Shown one piece after another: positions 1 to 64,000 of a stretch of 64,000 nt of DNA. Origin of the DNA: an uncultured Tateyamaria sp. (GTDB lineage Bacteria; Pseudomonadota; Alphaproteobacteria; Rhodobacterales; Rhodobacteraceae). The notes under the pieces were generated by a model. It ran no database searches. It was given only the letters and a program-made list of their open reading frames with translations, and had not been told where the DNA came from. A program made the position numbers and the translations under genes. The stretch is from the NCBI GenBank assembly GCA_947501275.1, contig CANMVD010000002.1:496001-560000 (forward strand), read 5' to 3'. The stretch's first letter is position 1. The number at the start of each line of letters is the position of its first letter.

Positions 1-1
1 A

Positions 2-610
2 GAGGCAGGGCTGATCACCACCAAGAAAGTGGGGCGTTTTAAGCACCACTATCTCAACGCCCTGCCCTTACAGCAGGCAATTGACCGCTGGATCGAGCCG
101 CTGCTCGTCAAACCGGCGGCCCGAGCGGTGTTAGACCTCAAATCCCGGCTCGAAGGAGACCCCCCAATGCCAAAACCCGATTTCGTAATGCAGACCTACA
201 TCAAGACATCCAAGGATCGCCTCTGGGATGTGCTTATGGATGAAAAAGCGATTGCCCATTACCACTTCATGGCCAGCCACGGCACGCGGCAAGGCGATGC
301 TATCACAATGCATTTGCCTGATGGCACGCCCATGCTGACCAATGCGCTGATCGCGTCCGACCCCAAAGACCGCATGGAGTGGTCATTTGAACCGCACTGG
401 GACAACGGCGCCAGCCCGATAAGCCGGGTGATTTACCTTATGCAGACCGAGGGAGACTTTGTCCGTCTGACAATCGAGCATTACGATCTCGGGGCACCTG
501 CCGTCGCAGGCGAAGGCGTGGCCGACGGTTGGGTCCGTTGGGCCTCCGGGCTCAAGACGTGGCTGGAAACCGGAGTGGACACACGCATCGGCGCAATGCC
601 CGGCGCCTGA
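2..610 (+). CDS. ArsR-type HTH / SRPBCC (AHSA1) fusion, 5'-truncated by window edge
   Basis: The reading frame is open from base 2, so the start lies outside the window. The first residues (EAGLITTKKVGRFKHHYLN) look like the recognition-helix end and wing of an ArsR-family winged helix. After a linker, an SRPBCC/AHSA1-type ligand-binding domain begins near base 167 (PKPDFVMQTYIKTSKDRLWD) and ends with the helix VRWASGLKTWLET. ArsR-SRPBCC fusions are known one-component regulators, but the ligand here is unknown. A strong Shine-Dalgarno sequence precedes an in-frame ATG at 167, so a free SRPBCC protein may also be made. The domain call is fairly secure; the missing N-terminus rests on inference. 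Confidence 0.75.
   Translation, partial: EAGLITTKKVGRFKHHYLNALPLQQAIDRWIEPLLVKPAARAVLDLKSRLEGDPPMPKPDFVMQTYIKTSKDRLWDVLMDEKAIAHYHFMASHGTRQGDAITMHLPDGTPMLTNALIASDPKDRMEWSFEPHWDNGASPISRVIYLMQTEGDFVRLTIEHYDLGAPAVAGEGVADGWVRWASGLKTWLETGVDTRIGAMPGA
153..169 (+). promoter_or_regulatory. internal Shine-Dalgarno and ATG inside the fusion gene
   Basis: AAGGAG at 153-158 lies 8 bases before an in-frame ATG at 167-169, exactly at the junction between the HTH part and the SRPBCC domain. Either the SRPBCC domain is a separate gene and the upstream frame reads through without a stop, or it is an internal translation restart. Confidence 0.45.
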
Positions 611-620
611 TCCGCCGCTT

Positions 621-675
621 CGCCTCGCCAGATATATTTCGGGAGGCGCGCACACGCGACAGGGGCTCGCCCCTG
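621..675. repeat. intergenic stem-loops, possible terminator
   Basis: CGCCTC (621-626) pairs with GAGGCG (643-648), and CAGGGGC (660-666) pairs with GCCCCTG (669-675) across a 2-base loop. Such GC-rich hairpins between genes are frequent in this kind of genome. There is no T-tract, so terminator function is uncertain. Confidence 0.35.
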
Positions 676-711
676 CCCACTCCCGGCACACCACAACATT
701 CGAGACCAGAT

Positions 712-1113
712 ATGACACCTGAACTCACCTATCTCACACTGACCATGATCCTCGCTGCTTCGATGTGGATTCCTTACATCGTTGGCGTCAACATGCATCC
801 CCAGGAGGGCAGCGACGACTTTCGCCGCCCACCTCAACTGACAGGGTTTCCGGCCTGGGTGCACCGCGCCCATCGCGCGCACCTCAACCTGATCGAAACC
901 GCAATGCCCTTTGCCGGTCTTGTTCTGATGGCGCACGTGCTGAACCTGTCGACCCCTGTCACGATCTGGGCTGCCGCTGCTTTCTTCTGGCTGCGACTGG
1001 CCCACGCTATCGGCATGGTGTCGGGGTTTGCACGTTTCCCACTGAGGCCAGTCATTTTCACACTCAGCTGGCTTTGCACCCTGGCTATTGCAGGGCAGAT
1101 ATTGCTGGGCTGA
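712..1113 (+). CDS. MAPEG family integral membrane protein
   Basis: A 133-residue protein with about four hydrophobic segments, a size typical of bacterial MAPEG proteins (membrane-associated eicosanoid and glutathione metabolism family). The diagnostic stretch is the loop after TM1 with FPAWVHRAHRAHLNLIE, followed by TM2 with PFAGLVLMAHV. The start ATG at 712 gives a normal N-terminal membrane helix; the longer upstream open frame is not protein-like. Bacterial members are mostly uncharacterised, so no substrate can be assigned. It lies in the same direction as the fusion gene, about 100 bases and a pair of hairpins downstream. Confidence 0.8.
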   Translation: MTPELTYLTLTMILAASMWIPYIVGVNMHPQEGSDDFRRPPQLTGFPAWVHRAHRAHLNLIETAMPFAGLVLMAHVLNLSTPVTIWAAAAFFWLRLAHAIGMVSGFARFPLRPVIFTLSWLCTLAIAGQILLG

Positions 1114-1301
1114 CCCCTTGACCCCTGCCGCCCGGCGCGGCAGGGTCGCGCCATGACACAGCACTTTCACACAACACCATATTATGCGCGCGATCATATC
1201 TCGCGTGCCCGTGCTGTTTGTTAAAAACCTAACCCACACATTGGCCGCGCCTCAGCGGTCTGTCATGTTTACACGCCCTGCGGCGCCGCAGGAGCACTCT
1301 T

Positions 1302-1769
1302 ATGACACTCATGACCCGTCTGGCACATAGCAAAGACCTCGACGACATCACCGATATGATTCACGGGCTTGCAGCCCATCACGGTGACAACGCGCAAACA
1401 GATCGTACGCAGCTTGTACAGGATTTGCTTGGACCAAACCCTTGGTACACCACACTTGTTGCCGAAGACGGACAGGGTGTTATTCAGGGATACGCGGCAA
1501 TGCTCCCGACAGGGCAACTGCAATTCGCAGCGCGGGGAATGGACGTCCACCATTTGTTTGTACGCCCGCAAGCGCGTGGACATGGGATTGGTACCTGTAT
1601 GCTCATGTCCTGTGTGGCACACGCCAAGGCGCGTGGTTGCACGTACATATCCGTTGGCACGGATGCCGAGAACGAGGATGCAGGGATGTTCTACGAAGCC
1701 CGCGGCTTCATGCGAAGGGACGCAAGCGGCCGCCGCTTTTCCAAGCGATTGGATCAGCCGCCGATATAG
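1302..1769 (+). CDS. GNAT family N-acetyltransferase
   Basis: A 155-residue single-domain protein. The acetyl-CoA binding motif A is visible as VRPQARGHGIGTCML (the R/Q-x-x-G-x-G/A signature), preceded by the beta strand MDVHHLFV and followed by the motif B region with AGMFYEARGFMRR, a typical C-terminal GNAT strand. A Shine-Dalgarno CAGGAG lies about 7 bases before ATG 1302. The acceptor substrate cannot be read from sequence. Its last 16 bases overlap the 3' end of a convergent small gene. Confidence 0.85.
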   Translation: MTLMTRLAHSKDLDDITDMIHGLAAHHGDNAQTDRTQLVQDLLGPNPWYTTLVAEDGQGVIQGYAAMLPTGQLQFAARGMDVHHLFVRPQARGHGIGTCMLMSCVAHAKARGCTYISVGTDAENEDAGMFYEARGFMRRDASGRRFSKRLDQPPI

Positions 1770-1966
1770 GTGCCTTTTGCGGGGCGGTAGAATGTCTTTT
1801 GATTGTGCAGACGCCCCAACAAATCGTGGATCTCCAACACTTTGTCCTGAGGCGCATCGGACTTCAAACCTGCCTGCGCGCTGGCCATTTTCGATGCGCG
1901 CAATGCATCCTCGATCAGGTCCAGATCTTCAACAGACAATTCAAAATTCTTGTTGTATCCCGGCAT
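1754..1966 (-). CDS. conserved-looking small hypothetical protein
   Basis: A 70-residue acidic, mostly helical protein starting MPGYNKNFELSVEDLDLIED. I chose the ATG at 1966 because CAGGAG lies about 6 bases upstream; an in-frame start six codons earlier has no such site. It converges on the GNAT gene and overlaps its end by 16 bases. The phrase FELSVEDLDLIEDALR suggests a compact helical domain, but I do not recognise the family and assign no function. Confidence 0.6.
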   Translation of the reverse strand: MPGYNKNFELSVEDLDLIEDALRASKMASAQAGLKSDAPQDKVLEIHDLLGRLHNQKTFYRPAKGTYIGG

Positions 1967-2155
1967 GGCGCACTCCTGAGTCACAAAAAGTTTCCGATAG
2001 TGAACATGTATCGCGGCTGTCAGCAGTGTCCAGCGAAAAAGGTCGATTTTTCGCTCAAAAATGTCGCATTTTGGGCATGCATTTGTATGCAGACGGGTAG
2101 CGCGACACTGGATATAGCGGCATCATTGCCGAAAACGACAACAGAGGTAGTGGCA

Positions 2156-3172
2156 ATGAAACGGGCGATTTTCGGGCTGTTATGGGCGCTTTTGGGTCTG
2201 CTTATGCTGGTTCTTGCGGGCTGGGCCGCACTGGCCATGTGGTTCCGTTTGCCGCTGCCCGACACGATGCGTCTGGTTCTTGGTGGGATTGTCGTCTTTC
2301 TGGCACTTGTCGCTGCCGTCGGAGTCTTCACTTCGAAACGCCGCCTGACCCTTGGGATCTATACTGTTGCCATGATCGGCGTATTGGGGTGGTGGTTCTC
2401 TCTCCAACCGCCATCGGTGGCGGATTGGTCTCCGAGTGTTGCGCGACAGGTCACCGGCACAATCCAGGGCGATACGCTCACATTGCAAAACGTCCGTGCC
2501 TTTGAATGGACAGGTGACAATCAGGCCAATGAAGTGTGGGAGGATCGCACATATGATCTGGCCCAACTGGAAAGCGTGGATTTCCTGATGTCGCATTGGG
2601 GAAGTCCGGCCATCGGGCACTTCATGCTCAGTTTTGGCTTTGAAGACGGGCGGCACCTGATGTGGTCTGTGGAAGTACGTCGCAAAGTCGGCGGACAGTT
2701 TTCAGCCGTTGCAGACTTCTTCCGCTCCAATACGCTTGTGATCGTAGCGGGCGAAGAACGCGACATCGCGGGCTTACGGTCAAACATCTGGGAAAACGAC
2801 GTCTATCTTTATCGCCTGCGCGCGCAACCTCAGAACATCCGCAACCTGCTCGAGGCCTATGTCGAGGATTCCAATGCGCTTGCCGCGCGCCCGCGCTTTT
2901 ACAATTCTCTTACCTCAAACTGCTTTACCGTGGTGCTGAAACTGATGCGGGCCGTGGATGTGAAGACACCACTGGATTGGCGCGTACTGGCCAACGGTTA
3001 TCTGCCCGAATACGCCTACGATCTTGGCGCAGTTGACACATCCATTCCGATGGAAGAACTGCGCGCATTGGGGCGGATCAACGAACGCGCCAAGGCGGAT
3101 GGCCTTAGCGAGAATTTCTCCGCTGCGATCCGCGTTGGTGTGCCCGTGCCGCCACCTGCGCAAACCAACTGA
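2156..3172 (+). CDS. DUF4105 family membrane-anchored protein
   Basis: A 338-residue protein with three hydrophobic segments within about the first 90 residues (starting KRAIFGLLWALLGLLMLVL), then a soluble domain predicted to be periplasmic. The soluble part has the order expected of DUF4105: an early block (SVDFLMSHWGSPAIGHFML), a middle block with FRSNTLVIVAGEERDI, and a block carrying NSLTSNCFTVVLKLM with an Asn-Cys pair resembling a papain/NlpC-like centre. The family is uncharacterised. ATG 2156 is chosen because the much longer open frame upstream overlaps other genes and has no protein-like content. Gene context (thrS next) is not informative. Confidence 0.75.
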   Translation: MKRAIFGLLWALLGLLMLVLAGWAALAMWFRLPLPDTMRLVLGGIVVFLALVAAVGVFTSKRRLTLGIYTVAMIGVLGWWFSLQPPSVADWSPSVARQVTGTIQGDTLTLQNVRAFEWTGDNQANEVWEDRTYDLAQLESVDFLMSHWGSPAIGHFMLSFGFEDGRHLMWSVEVRRKVGGQFSAVADFFRSNTLVIVAGEERDIAGLRSNIWENDVYLYRLRAQPQNIRNLLEAYVEDSNALAARPRFYNSLTSNCFTVVLKLMRAVDVKTPLDWRVLANGYLPEYAYDLGAVDTSIPMEELRALGRINERAKADGLSENFSAAIRVGVPVPPPAQTN

Positions 3173-3269
3173 TCAGCCCGGTTGACTTGGCCCGGGGATA
3201 GGGCCAAACACCGCAAAACTAACCCGCAACCGGGCGTTCCGTGGGCGCCAAACTGACGAGGATGCCAAT

Positions 3270-5216
3270 ATGGCCCAGATCTCTCTTACCTTTCCCGATG
3301 GCAATGCACGTGAGTACGACGCTGGTATTACGCCTGCTGCTGTCGCCGAAGGCATTTCCAAATCCCTTGGCAAAAAGGCTATCAGCGCAACCGTGAATGG
3401 CGAGCACTGGGATCTGGCCTGGCCGATCGAGGCCAACGCCTCCATCGCGATCCACACTATGGCCGACGAGGACCAGGCCAACGAGCTTGTGCGCCACGAT
3501 CTGGCCCACATCATGGCCCGCGCCGTGCAGGAGATCTGGCCCGACACCAAGGTCACCATCGGCCCCGTCATCAAGGATGGCTGGTATTACGACTTTGACC
3601 GGGTTGAACCCTTCACCCCCGAAGACCTCGGCGCCATCGAGAAAAAGATGCGCGAGATCATCAACAAGCGCGACCCCGTGCGCACCGAAGTCTGGGATCG
3701 CGATGTGGCGATCAAGTATTACGAGGAGCGCGGAGAGCCTTATAAGGTCGAGTTGATTGAAGGCATCCCCGGTGATGAGCCGCTGCGTATGTATTGGCAT
3801 GGTGAGTGGCAGGATCTGTGCCGGGGTCCTCACCTGCAACATACCGGTCAGGTGCCCGGTGATGCGTTCAAGCTGATGTCCATCGCAGGCGCTTACTGGC
3901 GCGGTGACAGTGACCGCGCCATGTTGCAGCGCATCTACGGCGTCGCCTTTACCGGCAAGGAAAAGCTGCGCGCCCACCTCAACATGCTCGAAGAGGCGGC
4001 CAAGCGGGATCACCGCAAACTGGGCCGCGAAATGGATCTGTTCCACATGCAGGAAGAGGCCCCCGGCCAGATCTTCTGGCACCCGAACGGTTGGACCATC
4101 TACACCGAGTTGCAGGACTATATGCGCCGCAAACAGCGCAGCGGCGGCTATGTCGAGGTGAACACCCCGCAGCTTGTAAACCGCAAACTGTGGGAAGAGT
4201 CTGGCCACTGGGACAAGTATCAGGAAAACATGTTCATCGTCGAAGTGGACGAGGATCATGCGCGCGAAAAGGCCGTGAACGCGCTCAAGCCGATGAACTG
4301 CCCCTGCCACGTGCAGATATTCAACCAAGGGCTCAAATCATATCGTGATCTGCCGCTGCGTATGGCCGAGTTTGGATCCTGTGCGCGCTATGAACCTTCA
4401 GGCGCGCTGCACGGGATCATGCGGGTGCGCGGCTTTACCCAGGACGACGGCCACATCTTCTGCCGTGAGGACCAGATCGAAGAAGAAACCGCCGTCTATA
4501 TCGACTACCTCACCAGCGTGTACAAGGACCTCGGATTTGAGAGCTTCCGGGTGAAATTCTCGGACCGTCCGGAGCAGCGGGCTGGCAGCGACGACATCTG
4601 GGACAAAGCCGAAGCCGCCCTGCTGGCCGCCACCCGTGCTGCGGGGATTGAGCCCGAGATGAACCCCGGTGAAGGTGCGTTCTATGGCCCCAAACTGGAA
4701 TTTGTGCTGACCGATGCCATTGGGCGTGACTGGCAATGTGGCACTCATCAGGTAGATTTTGTGCTGCCAGAGCGGTTGGATGCCACCTACATCGGTGCAG
4801 ATGGCGGAAAACACCGCCCCGTCATGCTGCACCGCGCCTGCCTCGGCTCATTCGAACGCTTCATCGGCATTCTGATCGAAGAACATGCAGGCAAGCTGCC
4901 GTTCTGGATCGCACCGCGACAGGTGGTTGTGGCCTCGATCACGTCCGAGGCGGATGACTACGTTGCCGAAGTGGTCGCAGACCTCAAGGCGGCGGGCGTG
5001 CGTGCCGAAGCCGACATGCGCAACGAAAAGATCAACTACAAAGTTCGCGAACACTCCGTCGGCAAGGTGCCTGTCATTCTGGCTGTCGGTGGGCGTGAAG
5101 TTGAAGAACGCACTGTGTCTGTGCGCCGGTTGGGGCAAAAGCAGACCAGCGTGCAAAACCTCGATGAGGTGGTTTCGGAACTGGGTGTTGAAGCCACACC
5201 ACCGGACTTGCGCTAA
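3270..5216 (+). CDS. thrS: threonyl-tRNA synthetase
   Basis: A 648-residue class II synthetase with full domain order. The TGS domain covers about residues 1-62. The editing domain has HDLAH (H76, H80) and CRGPHLQH (C184, H188). The catalytic core has PMNCPCH (C344, expected zinc ligand), motif 2 ([20 protein letters not shown]) and motif 3 ([13 protein letters not shown]). The anticodon-binding domain begins near [10 protein letters not shown]. It charges tRNA-Thr in the cytoplasm and clears mischarged Ser-tRNA-Thr. No T-box or other leader is visible upstream. An imperfect terminator-like stem follows the stop codon. Confidence 0.98.
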
Positions 5217-5652
5217 ACCTACTTAGAACTCGGACAGCCCTGATGAGTCCATCAAGGGGCAGTCCGGGCCCGTTTCATAATGCACATCCGATCTGCGTGT
5301 GGTGTCTTGATCGCACCGCAGTCGATATGCCGCGAACAAATCAACCAACACCAAAGTCCCGGACCTTGGAGGCCTTGGCACAGCGCATGTACCGCAGGTC
5401 TCAAGTGCGCATGACAGCGCCGCTCCGCTTGAAACAGAACAAGACGCTGCGGGTGTCTTTGCCCCCACGATCTGAAACATTCACCAGCAAACCGGTAAAA
5501 AACAGGCATCTGCCCCGTGCCTTTGTTGCAAGTGGCTGACATCTTCTGACAGAGGCGTGAGGAAACGCTTTGGGTGTGGTGCAATGCCAGAGATCCGTCC
5601 TATCTAACCCTCACGACCGAATTGAAACCGATATCCAAAAGGGAAGTTGAAG
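5217..5652. other. intergenic region between thrS and the bufferin operon
   Basis: 436 bases with no convincing gene on either strand; the open frames here lack a start site and protein-like composition. It holds the thrS terminator-like stem (5231-5265) and must carry the promoter of the downstream operon. I looked for a metal-regulator operator (clear dyad) or an ECF-type promoter near 5550-5650 and could not defend one by eye. Confidence 0.6.
5231..5265 (+). terminator. imperfect stem-loop after thrS
   Basis: CGGAC (5231-5235) pairs with GTCCG (5262-5266), and the inner arms GCCCTGATG / CATCAAGGGGC pair with one bulge around a 4-base loop. It sits 15 bases after the thrS stop. Only a weak T-run follows, so the call is tentative. 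Confidence 0.4.
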
Positions 5653-5958
5653 ATGTCGAAGACTATGAAATCCGTAGCCATCGTTAGTGCCGTCGCGGCG
5701 GCCCTGACTGCTCAAACAACAACATCCGCCCAAGCCGCCTCGAAAGAGAAATGCTATGGTGTGTCGCTGGCAGGTGCCAATGACTGCGCCGCTGGACCCG
5801 GCACAACATGCGCAGGCACTTCAACAGTTGATTATCAGGGCAACGCCTGGACGCTGGTTGACGCCGGTACGTGCGCTGAAATCGAACTGCCCGCACTGGC
5901 AGACGGTACGCCACGCACAGGCTCGCTTGAAGAGCTGGACCGCGACCTGCCTGCGTAA
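5653..5958 (+). CDS. bufA: bufferin precursor peptide, DUF2282 family (BufA1 type)
   Basis: A 101-residue precursor. Residues 1-28 form a Sec-type signal peptide (MSKTMKS, hydrophobic core, SAQA cleavage motif before ASKEK). The mature part has four cysteines: C34 (EKCYGV), C45 (ANDCAAG), C53 (TTCAGTS) and C74 (GTCAE), with the DUF2282 pattern around VDYQGNAW. In characterised bufferins (Caulobacter), conserved Cys of such exported precursors are converted to 5-thiooxazoles by an MNIO enzyme with a DUF2063 partner, and the product binds copper in the periplasm. Which Cys are modified here is inference. ATG 5653 has AAGGGAAG about 8 bases upstream. The tail after C74 is acidic and looks disordered. 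Confidence 0.9.
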
Positions 5959-6034
5959 CGCCAAGTAACATGCTATCATGCGCCGGCGTTCCCCCTTTGG
6001 CGGGCGCATGACAAAAACGAACCTGAGGCCTGAC

Positions 6035-6895
6035 ATGCTGGATGCGACACGAACACCGCCCCGCCTTCCTGCAGCCCCCGGCGTTGGCTACAAAGCCCAG
6101 CATTTCAGCGATCTGCGTAACGCACCCGGCCCAGTCAAATGGCTGGAGATCCACGCGGAAAACTACATGGGCGACGGCGGACGCCCCCATGCACAACTGC
6201 GCGCACTTAGGGGTGACTTTGCCATTTCGGTTCACGGCGTAGGCCTGTCCATTGGCGGCACAGGTCCGCTGGACCCGGAGCATCTGGCGCGGCTGAAACA
6301 CCTCATTGACTGGCTGGAACCGGCGAGTTTTTCTGAACATCTGGCGTGGTCGACCCATGGTGCCGAGTTTCTCGATGATCTGCTGCCCCTGCCCTATACC
6401 GACGCGACACTGACCTGTGTTGCCGACCACATTGACGAGGTCCAGGAGACGCTGGGCCGCCAAATGCTGTTGGAAAACCCGTCAAGCTACCTCGCCTTTG
6501 CCCAAAGCACCTGGTCCGAGACAGATTTTCTGACCGAACTTGTCCGCAGGACAGGTTGCGGCCTATTGCTTGACGTAAACAACGTGTTCATCTCGGCCAC
6601 CAATCTCGGTTACACACCGACAGGGTATCTTGATGCCTATCCCACCGCCGCTGTTGGAGAAATTCACGTCGGCGGCCACGACGAAGACCGCGACGAGCAT
6701 GGCGCGCCCCTGTTGATTGACAGCCACGGCGCTGCCACAGCTGACCCCGTCTGGGATTTGCTGGACTACACCCTTGCGCAAACCGGACCCGCCCCTGTGC
6801 TCGTCGAATGGGACAATGACGTGCCCGATTGGGCGACATTGCGCAGCGAAGCAGAGCGTGCCGAACATGCGCTGACATCTGTTCTGGCGAACTGA
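6035..6895 (+). CDS. bufB: multinuclear non-heme iron oxidase, DUF692 (bufferin maturase)
   Basis: A 286-residue DUF692/MNIO protein with a TIM-barrel pattern. Conserved metal-ligand blocks are in the family order: [62 protein letters not shown] and LLIDSHG. MNIO enzymes bind two or three irons and oxidise Cys or Asp side chains of peptide substrates. Here the partner is the bufA product, modified in the cytoplasm before export. I chose ATG 6035 because GAGG lies 6 bases upstream; in-frame ATGs at 6008 and 5978 are possible. It is separated from bufA by 76 bases and from the next gene by 3. Confidence 0.93.
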
Positions 6896-6898
6896 AAC

Positions 6899-7657
6899 AT
6901 GAACAGCCACGAGCACATGTTTCGCGCGGCATTGCTTGACCCCGCCCAAGCTGTTCCGGAGGGGCTGACGGACGGCGCAGGAGCCCCCACAACCAAGCGG
7001 TTTGATGTCTATCGCAACAACGTCACCGTTGCCTTGATCGAGGCGCTACGCACCGCGTTTCCTGTTTTGCGAAAGTTGCTGGGGGACGCGAATTTCGATC
7101 AACTCGCACCGCATTTTGCCCGTGCGCATCCGCCCGCATCTCCGCTGATGATGCACTACGGCGTTGATATGCCAGAATTTCTGGCCGGTTTTACGCCGTT
7201 AAAACATATCGGTTACCTGCCGGATGTTGCACGTCTGGAATTGGCTATCCGGCAAGCCTACCACGCCGCGGACGCCATTCCCTTGAGCGCCACGGATCTG
7301 GCAGAGACAGAACCGGACGCACTGATGGCGGCGTGCCTGAGCTTTGCACCGGCAGTGCAGATCGTTCCCTCACCTTGGCCGTTGTTTGATATCTGGCGCT
7401 ACAACATGCAGGAGGGTGCTGAAAAGCCGCGCAACGTGGCCCAGTCCGTCCTGATCACCCGGCCTGAATTCGACCCTGTTCCCCATCCGCTTACCCCTGC
7501 CCAAGCCACATGGATCAGTGCCATCAAAGCGGGCACACCGCTGTTAGGCGCGCAGGATGCCGCCCTCGCACAAGATCCGAAATTTGACTTGTCGCCCCTG
7601 TTGACGCTGCTGCTGCAGCAAGAGGCGCTGACCACTCTCACCACCCCAAAGGACTGA
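6899..7657 (+). CDS. bufC: DUF2063 family partner protein of the MNIO maturase
   Basis: A 252-residue protein with the DUF2063 N-terminal helical domain (RFDVYRNNVTVALIEALRTAFPVLRKLLGD, split here as RFDVYRNNV and TAFPVLRKLLGD), the motif SPLMMHYGVDMPEFL, and a C-terminal domain ending in helices rich in Leu. In characterised MNIO clusters this family acts as the partner that binds the precursor and is needed for the oxidase reaction. It starts 3 bases after bufB and stops 3 bases before the DoxX gene, so the three are co-transcribed and probably made in fixed ratio. Confidence 0.9.
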   Translation: MNSHEHMFRAALLDPAQAVPEGLTDGAGAPTTKRFDVYRNNVTVALIEALRTAFPVLRKLLGDANFDQLAPHFARAHPPASPLMMHYGVDMPEFLAGFTPLKHIGYLPDVARLELAIRQAYHAADAIPLSATDLAETEPDALMAACLSFAPAVQIVPSPWPLFDIWRYNMQEGAEKPRNVAQSVLITRPEFDPVPHPLTPAQATWISAIKAGTPLLGAQDAALAQDPKFDLSPLLTLLLQQEALTTLTTPKD

Positions 7658-7660
7658 AAC

Positions 7661-8185
7661 ATGACTGCCCTCTCACGTTTGCAAAACATCGTCTTTGATC
7701 CCATGGACCGCGATGACTGGCTGCTGCCAACCATCGCGCGACTGGTCTTTCTCGCTGTGTTTTCAGTCTATTTTTTCAATTCGGCTGGCACCAAAATCGA
7801 AGGCGGCCTGACGTCCCCCTCTGCCGGGGCCTTTGCACAGATTTTCCCGGCCGCTGCCGAGGCTGTGCTTTATGACGTCACCCAACTGACGCAGTTTCAG
7901 CGCATCGTTATCCTGTTGGGAACATTGGCTGAATATGTTTTGCCAGTGCTCATCGTCGTCGGGCTGTTCACCCGGTTCGCAGCCCTTGGCATGATTGGAT
8001 TTGTTGTTGTGCAAACGATCGTTGATGTGACGGGCCACGGTGTGTCGCTGGGTCAATGGTTCAACAACGCACCCGAATTGATCGACCAGCGTTCGCTCTG
8101 GGTGTTCTTGCTGCTGGTGCCGTTCATCAAGGGTGCAGGCCCATTCTCGGTGGATCGCTTTTTCGCATCAAAACGGCTCGACTAA
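7661..8185 (+). CDS. bufD: DoxX family membrane protein of the bufferin operon
   Basis: A 174-residue inner-membrane protein with four predicted helices: TIARLVFLAVFSVYFF, the FQRIVILLGTLAEYVLPVLIVVG region, MIGFVVVQTIVDV, and SLWVFLLLVPFIKGAGPFSVD. The C-terminal GPFSVD(R) phrase and overall size fit DoxX. DoxX-family genes commonly accompany DUF692/DUF2063 clusters, but their role in bufferin biology is not settled; a redox or export-linked role is a guess. It is the last gene of the run, 3 bases after bufC. Confidence 0.88.
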   Translation: MTALSRLQNIVFDPMDRDDWLLPTIARLVFLAVFSVYFFNSAGTKIEGGLTSPSAGAFAQIFPAAAEAVLYDVTQLTQFQRIVILLGTLAEYVLPVLIVVGLFTRFAALGMIGFVVVQTIVDVTGHGVSLGQWFNNAPELIDQRSLWVFLLLVPFIKGAGPFSVDRFFASKRLD

Positions 8186-8284
8186 AGCAGCTGCGAAAAA
8201 GTGTGGAATACAGCTCATCGCCTAACCTGTTGAATTTTTTGACTTTGAGCAACGGCAGGTGGTGCGGGTTCTTCGGAAACCGGT

Positions 8285-8602
8285 TTATGTGACGTTCAGC
8301 GCGGATTGCGTGTCTTTGCTCCAGCCCAGATACATGGACGCGCTATCTACAATCAGCGGACGCTTCATCAAAGTGGGGTGCGCCGCAAGTTGCTGAGCTG
8401 CGGGCAGCGCCCGTGCCGTTTCATCCAGCCCGCGCCATGTGGTGGATCGCGTGTTCACCATCGCAGCACCAAAAGTCGCCAGCGCCGTCTCCATGATGAC
8501 ATTCGGCACACCATCTGCCCGCACGTCGATAAAGGTCGCATCAGGCAGCGCGCGCATGGCCTTGCGGCACGTGTCACATGTTTTCAAACCGTATATTTCC
8601 AT
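8285..8602 (-). CDS. ArsC/Spx-like thioredoxin-fold protein
   Basis: A 105-residue protein of the ArsC/YffB family with the N-terminal motif YGLKTCDTCRKAM (C9 and C12) and a C-terminal block KRPLIVDSAS that matches the cis-Pro region (family KRPV/L). True arsenate reductases use a single N-terminal Cys plus an Arg triad; a CxxC with no ars neighbours argues for a reductase or Spx-like role rather than arsenate resistance. ATG 8602 is preferred over the one two codons upstream because GAGGA lies 6 bases before it. It converges on the bufferin operon. Confidence 0.75.
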   Translation of the reverse strand: MEIYGLKTCDTCRKAMRALPDATFIDVRADGVPNVIMETALATFGAAMVNTRSTTWRGLDETARALPAAQQLAAHPTLMKRPLIVDSASMYLGWSKDTQSALNVT

Positions 8603-8640
8603 GGCCATTCCTCACATTTGCGTTGAAATAAGCAACTTTG

Positions 8641-8774
8641 GCAGGTGATTGCACCACCTGCGTCTTGATTTTCTGTGCACGTGCGCAATTTCATTAGATG
8701 CGCGGGCCTTTCTGTCGGCGCGGTGAAGATCCCCGCTTGCGGGGCAGACGACAAGGCAAAAGGAGGCACGGACC
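8641..8774 (+). promoter_or_regulatory. long leader of the cold-shock gene with two stem-loops
   Basis: GCAGGTG (8641-8647) pairs with CACCTGC (8655-8661), and CCCCGC (8731-8736) pairs with GCGGGG (8739-8744). The second stem is about 30 bases before the start codon, followed by AAAGGAGG, a strong ribosome binding site. Long structured leaders are typical of cold-shock genes, whose mRNA is controlled by temperature; that this one responds to cold is inference. Confidence 0.4.
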
Positions 8775-8981
8775 ATGCCAACTGGCACCGTGAAGTGGTT
8801 CAACACCACAAAAGGCTACGGATTTATCGCCCCCGATGAGGGCGGTAAGGATGTTTTTGTCCATATTTCGGCTGTTGAGCGATCAGGTTTGACGGGCTTG
8901 GCCGACAACCAAAAAGTCAGTTTCGAGTTATCCGAAGGTCGAGACGGGCGTCAGATGGCGGGCGATCTGTCCCTACTCTGA
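8775..8981 (+). CDS. cold-shock domain protein (CspA family)
   Basis: A 68-residue single cold-shock domain. RNP1 is KGYGFIAP and RNP2 is VFVHISAV, preceded by GTVKWFN, so all single-strand nucleic-acid contact strands are present. It binds single-stranded RNA or DNA and probably melts mRNA structure. A strong AAAGGAGG precedes ATG 8775. No neighbours in operon. The length and lack of extensions are those of small CspA-like proteins. Confidence 0.95.
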   Translation: MPTGTVKWFNTTKGYGFIAPDEGGKDVFVHISAVERSGLTGLADNQKVSFELSEGRDGRQMAGDLSLL

Positions 8982-9030
8982 GAAACACAGGTGGCGCGCG
9001 GTTTTTGAACCTGCGCGCCACGCACTGAGC

Positions 9031-9324
9031 CTAGTCGAAAGTGCAGCCCTTTGTGCCGACCGGGCAATCCGCACGCTTGGCGACGCGGTGCACATGCCGT
9101 TTCTTGGAAACGGGGTGCGACAATGCCTGAGCATAGCTGATGTCTTGGTTTGGCACACCACAGCAGGTTGTCCCATTAATGGTGATGGGTTGCAGACCCG
9201 TGGGGCAGTAGTTGGCCGTGTGATAGGCATAGATCTTGGGGCCGGTAGCCTGTTGCGCCAAAAGCGCGCCCGATCCAAGCACGGACAGGACAGCAGTGGC
9301 GGCGACTGTTTGAATAAAACGCAT
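9031..9324 (-). CDS. small Cys-rich secreted hypothetical protein
   Basis: A 97-residue protein with a clear signal peptide (MRFIQTVAATAVLSVLGSGA, cleavage near LLAQ-QATG). The mature part has five cysteines: YCPTG, an adjacent pair in TTCCG, and DCPVGTKGC near the C-terminus, with a basic His/Arg stretch (KKRHVHRVAKR) between them. GGGAAG lies a few bases before ATG 9324. I do not recognise the family. Disulfide or metal binding is plausible from composition alone. It lies 0.85 kb from the bufferin operon but on the other strand, so a link is speculative. Confidence 0.65.
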   Translation of the reverse strand: MRFIQTVAATAVLSVLGSGALLAQQATGPKIYAYHTANYCPTGLQPITINGTTCCGVPNQDISYAQALSHPVSKKRHVHRVAKRADCPVGTKGCTFD

Positions 9325-9491
9325 ATCTTCCCTCGTTCGGTAAACGTACCACGATATGTGGGCAGACTGCCGGGGATATGGGCGCAAGTCCAGAATTTTC
9401 CTCAACATCGGCTTTCGCACGGATGATTTACCTTCAATTGTCATAATTGTGTCTAGGCTAGAGACAGTATCGCCGCAAAACCGGAGGTCTT

Positions 9492-9728
9492 ATGTCGGAA
9501 TTGATGCGCCTTCTGAGCCTGTTTTACGCCTGTGATGTCTCGGCAGAGACGGAATTCCCATCGCCCCAGCAATGGGTCGCATGTATGGGGCACTATCACG
9601 CAATCAAAGCCCATTTTGCCGAGGACCTGTCTGGCCCGACCGCTCAGATCGTTGGCTATCAGCGCTGGAAAGACTGGGAAGCCGAAAACGCAGCATTGGT
9701 GGCACAACTGCGCAATCGCGTGCGCTAG
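9492..9728 (+). CDS. small hypothetical cytoplasmic protein
   Basis: A 78-residue protein (start MSELMRLLSLFYACDVSAE) with a near-perfect GGAGG about 7 bases before ATG 9492, which supports real translation. It contains PSPQQWVACMGHYHAIKAHF, then a helical C-terminus with coiled-coil character (WKDWEAENAALVAQLRNRV). No signal peptide or membrane segment. I do not recognise the family. It stands alone between a secreted protein on the other strand and a SnoaL-like gene. Confidence 0.6.
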   Translation: MSELMRLLSLFYACDVSAETEFPSPQQWVACMGHYHAIKAHFAEDLSGPTAQIVGYQRWKDWEAENAALVAQLRNRVR

Positions 9729-9810
9729 CCGTCTGCAAATGCGCTGTCGATACCTGTGCGATGCCATGTGTTAGGGTGCAGCCATCACATTTGACACAAG
9801 GAGCATCGGG

Positions 9811-10215
9811 ATGGACACCGAAGCAACGATCCGCACGATCATCGAGGCCTATAACGCGCAGGATCTGGAGCGCGTGGCATCGCTGCTGGCCGAAGACATG
9901 ACGTATCGCATAAACGCGCATCCCGAATGCGGGCCCTATCATGCGAATTGCGATTGCAAGGCGACGTTCTTTGAGGCGGTGGGCGAAATCCTGGCGGATT
10001 GGCAGGTGCGATCCTATGTGCTGGCGGACCTTATTGTGTCAGGGGATCGCGGAGCGGCGCAGATCAACGTCGAGATGGACAGCCGCCACGCGCAGACGTC
10101 GTTCAAAAGTCAGCTTGCGCTGTTCATGACGGTACGGGACGGGCTGGTGTGCGAGATTGTGGAATATCACGACACAGCGGCGGCGGGACGGTCGCGGCTT
10201 GGATTTGCAGCTTAG
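9811..10215 (+). CDS. SnoaL-like / NTF2-fold protein
   Basis: A 134-residue protein with the NTF2-like order: helix IRTIIEAYNAQDLERVASLLAEDMTY (split as TIIEAYNAQDLERVA and LLAEDMTY), a short helix with CKATFFEAVGEIL, then strands ending in FMTVRDGLVCEIVEYHD. This is the cone-shaped fold used by SnoaL-like cyclases, isomerases and many small-ligand binding proteins. The two Cys in ANCDCK are unusual but not diagnostic. Function unknown. A GGAG lies before ATG 9811. A bidirectional terminator follows about 90 bases after the stop. Confidence 0.75.
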   Translation: MDTEATIRTIIEAYNAQDLERVASLLAEDMTYRINAHPECGPYHANCDCKATFFEAVGEILADWQVRSYVLADLIVSGDRGAAQINVEMDSRHAQTSFKSQLALFMTVRDGLVCEIVEYHDTAAAGRSRLGFAA

Positions 10216-10241
10216 GGCGTGAGGCCATTGCGGGCAGAGGT

Positions 10242-10296
10242 CCGGACGTGTTGCGGCTAGGCACTGAGCCGGGCCAGCGCCGAGGCAAGTGGGGCG
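10242..10296. repeat. imperfect direct repeat, copy 1
   Basis: This unit of about 55 bases shares the blocks GCGGCT, TGAGCCG, GCCAGCGCCGAG and GGGGCG, in the same order, with copy 2 at 10352-10407. The copies flank a hairpin terminator. Confidence 0.5.
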
Positions 10297-10308
10297 AGTG
10301 GCGTCTTG

Positions 10309-10331
10309 AAAACGATCCGGGGGATCGTTTT
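10309..10331. terminator. perfect hairpin with A/T flanks, bidirectional
   Basis: AAAACGATCC (10309-10318) pairs perfectly with GGATCGTTTT (10322-10331) around a GGG loop. The T-rich 3' arm in either direction suits a bidirectional intrinsic terminator between the convergent SnoaL-like and FRG genes. Confidence 0.65.
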
Positions 10332-10351
10332 AGCCGCGAGCGTGCGGAGCC

Positions 10352-10407
10352 CCGGGCGTGCTGCGGCTGGACGATGAGCCGAGCCAGCGCCGAGCCGTGG
10401 GGGGGCG
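10352..10407. repeat. imperfect direct repeat, copy 2
   Basis: Second copy of the unit at 10242-10296, with about 110 bases between copy starts. Differences are single-base changes and small indels near CGAGCCGTGGGG. Confidence 0.5.
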
Positions 10408-10562
10408 TTCTGTACGGGTGTTGGGTCCAGTTTATGGCGGCTGTTGTTAGGGTGATGTTTGTTGGGTGTCGCGACGTGAGTGTGGCGCCGCCCCGGGGGG
10501 CGGATCGGCGCTGGCCCGGCGGCCTACGGCCTTGATTCCGTGCCATGATAAAAAGGCAATTC

Positions 10563-11684
10563 CTATTCAAACTGAGTAGCTCGTAACTCGCTACAAATAC
10601 CGTCCATGCCTGGGAAAAGTGTTGCACTCGTAATTCCCATCAAACGTAAATCATCTAGAACTTTAGGTTTTTCACTAACAGGCAAATCAAATGCCGTTAG
10701 GTATTGCCCGGGGTATTCCTCTAAGTCCAAAATATGCTGCTCAATATCTTCTACATTCGTAAGTGCAAGTATACCTTGTTGAGGAACTGCTCTTTCGTTT
10801 TCAATAGCCAATGCTTCTAGTATTGAAAAATGCGGTATTAACAATGTTAAGCTTGAGTATTGGGGAAACTTGCGAACAAAACCTGACCGATCAAAGCAAA
10901 AAACCCGAACAAAATTGGTTGCATCATGGGCCACATCTCTGAAAGCGAAATATGCCGCAATGAAAGGCGACTTTGTCCAATCGAGTAACGGAGTTGGGTA
11001 GCCATGATGTTGAGCAAGGTTCAAAAAAGCTCCATTTTCAATCGGATTTGCTAAATTGAAAATATGCTTCGTTCTTGCGCTCAAGGCGTGATGCAGCCTC
11101 GGGATATCCTCATCCAGATATCTTTTCACGTCGCGCCGGTTCGTCCTATGAAAACTTGTCTTTAGCGGCCACGGGCTTCCTTGGCCTCTGAAAATCTTAC
11201 CGACTGAGGCTCCTGAAGTTAAATATCGCTGATATTCATCCCAAGAAGTTACATTTTCAACGGGTCGTACGCGTGATGTTTGCCGCTGCAACGTTCGGTT
11301 CAATATTCCCCCGCCATATGTTGCGATGGGAGTTTCCCACTTTAGAGAAATTTCATTTTCACTCACCAAATAAAACGCGCCAGAAGCTCTATCTGGCAAG
11401 TTCACTGTCGGGAACTGTTCATCTAGTTCCGACCAAGTTGGCACATAACCTGAGTGAGACAAAAAATGAATTGCCTCTCCATCCAAAGAGATTTCTTCAA
11501 GCCGATCTGGGACGTCTATATCTACCATAGATGATGGAATTTCTTCACTGTCGGGGTACAGATATAGCTTACCTTTTACACGGTTGCCTACGCTATCCAG
11601 ATCCATAACTATGAGGCCCTCTGGATCCCCATCGGTGCGCCCAATCCATTGCCCGAAAATTGAAGTAGGTTCGTTTCCCGTCAA
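10563..11684 (-). CDS. FRG-domain protein, low GC, coupled to thyX
   Basis: A 373-residue protein. The C-terminal half has the FRG signature: [18 protein letters not shown] (F165-R166-G167), then [18 protein letters not shown] and FIAAYFAF (about 223-248). Residues 1-140 form a beta-rich N-terminal domain I do not recognise. FRG domains occur in scattered accessory genes, including near defence genes; their biochemical activity is not established. The start is a TTG at 11684 whose bases overlap the thyX stop (TTGA), with GGAGG 7 bases upstream inside thyX, so translation is probably coupled. Base composition is visibly richer in A+T than neighbours, suggesting horizontal acquisition. Confidence 0.8.
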
Positions 11685-12586
11685 CCAATAACCTCCATAA
11701 ACTCACGCCATTCGCCTTTGCTCATTCCAGACGACTCCTGCGTGATTTCTTCGCCCTTCAGCATCCGTTGCAGGCAGGCAATGGCCGTCCCGCTCAAATT
11801 CGCGCCCCCCATCCGATAATCTTCGAACGCGCCGTAGGCGGCGGGGACCCAGTCCTTGACCACGTTGCAGATCGCATCCGCATAGACCCGGATTTCGTAT
11901 TGCGCATGGGCATCGGCGCGCAGCCGCAGGAAGTGGAACAGATTGTGCAAGTCCACTTTCCAATACCACTGCGTGTAGATGTTGGCGGGCAGGTTCATAC
12001 GCGCCAATTCGCGGGCGAGGCCGGATTGGCCTTCGTCGGAAATCATCGCTTCGTAATTGTCATAGGCGCGGTTGGAATCCGATTTGAGGATCTCCAGAAC
12101 ACGCGCCGCTTCGGCTCCTTCGAGCGTAGCGCCGCGCCCCTGATTGTTCACGACCGATTGCGCGGCCAGTGCGTCGGGTTCCGGGATGTAGAATTCGCGG
12201 TCGAGGATCGAGTAGCGGGCGGAGTATTCGTTGACGTTGGCGGTGCGGTGCCGGATCCACTGGCGGGCGACAAAGACGGGCAGTTTGACGTGCAGCTTGA
12301 TCTCGCACATCTCGAACGGGGTCGAGTGCCAGTGGCGCATGAGGTAGCGGATGAGCCCGGTGTCGTTTTGCACGGATTTGGTGCCTTTTCCGTAGGACAC
12401 GCGGGCGGCCTGGCAGATGGCGGCGTCGTCACCCATGTAGTCGATCACACGGATAAAGCCGTGATCGAGCACGTCGTAGGCTGTGTAGAGATGCGCCTCC
12501 ATCCCTGGGACGGTGGCACGCAGCGTGGGCTGGGGGTTGGCGCGCAGGGCGTCGATCTCGGCTTGTTGTTCGGGGGCCAGCGGCAT
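11681..12586 (-). CDS. thyX: FAD-dependent thymidylate synthase ThyX
   Basis: A 301-residue flavin-dependent thymidylate synthase. The ThyX signature RHR-x7-S is present as R112-H113-R114 through S122 ([11 protein letters not shown]), followed by ARYS, and NLFHFLRLR contains the C-terminal flavin/substrate block. It makes dTMP from dUMP with methylene-tetrahydrofolate and NAD(P)H. AAGGA precedes ATG 12586, and a consensus DnaA box lies just upstream. A low-GC FRG gene overlaps its stop codon by 4 bases. Confidence 0.97.
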
Positions 12587-12598
12587 GGTGCGCGTCCT

Positions 12599-12607
12599 TT
12601 ATCCACA
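12599..12607. promoter_or_regulatory. consensus DnaA box upstream of thyX
   Basis: TTATCCACA, a perfect 9-mer DnaA box, ends 12 bases before the thyX start codon and abuts its Shine-Dalgarno. DnaA bound here could block or time thyX expression. Only about half such a match is expected by chance in a window of this size (both strands, uniform base use). Confidence 0.5.
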
Positions 12608-12792
12608 GAATCTATCAGACCTACACCTTATCTTGTGTCCGCGTAGTTGAGAACCGCGATATAGAGGTCGTTTTTGGGCAACGCTTGGCTGTGCCGCAGG
12701 AGGTGCGTTGAGACATGCGTTGACTTTTGCCTGAGGTGGGTCGATTCTGCGCCACAACTGGCAGGATATTGAACCGCAAAGGTTTTACGGGC

Positions 12793-13671
12793 ATGAAACG
12801 AACAGTAGCAGTTTGCGTTCTCACCTTGGGTGTGGCGGCGTGTGGTGACGGCAACCCCTTTACCGACGCTCAGGAGGGTGCGGGTGATACCGCAGCAGGC
12901 AGCGCGTTTCTGGATCAGAACGACAATCTTGTGGTCAACAACATCTCGTTCGATGCGACCAATGATGTACTGACCATCAACAACATCCCATTTGATGACC
13001 CCGACAACCGCTACGAGCGGATCACGACAGAAACCTTCGTGAACGGATTTGACGCCTATCAAAGTGCCCCTGCCCCCGGTTCGGCCGAGTTGCAGTATTT
13101 TGCGATTTTCCGTCGTTCTGACAGTGGCCGCTCACAGGTCGCGGCGTCGACCTCCGCCGAATATATCGGATTTGGTTTTGGCGGCGGCGGTGCACAACGG
13201 CTGTCATCGTCCAACCCCAACCTGCCGCGCAACGGGCTTTATACATACAACGGTGAGTATGGCGGCGTGCGCACTATCCTCAATTCAGTCGGCAACGGCG
13301 ACAGCGTGCAATACGTCACCGGTGACGTGCAACTTGCGGCCGACTTCGGCGACTTTGACGATGTCGGCGCGGTCAATGGCGGCGTTAGCAACCGCATCCT
13401 CTATGATGACACGGGCACGCAGATCGGCACGTTGAACGGCTTTTTATCGCTGGCCAACGGCGAGATCGATTTTGACAATGGCACGATCTCCGCCTCCACG
13501 GCGGTTCTGCTGGACAACACCGGCGCGACTGTTGGTACTGGCAATTGGCAAGGGGTCTTCGCCGGCCCCAACGGCGAAGAAATTGCCGGCATTCTGTTTG
13601 TGGATTCCACTGGCAACACGGGCGTGAATGATGCGCGCGAGATCGGCGGCTTTGTGGCCACAACGCCGTGA
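12793..13671 (+). CDS. surface lipoprotein with TbpB-like beta-barrel, probable Slam substrate
   Basis: A 292-residue lipoprotein. The signal peptide ends in the lipobox LGVAAC (Cys near residue 17), then a Gly/Asp/Asn-rich region. The C-terminal half resembles the handle barrel of TbpB-like lipoproteins: LYTYNGEYGGVRT, VQLAADFGDFDDVGAV, GTISAST, and GNWQGVFAGPNGEEIAGILF. These barrels are what Slam-type proteins translocate to the cell surface. The ATG 12793 is chosen over an upstream frame because it begins the signal peptide. The stop codon overlaps the next gene's GTG start. Ligand unknown. Confidence 0.78.
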   Translation: MKRTVAVCVLTLGVAACGDGNPFTDAQEGAGDTAAGSAFLDQNDNLVVNNISFDATNDVLTINNIPFDDPDNRYERITTETFVNGFDAYQSAPAPGSAELQYFAIFRRSDSGRSQVAASTSAEYIGFGFGGGGAQRLSSSNPNLPRNGLYTYNGEYGGVRTILNSVGNGDSVQYVTGDVQLAADFGDFDDVGAVNGGVSNRILYDDTGTQIGTLNGFLSLANGEIDFDNGTISASTAVLLDNTGATVGTGNWQGVFAGPNGEEIAGILFVDSTGNTGVNDAREIGGFVATTP

Positions 13672-15020
13672 CCCGGCGGGCGCGGCTGCCCCTTATTCTG
13701 GCCTGCTGCATCGGGCTGTGCAGCCCTGCCCTTTCACAGCAGCAAACGCTTACTCCTGACGAAGCGCGCCTTGCGGCGGGCCAATTGCTTTCGACAGGCA
13801 GGGCCGCTGCGGCTCAGGACATCCTGACCGTATTGGTGTTGCGTGACCCCGAAGATGCCGCCAGCCTGATCCTGCTGGCGTATGCCCACCGGCTGCAGGG
13901 AAACATGGATCAAGCTCGCAAGGCCGGGCGAGCCGCATGGCGCTACGCCAAAAATGATTTTGAGAAATACGGGGCGGCGTTGGCTGTGGCCAAGGCTTTG
14001 TCGAAAGACAACCAAAAATCGCGGGCGCAACTGTGGCTGCGGCGCGCTGCTCATGTGGCCCCGACGGACGCCATGCGTGCCGTCGCTGTGCGGGATTACA
14101 ACTTTGTTCGCCTGACCAACCCGTGGTCCGTTAACCTGCGTTTCGGGATTTCGCCGTCCGACAATGTCAACAACGCCCCCCGCGACAACACGTTTGTGCT
14201 CGGGGGGTTGGTCTTTGTCGACCCAAGTGCCGTGCCGCTGTCGGGTTTCGAAGTCAGAACCGGGGCCGACATTCGTTACAATTTCAACATCAGTCAGACT
14301 CGGCGGAATTTTGCACAGATCAGCTGGGATCAAACATGGATCGTGCTTACCGACAACAATGTACCTGATGGCGTCAGTGCGTCCGACTTCACCTACACCA
14401 AGCTGGAGGCCACACTTGGGCAGGATTGGCAAATCAGCGCGGACGCCGCGCGCCACACCGTCTCGCTCAGTTATGGGCGTATCTGGTATGGCGGAGATCA
14501 CCTGTCGGACGAGATTACAGCGCGCTATCGCCAGACGCGCCGTGTTGGCGATTCCGCACGACTGACATTCTATGGCAGCCTTGGATATGCGGAACGTCAA
14601 GACAACGATCTGCGCTCGGGCACAACTGCGGCACTGGGCACGGTCTGGACCCGCCCTTTGGAAAACGGCGCGGCGCTGTCCCTGAATGCCGAATTGGGCC
14701 AGACCGATACGGACAGCGGGATCCTGAACCACGATGTGCTTTCACTGGGGGCCACTTACGTTCTTGGCGTGCAACCCATGGGGGCGACAACCAGCGTTTC
14801 GTTTGCAGGCAAGTTCCGGCGCTATGACGAAGCGGTTTATGGCCCCGACCCCCGCGAAGACGACAGTTTCACGCTTTCGACAACGTTATTCTTCAAGGAT
14901 TTTGACACTTACGGGTTTGCCCCTAAAGTTACGTTGAGTGCCAGCCGGACAGATTCAAATGTCTCGCGGTTCGAAACTGAAAACATTGGGTTGAGCATCG
15001 GGTACCAATCCGTCTTTTGA
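13668..15020 (+). CDS. Slam-like outer membrane protein (SlipAM/DUF560)
   Basis: A 450-residue outer-membrane protein. After a signal peptide (LPLILACCIGLCSPALSQ), residues about 30-150 form TPR-like helices (AARLAAGQLL-like, LILLAYAHRLQGNMDQA). From about 150 (NPWSVNLRFGISPSDNVNN) it is a run of amphipathic strands ending in Phe (LSIGYQSVF), a typical beta-barrel terminus. This TPR-plus-barrel design is that of surface lipoprotein assembly modifiers. The GTG start at 13668 overlaps the lipoprotein stop (GTGA), so the pair is coupled. Roseobacter substrates are little studied. Confidence 0.75.
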   Translation: MTRRARLPLILACCIGLCSPALSQQQTLTPDEARLAAGQLLSTGRAAAAQDILTVLVLRDPEDAASLILLAYAHRLQGNMDQARKAGRAAWRYAKNDFEKYGAALAVAKALSKDNQKSRAQLWLRRAAHVAPTDAMRAVAVRDYNFVRLTNPWSVNLRFGISPSDNVNNAPRDNTFVLGGLVFVDPSAVPLSGFEVRTGADIRYNFNISQTRRNFAQISWDQTWIVLTDNNVPDGVSASDFTYTKLEATLGQDWQISADAARHTVSLSYGRIWYGGDHLSDEITARYRQTRRVGDSARLTFYGSLGYAERQDNDLRSGTTAALGTVWTRPLENGAALSLNAELGQTDTDSGILNHDVLSLGATYVLGVQPMGATTSVSFAGKFRRYDEAVYGPDPREDDSFTLSTTLFFKDFDTYGFAPKVTLSASRTDSNVSRFETENIGLSIGYQSVF

Positions 15021-15045
15021 CCCTGTCAAACAAAGGACACCTGAC

Positions 15046-15474
15046 ATGCCACTGACTTATCTTCACACCATGGTGCGGGTGAAAGACCTTGAAGCCTCGA
15101 TCGCGTTTTATCAGTTGCTGGGCATGGAAGAGACCCGCCGATACGAAAGCGAGCAAGGCAGATTCACGCTGTTGTTCATGGCGCCTCCCGGACAACCAGA
15201 ATGCCCGGTTGAGCTCACATACAACTGGGATGGCGACGATGGATTGCCCTCTGACAGCCGCCACTTTGGTCATCTCGCGTATCGCGTCGACAACATTTAC
15301 GAGACATGTCAGCACCTTATGGACAATGGTGTCACCATCAACCGCCCGCCGCGCGATGGGCATATGGCATTTGTGCGCTCACCCGACAACATCTCAATCG
15401 AGCTGTTGCAGGCAGGAGACAACCTGCCCCCCGCCGAGCCATGGGCCAGCATGGAAAACACGGGACATTGGTGA
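15046..15474 (+). CDS. gloA: lactoylglutathione lyase / VOC-family glyoxalase I
   Basis: A 142-residue VOC protein with the glyoxalase I layout: LHTMVRVKDLEASIAFYQ (metal ligand H7), a PVELTYNWD block (Glu ligand), FGHLAYRVDN (His ligand) and SIELLQ (C-terminal Glu ligand). With all four metal ligands present it probably converts the methylglyoxal-glutathione adduct to S-lactoylglutathione. AAAGGA precedes ATG 15046. The next gene starts within its stop codon (GTGA). Confidence 0.9.
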   Translation: MPLTYLHTMVRVKDLEASIAFYQLLGMEETRRYESEQGRFTLLFMAPPGQPECPVELTYNWDGDDGLPSDSRHFGHLAYRVDNIYETCQHLMDNGVTINRPPRDGHMAFVRSPDNISIELLQAGDNLPPAEPWASMENTGHW

Positions 15475-16196
15475 AAAACAGGCCACTGCAGCGCCGCGCG
15501 GCCCTTCTGGCGGTTGGGCTGGGTGTGTTGTGGACTGGTCCTGCGGATGCCTGTCGCCTTGCCTTGCTGTTGGCGCTGGATGTGTCTTCGTCCGTGGATG
15601 CGGACGAAGATCGTCTGCAGCGGGGCGGCCTTGTGGCGGCCCTGACCGCTCCGGAAGTGCAGGCCGCGTTTTTTGCCGTGGATGATCCTGTCGCCCTGGC
15701 GGTTTACGAATGGTCAGGGCGCTACAATCAAGAGGTTGTGCTGGACTGGCTGCTGATTGATTCACCTGCCGCTCTTTTGGCCGCGGCTGAGACGGTGGCC
15801 GCAAGTGTGCGGTCTCACAACGAATTTCCCACAGCGATGGGCTACGCCCTTGGTTTCGGTTCCGAGATGCTGGCCCGCGCTCCCCGTTGTTTGACCCAAA
15901 CCATCGACATGGCCGGGGACGGCCAAAACAACGAGGGTTTCGGCCCATTGCTGGCCTACAAGGAATTCCCGCTGGACGAGGTGACAGTCAACGGTTTGGT
16001 TGTGAATGCGGCTGAGTTCACATCCGAGACCATGCTGATCTCGTTTTACGAAACAGAAGTGCTGCATGGTCCGGCGGCATTTTTGGAGGTAGCGCAAGGA
16101 TTTGAGGACTACGAGCGCGCGATGCGTCGCAAACTGGAGCGTGAATTGACGCCGCCTGTGATTGGCGCGCTTGGTGGCGCGGAGGATGCGGGATGA
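15471..16196 (+). CDS. secreted VWA-domain protein, DUF1194, first copy
   Basis: A 241-residue exported protein. The signal peptide ends at ADA before CRLALLLALDVSSSVD, which carries a MIDAS metal site DxSxS (D37, S39, S41). Further VWA strands are YEWSGRYNQEVVLDW, a PTAMGYALGFG block (MIDAS Thr) and QTIDMAGDGQNN (MIDAS Asp). VWA domains bind partner proteins through a divalent metal; the DUF1194 partner is unknown. GTG 15471 overlaps the gloA stop. The C-terminus FEDYERAMRRKLERE is repeated in the next gene, showing a tandem duplication. Confidence 0.85.
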   Translation: MKNRPLQRRAALLAVGLGVLWTGPADACRLALLLALDVSSSVDADEDRLQRGGLVAALTAPEVQAAFFAVDDPVALAVYEWSGRYNQEVVLDWLLIDSPAALLAAAETVAASVRSHNEFPTAMGYALGFGSEMLARAPRCLTQTIDMAGDGQNNEGFGPLLAYKEFPLDEVTVNGLVVNAAEFTSETMLISFYETEVLHGPAAFLEVAQGFEDYERAMRRKLERELTPPVIGALGGAEDAG

Positions 16197-16921
16197 AACT
16201 TCGCCTGTTGCGGGCCTTGTTACTGGGCGTTGCGCTGGTGGGGAGCGTTGGAGCTGCCGATGCGGCGTGTCGTCAGGCGTTGGCCCTAGGGCTGGATGTG
16301 TCCGGATCAGTGGACGCACGCGAATACCGCCTGCAGATGGACGGATTGGCAGAGGCGTTTTCGTCTCCGCGGGTGCGTCAGGCGCTGACGGTTATGCCCG
16401 AAACACCTGTGCACGTGATGGTGTACGAATGGAGCGGGCCGGAAGATCCGGCGGTTATTCTACCCTGGACGGCAATCACGTCCGAACTGGTTCTGAACGC
16501 GGTGATCGGCCAGTTGCGCAGCACCGAGCGGCGGCAGGCAACGCCGGGCACCGCGTTAGGATTGGCGATGCGCGAAGGGATGGCGCATCTAGATCAACGT
16601 GCCGAGTGCTGGAAACGGACATTGGATTTGTCCGGAGATGGCAAATCAAACCTTGGCCCCCGCCCCGTGAACATCAAGCCCGAGATTGAGCCGACCGGCA
16701 TTGTCATAAATGCCCTTGTGATTGGAGCCGACGACGCGCAGTTGGGTGACATCAGACAGGCCGAAATTTCAGCCCTGTCGCGCTATTTCCAGTCCAACGT
16801 GATTGTCGGTGCCGGCAGTTTCGTCGAAACGGCATTGGGCTTTGAGGACTATGCAAATGCCATGGCCCGCAAACTTGAGCGGGAGCTGGAAACACTGATT
16901 TTGGGTGAGGTCAAACCCTGA
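16193..16921 (+). CDS. secreted VWA-domain protein, DUF1194, second copy
   Basis: A 242-residue paralogue of the preceding gene with the same order: signal peptide (GAADAA then CRQALALGLDVSGSVD, MIDAS D35, S37, S39), YEWSGPEDPAVILPW, PGTALGLAM, KRTLDLSGDGKSN and C-terminal FEDYANAMARKLERE. The ATGA overlap with the first copy makes the pair translationally coupled. Products are predicted to act in the periplasm and might heterodimerise, which is inference. No aerotolerance or AAA ATPase (MoxR) partner is nearby. Confidence 0.85.
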   Translation: MKLRLLRALLLGVALVGSVGAADAACRQALALGLDVSGSVDAREYRLQMDGLAEAFSSPRVRQALTVMPETPVHVMVYEWSGPEDPAVILPWTAITSELVLNAVIGQLRSTERRQATPGTALGLAMREGMAHLDQRAECWKRTLDLSGDGKSNLGPRPVNIKPEIEPTGIVINALVIGADDAQLGDIRQAEISALSRYFQSNVIVGAGSFVETALGFEDYANAMARKLERELETLILGEVKP

Positions 16922-17110
16922 GCGTTTGACGTATTCGAGTTACTTCAACCAATCCGGCTTGCCCTTTGACCGGTTCAACCGCGCAATGGCAAATGAAGCG
17001 CTTGAGCTTTTGCCTTCACTACAAATCGCTTGCCCCACGGTTGGCAACACGCGACCCACAACAACGCGGCGTTCCCTGACGCGCGCAGGTCGATCGCGCG
17101 CATCCAAACC

Positions 17111-17632
17111 CTAGTAGATATAGCGAATCTGATCTGTCCAATACCGCTCAACACGCTTGAGGGAAGCAGTGATGTCCGTGATCCCTTCGGGTCCCAACAC
17201 ACCTTTGGATTGCAGCCCTTCCGCATGACGCTCAAACAGCTCTGAGACAACAGTGCGGATATGTCGGCCCTTTTCGGTCAGGCGAACGCGCACCGAACGG
17301 CGATCAATCTCACACCGTTGATGATGCATGTAACCCATCTCAACCAGTTTCTTGAGATTGTAGCTGACGTTAGAGCCCTGATAGTAGCCACGGCTTTTCA
17401 ACTCGCCCGCGGTCACCTCGTTGTCCCCGATGTTGAACAGCAACAGTGCCTGAACTGCGTTGATTTCCAAAACACCGACGCGCTCGAACTCATCCTTGAT
17501 GACATCAAGAAGCAACCGGTGCAATCGCTCCACAAGCGACAGCGCCTCAAGGTAACTGACCATGAAACTGCGGTCAGTTCCGTTCTTCTCCGTCAGGCCA
17601 GCCATCTGGCCAATCGGGTCCTGAATGCTCAT
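17111..17632 (-). CDS. MarR-family regulator, LdtR-like
   Basis: A 173-residue winged-helix protein with unusually well-conserved alphaproteobacterial text: SYLEALSLVERLHRLLLDVI, then the HTH with AGELKSRGYYQGSNVSYNLK and the wing RCEIDRRSVRVRLTEKG (the MarR D-x-R-x-x motif). It resembles LdtR-type regulators, which control cell-wall L,D-transpeptidase genes in related bacteria; the target here is not shown by context. ATG 17632 is used because GGAG lies 6 bases before it (a GTG one codon earlier is possible). Confidence 0.8.
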   Translation of the reverse strand: MSIQDPIGQMAGLTEKNGTDRSFMVSYLEALSLVERLHRLLLDVIKDEFERVGVLEINAVQALLLFNIGDNEVTAGELKSRGYYQGSNVSYNLKKLVEMGYMHHQRCEIDRRSVRVRLTEKGRHIRTVVSELFERHAEGLQSKGVLGPEGITDITASLKRVERYWTDQIRYIY

Positions 17633-17716
17633 CACGTTCTCCGACTCATTCTGCTCTGACGTCGAAAATGGATGCGATTCGCAAATATAAGGTTAAGTCA
17701 TGCAAGCCATTGAAAG

Positions 17717-17977
17717 TTATGACTGAAACGTCTTTGCAATGTCGGCGATCAAGTCCACGTAGGGATCGGGGGTCGGCTCTTGCCCTGTGACCCAGCGATA
17801 CAGATCCTGATCATTTTCGCTCAGCAACCCATCATAGAGTTCAAGCGCCGCATGATCCATGCCCGCCAGATGATCCGCCGCATAGGCTGACAGGATCAGA
17901 TCCATCTCCTTGATGCCGCGGCGCATAGATCGCATGTGCAGGCGTTTCAGACGGTGTTCGCGCAGTTCTTCAGGCAT
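17717..17977 (-). CDS. sdhE: succinate dehydrogenase assembly factor SdhE
   Basis: An 86-residue protein of the SdhE/SDHAF2 (DUF339) family. The signature RSMRRGIKEMDLIL contains the conserved RGxxE motif needed for covalent FAD attachment to SdhA, followed by LYDGLLSENDQDLYRWVTG. It acts in the cytoplasm on succinate dehydrogenase or fumarate reductase flavoprotein. ATG 17977 overlaps the end of the upstream XRE gene by 8 bases. The 13-residue upstream extension in frame is not needed. Confidence 0.92.
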   Translation of the reverse strand: MPEELREHRLKRLHMRSMRRGIKEMDLILSAYAADHLAGMDHAALELYDGLLSENDQDLYRWVTGQEPTPDPYVDLIADIAKTFQS

Positions 17978-18368
17978 CGGTTGTCCCGGCCATCGCGCCG
18001 CGCAGACGTTTTTCAAGACGCCCCACCTGTTCCGCGCGTTTCAGCAGATCGGCCCGCAAATCACGCACCTCAATCAGCAAATCTCGCATCGAATCGTTCA
18101 TCGGCAGCACTTCGTCCGGCGCAGACACGCCTTCACCCTCGCCCGTCATCAGCCACATCATCGAAACATTCAGGATCCCGGCCATCATCGACAATCTGTT
18201 GGCCCGTGGCTCGCTCAGATCTTCTTCCCAATCGCGCAAGGTGGCCAGACGGATGCCAAGGCGCTTGGCCAATTGCTTTTGGGTCATACCCGCCTGCTCG
18301 CGTGCGCCCGCAACACGATCTCCGAAGGTTGCCGCCTCCGCACTGTACCAGTCCAGTCCATCATCCAT
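17970..18368 (-). CDS. XRE-family HTH regulator
   Basis: A 132-residue protein: an N-terminal HTH (ATFGDRVAGAREQAGMTQKQ, then LAKRLGIRLATLRDWEEDLS) followed by MMAGILNVSMMWLMTGEG, the usual end of this HTH family in alphaproteobacteria, and a C-terminal coiled coil (MRDLLIEVRDLRADLLKRAE). AGGAGT lies before ATG 18368; an upstream frame extension overlaps the promoter of aspC on the other strand. Its target is unknown; it shares a transcript with sdhE. Confidence 0.85.
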   Translation of the reverse strand: MDDGLDWYSAEAATFGDRVAGAREQAGMTQKQLAKRLGIRLATLRDWEEDLSEPRANRLSMMAGILNVSMMWLMTGEGEGVSAPDEVLPMNDSMRDLLIEVRDLRADLLKRAEQVGRLEKRLRGAMAGTTDA

Positions 18369-18442
18369 TGCGATCACTCCTGTTCCATGCAGCGCTTGAT
18401 TGCGCACAACCCGAGGCCTATGAGGGCCGTGCCACCTTTTAA

Positions 18443-19660
<1,218 letters not shown>

Positions 19661-19672
19661 CGAGGGACGGCC

Positions 19673-20077
19673 ATGGGCACCGAGCTGCCAGACTACTACT
19701 TCCGTGTGCGTGAAAACGGGGCGGCGGTGTTCCGCGTGGACACCGAAAACCGGCAACGGCGGATCGAGATGGACCAGATTGCGGTCATCAACATCCGCAA
19801 TGGCGAAGTTAAACCGCACGGCGAACGCACGTTGTCGCCGGACGATATGGCTCGGATAGAATCATGGATGGCCGAGCGCACAGCGCTGCTGGCCAAGCGT
19901 GATATCGACGATATCCACCGGGCCGTGGACTACCTCAATGTGACAACGCAATGGGTGCAAAGCAAAGCCAGCGACGAGCAGCTGGAGGACGTCACCGATG
20001 CGCTGTTGCTCGCGATGCATGATCTGCGCTCGGTGCTTGTGCGCAAAAAGGCGGATCGGCTGATCGGAAAGCCCTGA
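19673..20077 (+). CDS. conserved-looking hypothetical protein after aspC
   Basis: A 134-residue soluble protein starting MGTELPDYYFRVRENGAAVF, with an N-terminal beta-rich part (RVDTENRQRRIEMDQIAVIN) and a long helical C-terminus (RAVDYLNVTTQWVQSKASDE). It lies 12 bases after aspC in the same direction, so it is probably co-transcribed. No catalytic or metal motif is visible. I do not recognise a named family and assign no function. Confidence 0.7.
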   Translation: MGTELPDYYFRVRENGAAVFRVDTENRQRRIEMDQIAVINIRNGEVKPHGERTLSPDDMARIESWMAERTALLAKRDIDDIHRAVDYLNVTTQWVQSKASDEQLEDVTDALLLAMHDLRSVLVRKKADRLIGKP

Positions 20078-20176
20078 AAGACCAAAGGCACGCTGCACAA
20101 AGACCGTATTTTGGCGAAGGGACTTTAGGGGACGGTGCCAAAAGGGACGGTGGGCGGGGCGTCGTTCAGCCTCGGA

Positions 20177-21580
20177 TCACGAGGCGGAACGCGCGTCCGG
20201 CCCGACGTCCAGCTGCAACTCATTGGCAAGACGCGGCACCGACACGCGCCAGAATCGTGACAACAGCGCCACCCCGGCAAAGGCCAACCCAACCACAAGC
20301 CCAAGCCACACACCAACACCCTCCCATCCCAGCACAAATCCAAAGATGTAGGAACACGGCATACCGACAATCCAATAGGACACGGCCGCATAAATCATCG
20401 GCACACGGGTATCCTGCACACCGCGCAACAACCCCAGGGCAATGACCTGAGCCCCGTCAACCAATTGAAACAGAGCAGCAAGCGCCAGTAGAACCACACC
20501 GATGGACAGGATTTCTTCCCGCGGGCCGACATCCGCACCAATAAACATCGACACAAGCGGCACAGGAATGGCGACAAAAACCACAATCGTGGCCAATGCC
20601 ATCGCAACGCTCATCCAGAACACCGTGCGCGCGCCGCGCAGCAAGTGATCCAGATCGCCGCGCCCCTTGGCATTGCCAGCCCGGATTGTCGCCACATTGG
20701 ACAGGCCAAGATGAACCATAAACGTGATCGAAGCCAATTGCAGCGCAATACCATGGGCGGCTTGCGGCACCTCACCAAGCCAACCCATCATAATGGCAGA
20801 GGCGGCAAACAGCCCTACCTCGCATAGATTTGTCAGCCCAATAGGCCAGCCTAGCCGGAATACACGGCCCAGCATCTCCCAATCCGGGCGCCAGAACCGC
20901 ACAAAAATGCTGTGTTCCGGCAAAGCCACCAGCACATAAACAACAACCCCAGCCAACATCACGATCTGCGTGGCCAGCGACGCAATGGCGGCGCCACGGA
21001 TCCCCAGCTCCGGTGCGCCCCATGCCCCGAAGATAAAGGCGTAGTTCGCCACCCCGTTGACCACAGCGGCCAGAACCGTGATCCAGAACACGATCTGCGT
21101 CCGCTCAAGCGCAGCAAGATAGCTCTTGATCGTCATCACAAGCACGGCCGGGATCATCCCCCAACCCGCAATCGACAGGTATTCTGCCCCCAGACGCGCG
21201 ACATCCGGCGTCTGCCGCAGCGCCAGCAACACAGCTTCGGACCAAATCAACACCGGCATAGCCAAGATGGCAAATCCGACGCTCAACCATAGCCCCATGC
21301 GTGTGGCACGGCGCACGTTGATCTCATCTTCGTCCCCGTGAAAGGCCGCAACCATGGGCATGACCGCAAAGGCAAAGCCCGCCCCCATCATGAACAGGAC
21401 AAAAAACACGGAGCCTGCGGCCGTCAGCGCGGCCTGTTCGGTTACGCCGTACCAGCCCACCATCATGGTGTCCGTCACGCCAATCGCCACTTGCCCAAGG
21501 TGACCACCAATCAGCGGCAATCCCAGGGTCAGCGCGGCCCGCACGTGCGCGGGGTAGCTCATATGTTTCAAAGTGCCCAT
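20177..21580 (-). CDS. MATE family multidrug efflux transporter
   Basis: A 467-residue protein with about 12 hydrophobic segments in two homologous halves, as in MATE/NorM exporters: N-half LTLGLPLIGGHLGQVAIGVT with DTMMVGWYG, C-half RLGWPIGLTNLCEVGLFAAS. These antiporters use Na+ or H+ gradients to expel cationic compounds. An alternative start six codons downstream (MSYPAHVRAALTLG) is equally possible since neither has a clear ribosome site. No regulator is adjacent. Confidence 0.92.
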   Translation of the reverse strand: MGTLKHMSYPAHVRAALTLGLPLIGGHLGQVAIGVTDTMMVGWYGVTEQAALTAAGSVFFVLFMMGAGFAFAVMPMVAAFHGDEDEINVRRATRMGLWLSVGFAILAMPVLIWSEAVLLALRQTPDVARLGAEYLSIAGWGMIPAVLVMTIKSYLAALERTQIVFWITVLAAVVNGVANYAFIFGAWGAPELGIRGAAIASLATQIVMLAGVVVYVLVALPEHSIFVRFWRPDWEMLGRVFRLGWPIGLTNLCEVGLFAASAIMMGWLGEVPQAAHGIALQLASITFMVHLGLSNVATIRAGNAKGRGDLDHLLRGARTVFWMSVAMALATIVVFVAIPVPLVSMFIGADVGPREEILSIGVVLLALAALFQLVDGAQVIALGLLRGVQDTRVPMIYAAVSYWIVGMPCSYIFGFVLGWEGVGVWLGLVVGLAFAGVALLSRFWRVSVPRLANELQLDVGPDARSAS

Positions 21581-21762
21581 TCAGAGGCTGTTACGCCTGC
21601 CGCCTGCAAAGGGAAAGACACCTGTTGAGCCGGGTGACGCTTTGCCACCCGCGCATCTGTGGTGCGGATGTGGTCCGTGCACTGCATTTCGTTGGGTTTA
21701 GACATCAGTTTTGACTGGCTTGGAGTTCGGTCCGCATTTTTTGGGACATAAATCTTCTGGTG

Positions 21763-21788
21763 TCAGGGGGCTCTGCCCCCGGCCTGAC
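21763..21788. repeat. GC-rich intergenic hairpin
   Basis: GTCAGGGGGC, a short TCT loop, then GCCCCCGGCCTGAC: the two arms pair over the G/C tracts and the outer GTCA/TGAC. A related GGGGGC...GCCCCC hairpin occurs at 39747-39763. Such elements are scattered between genes in Roseobacter-group genomes. Confidence 0.5.
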
Positions 21789-21862
21789 GGCCTCCCCCGA
21801 AGTTTTCCCGGCAAGATGAAAGGGATCTTTGGCGCGTATCCAACGCCCAATGCGCAACACCC

Positions 21863-22837
21863 CTAAGACAGGAGCGGCAAGACCAGGAACGTCGCGACCA
21901 GCGCAATGAGGGCGCCCACGACCACTTCGATCAGCGCCACAGCGCGCAAAGCCCCTGCCCCGCTCCAATCCGCCAGCAGCGACTCGCGTGCGCCAACAGC
22001 CGCCAGCGCCACGATAACTGTCACACTCGCTGTGCCCAGCCCCATCACAAGTGCTCCCGCTATCCCGGCCATCGGAATGCCAAGTCCGAAACAGAGGATC
22101 AACAGGAACACGGCACCCGTGCAGGGACGGATCGCAATGGCCGCCACAATGGCCACGGCATCGCGCCATGAGGTCATGTTTTCAACCTGTTGCGGCGTGG
22201 GTGCATGTGCATGACCACACGTATCACAAATCCCGTCCGCGCCATGTGCGTGGGCATGCCCATCGGAATGATCGTGGCCGTGGTTATGGCCGTGCTGATG
22301 CCCCCGATCATGAGTATGATCGTGCTGCGCCGACACGGAGCGCATCGCTTTCAACCCGCGCCGCAGGCCTCTGAGCACCAGCCACAACCCCACCGCACCA
22401 ATGGCAATGTAGCTGGCCGGGGCCAGAACATGTTCAGCGGCCTCAGTCATCTCGACCCGTCCCCACCCCAGCAACGATGCACCCACGGCGACCAGCGCAA
22501 TCGCCGCAACGGCTTGGGCCAGCGAGGATGCCACGGCGAGTGCAGAAAGCCGCCACGCCGTAACGCGCGCCGCTGCCCCGTAGCCACCAATCACCAGCTT
22601 GCCGTGTCCCGGACCAGCCGCATGAAAGAACCCGTAGGCCGCGCAGACCCCCATCAAGGCGAGCCATGCGCCCGGTTCTCCTGCGCGCACAGCCCGCAAA
22701 CCTGCCGCCAACGCGTTTTGCGCATCACGCTGCTCACCTGCGGCCCAGCGTTGGATATCTGTCATGCCACCAAAGCCAAACAACCAGAGCAACACTCCGG
22801 CAGCGACGATCAAGACGCCCAGTCTCAGGAGGCGCAT
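21863..22837 (-). CDS. NicO-family nickel/cobalt transporter
   Basis: A 324-residue inner-membrane protein of the NicO/RcnA type. It has FFHAAGPGHGKLVIGGYG (the HAxxxGH-type metal motif), six or so membrane helices, and a cytoplasmic or periplasmic loop of about 50 residues packed with His and Asp (HDHTHDRGHQHGHNHG and onward, also CDTCGHAHA). After the loop, AIAIRPCTGAVFLLI is the second family motif. It moves Ni, Co or another divalent ion; direction cannot be told. It overlaps the DUF1007 gene by 13 bases. Confidence 0.9.
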   Translation of the reverse strand: MRLLRLGVLIVAAGVLLWLFGFGGMTDIQRWAAGEQRDAQNALAAGLRAVRAGEPGAWLALMGVCAAYGFFHAAGPGHGKLVIGGYGAAARVTAWRLSALAVASSLAQAVAAIALVAVGASLLGWGRVEMTEAAEHVLAPASYIAIGAVGLWLVLRGLRRGLKAMRSVSAQHDHTHDRGHQHGHNHGHDHSDGHAHAHGADGICDTCGHAHAPTPQQVENMTSWRDAVAIVAAIAIRPCTGAVFLLILCFGLGIPMAGIAGALVMGLGTASVTVIVALAAVGARESLLADWSGAGALRAVALIEVVVGALIALVATFLVLPLLS

Positions 22838-23472
22838 GACACTGTGACCGTATCGGCAAATGCCTCACCTACTTCGGGATAGCTGTTTTCGGCCTCAGCT
22901 GCGGGCGTGGCATAAAGCAACTCTTCGACCAGCGTATACGCCGCATCCAGATCAGCCGGTTGGACCGTTGCGCTGCAGGGGCCCGTCACCTTGACCGGGC
23001 CACTGAGTTCATAGGCGGTATAGAAGGTAGGATCGAACGCCTTGACCACCAGCCCGTCGGCAGGCCCCTCGAGCGCGCGGAAGTGCGTGGAAGTGATCAG
23101 TCCTTTGTCAACGCTGACGCCGCGGCTTTGCGGCGGACCGAGCGTAAGCTCGCGCCCCGAGCGGGTGACTTGGGTGTCGCCCTTGTAGCCATCGATCCAG
23201 TTCATATCGAACCCTTCAAGACGCACCAGTTCCGTCGGATCGAGGCGCCCGTCCCCATCATTGTCGAGCCCAAGGTCAGACAGAAGCAGCAGGGAATAAA
23301 AGTCGTCATAGGTCCAGCTGACCTCCACCCCTTCAACCTTGCCAGCTTCATCCACGATGACTTTGAGAGCGGTTTGCACAAACACATGCGGGTGTGCAGA
23401 AACAGGTGGTGGCACACTGACAAGGCTGACGCCAAGGAATGAGACAAAATACGGGACAAGAGAAGTTTTCAT
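22825..23472 (-). CDS. DUF1007 periplasmic metal-associated protein
   Basis: A 215-residue exported protein: signal peptide ending VSA, mature N-terminus HPHVFVQTALKV (a His pair usable as an N-terminal metal site), a DDFYSLLLLSDLG block and an EF-hand-like loop DNDGDGRLDPTEL. DUF1007 genes are typically paired with NicO transporters, and the 13-base overlap here repeats that. It probably delivers or buffers the metal for NicO in the periplasm (inference). The ATG at 23472 directly follows GGAG, a short spacing. Confidence 0.85.
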   Translation of the reverse strand: MKTSLVPYFVSFLGVSLVSVPPPVSAHPHVFVQTALKVIVDEAGKVEGVEVSWTYDDFYSLLLLSDLGLDNDGDGRLDPTELVRLEGFDMNWIDGYKGDTQVTRSGRELTLGPPQSRGVSVDKGLITSTHFRALEGPADGLVVKAFDPTFYTAYELSGPVKVTGPCSATVQPADLDAAYTLVEELLYATPAAEAENSYPEVGEAFADTVTVSCAS

Positions 23473-23679
23473 CTCCAAAATGTAGCTACGCCACAGCGCA
23501 GTCTCAAGCCCGCAGATGCGGATTGGGCAACCCCTCGCTTGGTCGTGAAGCGCAAGGACTGGATAGTTGACTGGTGATCCATCACCGCTTGATTGCTTGG
23601 CCAGCCCTGTCACACTGCGCGCAGTAGACGGTATGCCATTGTGTCCCCTTGTCCTGAACCTCCCGGAAAGGAGCAAACC

Positions 23680-24981
23680 ATGCCTGTCCGTCGCGCTTCG
23701 GCTCTTGCCGCAACTCTGAGCGCTGCCATGGTCACAGCGCCGACCCCGAGCGCTGCCAACCCGGTCGACCAAATCCGCCCCGACGCACCCGCACTGTCGC
23801 CCTACGGCGCCTTCACGGTCGGGGTGCAGACGCGGGCGATGACGATAGCCGACAGCATAGATGTGCTGGCCATAGATGGCAGTGACGTCCCACGCTACGA
23901 CCGCCCCCTGACACTGGAGATCTGGTATCCAGCGCAAAGCGGCACTGAGCCAGGAGGACAGTACACAGCCAAGTTGCGGGATGGGGTGACGGATGTAACG
24001 CTGACAGGCCGGGCTGTGCGTGATGCGCCCCCGGCTTCGGGCGACGCATTCCCACTGATCCTGATCAGCCATGGTTATCCCGGCAATCGGTTTTTGATGA
24101 CGCATCTGGGCGAAAACCTGGCCTCCAAAGGATATGTCACGGTTGCGATGGACCACACGGACAGCACCTACTCCGATCAGGGGGCTTTTGGGTCAACCCT
24201 GCTGAACCGGCCATTGGATCAGGCGGCTGTGCTGAACTACATGGCGGACCTCAGTGGACCCATTGGTGATATCGTTGATGCGGACCGTGCCGCTGTCATT
24301 GGCTATTCGATGGGCGGATACGGTGCACTGATCTTTGGTGGGGCGGGCGTCACGCAGGCCTCGACCGAATACAGTTGGGGGACACCAAACGGATTGTTGG
24401 CCCGACATCTTGCCATGTCCGAAGACCACGAGGCGTTGATGGATCCCCGCCTCAAGGCCGTGCTCGCCATCGGGCCATGGGGCAACAATGCCGGTTTCTG
24501 GGATGTGGACGGATTGGCAGGATTGCGAGTGCCAACGTTGCTTATGGCAGGTGGTGCGGACGATGTGTCGGTCTATGACGCAATGCGCGGCATCTTTGAT
24601 GGCGCCGTTGGCACGCAGCGCCATTTGCTCACCTTTGATCATGCCAATCACAATGCTGCCGCCCCGATCCCTGCCCCGACCGAAAGTTATGAGCCCGCCG
24701 AAGGTTTGGATTTTCTGCCCTTTGATCATTATGCAGACGCGGTCTGGGACACGGTGCGCATGAACAATATCGCCCAGCACTTTGCGACTGCCTTTTTCGA
24801 CCTGCATCTCAAGGGACAGACGGACAAGGCACGTTATCTGGACCTTGTGCCGAATTCGGGGGACGGGGTTGTTGCCCTCGACGATGCCGGGCAGCCGGCT
24901 GAGGACCACACCTATTGGGAAGGTTTTGCCCCGCGCACTGCCGCTGGCCTGAGATTCGAGACCAAATCCGAGGGTGAATGA
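23680..24981 (+). CDS. exported alpha/beta hydrolase, PAF-acetylhydrolase/dienelactone hydrolase-like
   Basis: A 433-residue hydrolase with an N-terminal signal peptide (MPVRRASALAATLSAAM, cut near SAAN). The core has LILISHGYPGNRF (oxyanion region), the nucleophile elbow VIGYSMGGYG, an acid in LLMAGGADDVS and a histidine in FDHANHNA. Substrate unknown; the layout is that of lipase-like PAF-acetylhydrolases. GGAAAGGAG precedes ATG 23680. The next hydrolase starts inside its stop codon. Confidence 0.85.
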   Translation: MPVRRASALAATLSAAMVTAPTPSAANPVDQIRPDAPALSPYGAFTVGVQTRAMTIADSIDVLAIDGSDVPRYDRPLTLEIWYPAQSGTEPGGQYTAKLRDGVTDVTLTGRAVRDAPPASGDAFPLILISHGYPGNRFLMTHLGENLASKGYVTVAMDHTDSTYSDQGAFGSTLLNRPLDQAAVLNYMADLSGPIGDIVDADRAAVIGYSMGGYGALIFGGAGVTQASTEYSWGTPNGLLARHLAMSEDHEALMDPRLKAVLAIGPWGNNAGFWDVDGLAGLRVPTLLMAGGADDVSVYDAMRGIFDGAVGTQRHLLTFDHANHNAAAPIPAPTESYEPAEGLDFLPFDHYADAVWDTVRMNNIAQHFATAFFDLHLKGQTDKARYLDLVPNSGDGVVALDDAGQPAEDHTYWEGFAPRTAAGLRFETKSEGE

Positions 24982-25850
24982 TGCAAGTCGAGACACAGGA
25001 CCTGAACGGCCACCCTTTCACTATACGCCGCTGGGGTGATCCCGGCCTGCCCAAATTGCTCATGCTGCATGGCTTTCCCGAGTACGGCGGGGCTTGGGTG
25101 GACATCGCTACGCGGCTGTCGGACAGATTCCATTGTATCGCGCCTGACCAGCGGGGATATGGCGCAAGCTACGCGCCTGAAGAGGTCGAGGCTTATGCCT
25201 TGTCCCACCTTGTGGAGGATATGGCCGCACTGATCGGACCTGAGCCTGTGATCGTCATGGGCCATGATTGGGGCGCGTCGGTTGCCTACGGACTTGCGAT
25301 GTTCCGGCCTGAATTGGTTTCGCATCTGATCATTGCCAATGGCGTGCATCCCGTTCCGTTTCAGCGCGCTATGGCATCTGGAGGACAACAATCAGAAGCG
25401 TCGCAATACATCAACCGTTTGCGCGGTCCCCGCGCCGAGGGCGTTCTGGAGGCCAATGACTTCGAACGCCTTGTGACGCTGTTCACCACAGACATGGATG
25501 GCAGTTGGTTGAGCGGAGAGACGCTGGAGGCGCAAAAGGAGGCGTGGCGCCAATCGGGGCTGCGCGGCATGATCAACTGGTATCGGGCCTCGCCCCTGGT
25601 GGTGGCAGATCCGGGCAAGCCAGTCGAAATGCCTCCGCTGCCTTTGGACCGTTTGCATGTGCGCTGCCCGCATCTGTTGATCTGGGGAGCTGGCGACACA
25701 GCTCTGCTGCCCGAAAGCACTGCGGGTCTGGAAGAATTTGCGCCGGACCTGACGCGCGTTGACCTGCCGGATGCGGATCACTGGGTCTGTCATCAACAAC
25801 CCGATATTGTGGCGGGCGCAATCACGACATGGCTGGATGGGCTGGACTGA
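24978..25850 (+). CDS. alpha/beta hydrolase, epoxide hydrolase-like
   Basis: A 290-residue cytoplasmic hydrolase. HGFPEYGGAW (the HGxP oxyanion motif), VMGHDWGASVAYG (nucleophile Asp in GHDWG, as in soluble epoxide hydrolases and haloalkane dehalogenases), an LLIWGAGDTAL acid block and ADHWVCHQQP with the catalytic His. The Asp nucleophile makes an epoxide hydrolase more likely than an esterase. ATG 24978 overlaps the upstream TGA; the next codon is also ATG (24981). Confidence 0.85.
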   Translation: MMQVETQDLNGHPFTIRRWGDPGLPKLLMLHGFPEYGGAWVDIATRLSDRFHCIAPDQRGYGASYAPEEVEAYALSHLVEDMAALIGPEPVIVMGHDWGASVAYGLAMFRPELVSHLIIANGVHPVPFQRAMASGGQQSEASQYINRLRGPRAEGVLEANDFERLVTLFTTDMDGSWLSGETLEAQKEAWRQSGLRGMINWYRASPLVVADPGKPVEMPPLPLDRLHVRCPHLLIWGAGDTALLPESTAGLEEFAPDLTRVDLPDADHWVCHQQPDIVAGAITTWLDGLD

Positions 25851-26248
25851 CAAACCGCGTGACCGGGGCAACCGGTCTTGGGCAGCATGTGTCGCATCCA
25901 GCATCGGGTTTTGGTAAACTCAAGACCGGCGCCGAATGCGCGCGTTTCCCGCGTATTCATAGTTCTTTAATTGGCACAGACGATTCGGAAGCTGTGACAG
26001 GCTTGCGCAGAGTAACTACCACCTAGAGTAGAGATATTTGTTAGTCCCGTCTTTTCTGCCCAATGGTTGCGAAAACGTGAACAAAGAAAAGCCACTATGG
26101 CGGAGTCTCAATTCGACACCAACACATTGTAAAGAATGCACCTTTCCCATTTTCCCGCTGTAGTGGAAAGATAAAGTGGCGAAATTGTGGTCGCTGCCGG
26201 GCACCAACATTCCTTATGATATGCGGCAGTACAGTATTGGAGTTGTCT
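25851..26248. other. intergenic region before the first VPLPA-CTERM gene
   Basis: 398 bases, visibly richer in A+T from about 25960 onward. It holds a GACCGG/CCGGTC stem-loop at 25861-25877 without a T-run and must contain the promoter of the VPLPA gene. I find no gene or tRNA here. Confidence 0.55.
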
Positions 26249-26959
26249 ATGAGACAGATTTTAAAAGCGACCGCGTTGGCCGTAGCAGGCTTTGTTGCTG
26301 CGACGTCCGTGCAAGCCGCATCTTTTTTCTACGAATTGAATGACCATCCTCTGGGTGGCGCAAGCAGCACGCATGACTACGGATTGCGGCTGGACCGGCA
26401 AAACCCTGCGCAGTTTTTCTCGTTCGACAATGGCGCAGAAGCGTTTTTGTTCTACGACTCGGTTGCAGGCACCGCCACAATGTACGGCACTGTCGTTGAA
26501 AGCACCGGCCTTGATGCCGGCGGCAACAAAACGACGGGTGGCACCTTCGGTTTTGAATACTTCATGACCGGCGTGACCGACCTGCAAGATTCCAATGGCG
26601 ACTCGACAGGGCTGTTCCTTGTGCAAAATGGCTTCAGCTTTGGCACTGTGTTTGGCGCTGCCCGCGATGGCAGTGACATCGACCTTGGCACAAAATCGCG
26701 TGGTCAGGACGAGTATTTCAACTTTACTGACAAGGCATTCCGCGGCGCGGCTGCCGGAACTTACATCACCGGCGAAGGCTGGGTTGGTGGCGGTTCGGGC
26801 GCGAACGACTTCCTGTTCACCGCTACTTTGCTGGACGACACGCCTCCGCCAAACAACCCTCCCCCACCAAATCCGGTGCCCCTTCCTGCCGCGGGCTGGA
26901 TGTTGCTGGCGGGTCTGGGTGGCATGGGCGTGATGCGCCGTCGCAAGAAATCCAGCTAA
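26249..26959 (+). CDS. VPLPA-CTERM sorting-domain exported protein
   Basis: A 236-residue secreted protein. The signal peptide (MRQILKATALAVAGFVAATS, cut near QAAS) leads to a beta-rich, Gly/Asp/Asn-rich body, a Pro/Asn linker (TPPPNNPPPPN), and the C-terminal sorting signal PVPLPAAGWMLLAGLGGMGV plus RRRKKS: a VPLPA motif, one membrane helix and a basic tail. Such tails are processed by exosortase-type systems tied to exopolysaccharide in Rhodobacterales. GGAG lies before ATG 26249. Body function is unknown. A strong terminator follows. Confidence 0.88.
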   Translation: MRQILKATALAVAGFVAATSVQAASFFYELNDHPLGGASSTHDYGLRLDRQNPAQFFSFDNGAEAFLFYDSVAGTATMYGTVVESTGLDAGGNKTTGGTFGFEYFMTGVTDLQDSNGDSTGLFLVQNGFSFGTVFGAARDGSDIDLGTKSRGQDEYFNFTDKAFRGAAAGTYITGEGWVGGGSGANDFLFTATLLDDTPPPNNPPPPNPVPLPAAGWMLLAGLGGMGVMRRRKKSS

Positions 26960-26981
26960 GTCACAACAGATCTAGCGTTTG

Positions 26982-27009
26982 AAAGGCGGGCTTTGGGCCC
27001 GCCTTTTTT
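26982..27009 (+). terminator. intrinsic terminator after the VPLPA-CTERM gene
   Basis: AAAGGCGGGC (26982-26991) pairs perfectly with GCCCGCCTTT (26997-27006) around TTTGG, followed by a run of T to 27009. It begins 22 bases after the stop codon. Confidence 0.9.
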
Positions 27010-27196
27010 GTTGCACCTGCGCAGCGGGCTCCAAATCCCTTCCCCCCCCATATTCTGTCTGTCATACTGCGCTCAATAGCGTTTCAAGAAACATCTGAAT
27101 CGCCACCCCTGCTGCATCACTGGCGCAGTTGGCCTTTGGCGAAACGCATGTCTCGGCACCTTTCAAAAACGCATGAACAAGAAACGAGCAGCTGCC

Positions 27197-29149
27197 ATGA
27201 CCGATCTTCTGAGCGAGAACACCCCGTCTGACTATGACGCCTCTTCAATCCAAGTGCTGGAGGATATGGAGCACGTGCGGCTGCGCCCCGGCATGTATAT
27301 CGGGGGCAAGGACGACCGCGCGCTGCATCACATGGTGGCAGAGATCATCGACAACTCGATGGACGAAGCCGTCGCAGGGCACGCCACGTGGATCGAGGTC
27401 GAATTGCACGAAAACGGGCATGTGTCCGTGCGCGACAACGGGCGTGGCATCCCAACGGACCCCCACCCCAAGGACCCCTCCAAGAGCGCCTTGGAAATCA
27501 TCTTCTGCACTCTGAATGCGGGCGGCAAATTCTCGGGCGACAGCTACGAAACGTCGGGCGGTTTGCACGGCGTTGGTTCGTCGGTTGTAAACGCCCTGTC
27601 AGACCATCTGCGCGTCGAGGTGGCCCGCAATCGCGAACTCTTCGCCATGGAATTCTCACGCGGTGTGCCGCAAGGCAGCCTCGAAAAAATCGGGGCCGCT
27701 CCAAACCGGCGCGGAACGGCTGTCACATTCCATCCCGACGCGGACATCTTTGGCTCGCTCAAACTAAAGCCCGCGCGTCTGTTCAAAATGGCGCGCTCCA
27801 AGGCCTATCTGTTTTCCGGCGTCGAAATCCGCTGGAAGAGCGGCATTTCCGACGGGGACACACCGCAAGAGGCGACCTTTCACTTTCCTGGTGGCTTGTC
27901 GGACTACCTGACAGAAACACTCAGCGGGGCGACCACCTATGCCGATGCGCCCTTTGCCGGGTCGGTATCCTTCGAAAAGTTTCAGGTGCCTGGCAAGGTC
28001 GAATGGGCCATCAACTGGACCCCTGCCCGGGACGGGTTCATCCAAAGCTATTGCAACACGGTCCCCACACCCGAAGGCGGCACACACGAGGCCGGGTTTT
28101 GGGCGGCGATCCTCAAGGGGATCAAGGCTTACGGCGATCTGGTCAACAACAAGAAGGCCAGCACCATCACCCGCGAAGACCTGACCACCGGGGCTGGCGC
28201 ACTGGTGTCCTGCTTTATCCGGGAACCGGAATTTGTGGGTCAGACCAAGGATCGCCTGGCCACGGTCGACGCCCAACGCATGGTCGAGAATTCGGTGCGC
28301 GACCACTTTGACAACTGGTTGGCGGCGGATACGAAATCCGCCGGCGCAATTCTCGATTTTCTAGTGCTGCGCGCTGAAGAGCGCTTGCGCCGGCGGGCCG
28401 AGAAGGAAACACAACGCAAATCCGCCACTAAAAAACTTAGGCTTCCCGGCAAATTGGTGGACTGCTCTAATTCAACACGCGAGGGCACGGAATTATTCAT
28501 TGTCGAAGGCGATTCCGCCGGAGGGTCTGCAAAAATGGCCCGCGACCGCAAAACTCAAGCCTTGTTGCCCCTGCGCGGCAAGATCCTGAACGTGCTGGGG
28601 GCGGCATCCTCCAAGCTGGGATCAAACGCCGAGATTTCCGATCTGACCCAAGCCCTTGGGGTGGGCATGGGTGCGCGTTTCAACGTTGATGATCTGCGCT
28701 ATGACAAGGTCATCATCATGACGGACGCGGATGTGGACGGGGCCCATATTGCGGCGCTGCTCATGACGTTTTTCTTTACCCAGATGCGCCCGATGATCGA
28801 CACAGGCCACTTGTATTTGGCCTGCCCCCCCCTGTTCCGCCTGACCCAAGGCGCGCGGCGGGTCTATTGCCTGGATGAAGCCGAAAAGAACGCCCACCTG
28901 GAAAAGGGTCTAGGGGGCAAGGGTCAAATTGCCGTGTCCCGCTTCAAGGGCTTGGGCGAGATGGACGCCAAGGACCTCAAAGAGACCACGATGAACCCCG
29001 AAACGCGCAAACTGATCCGCGTGTCGATAGACGAGGACGAACCCGGAGAGACAGGCGATCTGGTGGAACGGCTGATGGGCAAGAAGCCCGAGATGCGGTT
29101 CCAGTACATCCAGGAAAACGCGCGGTTTGTGGAGGAGTTGGATGTTTGA
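27197..29149 (+). CDS. parE: DNA topoisomerase IV subunit B
   Basis: A 650-residue type IIA topoisomerase ATPase subunit. The GHKL ATPase has RLRPGMYIGG, EIIDNSMDEAV, VRDNGRGIPTD and the lid LHGVGSSVVNAL. The TOPRIM domain has VEGDSAGGSAK (catalytic Glu) and MTDADVDGAHI (DxD). The end IQENARFVEELDV is typical. It decatenates chromosomes with ParC. The length and lack of a long C-terminal insertion favour ParE over GyrB. I start at ATG 27197; an earlier in-frame ATG at 27173 has no better ribosome site. Confidence 0.92.
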   Translation: MTDLLSENTPSDYDASSIQVLEDMEHVRLRPGMYIGGKDDRALHHMVAEIIDNSMDEAVAGHATWIEVELHENGHVSVRDNGRGIPTDPHPKDPSKSALEIIFCTLNAGGKFSGDSYETSGGLHGVGSSVVNALSDHLRVEVARNRELFAMEFSRGVPQGSLEKIGAAPNRRGTAVTFHPDADIFGSLKLKPARLFKMARSKAYLFSGVEIRWKSGISDGDTPQEATFHFPGGLSDYLTETLSGATTYADAPFAGSVSFEKFQVPGKVEWAINWTPARDGFIQSYCNTVPTPEGGTHEAGFWAAILKGIKAYGDLVNNKKASTITREDLTTGAGALVSCFIREPEFVGQTKDRLATVDAQRMVENSVRDHFDNWLAADTKSAGAILDFLVLRAEERLRRRAEKETQRKSATKKLRLPGKLVDCSNSTREGTELFIVEGDSAGGSAKMARDRKTQALLPLRGKILNVLGAASSKLGSNAEISDLTQALGVGMGARFNVDDLRYDKVIIMTDADVDGAHIAALLMTFFFTQMRPMIDTGHLYLACPPLFRLTQGARRVYCLDEAEKNAHLEKGLGGKGQIAVSRFKGLGEMDAKDLKETTMNPETRKLIRVSIDEDEPGETGDLVERLMGKKPEMRFQYIQENARFVEELDV

Positions 29150-29174
29150 GTAGTGACTTCCAGGCTAGTTTTCT

Positions 29175-29582
29175 GTGAACAACTTTAACCTCGACAGCGA
29201 AAAGCGTGTTCGAAAGGCCCTTGTGTCGGTTTCACTGTTCACCTTGGTACTATCGAACATCGAATTGGCTTCGAATGAAGTAACTCTCCTTGGTCTGACA
29301 ATCATAGTTTCGCTTCCTCAAGTCTTAGCCGTTTTTATGCTCACTGTAGTTTTCTTGCTTATCGCTTTTCTTCTCTTTGTTTTAGAGGCCGCGCCAAGAC
29401 GAATAAGCCGCTTCAAGCGTTGGCGAGACAACGCTTGGTTTGCCGAACAGCAGACCATTATTGACGACTTTGCACGCGCCAGCGACCCTAGGGCCGAGTA
29501 TGAAGCTGAGGACGAGAGACAACGCATGATGAACCCAGACCCAGACGAACAAGTCTGGATGGAACGACAAAAAAGGCGGTAA
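29175..29582 (+). CDS. small two-helix membrane protein, low GC
   Basis: A 135-residue protein starting with GTG at 29175 (MNNFNLDSEKRVRKALVSVS). It has two adjacent membrane helices (residues about 15-35 and 45-70, the second being VLAVFMLTVVFLLIAFLLFV) and a soluble, charged C-terminus (RRISRFKRWRDNAWFAEQQ and an acidic end). The coding stretch is richer in A+T than parE. No ribosome site stands out. I do not recognise the family; it could be an accessory gene gained with the following low-complexity stretch. Confidence 0.55.
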   Translation: MNNFNLDSEKRVRKALVSVSLFTLVLSNIELASNEVTLLGLTIIVSLPQVLAVFMLTVVFLLIAFLLFVLEAAPRRISRFKRWRDNAWFAEQQTIIDDFARASDPRAEYEAEDERQRMMNPDPDEQVWMERQKRR

Positions 29583-29743
29583 CAGCAACTCAGGATACAA
29601 TCTTTTTATCGACCGATGGCAATGTTTACACGTGGTCTGTTACACTACGTTTTTCCAACTTCATTGGCACTGGCAGCCTTACTTCACCCTGAATTTATAT
29701 TGGTTCTAAGTTAGCCCCGACAGCGGGTCGGAGGCCGTCTTGC

Positions 29744-29764
29744 ATTTGATCCAGTGGATCAAAT
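29744..29764. repeat. perfect 9-bp hairpin
   Basis: ATTTGATCC (29744-29752) pairs with GGATCAAAT (29756-29764) around AGT. Confidence 0.6.
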
Positions 29765-29992
29765 GAGGCCGTAGAAGGCGATAGCCTCGGGGGTGACCCA
29801 GTCGCCCCCGCCCATGGGGGCGGTCGGCGGCGGCGAAAACGCGGGGCGTTTCCGCATAAGATACTAAAAGGTCGGGCCCTCTCGCGCATTTCCTCGAAAT
29901 ACGCTGCCGGGTCACGCCCGCACGGGGTACAAGCTGATGTTGCAAGACCAGAGGCGCTTCCGTCTCTCATCTACTTTTTCCGAAAAAAGTTC

Positions 29993-30038
29993 GGCCGCGG
30001 GCGGTGCACAAGGGGGGAACAGTGCACGGCCCGCGGCC
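29993..30038. repeat. 17-bp inverted repeat, 12-base loop
   Basis: GGCCGCGGGCGGTGCAC (29993-30009) and GTGCACGGCCCGCGGCC (30022-30038) match at 16 of 17 positions; the loop is AAGGGGGGAACA. Its arms are far more stable than most terminators in the window, and there is no T-run. Confidence 0.65.
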
Positions 30039-30093
30039 TCGACCTGGACTTTGGGACGTCCAAAAACCAAAGTCAGGTAACTGAAGATCCGTG

Positions 30094-30174
30094 TCAGATC
30101 ACGGCGCCCACAACAGCCCAGAGGCCCATCATTGACGCAAAGCCGAATACGGTTGGAATAACTACCTTTTCCAT
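30094..30174 (-). CDS. 26-residue single-helix membrane microprotein
   Basis: An ORF of 26 codons starting MEKVVIPTVFGFASMMG and ending WAVVGAVI before TGA. AGGAAAGGA lies 6 to 8 bases before the ATG at 30174, a strong ribosome site. After four polar or charged residues the rest is one hydrophobic helix with small residues (FGFASMMG), typical of tiny membrane subunits such as accessory subunits of respiratory complexes. Nothing else is encoded on this strand close by. Function unknown; too short for most gene finders. Confidence 0.6.
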   Translation of the reverse strand: MEKVVIPTVFGFASMMGLWAVVGAVI

Positions 30175-30366
30175 GTCTTTTCCTTTCCTGGCAGTGCCTT
30201 GGCCCATAGGTCCGGACCCTGCGGTGCGTGCCGCAAGGCGGTCTGCCCTGCGATCATGCATAAGACGTGGGGATGTTTGATTGACACATCCAGAGGCGTC
30301 AGAACACCTCTGATCACAGAGACGCGATGGGTTGAAACGTAGTGGGGCGCGGTGCAGGTTGGCGCC

Positions 30367-30774
30367 ATGGTGGATATTGCAGACGTTCAGCGCTTTTTGG
30401 ATGAAAACTTTGCGCCTTGGGTCCTCGCCCTGTCGCCAAATGTGCACCGGGTGGGCACCAAAGGCGTGACGCTCGATATTCCCGTCACAAGTGACATCGC
30501 GCGGGTGGGTGGCATCGTCTCGGGTCAGTCACTTGCGGCATTGGCAGATACGGCGATGGTGCTGGCCTGCGGAGCGCATATGGGACAGATGCAGCCGGTC
30601 GCAACCGTCACGTTGGACACGCAATTCCTGCGCCCGGGATCAGGTGATACAATCAGGGCAGAGGCAGAGGTGACGCGGGCCGGGCGGTCCCTGATCTTTG
30701 CGCGCTGTCAGGTCAGCGCATGGCCCACCGGAAAAATCATCGCATTGGCCACCGCCACATTTGCAACGCCCTGA
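30367..30774 (+). CDS. PaaI-type hotdog thioesterase
   Basis: A 135-residue hotdog-fold protein. The PaaI pattern is present: GGIVSGQSLAALADTAMVLA (the helix with catalytic-face G-x-x-x-x-x-x-x-D), then VTLDTQFLRPG and IFARCQVSAWPTGKIIALAT. These enzymes hydrolyse acyl-CoA thioesters, often aromatic. ATG 30367 is favoured over the in-frame GTG five codons upstream. It stands divergent from the microprotein, about 190 bases away. Confidence 0.88.
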   Translation: MVDIADVQRFLDENFAPWVLALSPNVHRVGTKGVTLDIPVTSDIARVGGIVSGQSLAALADTAMVLACGAHMGQMQPVATVTLDTQFLRPGSGDTIRAEAEVTRAGRSLIFARCQVSAWPTGKIIALATATFATP

Positions 30775-30916
30775 GACGCGGTATGGGCAAAACACCAGCG
30801 CCCCGGCGCAACCACCGCCTTCTGCTCAGCGATGTGACGGGCGCGCCCAATAAAGGTGTTCCGTGCGCGGACAAATCCCCCTTGCGCGCCGCCGTATTCT
30901 TGGTCCTACTGTCCCC

Positions 30917-31597
30917 ATGCTGATCCGCGCTCTTTTGATCCTGACCCTGTTGGCGGCCTGTGGTCGTCCACTGACGGAGGCAGAGATCGCATTTACCCGC
31001 ACGATACATGGCGACACGCTGGACGTGGACCGCGTTCGGCTGGTCAATGGCGCACCGACACGGGCTGTCACGTTCCGGCGCAAAGCCCGCCCACGCGTGA
31101 CCTGCCGCGAATTGATTGGACCACCGCCAAAAACAGAGATCGTGACGGCCAAGCCTGCAGCAGTCGCTCTTTGGCAACGGGTGTTGTTCGACAAAGACTG
31201 GTATCTGGACGACTACGTTCCGAGTTATCCCAATGAAATCAATCTTGTTGCTGCAATGTTGCTGGCACATGAGCTAACCCACGTTTGGCAGTGGCAAAAC
31301 CGTGATGTCACGGGCTATTCGCCGCTGAGGGCGGCAACGGAGCACCAATTTGGCGCTGATCCTTATCTGTTTGACATCGACAACAACCAGACTTTTCTGG
31401 ATTTCGGGTTTGAACAGCAAGGCTCGATTGTGGAGGAGTTCGTGTGCTGCCGTGCACTTGCCCCGCAAGCACCGCGCACAAAACGCCTGCACGCGCTGAT
31501 TTCAGATGTCATGCCTGTCGCAGCCCTGCCCCAGTCACGCCCTTATGATGTGCGCCTGCCTTGGAATGGTGTCGAGGTGAATGGCATCTGCGGGTAA
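30917..31597 (+). CDS. lipoprotein with HExxH zinc-peptidase motif
   Basis: A 226-residue lipoprotein: signal peptide MLIRALLILTLLAACG with the Cys of LAAC as lipid site. Its centre is VAAMLLAHELTHVWQWQNRD, carrying an HExxH zinc motif (HELTH), preceded by SYPNEINLVAA and followed by a GADPYLF block, as in some DUF4157-like peptidases. Two adjacent Cys (FVCCRAL) come later. Function unknown; the HELTH motif alone does not prove proteolysis. ATG 30917 gives the lipoprotein signal; there is no strong ribosome site. Confidence 0.7.
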   Translation: MLIRALLILTLLAACGRPLTEAEIAFTRTIHGDTLDVDRVRLVNGAPTRAVTFRRKARPRVTCRELIGPPPKTEIVTAKPAAVALWQRVLFDKDWYLDDYVPSYPNEINLVAAMLLAHELTHVWQWQNRDVTGYSPLRAATEHQFGADPYLFDIDNNQTFLDFGFEQQGSIVEEFVCCRALAPQAPRTKRLHALISDVMPVAALPQSRPYDVRLPWNGVEVNGICG

Positions 31598-31672
31598 ACA
31601 CACCACAATGCCTGACCGCGCAGGGCAGGCGCGTGGATCACCCGCACACTACGTTTGGAAGGAGTGCCAAGA

Positions 31673-32107
31673 ATGGCTCAATACGCGTTGATCATGTTAC
31701 TGGCCGGGATCGGAATCCCGATCCTTGCGGCCTTGAATGCGGCCTTGGGGACGCGCATTGGCAACCCGGCCGCGGCTGCAACGGTGCTGTTTCTGGTGGC
31801 GCTTTTGGCGTCATCACTGGTGTTCATCGTCGGAGGTGGCACCGGATTGAGCCGGGTGGCAAGTGCTCCGAAACATCTGTTGCTTGCGGGCGTACTGATC
31901 GCGTTTTATGTGCTGTCGATCACCTATATCGCACCGCATTTCGGGATCGGTAATGCGGTATTCTTTGTGCTGTTGGGGCAATTGATCAGTGCGGCAGCCA
32001 TTGATCACTTTGGCCTTTTCGGCGCTCAGGCCACTGCGCTCAGCATAACGCGTATCGGCGGTATTGCGTTGATGGCTGCGGGCGTCTGGCTCACGCAATT
32101 GGCCTAG
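31673..32107 (+). CDS. DMT family transporter, YdcZ/DUF606-like
   Basis: A 144-residue membrane protein with five predicted helices, the length of a half-size DMT unit. It has the DUF606 pattern NAALGTRIGNPAAAATVLF and VFFVLLGQLISAAAIDHFGL. Many members act as homo- or heterodimers; substrate unknown. GGAAGGAG is placed about 10 bases before ATG 31673, so I start at MAQYAL rather than at an in-frame upstream codon. Confidence 0.82.
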   Translation: MAQYALIMLLAGIGIPILAALNAALGTRIGNPAAAATVLFLVALLASSLVFIVGGGTGLSRVASAPKHLLLAGVLIAFYVLSITYIAPHFGIGNAVFFVLLGQLISAAAIDHFGLFGAQATALSITRIGGIALMAAGVWLTQLA

Positions 32108-32208
32108 GGCCGTCTGTGACCCAATTGAGGTCACCGAACTTTGTCTGAAATCAGATATGTCAACGCGTCAGGCAACACTCGACGTTTCAGGCTTACGTCA
32201 GAAACGCT

Positions 32209-33204
32209 CTAGAGCGCGGCTTCGGTCCGCCCAGCAAGCCCCAAAGCTTGCGCCCAGGCCGCAGGGTCAACCTCGATCGGATCTTCGAGCACCCGTCCCT
32301 GCCCCGGCATTCGCCCGCCTTCATCCTGCCCGACCGCTTCGGCCAGATCGGCCAGACGTTGACCAAACACGTCCGATCCGGCGGGGTCGATCAGCATATA
32401 GTATTGCCCCAGATCGTGCGGCGGGCCCTCGGGTGCCTTGAGTGGTTTGACGTCTTGGCTCAACACGCCGCCTGCCATGCCCGCAGCCAGCAATTCCGCG
32501 ATAAGACCAAACCCCCACCCCTTGTAACCACCCATGGAAACAAGCGAGCCCTTGAGGGCCGCGTCCGGATCGGTGGTGGGCTGCCCCTCACTGTCGAGCG
32601 CCCAACCCAGCGGGATTGTTTCGCCTGCAGCCTTTGCCATCGTAATCTTGCCCAAGGCCACCGTGGTTGTGGATTGATCCATGTGCATCGCGATGCCACC
32701 CGCCCCGTCAGGCACCGAAAATGCGATGGGGTTTGTTCCAATGACGCGGGATTTACCCCCGGGAGGGGCCACAATCGGGGACGCGTTCGTAAAACCAAAC
32801 CCGATCATTCCCGCCTGTGCAATCTGCTCGGTGAAGTAGCCAAGCGATGTGCAGGTATGGGCGTGTCCAACAGCCAGTGTTGCCACGCCGTATTGACGCG
32901 CCGCATCAAGGGCGGGTGCCAGCCCGTAGGCAAAGGCCGGCTGGGCAAAGCCAAAGCCCGCATCTACTTGGATCACAGCCGGGCGCTTGGCCTGAACAAC
33001 CGGGGTGACGTCCCCTTTGACCCGGCCGGTTTCGAGCTGTTTGCAGTAGCTTTCGAGATAATAAAGGCCGCAGATCCGGTTGCCCACGGCTTCGGCTGCC
33101 GCCACAGCGCGCGCGACTTCGGCACTGGCAAAAGTGCCGGCACCCGCCCGCATCAGAGCGGCTTGCACCACCGCTTCGATTTCAGTTGCGCTGACTTGTG
33201 TCAT
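32209..33204 (-). CDS. Ldh/ComC-type malate, lactate or sulfolactate dehydrogenase
   Basis: A 331-residue NAD(P)-dependent 2-hydroxyacid dehydrogenase of the type-2 malate/L-lactate (Ldh2) fold. The hallmark is VGHAHTCTSLGYFTEQ near the active site and SPIVAPPGGKSRVIGTNPIA, followed by GGYKGWGFGLIAELLA. Family members act on malate, lactate, ureidoglycolate or (R)-sulfolactate (ComC-like in marine bacteria). The neighbours do not fix the substrate. It faces the preceding DMT gene. Confidence 0.85.
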   Translation of the reverse strand: MTQVSATEIEAVVQAALMRAGAGTFASAEVARAVAAAEAVGNRICGLYYLESYCKQLETGRVKGDVTPVVQAKRPAVIQVDAGFGFAQPAFAYGLAPALDAARQYGVATLAVGHAHTCTSLGYFTEQIAQAGMIGFGFTNASPIVAPPGGKSRVIGTNPIAFSVPDGAGGIAMHMDQSTTTVALGKITMAKAAGETIPLGWALDSEGQPTTDPDAALKGSLVSMGGYKGWGFGLIAELLAAGMAGGVLSQDVKPLKAPEGPPHDLGQYYMLIDPAGSDVFGQRLADLAEAVGQDEGGRMPGQGRVLEDPIEVDPAAWAQALGLAGRTEAAL

Positions 33205-33264
33205 GACTTGTCCCCCACGGTCTTGCGCCGCGAGGTACAGTCAGATCAAAGTGCCCTTGAAACG

Positions 33265-34617
33265 TCAAGCCGCCGAGCTTGTTCCCGGGGCTTCACCGAC
33301 GACAAGAGATGGGCCAATCTCGGTTGTCAGGCCTTGCAGCAATACGGTTGCGCCTGTGGACAGGGTGATCGTCAGACCCGCAGCCGAAACTGTCTGATCC
33401 GTGATTGATACATCCCCCGGTGTTGCGCTTTCGATCACGATCCGGTCGTTGGCCGCATCAAAATCCGTGACTGTCACGGCTCCGGTGACATCCTGACGCA
33501 TCACAAATGTGTCCGCACCGTCTCCTCCGGTGCCTGTATCCCCGCTGCCAAAGGCCAGCACGTCATCACCGGCCCCGCCATCCATCACATCAGCATCTGC
33601 ATCGCTGGCAGCCGTGGCATCGCCGGAAGTTGAAAACAGCAGATCATCGCCTTCGCCACCGTTCAATGTGTCCGCCCCTGCGCCACCGGCAACCGTGTCG
33701 TTTCCGGTGTCAAAGTTACCCACATCGTCGCCGCCCATGAGGTCGGCATTGACTGGCTGGTCGGGGCCTGCGCCATTGAATGTTTCGGCAGTGTCGTCAC
33801 CGACAAAATTCACAGGCGCCACAGGGTCATCCCCGGTTGTGTCATCGCCCATGTCGTCTTCGTTTTCCATAATCACGATCGAGTCGGCCGGCAGTTCCGC
33901 ATCCAAACCTTCCAAAAGCGCCGTGGCGCCGTTGCTGAAGGAGACGAGCAGACCGTCTCCGGTGAGCTCTTGGCTTTCGACCGTGACAGCGTCTGCGCCC
34001 GCTTCTCCGGCGGCAACAACAAGCGTGTCTTCGGCCACATCAAAATCGGAAATCGTGATTGCGCCAGTTTCGGTGTTGCCCAGGGTAAAGGCGTCCGCTC
34101 CGAGCCCGCCTGTACCGGTGTCCGCGTCAGACAGGAATAACACATCGTCCCCCGCACCGCCAAACAGTGTATCTGCCGCTGCATCCAGCGTGCCGTCACC
34201 CGCTCCACCATCGAGCGTATCATTGTCAGCGCCGCCATTGAGATCATCGGCGCCGGCACCACCAAGAATGCTGTCGGCTCCTGCGTCCCCTTCAAGAGAG
34301 TCATCGCCCGCGCCGCCGTCCATCACGTCGTTATCTTCATTACCGATCACACGGTCATTGCCGTCACCACCGGACAGCGTGTCGTCGCCTTCGCGCCCCT
34401 GCACAAAGTCGTCACCCTCACCGCCATCCAGCAGGTCGCTGCCCAAGCCACCATCAATGGTGTCATCCCCGATGCCGCCGTCGATCGTATCACCGTCATC
34501 TGTTCCGGCGAGATCATCGTCGTTTGGCCCCCGCCCTGATGACGATCCAGTGCTGTCTTCCAACACTGCAAACAAAGGAAGGGCCGTCAAAAGCATCAAA
34601 GTAAGCAAAGGGGACAT
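33265..34617 (-). CDS. RTX-type calcium-binding repeat protein
   Basis: A 450-residue protein with an N-terminal hydrophobic segment (MSPLLTLMLLTALPLFAVLE) and two blocks of GGxGxD nonapeptides, at about residues 45-165 (GGEGDDFVQGREGDD and so on) and 290-370 (GGAGADTLNGGEGDDLLF). Each block is followed by a strand-rich module ending in a similar phrase (NGATALLEGLDAEL; TGATVLLQGLTTEI), so the protein is an internal duplication. The repeats form a Ca2+-bound beta-roll outside the cell. No visible type I secretion signal motif was confirmed. Confidence 0.85.
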   Translation of the reverse strand: MSPLLTLMLLTALPLFAVLEDSTGSSSGRGPNDDDLAGTDDGDTIDGGIGDDTIDGGLGSDLLDGGEGDDFVQGREGDDTLSGGDGNDRVIGNEDNDVMDGGAGDDSLEGDAGADSILGGAGADDLNGGADNDTLDGGAGDGTLDAAADTLFGGAGDDVLFLSDADTGTGGLGADAFTLGNTETGAITISDFDVAEDTLVVAAGEAGADAVTVESQELTGDGLLVSFSNGATALLEGLDAELPADSIVIMENEDDMGDDTTGDDPVAPVNFVGDDTAETFNGAGPDQPVNADLMGGDDVGNFDTGNDTVAGGAGADTLNGGEGDDLLFSTSGDATAASDADADVMDGGAGDDVLAFGSGDTGTGGDGADTFVMRQDVTGAVTVTDFDAANDRIVIESATPGDVSITDQTVSAAGLTITLSTGATVLLQGLTTEIGPSLVVGEAPGTSSAA

Positions 34618-34771
34618 CGTTACGCTCCGGGTCGCTGGTTAGCCATAATTTTGCCTAACATACTCCACGGTTGTGCCCCAATGTCGAAATGAAAACATAC
34701 TGTTTCCAATTTGACGCCAAACGGCGTCGCCAAAAAGATCAGTCATTTGAAAACGCTAGAACGAATTGCGG

Positions 34772-35455
34772 CTATCCGGCCGACAGTCGCCCACGATCTA
34801 GCCGCACAATACGATCCATGCGCGAAGCCAACTCAAGGTTGTGCGTTGCGATCAATGCTGACAGTCCGGTGTCCCGCACCAACGACATTAGCGCATCAAA
34901 CACCTGGTCCGATGTTTCAGGGTCAAGGTTGCCGGTGGGTTCATCCGCCAGCAAAAGGCGCGGCGCATTGGCCATGGCACGACAGAATGCGACGCGCTGT
35001 TGCTCTCCGCCGGACAGGGCCGCGGGACGGTGATCCGCGCGTTGTGCAATACCCACCCGCTCAAGCAAGTTGCGTGCCCGTTTGTCGGCCTCGCTGCGCG
35101 CAATACCTGCGCTCAGTTGCGGCAAGACAATGTTTTCTTGCGCCGAGAATTCGGGCAGCAGATGGTGAAACTGATAGATGAAACCGATGTCGCTGCGCCG
35201 CGCCAATGTGCGCTGCGTTTCGTTCTGACGCGTCATATCCCGCTCGCCCAGACGCACCTCGCCGCTGTCGGCAGTGTCCAGCAACCCGGCGATATGCAGC
35301 AAGGTGGATTTGCCAGCACCCGAGGGTGCCACCAGTGCCACCACCTCGCCTGTGTTGAGAGTCAGATCAATATCATGCAACACATCAACTGCGTTGGCTT
35401 TCCCCTTGTTGTAACTTTTGGAAATCGCGTTGAGGCGCAGGACGTGATCACTCAT
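34772..35455 (-). CDS. lolD: lipoprotein-releasing ABC transporter ATPase
   Basis: A 227-residue ABC ATPase. Walker A is APSGAGKST, the Q-loop is near [10 protein letters not shown] (the LolD signature [10 protein letters not shown]), the ABC signature is LSGGEQQR, and Walker B is [12 protein letters not shown]. It powers release of outer-membrane lipoproteins from the inner membrane to the carrier LolA. Its first 8 bases overlap the end of the lolC gene upstream. Confidence 0.95.
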
Positions 35456-36737
35456 AGCGCAGCGCCTCCACCGGATTCATCTTCGCTGCACGCCGTGCCG
35501 GAAAGAAGGTTATCAGCCAACTCAGACCAAGGCTGAGCGCGGCAGCGGCGGCTATGTCGCCAGGCACCAGCAGGGCCGAGGGAAAGATAAACCCACTGCC
35601 CTCCAGATCATTCACACCGTTGCCCGTGATCGTGTTGACCAGCCCGTAGACCCGGTCGATATTGGCAGAAAACAGCGCCCCCAGCCCGATCCCAAGAACG
35701 GTGCCCAAGGTGCCCACCCACGCACCACACAGGAAAAAGATGCGCAGGATCGATCCTTCGCTCAGCCCCATGGTGCGCAGGATTCCGATGTCGCGTCCCT
35801 TGTTCTTGACCAACATGATCAGCCCGGACACGATATTGAGCGCGGCGATCAACACAAGGATCGCCAAGACCACAAAGATCGCATTGTCCTGCAATTTGAG
35901 CGCCCGCAGCATACCGCCAAAACGGTCCTGCCACGTCCAGCTATAGGCGCGCCCGGCTGTCGCTTCCCGCAATGCCGCGATGGTCGGGTTCAGGTTTTCC
36001 GGCTCGCTCAGCCGCAGATCAATTTGATCGACGCTGGCGTCGCGGTTGAAAAACACCTGCGCCTCGGTCAGCGGCAGATAGACACGGGACTGGTCCATGA
36101 ACGGCTGCCCCGTGGCAAAGACATAGGTGACCTCATAGGCCGAAATGCGCGGTGATGTTCCGGTGAACGGGTTCTTGACCCCATCCGGCGAGATCAGTTT
36201 GACTTTGTCCCCAATCGTCACGCCCAGTTGCGCGGCCAATTGAGAGCCCATCGCCAGACCTTCGTCGAACCGTGCCAGATCGCCTGAATACGTTTCGGGA
36301 TTGGCGACCAGCGGGTACTCCCCCAGATCGGCGCCGGTGATGCCATAGACGTCTGCGGGCGCGTTGTTGCCGCGATGGCTGGCAATGACCTGTCCGCGCA
36401 CCAAGGGTGCCGCATCGATAATTCCGGGCAGAGCCTCGATCCTGGGCGTCAGTTCGGCGTAGTCGCGGATCAGCGCGTCCCCGCGCTGGCCGTCTTCGAC
36501 GCTGCGCAGATAACGCAATTCGATATGGGCGTTCCCCCCCAGCATCGCGTCCACAAAATCAGCGCGCAGCCCCGCCCGCACCGCCAGCGTGGCCACAAGT
36601 GCAAAAACCGCCAAGGTGATCCCGATCAGGCTGATCCACGTCATGGTGCTCACACCACCGGTCGCGCGCTTGGCCCGCAAATAGCGCCAAGCGATCATCC
36701 ACTCAAACGGGGCAAATGGGGCGGGCGCTTTGGCCAT
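35448..36737 (-). CDS. lolC: lipoprotein-releasing system permease LolC/E
   Basis: A 429-residue membrane protein with one N-terminal helix ([20 protein letters not shown]), a large periplasmic region (residues about 60-270), and three C-terminal helices with the FtsX fold ([20 protein letters not shown]) and the coupling phrase [20 protein letters not shown] lies before ATG 36737. It is the only permease gene here and so probably forms a homodimeric LolC/E with LolD. The ten-residue upstream frame extension is unnecessary. Confidence 0.93.
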
Positions 36738-36809
36738 TTTAGGGCTCCTGCTCGGGATTGGCATCACCCTTGGCGGGACGCGGCGCGAAGGTCAAGACCG
36801 ACGCGGTTT

Positions 36810-37310
36810 TCACACCATGCGTCGGCGGCGTCTGCGCAATGGCACAAGCGCCAGACGCAACACCGCCCACGCAGCACAAAGCCCGCCAAGAAAACCACCG
36901 GCGGCGAATATCCCGCCTGCCGTGGTCAAGGGCACGCCCGGCTGAAAGGACTGCAAAGCCGCCTGCGCTACCTCGCCATCCGTCAGTCGTGTCGCGTGGT
37001 AGGCACGCATGAAGGGCCCCGCGTCCTGCAAAACAGCCAGATCGGCGCTCAGCCGCACATGGCGGGCAAAAGTCCGCTCCATGTCATCCCGCCGCCGTTC
37101 CAGAAACGCAGTGCCTTGCATTTGCGCCAGCGCATCCGAGCGACTGAGCCCCGTCGCGGCCGCTGAGGCGTCAAAATCAGCTACCACTTCGCCGAGTGCA
37201 TCCACGGCCCCCCCGAGGCGCTGCGCATATTGCTGGGAGAATTCAGGGAATTGCGACGCGACCGCGCCGCCAAACAGACCGCCAGCCAAGATCAAAGCGC
37301 GCGCAATCAT
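36810..37310 (-). CDS. DUF2937 family membrane protein
   Basis: A 166-residue protein with an N-terminal membrane helix (MIARALILAGGLFGGAVASQ), then the conserved block FPEFSQQYAQRLGGAVDALGEVVADFD and a predicted coiled region, and a second helix before a basic tail (LVPLRRRRRRMV). DUF2937 is uncharacterised, but it is often located between proS and the lolCD genes in related bacteria, as here. Its start overlaps the stop of the next upstream gene (ATGA). Confidence 0.85.
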   Translation of the reverse strand: MIARALILAGGLFGGAVASQFPEFSQQYAQRLGGAVDALGEVVADFDASAAATGLSRSDALAQMQGTAFLERRRDDMERTFARHVRLSADLAVLQDAGPFMRAYHATRLTDGEVAQAALQSFQPGVPLTTAGGIFAAGGFLGGLCAAWAVLRLALVPLRRRRRRMV

Positions 37311-38299
37311 TCGAGCGCCCCGTAGGCCGCCTGCCCCATCGCCTGATCCAGACCCAGCATCGTCGCGTCGTCAACGCAAGCGTCATACGTCGCCACAACA
37401 GTCCAATCCCCGCCCCATGTAACAGCGTAGCTGCCCACGTTCAGCCGCTCTGGAAAACACAACGCGCCGAAGTGCCAGAAGTTGAATGTGCCGTCACCAG
37501 TGTGGTTGGCACGGAAAAACGTGCCCAATCCGTAAAAGAACCCATTCCCCAGTGCGACATGGGGATAGGCCAGCGGGTCTATGCCAGTATTGGGCCGTGG
37601 CTGTTCTTTTGCCGGAACTGAACTTTGCTTGCCTGCGCCAAACCAATAACTGTGCACTTTGGCAAAGTCCTGCGGCGTCATGGACCAACCGCCCCAGCTG
37701 AGAAATGCGCCGCTGCGTGCAGATGCGCGGCCTTGGGCACCTGCTGGGATCAGCACAGCGTCGCGGCAGGTATCCTCAACCGGTTGCTCAGTTTTTGCCT
37801 CAATAACAAGGCTAAGCAGCGCGTAGTTCACGTTGTTATAGACAAAGTCACCCACCTCTCCAGTGGGCTCCTGCACAAAGTCCAACACATCCCGCGCGCG
37901 GTGCCCATCCGTGTCCAGCCACTCCGGCATGAGCGGTTGTGTGATATCGTCCACCAATCCGCTGGTATGGGTCACAAGATTGGCCACAGTCACGTCCGGG
38001 CCGTCCCCTAAAACCTGTCGGACGTTTTCGTCAAATCCAAGACGGCCAGCATCAGCAAGGGCTGCCGCGCACAAGGCCGTTATGGATTTGCCCACGCTTG
38101 CCATTTCGCGCGGTGTGGCAGGACCGACATTGCCCTGAAACGTCCCACGGTAGACAAAAACGACAGAGCCTGAAATGCCGTGCCGGTCAAGCCACCCCTG
38201 ATAGGCGGTCTGAAAGTTGCCAAGCCGTACTGGATCCTGTGCGACAGCCATTATCGGCGCGCACATCAGCCCTATCAGTAGTCGTTTAAACGCCTGCAT
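37307..38299 (-). CDS. serine beta-lactamase-fold hydrolase
   Basis: A 330-residue exported protein with a signal peptide (MQAFKRLLIGLMCAPIMAVA) and a penicillin-binding/class C beta-lactamase fold: ASVGKSITALC contains the SxxK nucleophile, YNNVNYALL the YxN motif, and HFGALCFPER an HxG-like third motif. It may be an esterase or D-amino-acid peptidase rather than a true beta-lactamase. It lies between proS and DUF2937, and its stop overlaps the DUF2937 start, which suggests a later addition to that operon. Confidence 0.85.
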   Translation of the reverse strand: MQAFKRLLIGLMCAPIMAVAQDPVRLGNFQTAYQGWLDRHGISGSVVFVYRGTFQGNVGPATPREMASVGKSITALCAAALADAGRLGFDENVRQVLGDGPDVTVANLVTHTSGLVDDITQPLMPEWLDTDGHRARDVLDFVQEPTGEVGDFVYNNVNYALLSLVIEAKTEQPVEDTCRDAVLIPAGAQGRASARSGAFLSWGGWSMTPQDFAKVHSYWFGAGKQSSVPAKEQPRPNTGIDPLAYPHVALGNGFFYGLGTFFRANHTGDGTFNFWHFGALCFPERLNVGSYAVTWGGDWTVVATYDACVDDATMLGLDQAMGQAAYGALE

Positions 38300-38312
38300 C
38301 CCCAGTCATTTA

Positions 38313-39650
38313 TCACAGATTGGCGTAGATTTCCGCCACCTTTTTCACAGCCTCTTCGGGTGGCAATTCCTCGCTCTCGCCAGTGCGACGCGAGGTCAAT
38401 TCAACCACGCCGTTCTTGAGGCCACGCGGGCCCACGGTGATCCGCCAAGGCAGGCCGATCAAATCCATGGTGGCGAATTTGCCGCCCGCACGTTCGTTGC
38501 GATCGTCATAAAGCGGCTCAAGTCCGAGAGCCGTCAGGCTGGCATAGAGTGCCTCGCAGGCGCCATCCGCTTCTTCATCACCCTGTTTGAGGTTCACGAT
38601 ACCGCAGTGATAGGGGGTTACACCTTCGGGCCAGATGATGCCTTTGTCATCATGGCTCGCCTCGATGATGGCCCCAAGCAGACGAGACACTCCAATACCG
38701 TGGCTGCCCATGTGCACCGGCACTTGTTTCCCGTCAGGTCCCTGCACAACGGCGTTCAGCGCATCCGAATACTTGGTCCCGAAATAGAAAATCTGACCAA
38801 CCTCGATCCCGCGCGCCACGCGACGGCGCTCCTCGGGGACCTTGTCAAACAGATCCGGATCATGGGTCTCGTCCGTCCGGGCGTAAAGGTTGGTAAATTC
38901 CTCCATCACACCCGCGCACTGCGCGTGGTCGTCATAATCAATGTCGCGATCCCCAAAGGACAGATCGGTGACGGCGCTGTCATAGAACACCTCGCTTTCA
39001 CCCGTCTCCGCAAGGACAAGAAACTCGTGCGTGTCATCACCCCCGATAGGCCCGGAATCAGCGCGCATCGGGATCGCCTGCAAGCCCATCCGCTCGTAGG
39101 TGCGCAGATAGCTGACGAGATGGCGGTTGTAGGCGTGCAACGCGTCTTCCTTTGAAAGATCAAAGTTGTAGCCGTCTTTCATAAAAAACTCGCGCCCCCG
39201 CATGACACCGAAACGCGGGCGGATCTCATCGCGGAACTTCCACTGGATCTGATACATGGTCAGCGGCAGATCCTTGTAACTGCCGACATGGGCGCGGAAG
39301 ATATCGGTGATCAGCTCTTCTGCGGTGGGGGTAAACAGCATGTCGCGGTCATGGCGATCCTTGAACCGCAGCATTTCAGCGCCATACGCGTCATAGCGCC
39401 CGCTTTCCCGCCACAGGTCAGCGGATTGAATGGTGGGCATCAGCATGGGCATGTGGCCTGCGCGTTGCTGCTCTTCATGTACAATGTTTTCGATCTTGCG
39501 CAACACTTTGAAGCCAAGCGGCAACCAGGAATAGATACCGGCACTGGCCTGCTTGATCATACCGGCCCGCAACATCAGGCGGTGGCTGACGATCTGCGCC
39601 TCACTGGGGTTTTCCTTCAGCACCGGCAGAAAATAACGGCTCAAACGCAT
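38313..39650 (-). CDS. proS: prolyl-tRNA synthetase, short (alpha) form
   Basis: A 445-residue class II synthetase of the short alphaproteobacterial type, without the YbaK-like editing insertion. Motifs: [20 protein letters not shown], motif 2 in [22 protein letters not shown], motif 3 in [20 protein letters not shown], and a C-terminal anticodon-binding domain ([19 protein letters not shown]). It charges tRNA-Pro. GGGAG lies before ATG 39650. It heads a minus-strand run that continues into lolCD. Confidence 0.97.
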
Positions 39651-39746
39651 TGCAACGCTCCCTCACTTGGTTGGCCCCTGAGTAGGCCAAAGGCGAAACG
39701 CCCGCAACGCCCGTTCTTTTCGGCCAGAGATTTGTCCCCGGGGGTT

Positions 39747-39763
39747 TGGGGGCGCAGCCCCCA
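39747..39763. repeat. GC-rich intergenic hairpin
   Basis: GGGGGC and GCCCCC arms with T/A closing pair, downstream of nothing obvious and between divergent proS and the AI-2E gene. Similar to the element at 21763-21788. Confidence 0.5.
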
Positions 39764-39882
39764 TCAACCTTGAGGTCGCGTGCGCGTCAGCGCTCAATTT
39801 GACAGCAGCTGCCTGCACCATAGGTCTTGAAGCGATCCCCAAAACCACGCATCTGTGGAACACCAGAAGTTCCGGAGTCGCC

Positions 39883-40968
39883 ATGGCCCTGCCAGTTCGT
39901 GATCAATTCAAGTATTGGGGCATCGCTGCGGCGGTCTTCTTTGTTGTTCTCTATGTGCTGGGCGAACAGCTTTTGCCCTTCTTCCTTGGTGCAGCCATCG
40001 CCTATTTTCTAGATCCAATTGCGGATTGGCTGGAAGATCACGGGTTCAGCCGCGCGATCGCCACTGGCATCATCACCGTCACAGGTGTTCTGATCTTTGT
40101 TGTCGCCGCCTTGCTGGTGATCCCGACGCTGGTGCAGCAATCCGTGCAACTGTTCAAAATCGCGCCAGAGCTTGCAGGCAATGTCAGCACATTCTTCACT
40201 TCGACCTTTCCCAGCCTCGCAGATGAGCAAAGCACCCTCAGCCAAAGCCTGACATCCATCGGGCAGACAATATCCGAACGCGGCGGTCAGCTGCTGAACA
40301 CGGCACTCTCCTCGGCGGCAGGGCTGCTCAACATCATGGTGCTTTTTGTCATCGTGCCAGTTGTCGCTGTCTATCTGCTGCTCGACTGGGACCGCATGAT
40401 TGCCCGCGTGGATGACCTGCTCCCGCGCGACCACGCCCCCGTCATTCGTCGCCTCGCAGCCGAGATTGACGAAACCCTGGCCAGCTTTATCCGAGGTATG
40501 GGCACTGTCTGCATCGTTCTCGGAACCTATTATGCAATTGCACTGATGATCGTGGGCTTGCAATTCGGTCTGGTCGTCGGGTTCGTTGCTGGGCTGTTGA
40601 CGTTCATTCCGTATGTGGGTGCCCTTGTGGGCGGCGCCTTGGCCATTGGCCTTGCGTTGTTCCAATTCTGGGGAGAGTGGCACTGGGTTGCCGCGGTGGC
40701 AGGTATCTTCGTGCTCGGTCAAGTGGCCGAAGGCAACGTACTGACGCCCAAGATGGTAGGCGAAAGCGTTGGTCTGCATCCGGTCTGGCTGATCCTCGCT
40801 CTATCTGTCTTTGGTGCGCTGTTTGGATTTGTCGGTATGCTGGTGGCTGTGCCCATGGCCGCAGCCCTTGGGGTGGTGGTGCGCTTTGGCATTGATCAAT
40901 ACAGCAGCAGCCGCCTCTATCGCGGGATCGAGGCAGAGACCACCGACGCCGCCGCAGGCGAGGATTAA
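39883..40968 (+). CDS. AI-2E/PerM family membrane transporter
   Basis: A 361-residue protein with about eight helices, starting at ATG 39883 (GGAG 5 bases upstream). The family blocks are FFLGAAIAYFLDPIADWLED near the N-terminus and FIPYVGALVGGALAIGLAL, with AEGNVLTPKMVGESVGLHP (the conserved V-G-x-x-x-x-L-H-P). This group includes Na+/H+ antiporter-like and peptide-linked exporters. It begins a + strand run with hdaA and ppk1 whose genes are spaced 5 and 40 bases apart. Confidence 0.9.
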   Translation: MALPVRDQFKYWGIAAAVFFVVLYVLGEQLLPFFLGAAIAYFLDPIADWLEDHGFSRAIATGIITVTGVLIFVVAALLVIPTLVQQSVQLFKIAPELAGNVSTFFTSTFPSLADEQSTLSQSLTSIGQTISERGGQLLNTALSSAAGLLNIMVLFVIVPVVAVYLLLDWDRMIARVDDLLPRDHAPVIRRLAAEIDETLASFIRGMGTVCIVLGTYYAIALMIVGLQFGLVVGFVAGLLTFIPYVGALVGGALAIGLALFQFWGEWHWVAAVAGIFVLGQVAEGNVLTPKMVGESVGLHPVWLILALSVFGALFGFVGMLVAVPMAAALGVVVRFGIDQYSSSRLYRGIEAETTDAAAGED

Positions 40969-40973
40969 GCCCC

Positions 40974-41657
40974 ATGGCCACCCAACTCGGGTTTGATCTG
41001 CCCGTGCGCACGGCCCTGGCACGCGATGATTTCATGGTCGCGCCTTCCAATGCCGTGGCCCTTGCGATGATTGACAACTGGCCTGACTGGCCTTTGCGCA
41101 AATTGGTGCTCAGTGGCCCGCACGGCGCTGGCAAAACCCATCTGACCCATGTCTGGGCAGCCACAACTGGCGCCAAAATCATCGATGCAAGCACACTTGC
41201 GGATCAGAACATCCCGACGCTGGCCGCGCATCACGTTGCTGTCGAGGATGTCGACACCATCGCCTCGGATCTGGCGGCGCAAACCGCGTTGTTCCATCTG
41301 CACAACCTGCTGCAAACCGAGGAACACGCCCTGCTGATGACCGGGGCAAGCCCGCCAAACCGGTGGCAAATGTCCCTGCCCGACGCACAAAGCCGCATTG
41401 ATGCGGCCGGTCACGCCGCGCTGGACGCACCCGATGACAGCCTGCTGGCGGCTGTCATGGCCAAGCTGTTTGCAGATCGCCAACTTGTGCCGCGTCCAGA
41501 TGTGATCCCGTTTCTCGTCACCCGCATGGAGCGCAGCTTTGACGCGGCGCGCACAGTTGTTGCGGCCCTCGACAGTGCCAGCCTTGCGCGCAAACGCCCC
41601 GTAACACGCGCCCTCGCGGCCGAGTTGCTGGACAAGGGCCCCGGCTTTAAGGGATAA
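40974..41657 (+). CDS. hdaA: HdaA, DnaA-inactivating AAA+ protein
   Basis: A 227-residue AAA+ protein like DnaA domain III. Walker A is GPHGAGKTH, the Walker B region is VAVEDVD, and the sensor/arginine region is RMERSFDAARTVVAALDSASL. The N-terminus (MATQLGFDLPVR) carries the sliding-clamp binding motif QLGFDL. With the clamp it stimulates ATP hydrolysis by DnaA and prevents over-initiation of replication. It starts 5 bases after the AI-2E gene and 40 before ppk1. Relevant because DnaA boxes occur in this window. Confidence 0.9.
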   Translation: MATQLGFDLPVRTALARDDFMVAPSNAVALAMIDNWPDWPLRKLVLSGPHGAGKTHLTHVWAATTGAKIIDASTLADQNIPTLAAHHVAVEDVDTIASDLAAQTALFHLHNLLQTEEHALLMTGASPPNRWQMSLPDAQSRIDAAGHAALDAPDDSLLAAVMAKLFADRQLVPRPDVIPFLVTRMERSFDAARTVVAALDSASLARKRPVTRALAAELLDKGPGFKG

Positions 41658-41697
41658 GCGTCACTCAACTTTCACACCCCTTTGCCATAAGCCCCAA

Positions 41698-43866
41698 ATG
41701 ACAAACGCAGATTTTCTCAAAAGCCCGTTCCCCGAGGCCCAAACACTGGACGATCTGGATGCGTCAGGTTCGGGGCGGTTCTTTAACCGTGAACTGAGCT
41801 GGCTTGCGTTCAACTGGCGGGTGCTGGAAGAGGCGGAAAACCCGCGTGTGCCATTGCTGGAACGGTTGCGCTTCCTGTCGATCTCTGCGGGCAACCTGGA
41901 TGAATTTTACACGGTCCGCGTGGCAGGTCTGCGCGAATTGGCGATTGCGGGCAATACGACACCCGCCGCAGATGGGCTGACCCCCGCCGAGCAGCTTGTC
42001 CTCATCAACGAAAACGCGCGTCAGCTGATCCAGCGCCAGACGCAGGTGCTCTCCGGTTTGAAGGATCAGATGGAAGCGGCTGGCATCTCCATCCTGACCA
42101 ACGCAGACCTTACCCCGGAAGACACAGCACACCTTGCGGATGTCTTTTTGTCCCGGGTCTTTGCGGTTCTGTCTCCGCTCGCCATCGATCCGGCGCATCC
42201 GTTCCCATTCATTCCGAACATGGGCTTTGCATTGGCGCTCCAGATGGAGCGAACCAAGGACAAACGCTCGCTGCAGGCTTTGCTGCCCATCCCGGCCCAG
42301 ATTGACCGGTTCGTGGCCCTGCCAGGTCCTGGGCAACGTTTCCTGCCACTCGAAGAGTTGCTGGTGCTGCATATTCCCAGCCTGTTTCCCGGCTACAAAC
42401 TCAAGGCCCATTTCGAATTCCGGGTGCTGCGCGACAGCGATCTCGAGGTCGAAGACGAGGCCGAAGACCTCGTGCGCGAGTTCGAAGTGGCGCTCAAGCG
42501 GCGGCGGCGGGGTGAGGTTGTGCGCCTGACACATTCCGCAGGTGCGCCGAAGGCCCTGAAATCGGTGATCATGCAGGAACTCGGGGTCAGCGACGCCGAA
42601 GTGATCGAAGTCGATGGCATGATCGGGATGTCCGACATGAGCGAACTGGTGCTGGACGCTCGCCCCGACCTGCTCTGGCCCAGCTTTACACCACGCGTGC
42701 CGGAACGTGTGCAGGACCACGACGGCGACATGCTTTCGGCCATCCGCCAAAAGGACATGCTGCTGCACCACCCCTATGAGACATTTGATATGGTGGTGCG
42801 CTTTCTGCAACAGGCCGCGCGCGATCCGGATGTGGTTGCGATCAAGCAGACGCTGTACCGCACGTCGAAAAACTCACCCATCGTCGAAGCCCTGTGTGAA
42901 GCCGCCGAAGACGGAAAATCCGTAACCGCGCTTGTTGAACTCAAGGCGCGGTTTGACGAAGCGGCCAACATCCGCCAGTCACGGCGGCTGGAGCGGGCTG
43001 GCGCGCATGTGGTGTACGGTTTTCTGGATCTCAAAACCCACGCCAAGATCAGCACGGTCGTGCGCCGCGAAGGCGACGAGCTTGTGACCTACACCCATTA
43101 CGGCACCGGCAACTACCACCCGATCACCGCACGGATCTACACGGATGTGTCGTTGTTCACGTGCGATCCCAAATTGGGACGCGATGCGACCAAGGTGTTC
43201 AACTACCTTTCTGGATATGCACCGCCCGAAGGGCTCGACAATCTGGCCATCTCCCCGACCAATCTCAAATCGCGCCTGCTGGAACTGATTGCGGCCGAGG
43301 CCACACATGCTGCGGCAGGCAGGCCAGCAGAAATCTGGGCAAAAATGAATTCGCTGATCGACAGCGAAGTGATCGACGCGCTCTACGCGGCAAGCCAGGC
43401 AGGCGTGAAAATCAGCCTCGTCATCCGCGGGATTTGCGGGCTGCGTCCCGGCATAAAAGGGCTTAGTGAAAACATCCGGGTCAAATCCATCGTGGGTCGG
43501 TTTCTCGAGCACTCGCGGATTGTCTGCTTTGGCAACGGACGCGGGCTGCCTTCCAAAAAGGCCCGCGTGTTCATCTCTTCTGCGGACTGGATGGGGCGCA
43601 ATCTGAACCGGAGGGTGGAAACCCTGATCGAAATCGAAAACAACACGGTCAAGGCACAGATCGTCAGCCAGGTCATGGCCGCCAATCTGGCCGATGTGGC
43701 CCAAAGCTGGATCATGGCCCCGGACGGAACCTTTCACCGTCCCTCGATCGAAGAAGGCACATTTGCATTCAACTGCCACCGCTTCTTCATGGAAAACCCA
43801 TCGCTGTCAGGGCGCGGCTCCGCAGGTGCCTCAGACGTGCCCAAACTCACACATACCGAAGACTAG
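41698..43866 (+). CDS. ppk1: polyphosphate kinase 1
   Basis: A 722-residue polyphosphate kinase. The N-terminal domain starts with RFFNRELSWLAFNWRVLEEA; the phospholipase-D-like catalytic halves each provide a histidine: H448 in LKTHAKI (phosphorylated nucleophile) and H605 in LEHSRIV. GKSVTALVELKARFDEAANI is the ATP contact region. It makes inorganic polyphosphate from ATP. It is followed by a structured 51-bp repeat instead of ppx, which in many relatives comes next and is here 20 kb away. Confidence 0.97.
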   Translation: MTNADFLKSPFPEAQTLDDLDASGSGRFFNRELSWLAFNWRVLEEAENPRVPLLERLRFLSISAGNLDEFYTVRVAGLRELAIAGNTTPAADGLTPAEQLVLINENARQLIQRQTQVLSGLKDQMEAAGISILTNADLTPEDTAHLADVFLSRVFAVLSPLAIDPAHPFPFIPNMGFALALQMERTKDKRSLQALLPIPAQIDRFVALPGPGQRFLPLEELLVLHIPSLFPGYKLKAHFEFRVLRDSDLEVEDEAEDLVREFEVALKRRRRGEVVRLTHSAGAPKALKSVIMQELGVSDAEVIEVDGMIGMSDMSELVLDARPDLLWPSFTPRVPERVQDHDGDMLSAIRQKDMLLHHPYETFDMVVRFLQQAARDPDVVAIKQTLYRTSKNSPIVEALCEAAEDGKSVTALVELKARFDEAANIRQSRRLERAGAHVVYGFLDLKTHAKISTVVRREGDELVTYTHYGTGNYHPITARIYTDVSLFTCDPKLGRDATKVFNYLSGYAPPEGLDNLAISPTNLKSRLLELIAAEATHAAAGRPAEIWAKMNSLIDSEVIDALYAASQAGVKISLVIRGICGLRPGIKGLSENIRVKSIVGRFLEHSRIVCFGNGRGLPSKKARVFISSADWMGRNLNRRVETLIEIENNTVKAQIVSQVMAANLADVAQSWIMAPDGTFHRPSIEEGTFAFNCHRFFMENPSLSGRGSAGASDVPKLTHTED

Positions 43867-43877
43867 GAGCGCCAAAA

Positions 43878-43928
43878 GGGTTGGTGGGTGGGCGCATTTG
43901 CCGAAAGGCAAACAGAACACCCAACGAC
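43878..43928. repeat. 51-bp structured repeat, copy A (after ppk1)
   Basis: A two-tier hairpin: inner arms TTTGCC / GGCAAA around GAAA, outer arms GTTGGTGGGTG / CACCCAACGAC. It sits between the convergent ends of ppk1 (11 bases away) and the ClC gene (1 base away), so it is probably a bidirectional terminator. A second copy with compensating base changes lies at 63660-63710. Confidence 0.8.
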
Positions 43929-43929
43929 A

Positions 43930-45609
43930 TCAACTGTGTTCTTCCGCCGCTGTCGCCGCAAGGGCGCGGTTATAGGCTTTCAATGCGTCAACGTGAAACA
44001 GCGCTCCCTGCAACTCTGGCGCTGCATTCTCTCCGGTCAATGTAACCACCGGTATGAAGCGCACCATCGTGCGATCAAAAATCGGCAAAGCCACCTCCAA
44101 AGTCGCCGCCGCATCAACATAAATACCATCCGATATCATCTGCCACGCCTGTTCCACGTCCGCGGTATGCGGATCATCCATGCGCCGCATGACGGAATTC
44201 ACCCTGAACATCGCCAAAAGATAGGCCTGCGGACCGGCCGCCAAATGCACCCCGCGCCGCTCAATCTGTGTCAGGAAAAATGACCTGTCCACAAGACGCG
44301 ACGACAAGGCCGTCGACATCGACACCGCCACCATCACAGCCAGTCCGGTCTGCCAGTCGCCCGTCAATTCAAACACGATAAGGGTTGTGGAAATTGGTGC
44401 CCCCAGCACCGCCGCGGCCACGGCCCCCATGCCTGCAAGGGCGTATAACGTCACAGATCCCGACACGTCTGGGAAAATGGACGTGGCAACAAGTCCAAAG
44501 GCCAGCCCCGCCAAGGCCCCGATCATCAGGGACGGCGAAAAAACCCCACCCCCCATACGCCCGGCCATAGTCACAGCGACAGCGGCCGTCTTCAAAACCA
44601 CAAAAATCAACACCTCGTTCAGGGCCAACTGGCCCGTCAATGCAAGCGATGTGGTTTCATAACCAACCCCGATAATGTGGGGGTAGAAAATCGCCATCCC
44701 TCCCAGTAACACCCCGGCAATGGCCGGGCGCAACCAACGTGGCAAACCGGTGCGTTCCTGTAATGCTGAACCAATGTCATCTGTCCAGAAAATCGCCCGC
44801 ATTAACACCACTGCAACGAGGCCACACATCAACCCCAACAGCAAGAACGCCGGCAATTCCTGATAAAAGATCAGCGAGTTCTCGGCCGGTAACATGAATT
44901 CGGTCACGTCCCCGTATTCCAGGCGATTGATCACCGTTCCGGCCACACTGGCAATGACAATCGGCGCAAATGCGTGCACCGCGAAATGGCGCAACACCAC
45001 TTCCAATGCGAACAAGGCACCCGCAATAGGCGCGTTGAAGCTGGCCGAAACCGCCGCAGCCACGGCACATCCCAGCAGATCACGCCCCGTGATCCCATCC
45101 GCCTTGATCCAGCGGCATACCTTGGTCGAAATCACGGCTGCAATGTGCACGACGGGGCCTTCCCGGCCCGTTGACCCGCCCGAGGACAGGGTAATGAAAC
45201 TCGCCAACGCGGACGCAACACCTGCTTTGGTACTGACGCGCCCATCGCGCAAGGCCGCACCCTCGATCACATCGGCCACGCTGCGCACGACACCGTCTTT
45301 AGTAAAGTTATGCAGGATCAGGCCCGTCAAGAGCCCGCCGACAACCGGGATGATCAGGATCAGATACCACGGCAAGGACGATGCGAAACTGTGCAGATAC
45401 TGCACGTCTTCCGTCCCATAAAGCCACGCCTGAAGCGCCTCGATCCCCTTGCGGAAAAACAACGCGGCAAAGCCTGCCGCAATCCCGATGGCCAGGGATA
45501 TGAACCAGAATTGCACCTGACTGGGGCCACGATGCCTGAGCAATTGCCACCCGTCCCGGCACGCCGTCAGGGCGGTCTCGACTGGAGAGGGCAGATTTTG
45601 GGCGGACAT
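43930..45609 (-). CDS. ClC family chloride/proton antiporter
   Basis: A 559-residue membrane protein of the ClC type. The selectivity-filter blocks are GGSTGREGPVV (gating Glu E150, equivalent of E148 in E. coli ClC) and GGGVFSPSLMIGALAG, and ALFALEVVL holds E203, the internal proton-transfer Glu. Both Glu present argues for a 2Cl-/H+ antiporter rather than a channel. A short C-terminal region after the membrane core resembles a degenerate CBS region. It converges on ppk1. Confidence 0.93.
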   Translation of the reverse strand: MSAQNLPSPVETALTACRDGWQLLRHRGPSQVQFWFISLAIGIAAGFAALFFRKGIEALQAWLYGTEDVQYLHSFASSLPWYLILIIPVVGGLLTGLILHNFTKDGVVRSVADVIEGAALRDGRVSTKAGVASALASFITLSSGGSTGREGPVVHIAAVISTKVCRWIKADGITGRDLLGCAVAAAVSASFNAPIAGALFALEVVLRHFAVHAFAPIVIASVAGTVINRLEYGDVTEFMLPAENSLIFYQELPAFLLLGLMCGLVAVVLMRAIFWTDDIGSALQERTGLPRWLRPAIAGVLLGGMAIFYPHIIGVGYETTSLALTGQLALNEVLIFVVLKTAAVAVTMAGRMGGGVFSPSLMIGALAGLAFGLVATSIFPDVSGSVTLYALAGMGAVAAAVLGAPISTTLIVFELTGDWQTGLAVMVAVSMSTALSSRLVDRSFFLTQIERRGVHLAAGPQAYLLAMFRVNSVMRRMDDPHTADVEQAWQMISDGIYVDAAATLEVALPIFDRTMVRFIPVVTLTGENAAPELQGALFHVDALKAYNRALAATAAEEHS

Positions 45610-45709
45610 AATCGCAGAGCCACTGAAAAGGCGTTGATAAAAAACAGCTTAGGGCGAGTCGCAGGTAAGGGAAAGCACGCGCAATGACGCATTCTCCTTT
45701 CTTGGGTGT

Positions 45710-47359
45710 TCAGCTGTTCAAAAGAGCGCGCGCTGCACCACGGGCCTCATCTGTGATCGTATCTCCAGCCAGCATCCGAGCGATTTCATCCACGCGGTCT
45801 GTCGCATCCAGCGCCACGACCTGCGATGTTGTCATACCCTTGCTGACCTGCTTTTGCACACGCCAGTGATGCGCACCAAGGGCCGCCACCTGCGGAGAGT
45901 GCGTTACAACCAGAACTTGCCCACCATGGGCCAATGTCGCCAGACGACGGCCCACGGCATCTGCCGTTGCCCCGCCGACGCCGCGATCAATTTCGTCAAA
46001 GATCATGGTCAACCCTGTGCGTCCACCTGTCAGGCACACCTTGAGCGCCAGCAAAAAGCGGCTGAGTTCGCCACCCGAGGCGATTTTGTTCAACGCCCCT
46101 GAGGGCGCGCCGGGGTTGGTGGCGACGGTAAACGCCACATTGTCGATACCGTCAGGTCCGGGCTCTTCCGCTTCAATCTGTGTGGTGAACACCGCCCGTT
46201 CCATCTTGAGCGGCGCGAGTTCGCCCATCACTGCCTTGTCCAGCTTTTTGGCGCTGTTCTTGCGAGCCATACTCAGCGTATCAGCCGCCGCACGATAAGC
46301 CGCTTCTGCCGCGGCCACTTCGGACGTCAACCGCCCAAGATCTGCAGCCCCCGCATCAAGAGCATTCAGCTTGGCGCGCAGTGTTTCACCAAAGGCCGCC
46401 AGCTCGTCGGGGATCACATCGTGTTTGCGGGCCATGGCACGGATGGCAAACAGGCGCTCTTCAGTGTCCTCAAGGTCCGACGGATTGAAGCTGAGGGTTT
46501 CCAGCGCAGCGACAATACCGTCCATCGCCTCATCCATCTCGACCATACAGCGCGCCAAGGCCGCCAGTGGCGCATCAAGCTGCCCTTCGGCCTTTTCCGC
46601 GGCGCCGTCGAGCCAACGCATCGCATCAGATACGGCCCCCTCAGCACCATCATGCCCCAAGGCCTGATGGGCGCGTTGCACGTCATCGCGGATCCGCTCA
46701 GCCCCTTGCATCAGGCGGCGACTGGCATCAAGTGCTGCATCCTCGCCCGTTTGGGGATCAAGCGTGTTCAATTCCGCCACAGCGTGACGCAAGAATTCTT
46801 CTTCATCACGGATGGCTTGCATCTGCGCCTCGGCATCAGCAAGCGCCTTGCGCGCTTGCCCCGCCGCCCGCCACGCTGTGCGTACTTTGGCGCGTTTTCC
46901 ATCCAACCCGCCAAATTCGTCCAGTATGGTGCGGTGTCCGCGCGGGTTCAGCAAGCCGCGATCATCATGCTGACCATGCAACTCGATCAAGGTATCCGAA
47001 AGCGCGCGCAGGGTTTCCCCCGAACAGCGCCGATCATTGACCCATGCTGTCTTGCGCCCGTCCGCCGTGTTGACGCGCCGCAGGATCAGCTCGTCTCCGC
47101 CGGGCAAGCCCGCCTCGTCCAGCACCGCATGGGCCGGGTGATCGGCAGGCAGATCAAAACAGGCCGTGACCTCCCCCTGCTCTGCCCCCTGACGCACGAG
47201 TTCTGCGCGGCCGCGCCACCCCAGTACAAACCCCAGCGAATCCAATAGGATCGACTTGCCCGCACCGGTCTCACCCGTCAGCACGTTCAGGCCCGGCTGG
47301 AACGCCAGTTCCAACCGATCAATGATCAGCATGTCCGAGATATCAAGGGCGCGCAGCAT
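45710..47359 (-). CDS. recN: DNA repair protein RecN
   Basis: A 549-residue SMC-like ATPase. N-terminal FQPGLNVLTGETGAGKSILLD carries the Walker A (GETGAGKS); two coiled coils enclose the middle (e.g. AWRAAGQARKALADAEAQMQ); the C-terminal signature is ASGGELSRFLLALKV with the ABC signature SGGELSR and Walker B LTMIFDEIDRGVGG. It acts at double-strand breaks with RecA. It lies 41 bases below bamD in the same direction. Confidence 0.96.
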   Translation of the reverse strand: MLRALDISDMLIIDRLELAFQPGLNVLTGETGAGKSILLDSLGFVLGWRGRAELVRQGAEQGEVTACFDLPADHPAHAVLDEAGLPGGDELILRRVNTADGRKTAWVNDRRCSGETLRALSDTLIELHGQHDDRGLLNPRGHRTILDEFGGLDGKRAKVRTAWRAAGQARKALADAEAQMQAIRDEEEFLRHAVAELNTLDPQTGEDAALDASRRLMQGAERIRDDVQRAHQALGHDGAEGAVSDAMRWLDGAAEKAEGQLDAPLAALARCMVEMDEAMDGIVAALETLSFNPSDLEDTEERLFAIRAMARKHDVIPDELAAFGETLRAKLNALDAGAADLGRLTSEVAAAEAAYRAAADTLSMARKNSAKKLDKAVMGELAPLKMERAVFTTQIEAEEPGPDGIDNVAFTVATNPGAPSGALNKIASGGELSRFLLALKVCLTGGRTGLTMIFDEIDRGVGGATADAVGRRLATLAHGGQVLVVTHSPQVAALGAHHWRVQKQVSKGMTTSQVVALDATDRVDEIARMLAGDTITDEARGAARALLNS

Positions 47360-47400
47360 GGGAATTCAGGCCCGAAAGGCGGGGCGTGCCCCGCCCTGCC

Positions 47401-48270
47401 TCAGAGCCACCGGCCCCGGATTGTCTGACGGTAGATCTGGGCCAGCCAGTTGTTGCCGCGCGCACGTGGCTTCAGCCCCTGCCCGGTCAGCAAGGCAAAG
47501 CTGTCTTCGTACCAATCCGTGGACTGATAGTTGTGCCCCAGAATGGCCCCTGCCGTCTGCGCCTCGTCCAACAGGCCCAGAGACAAATATGCCTCGACCA
47601 GTCGGTGAAGCGCTTCGGGTGTGTGGCTGGTCGTCTGGAAATCCTCAACCACAACACGGAACCGGTTGATGGCCGCCGAATAATGGTCACGACGCAGATA
47701 GTAGCGCCCGATTTCCATCTCCTTGCCTGCAAGGTGGTCAAAGGCGAGGTCAAATTTTAGGATCGACGACTTTGCATAGTCGCTGTTGGGATAGCGTTCG
47801 ATCACATCGCGCAAGGACTGCAACGCCTGAAAGGTCAGCCCCTGATCGCGACCCACTTCGTCAATCTGGTCATAATAGCTAAGAGCCAGAAGGTACTGGG
47901 CATAGGCTGCGTCGTCATCATCTGGGTAAAAGTCGATGAACCGCTGCGCCGCCGAACGCGAATTGGGATAGTCCTTGTCCTGATGGTGGGCAAAGGCCTG
48001 CATGATCAGCGCACGACGCGCCCAATCCGAATAGGGATAGAGCCGTTCAATTTCGCCAAAGTAAAACGCCGCCTCTGTCGGGTCCCCGTCTTCGAGTTCG
48101 AATTCGCCGCGCTCAAAGATCTGCTGCGGCGTGAAGTTCTCAAGGGGGACCTCTTGGCGGTTGAAAAATCCACCCGTTGTCGGGCGCCCATTGTCACGCG
48201 CGCAGCCCGCAACACCAAGTGCTGCGATCAGAACAATTGCCAGACCTGATTTCGATAGACCGACGATCAT
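47401..48270 (-). CDS. bamD: outer membrane assembly lipoprotein BamD
   Basis: A 289-residue lipoprotein (LIAALGVAGC lipobox) made of five TPR-like helical pairs (e.g. PQQIFERGEFELEDGDPTEA; YSDWARRALIMQAFAHHQDK). With BamA it inserts beta-barrel proteins into the outer membrane. I start at ATG 48270; an in-frame upstream region is not needed for the signal. It is between lpxC and recN in a minus-strand run. In related bacteria bamD also follows lpxC. Confidence 0.93.
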   Translation of the reverse strand: MIVGLSKSGLAIVLIAALGVAGCARDNGRPTTGGFFNRQEVPLENFTPQQIFERGEFELEDGDPTEAAFYFGEIERLYPYSDWARRALIMQAFAHHQDKDYPNSRSAAQRFIDFYPDDDDAAYAQYLLALSYYDQIDEVGRDQGLTFQALQSLRDVIERYPNSDYAKSSILKFDLAFDHLAGKEMEIGRYYLRRDHYSAAINRFRVVVEDFQTTSHTPEALHRLVEAYLSLGLLDEAQTAGAILGHNYQSTDWYEDSFALLTGQGLKPRARGNNWLAQIYRQTIRGRWL

Positions 48271-48373
48271 GCCTTGCCACCCCCAAAAGATGCTTCTCAC
48301 CGCCCCGTTTCGGGCTGTTTGCCCGTCTCTAGCACAATCCAAGCATGGGGGAAAATGACGTTTTTCAGTTCGC

Positions 48374-49297
48374 TCACGCGACAGCCGGAATCTCGTCCCA
48401 GACGAGACCGAAACCGGGCAAACGCGACGCGGTTGATGCGTCACATGTTATCATGCGCACAGCATCAGGCGTGGCGAAAACCTTGCGCAGCAATTGGTTT
48501 GTCAGGGAATGCCCTGCACGCGCCCCGCGGTAGTGACCGATCAGCGGCGCGCCAGCCAGAGCAAGGTCGCCCAAGGCGTCCAGCATCTTGTGGCGTACGG
48601 GTTCGTCCGCATGCCGCAACCCACCCGGGCTGGACACACGATCACCGTCAAATACCACCGCGTTCACACCGGGCGTTCCGCCCAACGCAAGCCCATTGGC
48701 CTGCATTTGCTCGACATCTGTTTTGCGGCAGAACGTGCGGCTGTCGCTCAGCTCGCGGGCAAAGCTGCCATTGGACATATTCAGCGATTTGGACTGCCGC
48801 CCGATGGCCGGGTCGGCAAAGTCGATTTCAAAGTCGATGCGCATCACGTCCGATGGGCCAATCGACGCTGTGGCGTCGCCTTGCGTCACCGACACGGTCT
48901 TCAGCATCTCAAAAGCGCGGATCGGCGCGGGCAAGCGGCGCAAGCCACGCTGCACGATGCTGCGCACGAACGGCACCGCAGAACCGTCGAGGATTGGCAC
49001 TTCGGGGCCGTCGATTTCGATCAAGGCATTGTGCACGCCACACCCGGCCAACGCGGCCATGACATGTTCCACCGTGCTGACGCTCACGCCTGAGTCGTTC
49101 ACCAACGTTGTGCACAAAGGCGACTGGCGCACCACATCCCAGCGGGCCGGGACAAGCGTGTCACCCGAGGCAAGATCAGTGCGTTGAAACCAGATACCAT
49201 GTTCGGCACCCGCAGGACGGATGGTCAGGCGCGCGGCCTTGCCCGAATGCAGGCCGCAGCCCGCAAAGGTAATTGCTGATTTTACAGTCGTTTGCAC
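48374..49297 (-). CDS. lpxC: UDP-3-O-acyl-N-acetylglucosamine deacetylase
   Basis: A 307-residue enzyme for the committed step of lipid A synthesis. Zinc ligands appear at the canonical places: H78 (STVEHVMAA), H236 and D240 (RHKMLDALGD), and H263 (GARAGHSLTNQLL). I start at a GTG at 49297 (VQTTVKSAITF), because this gives residue numbers that match characterised LpxC within two, and typical total length; a longer open frame upstream would add 30 residues. A dyad lies about 80 bases upstream. Confidence 0.96.
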   Translation of the reverse strand: MQTTVKSAITFAGCGLHSGKAARLTIRPAGAEHGIWFQRTDLASGDTLVPARWDVVRQSPLCTTLVNDSGVSVSTVEHVMAALAGCGVHNALIEIDGPEVPILDGSAVPFVRSIVQRGLRRLPAPIRAFEMLKTVSVTQGDATASIGPSDVMRIDFEIDFADPAIGRQSKSLNMSNGSFARELSDSRTFCRKTDVEQMQANGLALGGTPGVNAVVFDGDRVSSPGGLRHADEPVRHKMLDALGDLALAGAPLIGHYRGARAGHSLTNQLLRKVFATPDAVRMITCDASTASRLPGFGLVWDEIPAVA

Positions 49298-49378
49298 GTG
49301 TCCCACCCGTCGTCTCATTTGACGTGATGCAGAGGTAAGGGGCGCAGCGCCAGTACACAACTCAATCTTTGCAACGGT

Positions 49379-49413
49379 CTGAAACATCCCTGTAACAGAA
49401 TGACATGTTTCAG
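49379..49413. promoter_or_regulatory. 9-bp inverted repeat upstream of lpxC
   Basis: CTGAAACAT (49379-49387) and ATGTTTCAG (49405-49413), perfect arms separated by 17 bases. It could be an operator or part of the lpxC promoter region; no known factor is assigned. Confidence 0.35.
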
Positions 49414-49445
49414 CAGTGCTGATTACAAGCGCTTGATCTAAAACG

Positions 49446-49480
49446 AAAAAAGGCCGCCGATCGGCGACCCTTTGTTTTTT
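49446..49480 (-). terminator. intrinsic terminator after ftsZ
   Basis: The palindromic stem GGCCGCCGATCGGCGACC (49452-49469) is flanked by A-runs on its left and T-runs on its right, so it can terminate ftsZ on the minus strand and could act in both directions. Confidence 0.75.
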
Positions 49481-49540
49481 ATTCGTGACTGGAATTAATG
49501 GTATCTATTTGTGACCCAACGTCACAATGGCTTCATTTTC

Positions 49541-51181
49541 TCAGTTGGCCTGCCGGCGCAGGAAGGCGGGGATTTCGATCCGCTCTTGATCCGGGTCCAC
49601 TGCTTCCGTGGGTTGTGGTGCTGCGGGCGCGGGCGCTGCGGCACGGGCCTGGACCGGTGGCTGCTGACGCACAGAGCGTGGATCGGCGGCCGCCGGGGCT
49701 GCCCCACTCTCGGGAGACCCTGTCATTCGGTTGATCAGCGAGTTGATGCCAAAGCGGGGCTTTTCAGCCGCGGCTTCCGGTGCGGGCTGTGGCGCAGGTT
49801 GTGCGGCACCAGGTGCGGCACGCTGCGTGGCTGCACGCAGGCGGGCCAAAGCCTCTGGTGATGGCGTGCCTGGCGCTGGTGCGCGCGGAGCCACGAACTC
49901 TTCTGCGGGCGCTTCGACCTGCTCGGGCGTGGGTTCGAATGCCGCCACCTGCGGCTGGTAGGCCGGGGGTGGCAAGTCGTCGGCACCCACAACAGGCGCT
50001 TCGTCCGCAAAGATATCTTCGGCCATGTCCTGTGCTGCGGCCTGCTGCACGTCCATACCTTCGAACAATGTCGGCTCTTCTGCGGCTGCGGCCACTGGCG
50101 CGGCGGCTGGTTCTGCATATGTGTCAGCAGCAGCCGGCGCGGGCTCTGTCACGATTGGCTGCGCCAATGGCGCCGCCATTGAACGACGCGGCACAGGGAT
50201 TTCGGAGTTCACATCTGTTGCGTCGATACCTGTGGCAACAACGCTGACGCGCATCATGCCTTCCATGGCGGTGTCCAGCGTGGAACCAACGATGATGTTC
50301 GCGTCTGGGTCGACTTCTTCGCGGATACGGTTGGCCGCTTCGTCCAGTTCGAACAGGGTCAAATCGTGCGCGCCGGTGATGTTGATCAGCACACCTTTGG
50401 CACCGCGCAGGCTGATTTCGTCCAGCAGCGGGTTGGCGATGGCTTTCTCCGCGGCCTGGATTGCGCGATCTTCGCCGTCTGCTTCGCCGGTGCCCATCAT
50501 GGCTTTGCCCATCTCGTCCATCACGGCACGTACGTCCGCAAAGTCGAGGTTGATCAGGCCGGGGCGGACCATCAGGTCAGTCACGCCTTTGACGCCTTGA
50601 TAAAGCACGTCATCGGCCATCGAAAATGCTTCTGTGAAGGTCGTCTTTTCGTTGGCCAGACGGAACAGGTTCTGGTTGGGAATGATGATCAGCGTATCGA
50701 CCATCTTTTGCAGGGCCTCGACACCGTCCTCGGCCTGCTTCATCCGCTTGGCGCCTTCAAACTGGAAAGGTTTGGTCACGACACCAACGGTCAGCACGCC
50801 CAGTTCACGCGCGGCTTGCGCGATGATGGGCGCTGCGCCCGTCCCAGTGCCTCCGCCCATACCGGCCGTAATAAAACACATGTGCGCGCCCGCGAGGTGA
50901 TCCACGATCTGTTCGATGCTTTCCTCGGCAGCGGCGGCACCAACGGCTGCGCGTGCACCCGCACCCAAACCTTCGGTCACTTTGATACCCAGTTGGACCC
51001 GGTTGCCGGCGGCGGATTGCTGCAGCGCCTGAGCATCGGTGTTGGCGACCACAAAGTCGACGCCGTCCAGCTCTTTTTCAATCATGTTGTTGACGGCGTT
51101 GCCGCCAGCACCACCGACACCAAACACGGTGATACGAGGTTTCAATTCGTCCTGTCCGGGCATCGAAAGATTGAGTGTCAT
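49541..51181 (-). CDS. ftsZ: cell division GTPase FtsZ
   Basis: A 546-residue FtsZ. The tubulin signature is [16 protein letters not shown] (T3 loop GGGTGTG) and the T7 loop is [15 protein letters not shown], with the core ending near SEIPVPRR. A Pro/Ala/Glu-rich linker of about 190 residues follows, then the conserved C-terminal peptide [12 protein letters not shown] that binds FtsA. The long linker is typical of alphaproteobacteria. It is separated from ftsA by an antisense VPLPA gene. DnaA boxes lie in its upstream region. Confidence 0.98.
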
Positions 51182-51416
51182 TTTTATCCGCCTGTTCGTT
51201 TAAGCGCCCTGAATCGCGGGCAATCGTCCCATATTTCAGCCGACCCTATACTTTGACTGCCCCATCGTCACGCCCAAAACACAAAAATGCCACAAAATAT
51301 GGGGGCACAATGGCGTGTCCCGGCAGCATTTTGCCCAAAACGCAATATGTTGCGGCGCACAGTCAAAGTGACATCAACAACGCAAGTGCAAAACTGCGCA
51401 TGGCGGACCCACGGGG

Positions 51417-51425
51417 TTATCCACA
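51417..51425. promoter_or_regulatory. consensus DnaA box 1 upstream of ftsZ
   Basis: TTATCCACA. With the second box it forms a 13-bp inverted repeat (GGTTATCCACAGG / CCTGTGGATAACC). Confidence 0.6.
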
Positions 51426-51488
51426 GGACTTATCGTTTTAGTTGTATGGACGACTGCTCGGTCGGCCTGATTGAGCCTCTTTGGACCC

Positions 51489-51497
51489 TGTGGATAA
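51489..51497. promoter_or_regulatory. consensus DnaA box 2 upstream of ftsZ
   Basis: TGTGGATAA, the reverse complement of the consensus, 63 bases from box 1, in the region between ftsZ and the VPLPA gene. Confidence 0.6.
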
Positions 51498-51675
51498 CCT
51501 TAACATATTGACGAAGCGCCGTCACGTGATTCTGCGCTCCCGGCGGGGCCAAATAAGTCGAAATGCGCAGCCTAAAACACCCGCCATGCGGGAGGCAGCG
51601 TTTTGACTCAGAAAAGTGGGCGAAATGCGCTATAGTGCACACACTTTTTTGCGCATATGAAGATTGGGGACTTTA

Positions 51676-52500
51676 ATGAACACTTTTTTACGCTCGTCCA
51701 CGTTGCGAAGAGCCCTGGCTCTCGGTTTATGTGGGTTACTCCTGACGATGGCCGCACCAGGGCACAGTGCGACACAAATTGACGTACAGACGTTTTCGGG
51801 GAGCAAAAGCAACCAGTTTACGCGCAGCATTCTGCCCCCTTTTGGCACCGGCGTACGGGTCGGAACGGACAATACTGGCGTCTTTGATCTGGTCGCGCCG
51901 AGTTTCAGCGCCGATCTGTTTGACGCAAGCCTTGGCACACTTCAATCAGTCCAGATCGTGTACGAAGGGACCCGTGTCAGCGGCAACCGGGTTGATCGGG
52001 TGAGCACCTTGTGTCGCGATAGTGGCGCCAATACAGCCTGCCAAAACGACACGTTGAATGTGAGCCTGACGATTGATCACGGTGTCTTTACATCAGTTGG
52101 GAGCGTAGACGAAATCTCGACCTCGCGAACAGCCACCTTGCGAGATGGCCAAAGCTCGACCGGCTTTAACGGGCCTGTCGCCTTGTTCGCGCAGCAGACA
52201 TTTACGGACGCGGGCAATCTGGCCGCTTATTCGGGCAACGGGACGTTTGATTTGACGGCGTTTTTCTTTCCGACTCTGCAAGGCCGATACGAATGCGACC
52301 CGAGCCTTGCCACCGTCATCACCGCATGCAATGCAGAGTATCGCGCGTTTTATGGCGCTGACTTCGACATCAGCGTTATCTACACATATGACGATGGGAT
52401 CACGCCGCCCCCACCACCGGCCGTACCATTGCCCGCTGGACTGCCGATGCTGATCGGGGCGTTGTCGCTGTTGGGCTGGGCCCGGCATCGCCGCAGCTGA
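51676..52500 (+). CDS. VPLPA-CTERM exported protein, antisense between ftsA and ftsZ
   Basis: A 274-residue exported protein: signal peptide with LALGLCGLLLTMAAPGHSA, a beta-rich body beginning TQIDVQTFSGSKSNQFTRSI that resembles choice-of-anchor type domains, one Cys pair each in STLCRDSGANTACQND and RYECDPSLATVITACN, and a C-terminal AVPLPAGLPMLIGALSLLGW plus basic RHRRS tail. Sorting by a VPLPA-recognising exosortase is expected. It stops exactly at the base before ftsA's stop, with no terminator between. Confidence 0.85.
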   Translation: MNTFLRSSTLRRALALGLCGLLLTMAAPGHSATQIDVQTFSGSKSNQFTRSILPPFGTGVRVGTDNTGVFDLVAPSFSADLFDASLGTLQSVQIVYEGTRVSGNRVDRVSTLCRDSGANTACQNDTLNVSLTIDHGVFTSVGSVDEISTSRTATLRDGQSSTGFNGPVALFAQQTFTDAGNLAAYSGNGTFDLTAFFFPTLQGRYECDPSLATVITACNAEYRAFYGADFDISVIYTYDDGITPPPPPAVPLPAGLPMLIGALSLLGWARHRRS

Positions 52501-53835
52501 TCACCAGTTGTCGCGGAACCATTTGACGGCGCGGCGCAGGGAACGTGACGGGTAGCGATCGTGTGGGATGTCAAAATCCCACCATTCGTCCTGCGGATGC
52601 GCGGCAAACAGCGCCAGACCAACGGCGCTGGCAAAACCCGGCCCCGTCGCCGCCTGTGGCAACCCATGTACGCGCAGGGGACGCCCAAGGCGCACCTGAT
52701 GTCCGAGAATCTTTGAAGCCAGGCCGTCCAGACCCGGGATCTGACTGCCGCCACCTGTCAAAACGATCTGCTGGCTGGGCAAATGGTCAAAGCCCGCCGC
52801 ATCCAGACGGGCGCGTACTTCTTCAAGTATCTCTTCGACCCGGGGGCGCATGATACCAATCAATTCAGCACGCGACGCTGTGCGCCTGTCGTGTTCATAA
52901 TCACCGGTGTCGCCGCCAATCTCGATCATCTCGCGATCATCCATACCTGTTGCATGGACCCCGCCATAGAATGTCTTGATCCGTTCCGCATTGGCCATGG
53001 GCACCTGAAGACCCAGCGAAATGTCGCTGGTGACGTGATCGCCACCCATGCGCACCGCGTCGCCATAGATCATGTGTTTCTTGATAAAGATCGACACGCC
53101 AGTCGACCCGCCCCCCATGTCAATGCAGGCCGCACCAAGTTCCTGTTCGTCCTCGACCATGGCTGAAATGCCGGACGCATAGGCCGAAGAAGCAATGCCC
53201 GCCAATTCCAGATCGCACCGTTTTATGCAGTGCGCCAGATGCTGAACCGCATCCGCATCCACCGTCAACATGTGCAGATCAACGGCCAGTGTATTGCCCA
53301 GCTGTCCACGTGGGTCAGACAGACCCGACCGGTGATCCAGCGCAAAGTTCACAGGCTGGGCATGCAGCACTTCACGCCCCTCGCCGTAGTCGGGCACATC
53401 GCAACGCGACAGCACGGTGGCCACATCGTTTTCGGTGACAACCTGCCCCTCAAGGTCCAGTTGCGCATCGAGTCCATAGCTGCGCGGTTCGGCCCCGGCG
53501 AAACAGGCAATCACGTGGTCCACCCGGATACCGGCCATCTTCTGGGCGGCCTGCAAGGCGGTGCGAATAGCACGTTCGGTTTCCTGCATCGCGCAGATCT
53601 CACCAAAGCGCACCCCGCGCGAGCGCGTTGTTGCCGCGCCGATCACACGGAAACCGGACTGTCCGGCGAGCGATCCGATCTCGCCCTCTTCGCCCAACTT
53701 GGCGGTTCCGTCAAAACGCAGCACAAGGCAGGCGATTTTGGAACTGCCCACATCCAGAATGGCCACGACACCCCGTTGCATCGCGATCTTGCGCATGTTC
53801 CGCATACTGCGCTGGCTGGCATAAAGGTCGGTCAT
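52501..53835 (-). CDS. ftsA: cell division protein FtsA
   Basis: A 444-residue actin-fold protein. Nucleotide-site blocks are VVAILDVGSSKIACLV, the 1C region DHVIACFAGAEPRSY, CIDMGGGSTGVSIF and LTGGGSQIPGLD. The C-terminus SLRRAVKWFRDNW is the amphipathic membrane-targeting helix. It links FtsZ to the membrane. I start at ATG 53835, 5 bases after the ftsQ stop; an upstream frame start would overlap ftsQ. Confidence 0.96.
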   Translation of the reverse strand: MTDLYASQRSMRNMRKIAMQRGVVAILDVGSSKIACLVLRFDGTAKLGEEGEIGSLAGQSGFRVIGAATTRSRGVRFGEICAMQETERAIRTALQAAQKMAGIRVDHVIACFAGAEPRSYGLDAQLDLEGQVVTENDVATVLSRCDVPDYGEGREVLHAQPVNFALDHRSGLSDPRGQLGNTLAVDLHMLTVDADAVQHLAHCIKRCDLELAGIASSAYASGISAMVEDEQELGAACIDMGGGSTGVSIFIKKHMIYGDAVRMGGDHVTSDISLGLQVPMANAERIKTFYGGVHATGMDDREMIEIGGDTGDYEHDRRTASRAELIGIMRPRVEEILEEVRARLDAAGFDHLPSQQIVLTGGGSQIPGLDGLASKILGHQVRLGRPLRVHGLPQAATGPGFASAVGLALFAAHPQDEWWDFDIPHDRYPSRSLRRAVKWFRDNW

Positions 53836-53840
53836 GGCGG

Positions 53841-54716
53841 CTACTGGTTCCCCAAATTCAAAGCACGGATGCGCCACCATTCGGTGGTCGCGTTGTCAGT
53901 CATGCGGACGGTCGGACGTCCGGGCAGGCGCAGATCAATGCGCGAGATATCGCGGGTAAGCACCTCTTGGGCGCCTTCAAGGGCAATCACACGTTCCAGC
54001 GCCTGCACCGGCAATTCGACCGGCAACAGAATGCGTTGGCTGCGATCCAAAACCACGTCCCAACGTCGATCGCCAAGGCGCACGAGCCCGCGCAGGCGGT
54101 CGCCCAATGGCTTTGCGGCATCAATCAGCGCCAACGCCTCCTGAACATGTTTTGGTGCGCCTTCACCTGCGATCACGGGCAAGTCGGGGCGCGCCACCCG
54201 CTTCTGGACTGTTGCAATTTGCACACCCTCCCCGTCGACCAGCCATAGTCCCTCGGGAGTGCGCCAAATCGCGGCGGGTGTGCGCGGCGTGATGTTGAGT
54301 TGCAGCACACCACCGGGGCGAATACGCACGCTGGCCTCTTGCACCGGTGGCATCTCCAGAAGACGGGCGCGGATGGTCTCAAGCTCGAGGTCAAAGGAGG
54401 ACAGCGGAAAATCCAGTGGCACAGCTTCGCGGATGGCCGTCGCCAGTTCGGCCTCGGCCCCGTCGATGGCCATGAGATTGACCATGAACTCCGGGCGCTC
54501 TTCGATGCTGGATCGGATTTCAGCAACCTTGTCGGTGATCATGGTCTGATTGCCAGGCACGGACAGCCACCATGTGAGCCCCCCAAACGCGACGGCAAAC
54601 GGCAGACCAACCCGCACGCCCAACCGGAACACAGGCGTCAGCATCAGGCGCTGCATCCGCCACGACCAGCGGGATGGGGCGGGATCGACCCGTGTGACGC
54701 GCTTTATCGTTGACAC
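53841..54716 (-). CDS. ftsQ: cell division protein FtsQ
   Basis: A 291-residue bitopic divisome protein with one N-terminal helix ([20 protein letters not shown]), then a POTRA domain and C-terminal beta domain (e.g. [20 protein letters not shown]). I start at GTG 54716 since GGAGG lies 7 bases before it, inside the end of ddl; overlap with ddl is 13 bases. It connects divisome peptidoglycan synthesis with FtsB/FtsL. Confidence 0.9.
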
Positions 54717-55627
54717 GAGGCGTCCTCCACCATCCACGCGCACAGCTCTCCGAAAGAGATCCCGGCCGCCTGCGCCTGTTCCGGCGTCAGGGATGTCGGT
54801 GTCATGCCGGGCTGCGTATTGGTTTCAAGCAGAATGAGGCCCGCCGCCCCTTTGCTTTCGTCCCAACGGAAATCCGTGCGGCTGACGCCCCGGCACCCCA
54901 ATGCGTTGTGCGCACGAATGGCATAGTCGAGGCAAAGTTCCGCAATCTCGGTTGGTACATCTGCCGGGATCACATGGCGGCTGCCGCCGGGCTTGTACTT
55001 GGCGTCATAGTCGTACCAGCCATCAGTCAGGATGTCCGTCACGCCCAAGGCGCGGGTGCCCATTACTGTGGTGGTCAGCTCGCGCCCATGGGCAAATGCC
55101 TCGACCATCACCTCGGACGGCATCGAAGCGTCGAGTTGCGGCGGCCCATTGGCATCCTCGTTTACAAGGTAAATGCCGACGCTTGAGCCTTCGTTGTTCG
55201 GTTTGACGACGTAGGGCGGCGGCATCACGTGACCCGCGCGCACCTCGTCGGCGGTCACAATCACGCTGTCGACCACAGGCAGTCCTGCTGCCCGGTACAC
55301 GTCCTTGGTGCGCTGCTTGTCCATGGCCAGGGCGGACGACAACACACCGGAATGCGAATAAGGGATGCCCAGCCATTCCAGCATCCCTTGCACACAACCG
55401 TCCTCGCCCCACCGCCCATGAAGGCAGTTCAGAACCGCGTCAGGTTTTATGGATGTCAGAACGTCGCACAGGTCGCGGCCAGCATCGACCTCGACCACCT
55501 CGTATCCTCGCTCCCGCAGCGCGGCTGCACAGGCCTGTCCCGTTGACAATGACACCTCGCGCTCAGCCGAGGGTCCACCCAATAACACCGCCACTTTGGA
55601 AGCCGTCCTGCTCGACTGACCGCCCAT
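54704..55627 (-). CDS. ddl: D-alanine--D-alanine ligase
   Basis: A 307-residue ATP-grasp enzyme: [19 protein letters not shown] at the N-terminus, [14 protein letters not shown] (nucleotide and D-Ala loop) and the C-terminal [20 protein letters not shown], with the metal-binding Glu/Asn. It joins two D-Ala for peptidoglycan. GAGGCAC precedes ATG 55627. Confidence 0.95.
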
Positions 55628-55702
55628 GTGCCTCTTCGTCCCGGGGTCCTTTGTGAACCCTCGTTTGTTTGCCGATTTACGGCCTGCCCTGCGCGCGAAA
55701 TC

Positions 55703-56626
55703 CTAAATGGGATCACCGATGCGCATAATTTCCCATTCTAGCGTGATACCGCTGGAATCGTAAACCTTTTTCCGCACCTCTTCGCCCAATCCTTCGAGGT
55801 CCGCTGCCGTGGCGCCTCCGGTGTTGATCAGGAAGTTGGAGTGCTTTTCGCTCATTTGCGCGCCTCCACGCTGAGCGCCGCGCATTCCCGCGTCATCAAT
55901 GACCTTCCACGCTTTCAGGTCGTGGACATCATCCGCCTTGCCGGTCGAGGAGAAGCCAGCGGGATTGCGAAAGGTCGACCCCGCGCTGCGGTCCTTTGTC
56001 GGCTGGGTGGCGTCGCGTTTGGCCAATTGGTCCGCCATGCGCGCCCGGAGCGTGTCCGGGTCGCCATTTGGCCCCTCCAGGGTCACGCGGGTCAGCACAG
56101 CGCCTTCGGGCAAATCGCTTTGGCGGTATCGAAAGTTAAAGGCGTCGGCCTCAAGCGTGATCACCTGACCATCGCGCGTGACCACTTCGGCCGAGCGGAA
56201 CACATCCGCCGTGTAGCTGCCATAGCAACCCGCGTTCATGCGCACTGCACCGCCGATGGAACCGGGGATTGTGCGCAGGAACGTCAAATCAACACCGGCA
56301 TCCGCAGCCTTACGCGCCACATGCGCATCCAGTACCGCAGCACCCGCGGTAACTGTGTTGCCCACAATGTCGATGCTGTTGAACCCACGTCCCAAACGGA
56401 TCACCACGGCGCGCAATCCGCCATCGCGCACAATCAGATTACTTCCAACACCCATGGGAAAGACCGAAATGGCAGGATCAAGCGCGGCAAGAAAATGCCG
56501 CAGGTCATCCACATCCGCAGGCTGGAACAGCCAATCCGCCGGGCCACCGACCCGCAGCCACGTCAGGGTGGACAGATCCTTCTGGGCCGTCAGTGTCCCG
56601 CGTACATCTGGTAATTCATAGCTCAT
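55703..56626 (-). CDS. murB: UDP-N-acetylenolpyruvoylglucosamine reductase
   Basis: A 307-residue type I MurB (FAD). Motifs: [43 protein letters not shown] and [10 protein letters not shown], with the catalytic Ser at the last. It reduces UDP-GlcNAc-enolpyruvate to UDP-MurNAc. ATG 56626 has no clear ribosome site; a TTG four codons upstream is the other candidate. Confidence 0.95.
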
Positions 56627-56659
56627 GCGCGCAGGCAATGGCCCTGTGACAGGGCAAGG

Positions 56660-56956
56660 TCAAGACGGCTTGGCATGGCGACGCATCATAAGGGCCATAA
56701 TCCCGCCCACCAACAGACCTGCCGCCAGCGGTGGCGGCACAAGCACAGTCAGCAGCGCAACCGCCAATTCGCTTTCCTGTGTCGCGAGGGCTTCGGGCAG
56801 TATGTTGGGCAAGCGGTTCGTCAAAACCAGCAGCGTGAGCGAAATCAACGCGAGGATCAGTGCAACCCACACCCGCAACATGAAGTACCGACGCATCATG
56901 ATGTAACCCAATGCGCCGCCCGCAGCCATACTGGCCAGTGCCAGAGGGCCGATCAC
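56660..56956 (-). CDS. small membrane protein in the mur cluster
   Basis: A 98-residue protein with three predicted helices, starting at GTG 56956 (IGPLALASMAAGGALGYIM) that overlaps the stop of the upstream DUF2484 gene (GTGA). Later helices are VWVALILALISLTLLVL and the C-terminal MALMMRRHAKPS with a basic end. I do not recognise the family. Position between murB and the DUF2484 pair suggests an envelope role, by context only. Confidence 0.7.
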   Translation of the reverse strand: MIGPLALASMAAGGALGYIMMRRYFMLRVWVALILALISLTLLVLTNRLPNILPEALATQESELAVALLTVLVPPPLAAGLLVGGIMALMMRRHAKPS

Positions 56957-57201
56957 CGGCGCACCTTGTCTTTGATCCAGCGGGTCAGATAAATCACCGG
57001 CCAGCGCAGGATGCTCATGCCCGCCACCATCACAAACAGACCGGCGCCGGGCCCATGTTGCCATGTCACAAATCCCACAATCGGGATGCCGATGGCAATC
57101 AGCACATAGGCATTGCTCCAGTGATTGTCCTTGCTGGGCATCATGGCCAACACATTGGCAATAACGGCCCACAAACAGGCGAGGATCAGCGACGTCGTCA
57201 T
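56953..57201 (-). CDS. DUF2484 family membrane protein, second copy
   Basis: An 82-residue protein with two or three helices, starting MTTSLILACLWAVIANVLAM and having the family phrase PSKDNHWSNAYVLIAIGIPI. DUF2484 genes lie inside mur clusters of Rhodobacterales and are uncharacterised. Start and stop codons overlap neighbours (ATGA upstream, GTGA downstream), so it is tightly coupled. Confidence 0.8.
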   Translation of the reverse strand: MTTSLILACLWAVIANVLAMMPSKDNHWSNAYVLIAIGIPIVGFVTWQHGPGAGLFVMVAGMSILRWPVIYLTRWIKDKVRR

Positions 57202-57461
57202 GAGCGTAGCTCCGGTGGAAGTGTTGGATTTTGACCGCGTGCCTTGGCCCAGAAATAGCGCAAAGGGTTGCGAAACATCGAAATGAAGGCAGCCAGCGCC
57301 AAAACGCCCGCCCACCATGTGACTGTGATCCCGATCCACAGGATCAGAAACGGAGCAGCAATCAGCAGCGCAACGCCGGGAAAGTACTGATGGCGCATTG
57401 GCAGCATCGCCACGCCAGTGGCGGCAAAAACCCATGCAATGCAAGCTATAACAAGTGTCAT
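57198..57461 (-). CDS. DUF2484 family membrane protein, first copy
   Basis: An 87-residue protein, start MTLVIACIAWVFAATGVAML at ATG 57461. It is a paralogue of the next gene (same N-terminal pattern of L/I-A-C-x-W, then PMRHQYFPGVALLIAAPFLI). The end ARGQNPTLPPELRS is soluble. The stop overlaps the next start (ATGA). Function unknown. Confidence 0.8.
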   Translation of the reverse strand: MTLVIACIAWVFAATGVAMLPMRHQYFPGVALLIAAPFLILWIGITVTWWAGVLALAAFISMFRNPLRYFWAKARGQNPTLPPELRS

Positions 57462-57772
57462 GCGGGCGTCCTCCAATGGAGCCACAGCCAGCGCAGGCCA
57501 GCCGGAATGGCCCCAAATGCCGTGCTCCATAACACAACATACCCGGCAATCAGCGCCAACGCAGGTGTACTATGCGACACGGCTATAAGCGTATCCCGCA
57601 GCGCCTCACCACTCCAAATACTCCACACCCCGAAATAGACAAATGGGCCGATCAGCATCAACGCGGCCGCGCCAACCGCAAGATGGATTGCCCTGCGCAA
57701 GCCCCAAATGATGGAAACGGGTATCGCTACAAACGGAACGCCCACGGTGATGAAGAGCAAGAGGTTGTCCAC
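57458..57772 (-). CDS. small membrane protein in the mur cluster
   Basis: A 104-residue protein with about three helices, start MDNLLLFITVGVPFVAIPVS at ATG 57772. WSGEALRDTLIAVSHSTPAL separates the last helices. Stop overlaps the DUF2484 start (ATGA). I do not recognise the family. Confidence 0.65.
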   Translation of the reverse strand: MDNLLLFITVGVPFVAIPVSIIWGLRRAIHLAVGAAALMLIGPFVYFGVWSIWSGEALRDTLIAVSHSTPALALIAGYVVLWSTAFGAIPAGLRWLWLHWRTPA

Positions 57773-57776
57773 GGGT

Positions 57777-58052
57777 TCAGTCGACCTCCCGAACCTGCGG
57801 CGTACGCAAAACCCGGGCAGCCGTCATGCCCGTCATCCAAACCAAGGATACCAGCAAGGCAAACCAGACGTACATCACGTTGGCCGCAACCCTGAAGTCG
57901 TCCAAAGATTGCGCGCCCAGACGGAAAAGCGCAATTGCACCAACCAGGGTACACATCGTCACGCCGATCCAAAGCACAAAACCAAGACGCCCATTGATCC
58001 ACGACAGGCCAAAGGACACCACAAGGATTGCAAGGACAAGCAGGGCTGTCAT
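57777..58052 (-). CDS. small membrane protein after murC
   Basis: A 91-residue protein with three helices (MTALLVLAILVVSFGLSWIN; LWIGVTMCTLVGAIALFRLG; VMYVWFALLVSLVWMTGMTA). It starts 2 bases after murC ends and stops 4 bases before the next gene. I do not recognise the family. Context groups it with the other small membrane genes of this cluster. Confidence 0.65.
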   Translation of the reverse strand: MTALLVLAILVVSFGLSWINGRLGFVLWIGVTMCTLVGAIALFRLGAQSLDDFRVAANVMYVWFALLVSLVWMTGMTAARVLRTPQVREVD

Positions 58053-58054
58053 GG

Positions 58055-59461
58055 CTACGCCGCCCCTTTTTGCAACCGGCCTGGCAGCGCATTGGCCCAG
58101 CCGCTGATGGTCCCTGCCCCAAGGCAGACGACCATATCACCGGGGCGCGCCTGTTCGCGCACCAGACGTTCCAGATCGTTTTCGTCAACCACGGAACGCG
58201 CATGGCGGTGCCCGTGGCGGATCAAACCGGCAACCAGATCATCGCGGCTGGCTCCTTGGATCGGGTCCTCACCCGCCGAGAAGATATCGGTGATGCCCAC
58301 AACGTCCGCGTCGTTGAAGCAGGCGCAAAAGTCGTCAAAATGGTGATGCAGCCGCGTATATCTATGCGGCTGGTGGACCGCGATGACGCGGCCTGACGTG
58401 GCTTGGCGCGCGGCCTTCAGCACGGCTGCAATCTCCACCGGGTGATGCCCGTAATCATCAATGATCGTGACACCTTCAACTTCGCCCACGCGGGTAAAGC
58501 GGCGGTTAACACCGCCAAAATCGGCCAAAGCCTTGCGGATTTCGTCCGCTTTCATGCCGAGATGACGGGCCACGGCCACCGCGCTCAGCGCATTGGACAC
58601 GTTGTGATCGCCGGGCATGGGCAGTGAACAGCCTTCGATCATCTTGTCTTCGGACTGCAATGCGATGTCAAAATGCGCCACACCGGCCTCGTAAGTCAGG
58701 TTCAGCGCCCGCACATCAGCCTGCGCGTTAAAGCCATAGGTCGTAACGCGGCGATCCGTGATCTTTCCGACCAGCGCCTGCACGTCCGGATCATCGGTGC
58801 AGCACACCGCCAGACCGTAAAACGGAATGTTGGAGACAAATTCGTAAAAACCCTGATGCAGCGCCTCTTCTGTGCCCCAGTGCTCCATATGTTCAGGGTC
58901 GATATTGGTCACAATGGCGATGGTCGCAGGCAAGCGATTGAATGTGCCGTCGCTCTCGTCAGCTTCCACCACCATCCATTCGCCGTCACCCTTGCGAGCG
59001 TTGGAACCATAGGCATGGATGATCCCGCCATTCACCACCGTAGGGTCAAATTTTCCCTCGTCCAGCAAGGCCGCAACCATGGTTGTCGTCGTAGTTTTAC
59101 CATGCGTACCGGCCACCGCGATGTTGGAGCGCAGGCGCATCAACTCTGCCAGCATCTCTGCCCGGCGCACGATAGGCAGACCACGGGCGCGGGCCGCGTC
59201 CAGCTCGGCATTGCCCGGCTTGATCGCAGAGGAAATAACGACAACTTCGGCGTCTTCGATGTTCTGCGCCTTTTGACCGACAAAGATATGGGCACCAAGT
59301 TCGGCAAGCCGGTCGGTGATCTTGGAGCTTTTGAGGTCAGAGCCCTGCACAACGTAGCCATGGTTCAGCAACACTTCGGCGATGCCCGACATGCCGATGC
59401 CGCCGATGCCAACAAAATGAATGGGGCCCACGTCTCCGGGCAGTTTGGTGGCGGCATTCAT
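58055..59461 (-). CDS. murC: UDP-N-acetylmuramate--L-alanine ligase
   Basis: A 468-residue Mur ligase. The N-terminal domain has [20 protein letters not shown], the central domain the P-loop [14 protein letters not shown], and the C-terminal domain [18 protein letters not shown]. It adds L-Ala to UDP-MurNAc. Its ATG at 59461 shares a base with the murG stop (TGATG). Confidence 0.97.
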
Positions 59462-60558
59462 CAGGCATTCCCTTTCTGTGCGAGGGTTTCTACGAGGCTG
59501 ACCAGCGTTTCCGTCGCGTCTGGCCGGGCCACGGATTGCGCGGCTTGGGCCATGTGCAATGCTCCATCGGGCGTGTCCAGCACCGCGTTGATCTGTGCCG
59601 TTACGTTCTCGACGGTCATTTGACTTTCTGGGATCAGAATAGCGGCACCTGCATCGACAAGACCACGCGCATTGGCAGTCTGATGGTCGCCTGTTGCGGC
59701 GGCATAGGGGATCAGAATGGAGGGCCGTCCAATGACCGAGATATCGGCAACCGAAGAGGCGCCTGAGCGTGAAATGATCAACTGCGCCTCGGACATGCGG
59801 CGCGGCACGTCCTGAAAGAACGGCTGCACATCGGCCGTGATGCCGTGTTGGCTGTAAAAGTCGCGAACACGTTCTTCGTCTTCGCCGCGGGCCTGATGGC
59901 TGATGCGCATGTTGCGCAAACGGTCCATCGACAGGGCCGCAATGGCAGGCGGTATCACATCCGACAGGATGCGCGCGCCCTGCGATCCACCGATCACGAG
60001 GATCTCCATCGGGTAGTCCCCCGGCACAATATAACCCGAGGCGGCCCGGTCCAGCACGGCGCTGCGCACCGGATTGCCCGCATGGATTCCCTCAACGCCA
60101 TCCGGCAACGATGTCGGCCAAGTGCCACAGGCCACGGCATCCACGCGCGGGGCAAAAATCGTGTTCACCCGCCCCAGAACACCGTTTTGCTCATGGATCA
60201 TACGCGGCAACCGCAACAGGGTCGCGGCGGACATGGCGGGAATGGTCGGATAGCCACCAAAGCCCACAATCACCGCCGGTTTGTCGCGCATCATCTTGCG
60301 CATGGCCCCCATCACACCTGCGGCAATGCGAAATGGCACTGCTGCCTTGGCCAACAGCCCGCCTCGCGCAAAGGTCGCTGATGAAATCTGCTCGATCTCG
60401 GTCGTGTGCGGGAAGCCCCCGGTATAGCGTGCGCCGCGCGCATCAGTGCTCAACTTGACGCGCCAGCCTTTGGCCAGCATTGCCTCGGCCAAGGCCTGAG
60501 CCGGGAACATGTGCCCCCCAGTGCCCCCTGCGGCAATCAAGAGCAGCGGCTGCGTCAT
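59461..60558 (-). CDS. murG: UDP-GlcNAc transferase MurG
   Basis: A 365-residue GT-B glycosyltransferase that makes lipid II. N-terminal [20 protein letters not shown] (GGTGGH), the middle [11 protein letters not shown], and the C-terminal [20 protein letters not shown] with [14 protein letters not shown] (donor site). It starts at ATG 60558 overlapping the ftsW stop by 4 bases (ATGA). Confidence 0.96.
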
Positions 60559-61718
60559 CGCCGCCCTCGCAACAAATCGGAAATCTCGCCCTGCGGACGT
60601 GTCCGGGTAAAGGCCAACAACATACCGACCGCAATGCCAGACGCGATAACGGAAGACCCACCGTAGCTTACAAACGGCAATGTCATGCCCTTGGCGGGCA
60701 ATAAACGTACCGCAACCCCCATGTTGATCATCGCTTGCACGCCAAACATGCACGCCAAGCCCGTTCCGGCCAGCCGAATGAACGGATCGCGTTCACGCAT
60801 CAGACGGATCAGCGACCGCACAACCACGCCAGTATAAAGCGCGATGATACACAGCACCAAAACCAGACCGTATTCTTCGGCGGCCACGGCAATGATGAAA
60901 TCAGTGTGAGCGTCCGGCAGGCTCCACTTTACCTGCCCCTCGCCGACGCCAACACCAAACAATCCACCCTCCTGGATGGCGTTGGTAGCATATCCAAGCT
61001 GGGTACGCGGATCGATGTCGGGGTTCAAAAAGCCGTCGATACGACGGGCAAAGTGTTCAGAATTGGAATAGGCAACAGTGCCGCCAAGGATGACAAGCGC
61101 CGCCATCCCCACAAGCAAAAGCATGGGTGCACCGGCCACGAAATACATCACACCCCACGCAAACAGCACAAGGCAAGCCTGACCAAAATCAGGCTGCAAG
61201 GCCAGCATCAAAACGATGGCAACGCACAATGCAAAGGACCACACCCGCCCCGGCGGGCCGTTGAGATCCTGACTGGCCGCCAGCATCCACGCAGCAGCAA
61301 CCACAAAACCGGGCTTCAGAAACTCGGATGGCTGGATCGATGCAAATCCAAGGCTGTACCAGCGCACCGCCCCCTTGCCGAAATCGGTGCCGAAAAACGG
61401 CAACAGCGCCAGCGCGACAAAGGCAAAAAGGAAACCAAGCACCGCAAGGCGGCGCACAAGCGTCGGAGACATCATCGACGTCAGGATCATCGCCACAAGG
61501 GCCAAACCACCAAAGAACGCCTGCCGTGTGACATAGTGGAACGGTCCAAAGCCGTTCTTTTCCGCCAGCGGAACCGATGCCGCGAGCCCCAAAAGCAAGC
61601 CAATGGCAAACAGCATCAACACACAGCTGAGCGTCCACTTGTCGATTGTCCGCCACCACTTGGGAAGGATGGGTTCGCCGTCCTTCACCGGGACCGCGCC
61701 ATAGACCATCTCTGTCAT
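60555..61718 (-). CDS. ftsW: septal peptidoglycan polymerase FtsW
   Basis: A 387-residue SEDS protein with about ten helices. Conserved pieces are [20 protein letters not shown] with [46 protein letters not shown] and the C-terminal [17 protein letters not shown]. It polymerises glycan at the division site with its partner PBP. It heads the minus-strand run ftsW-murG-murC; four GANTC sites lie just upstream. Confidence 0.97.
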
Positions 61719-61781
61719 GATCTGCCGCCTAACTGCTTACACTCTGCCTCATGCCTTCGGTTGTTCCGAAGTGCGTGAGCC

Positions 61782-61848
61782 GAATCATAGCGACATTTGA
61801 CTGAGCAAGCCAGAGTTTAGTGATTCGGTCGCGAATCAGATGCGATTC
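61782..61848. promoter_or_regulatory. GANTC (CcrM) cluster upstream of ftsW
   Basis: GAATC at 61782, GATTC at 61822, GAATC at 61833 and GATTC at 61844. The last three are spaced exactly 11 bases, about one helical turn. CcrM methylates GANTC in alphaproteobacteria and the methylation state times promoters in the cell cycle. That it controls ftsW is inference. Confidence 0.5.
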
Positions 61849-62376
61849 TTAGGCGACTTTGTGCGTGCCCCGGATGGGAAAGCCCTTCTCGTGGTGGAAA
61901 TTGATGCCCGCAAGCACCGCCTCCAGATCCGGGCGCATGAACGGCACGTTGGACACATCCAGCATCTGGATCAGCCCGTCCGGGTTGATCACGAACACAC
62001 CCGGCTCCGGAAACGGGCGGTCTGTCTCCTGCGCATCACGCGGATCCGAGATATAGAGCCCAAGCGCGTCCATCTGCGCGATGCTCATGTCAAACCCCAT
62101 CGCCACGTTGGGCGCAAATTCATCCGACATCCTCTGCGCCTTGTCCGCTGGATCACCCGACGCAATGACCACATCAATACCAGCCGCGTGATAGGCCGCC
62201 TGAAGCGTATCCAGCCTGGCAAGGTAGTCCTTGCACTTGGGACAGTGCCAGCCGCGATAAATCACCACGATCTGCCAGACGTGCCCGCCCTGCGGCGCAC
62301 CCAGCGTGAGGGTCCCGCCACCCACTTTGCTCAGGTCAGTCTTGGGGAACGGGGTTCCGGCAGCCAGCGCAGTCAT
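61849..62376 (-). CDS. peroxiredoxin-like AhpC/TSA family protein
   Basis: A 175-residue protein with thioredoxin-fold text: VVIYRGWHCPKCKDYLARLD, where the peroxidatic region is WHCPKC, then PADKAQRMSDEFAPNVAMGF and PEPGVFVINPDGLIQMLDVS. Such proteins reduce peroxides or act as thiol redox partners. AAGGA lies before ATG 62376. It ends at the base before the ftsW upstream region, in the same direction. Confidence 0.82.
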   Translation of the reverse strand: MTALAAGTPFPKTDLSKVGGGTLTLGAPQGGHVWQIVVIYRGWHCPKCKDYLARLDTLQAAYHAAGIDVVIASGDPADKAQRMSDEFAPNVAMGFDMSIAQMDALGLYISDPRDAQETDRPFPEPGVFVINPDGLIQMLDVSNVPFMRPDLEAVLAGINFHHEKGFPIRGTHKVA

Positions 62377-62481
62377 CGCTATATCCTTATGAAGGGTCAG
62401 GTTGCGCGCATCGTAGGGTGTCAGGTCTGCGGCACAAGCACGATGCTTGACCCTTTCTGTGCAATCCTGCACGGGGGCGTC

Positions 62482-63657
62482 ATGGATTATGATACCGTTG
62501 TAATCGGCGCAGGCGCCGCTGGCATGATGTGCGCGGCACATGCGGGTGGGCGCGTGCTGGTGATTGATCACGCAAAGGCACCCGGCGAAAAGATCCGGAT
62601 TTCCGGCGGCGGGCGCTGCAACTTTACCAACATGTACTGCACGCCGGATGCGTTCCTGTCCGAAAACCCGCACTTCGCCAAATCCGCGTTGGCGCGCTAC
62701 ACACAATGGGATTTTGTAGCCCTCGTAGACCAACACAACATCCCCTGGCACGAAAAGACGCTGGGGCAGCTGTTCTGCGATGTGTCTGCCAAAGACATCA
62801 TCGCGATGTTGCGCAAACTGATGCAGGGCGCCGGGGCCGAGCTGGCATTGCAGACATCGGTCGCAGCCGTCAAAAAGATCGACAGCGGGTTCAGCGTGAC
62901 ACGCGCGCGTGACGGCAAGCAGCGCAGGGTTACAGCACAAAACGTGGTGATCGCAACAGGCGGCAAATCCATTCCCAAAATGGGGGCCACCGGATTTGCC
63001 TACGATATTGCACAGCAATTTGGGCACCGCATGACCGACACACAGGCCGCCCTTGTGCCGTTCACGTTCCCGGACCGGCGGTTTGCTGACATATCCGGGG
63101 TGGCTTGCCCGGCCCGGGTGCGCGCGGACGGCCCCGCCTTTGACGAAGCATTGTTGTTCACGCATCGCGGACTGTCAGGCCCTGCGATCCTGCAAGCCTC
63201 CAGCTATTGGGACGGCGGCCAAAGCATCTCGGTGCATTTGCTGCCCGATACGGATTTCGCCAGCATTTTACGCGACAAACGGCGCTCGGATGGGAAAAAG
63301 GCCATCACAACCGAATTGGCAAAACATCTGCCGGGACGGCTTGTCGAGCACCTGAGCGGCGAACACGACCTCACGGGGCGTTTGGGTGATCTGTCAGACG
63401 CGCGGATCGAGGAATTGACGCAATTGTTGACAGACTGGCGATTGACGCCCTCAGGCACAGAAGGCTACCGCACCGCCGAAGTGACGCGCGGGGGTGTGGA
63501 TACCGCTGGGCTCAGCTCGAAAACGATGATGTCCAAAACGGTGCCGGGGCTCTATTTCATAGGCGAAGCCGTGGATGTCACAGGTTGGCTCGGTGGATAC
63601 AACTTTCAATGGGCATGGTCCTCGGCCATGGCCGCCGCCGCAGATCTGCGTGGCTGA
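62482..63657 (+). CDS. BaiN/HI0933-type FAD-dependent oxidoreductase
   Basis: A 391-residue flavoprotein. The N-terminal dinucleotide site is YDTVVIGAGAAGMMCAAHAG, followed by the family marker KIRISGGGRCNFTN; VVIATGGKSIPKMGATG is the second FAD contact; VDVTGWLGGYNFQWAWSSAM is the C-terminal family block. Members act on diverse substrates (steroid reduction for BaiN, others unknown). It is followed by the second copy of the structured repeat and then ppx. Confidence 0.88.
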   Translation: MDYDTVVIGAGAAGMMCAAHAGGRVLVIDHAKAPGEKIRISGGGRCNFTNMYCTPDAFLSENPHFAKSALARYTQWDFVALVDQHNIPWHEKTLGQLFCDVSAKDIIAMLRKLMQGAGAELALQTSVAAVKKIDSGFSVTRARDGKQRRVTAQNVVIATGGKSIPKMGATGFAYDIAQQFGHRMTDTQAALVPFTFPDRRFADISGVACPARVRADGPAFDEALLFTHRGLSGPAILQASSYWDGGQSISVHLLPDTDFASILRDKRRSDGKKAITTELAKHLPGRLVEHLSGEHDLTGRLGDLSDARIEELTQLLTDWRLTPSGTEGYRTAEVTRGGVDTAGLSSKTMMSKTVPGLYFIGEAVDVTGWLGGYNFQWAWSSAMAAAADLRG

Positions 63658-63659
63658 TC

Positions 63660-63710
63660 GGGTTGGCGGGTGGGCGCATTTGCCCAACGGGCAAACAGAC
63701 ACCCGACGAC
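63660..63710. repeat. 51-bp structured repeat, copy B (before ppx)
   Basis: Inner arms TTTGCCC / GGGCAAA around AAC, outer arms GTTGGCGGGTG / CACCCGACGAC. Against copy A, the outer pair T-A has become C-G and the inner stem changed on both sides, so pairing is kept. It starts 2 bases after the BaiN-type gene. Confidence 0.8.
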
Positions 63711-63786
63711 ACCGCAGGCTTATCATTGACCCAAGGCACACAGTGGTTCATCAAAGCCCGGCAGACACATGTACCACGGGGGGTCC

Positions 63787-64000
63787 ATGAATATTCCGGT
63801 TGCGCCTCATGCCAATGAAGGCGGGCTCTTTGGTCGTCCCTTGTTTGATGACCCTTCCGCACGGGATCTGTCACGCGTCGGCGTCGTGGATGTGGGATCC
63901 AACTCGGTCCGCCTTGTTGTCTTTGACGGCGCCGCCCGCTCTCCTGCCTACTTTTACAACGAAAAGATCATGTGCGCGCTTGGCGCAGGGGTGTCGGACA
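63787..64000 (+). CDS. ppx: exopolyphosphatase / GppA-like phosphatase, 3'-truncated by window edge
   Basis: The first 71 residues are in the window; the rest runs off the end. The actin-fold phosphate loop is VGVVDVGSNSVRLVVFDGAA, followed by FYNEKIMCALGAG, the start of the Ppx/GppA domain. It would degrade polyphosphate made by ppk1. GGGGGG lies before ATG 63787. Ppk1 lies 20 kb upstream, not adjacent as is usual. Confidence 0.85.
   Translation, partial: MNIPVAPHANEGGLFGRPLFDDPSARDLSRVGVVDVGSNSVRLVVFDGAARSPAYFYNEKIMCALGAGVSD

Follow-up and report, generated by a model that had tools for sequence, protein, structure and literature searches.

The locus lies in a window of 64,000 nucleotides from an uncultured Tateyamaria sp., the whole stretch of DNA that was analysed, where four genes in the same direction fill positions 5653 to 8185 with gaps of 76, 3 and 3 bases, all of which agree with the coordinates of the preliminary description. 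The first gene, bufA (5653-5958, + strand), encodes a Buf1 (DUF2282) precursor of 101 residues (Pfam PF10048, 85.9 bits against a cut-off of 22.4). It is followed by bufB (6035-6895, +) for an MNIO (DUF692) maturase of 286 residues (NCBIfam NF050167, MNIO_BufB, 362.3 against 310; Pfam MbnB_TglH_ChrH, 338.4 against 25), bufC (6899-7657, +) for a DUF2063 partner protein (PF09836, 86.6 against 27.2) and, as the last gene, one for a DoxX membrane protein (7661-8185, +; PF07681, 28.6 against 23.6). With all four products above the curated Pfam cut-offs, the bufferin assignment first made from the letters is supported by curated models and by synteny, and judged by sequence the operon is a Buf1 bufferin member, new but ordinary in its lineage. 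The bufB product falls below the NCBIfam cut-offs of HvfB (225 against 360), ApyH, MbnB and ChrH, the bufC product below that of HvfC (38.3 against 142) and the DoxX protein below that of HvfX (24.8 against 80); these HvfB, HvfC and HvfX scores, together with the DUF2282 precursor, rule out the HvfABC oxazolin family for this operon. Relatives of the bufB product with solved structures (3BWW, 8HCI and 7DZ9) were found with phmmer.

As mechanically called, the MNIO open reading frame opens earlier, at 5978 or 6008. Given that the tblastn matches of most genus relatives begin at residue 7-10 of the 295-residue form and that one homologue begins MLDD..., the start at 6035 that had been preferred at the outset is the better one. 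The organism's own genome holds one MNIO and one DUF2282 gene, both within this operon. The DoxX protein of the window shows 79.5% identity to its counterpart in one congener (G014, locus L044) and 49-58% to the counterparts in the remaining 17 genus relatives, a bias that the MNIO does not share, and DoxX alleles may have been exchanged within the genus.

The cysteines of the precursor are at residues 34, 45, 53 and 74, as originally placed. They are conserved without exception across the 115 aligned sequences (those of the 117 precursors that start with M), as are G36, G41, N43, G50, T51, D60, N64, V69 and G72. By eye, the N-terminus has a signal-peptide-like stretch ending in ...SAQA. At the other end, positions 5917-5955 encode a conserved C-terminal tail, R-x-GSLexLdRDLPA, which lies outside the Pfam match; the RDLP/RDIP form of this tail is present in 109 of 117 precursors and is possibly a recognition element. 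For Buf1 peptides, parts of PMC12452194 describe the two central cysteines alone as modified and the first and last as joined in a disulfide, and by analogy the same arrangement would apply to the precursor of the window. An AlphaFold2 model of the precursor was weak (mean pLDDT 62.9) and was set aside as structural evidence, being too uncertain. Analysis A1 used 40 of the 81 precursors listed as distinct (that of the window and 80 others). At two loci, L055 and L169, tandem bufferin precursor genes stand ahead of a single MNIO gene.

Both MNIO and DUF2282 were found in 19 of 20 Tateyamaria genomes, the own genome included, with one (G019) lacking both, and across 61 relatives, again with the own genome counted, MNIO was found in 43 and DUF2282 in 42. 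The four genes are ordered on one strand in the own genome (1/1), in the first copies of all 18 genus relatives and in 78 of the 80 named relatives; both exceptions lie at contig starts. The named loci and the genomes searched overlap (L095 and G001 are one instance), an overlap that the similarity filter handles for the motif only. This ordering in 18/18 genus and 78/80 named relatives means that the four-gene set is not a chance assembly. The order was also present in 15 of 22 further loci, and the misses there are second MNIO loci with no precursor nearby (L049, L050, L066 and L067) or loci with no detected DoxX (L054, L064 and L070). The second MNIO genes, in G017, G018, G014 and G015, are 25-43% identical to that of the window, no DUF2282 gene was found adjoining them, and they possibly belong to other MNIO pathways.

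We then consider how the operon is controlled. Bufferins of Caulobacter are controlled by the sigma factor SigF together with the anti-sigma factor NrsF. The SigF promoter of Caulobacter is given in part of PMC3511200 as GTAACC-N16-CGAA, and passages of PMC12452194 place sigma factor and NrsF genes in Buf1 clusters. A match to NrsF was used here as the marker of a SigF-NrsF system in a genome. NrsF was not found in the own genome, which is 99.98% complete, by a search that detected the Caulobacter control, nor in the 19 other genomes of the genus. It is present in 7 of the 61 relatives, six of which carry the bufferin operon (G025, G029, G035, G040, G046 and G055), the seventh (G050) having neither MNIO nor DUF2282. 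Upstream of the precursor gene in five of these six, GTAACn-N16-CGAA starts at a distance of 63-108 bases, and in the sixth a GTAACC-N15-CGTA can be made out by eye. By comparison, GTAAC-N15-18-CGAA occurs within 300 bases upstream in none of 36 NrsF-lacking genomes (G047 was left out of the comparison, no precursor having been found in its stretch), although a GGAAC variant stands at -196 in one of them (G026), and the L055_0 region shows GGAAC...CGAA at -196. In this search, which covered 300 bases ahead of each of 117 precursors, eight named loci (L110, L111, L116, L122, L129, L141, L159 and L170) have GTAAC...CGAA 226-281 bases upstream, far from the usual SigF-type position, with no NrsF found in the sequence around them; we treated these occurrences as chance. 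In the window itself, GTAACC-N16-CGAA with up to two mismatches has no match at 3252-6065, and G[TG]AAC-N15-18-CGAA has none within 300 bases ahead of bufA. With no such promoter match upstream and no NrsF found, a SigF promoter is ruled out for this operon.

What the lineage has instead is a strongly conserved block, about 100 bases upstream of the precursor gene within the genus. A 47-base pattern of this block, allowing up to three mismatches, gave a single match in 14 of the 20 genus genomes and no control matches; it missed six genus genomes, the own genome included. Expectation-maximisation recovered the same block across many genera. For this, 117 upstream regions were reduced to 111 by removing four SigF-type regions, L055_0 and the short L119_0, and then to 86 by removing near-identical ones. 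The motif reached a log-likelihood of 1156.5 in the 86 regions against 126.2-154.3 in five dinucleotide-shuffled sets, controls that leave shared ancestry in the statistics. With the cut-off set at the 99.9th percentile of the scores from 1720 shuffled sequences (6.96; shuffled maximum, 15.7), 75 of the 86 regions passed, 51 of them scoring at least 20. In these 75 the core TgACG-N4-cGTGA-NN-CACgg-N3-cGTGA is followed, after some 25 bases, by a -10-like TA, and their full consensus is cTnACa-N4-cTgACG-N4-cGTGA-NN-CACgg-N-ctcGTGA-N-Tgg. Measured from the core (last CGTG), a TA comes 24-27 bases later in 67 of the 75 sites, as opposed to 11 of 75 at control offsets of 10-13, the -10-like element fits TAnnnT in 49, and a TTGACA-like hexamer (up to one mismatch) follows just after the core in only three.

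None of the six operons examined in genomes with NrsF has the motif; there, the four SigF-type regions score between -5.3 and -2.2 and the two other regions -11.5 and -8.2; the SigF-type and motif-type classes do not overlap in the sample examined. L184, which comes from a different family, has a score of 11.3. Of the 11 regions among the 86 that are missing the motif, seven (L060, L061, L063, L065, L068, L069 and L070) belong to neither promoter class, as do L186 and L187. The layout of the site suggests an activator bound beside RNA polymerase, and a putative trans-acting activator is the best reading. The literature that we searched, with queries that did not include the motif itself, showed no report of such a site.

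The window has its own copy of this putative activator site upstream of bufA (5536-5583, +), located by motif discovery with shuffle controls, and its best-scoring 28-base core is at 5547-5574 (TGACAGAGGCGTGAGGAAACGCTTTGGG). It keeps the upstream TGACA and the first CGTGA, but the second CGTGA has been lost relative to its relatives. The -10-like element, TATCTA, follows 26 bases after the core (5601-5606, +) and fits TAnnnA rather than TAnnnT, and a scan of 4500-9500 with the sigma-70 consensus returned one site only, on the - strand. At 12.5 the site scores above the shuffled 99.9th percentile but below the best shuffled sequence (15.7), and because this is low against a set in which 51 of 86 regions reach at least 20, the strain may control the operon weakly or in an altered manner. 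Two congeners (L044 in G014 and L036 in G006) score below the cut, and the other 12 genus relatives in the set score at least 13.9.

The same block could be read as an ECF-type promoter, with CGTGAnT as its -35 and CTA as its -10, that serves some ECF sigma factor distinct from SigF and involves no activator. The near-fixed distance from the last CGTGA to the -10-like TA, much like that of an ECF -35, speaks for such a promoter, as does the lack of an apparent sigma-70 -35. Further half-sites upstream are nevertheless conserved that an ECF promoter would not need, the TAnnnT found in most sites fits a sigma-70 -10, and the putative -35 is lost both in the window and in L044, so we regard this reading as rather unlikely.

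Transcription from thrS, with no dedicated control of the operon, is a far less probable explanation. In 76 of the 80 named loci thrS does precede the operon on the same strand, and folding of two stretches of the window ahead of the operon gave no significant hairpin (z of 0.60 and -0.17). Set against this are the gap of 436 bases (5217-5652), which holds the conserved promoter-like block, and a strong hairpin after thrS (z of -3.51) in L031, the one relative that was folded, which the window is without. Our preferred reading remains a promoter of the operon's own, assisted by a putative activator.

The preliminary description had found no metal-sensing regulator nearby and had concluded that control comes from elsewhere. 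A Pfam scan of eight neighboring window proteins between 29 and 10215 likewise found no such regulator. The conclusion can now be sharpened, in that NrsF was not found in the genome, no SigF promoter was found upstream and the lineage has a different conserved site. Clustering of the open reading frames in the loci returned thrS, an ArsC-like gene and others, with no recurring regulator beside the operon. A regulon search of 34 genomes with a 29-base pattern, allowing up to three mismatches, returned 223 matches, compared with 140 when the pattern was reversed as a control. The surplus includes the bufferin sites themselves, often counted on both strands, and no clear second site or regulator stood out among the matches listed, although a few genuine further sites may have escaped notice. 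A CueR-type operator pattern had no match at 3968-9324, and such an operator was rejected for the operon.

Several neighboring genes deserve mention in their own right. An ArsR-like HTH protein with, by eye, a START-type C-terminus is encoded upstream of thrS in the same orientation at 20 loci; the window opens inside an AHSA1-domain gene (29-610) that is its probable counterpart. Convergent with the operon is an ArsC/Spx-like gene (8285-8608, -) that is kept beside it in 44 clustered loci and passes the Pfam ArsC cut-off but not those of NCBIfam, one of the latter being that of the Spx-type RNA-polymerase-binding regulators. Farther on (9031-9444, -), a small cysteine-containing protein, whose N-terminus looks signal-like by eye, has relatives in 13 clustered loci and has no Pfam or NCBIfam match.

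Overall, we consider it very probable that this is a Buf1-type bufferin operon that sequesters copper and is transcribed from a non-SigF promoter with a putative activator. In the cytoplasm, the MNIO and its DUF2063 partner would modify the ribosomal precursor, the central Cys-45 and Cys-53 being oxidized to 5-thiooxazoles. The modified peptide would be exported by Sec, held by a Cys-34 to Cys-74 disulfide, and would bind excess copper in the periplasm, while DoxX, in the inner membrane, may have some protective role alongside it. The four genes are presumably co-transcribed, and not via SigF-NrsF; their promoter would have a sigma-70-like -10 element and no recognizable -35, and the putative trans-acting activator would bind the TSAC(G)/CGTGA half-sites just upstream of it, the promoter-proximal half-site of which appears eroded in this genome.

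Modification and copper buffering by this organism's own operon are extrapolated from its relatives. Parts of PMC12452194 describe bufferins as sequestering periplasmic copper through thiooxazoles, and parts of PMC13097082 report that DUF2282 products bind copper in an ordered manner and that 5-thiooxazoles absorb at about 305 nm. In passages of PMC8224329, the Caulobacter cluster homologous to the operon and SigF are both copper-induced under the conditions tested, and the sigF mutant grows poorly with copper. The pathway might instead serve mainly against other stress in this marine lineage, be it oxidative or from gold, silver or mercury. In Legionella, the GIG operon reacts to both gold and copper, according to part of PMC5413113, and control of the present operon differs from SigF control; yet copper has a severe effect on the sigF mutant of Caulobacter, while the mutant's sensitivity to chromate and cadmium is described as similar (PMC8224329, in part). 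The own genome furthermore encodes elsewhere a CopA-like copper P-type ATPase directly followed by a CueR gene (L175, G000:C1:1794365), which says nothing direct about the operon, and CopB was not found in it. We judge a main role against such other stress to be improbable and retain copper sequestration as the probable function.

The operon is one more member of a large family, and its control site matters more. Evenly poised, in our estimation, is the further proposal that in Roseobacteraceae the SigF-NrsF switch was replaced by a new activator acting on tandem TSACG/CGTGA half-sites over the -35 region, perhaps with the operon as its sole target. If so, bufferin operons would combine a fixed core of four genes with a control module that can be replaced, the regulator would be a new metal sensor, probably for copper, and its site would already be decaying in the lineage of the window. 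The site offers a handle on how bufferin peptides are switched in marine alphaproteobacteria that lack SigF-NrsF, and a DNA bait for the regulator.

The GIG cluster of Cupriavidus is linked to RpoQ. The GIG operon of Cupriavidus metallidurans is mentioned in a passage of PMC8224329 as a related metal-induced set, and that of Legionella pneumophila comprises related metal-induced DoxX, DUF2063, DUF692 and DUF2282-type genes, for which, unlike the control proposed here, an influence of RpoS is reported (PMC5413113, in part). The oxazolin, or EGKCG captophorin, systems (HvfABC) are described in part of PMC13097082 as likewise pairing an MNIO with a DUF2063 partner and a cysteine-containing precursor to give a 5-thiooxazole product, but their precursor consists of EGKCG repeats, whereas that of the window is a DUF2282 protein. 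The closest parallel in gene order is CC3254-CC3257 of Caulobacter vibrioides (CCNA_03363-03366), with the same succession of DUF2282, DUF692, DUF2063 and DoxX in the relevant parts of PMC3511200 and PMC8224329. There, the SigF and NrsF genes stand beside the operon with a GTAACC-N16-CGAA promoter, whereas in the window neither an NrsF match nor such a promoter was found.
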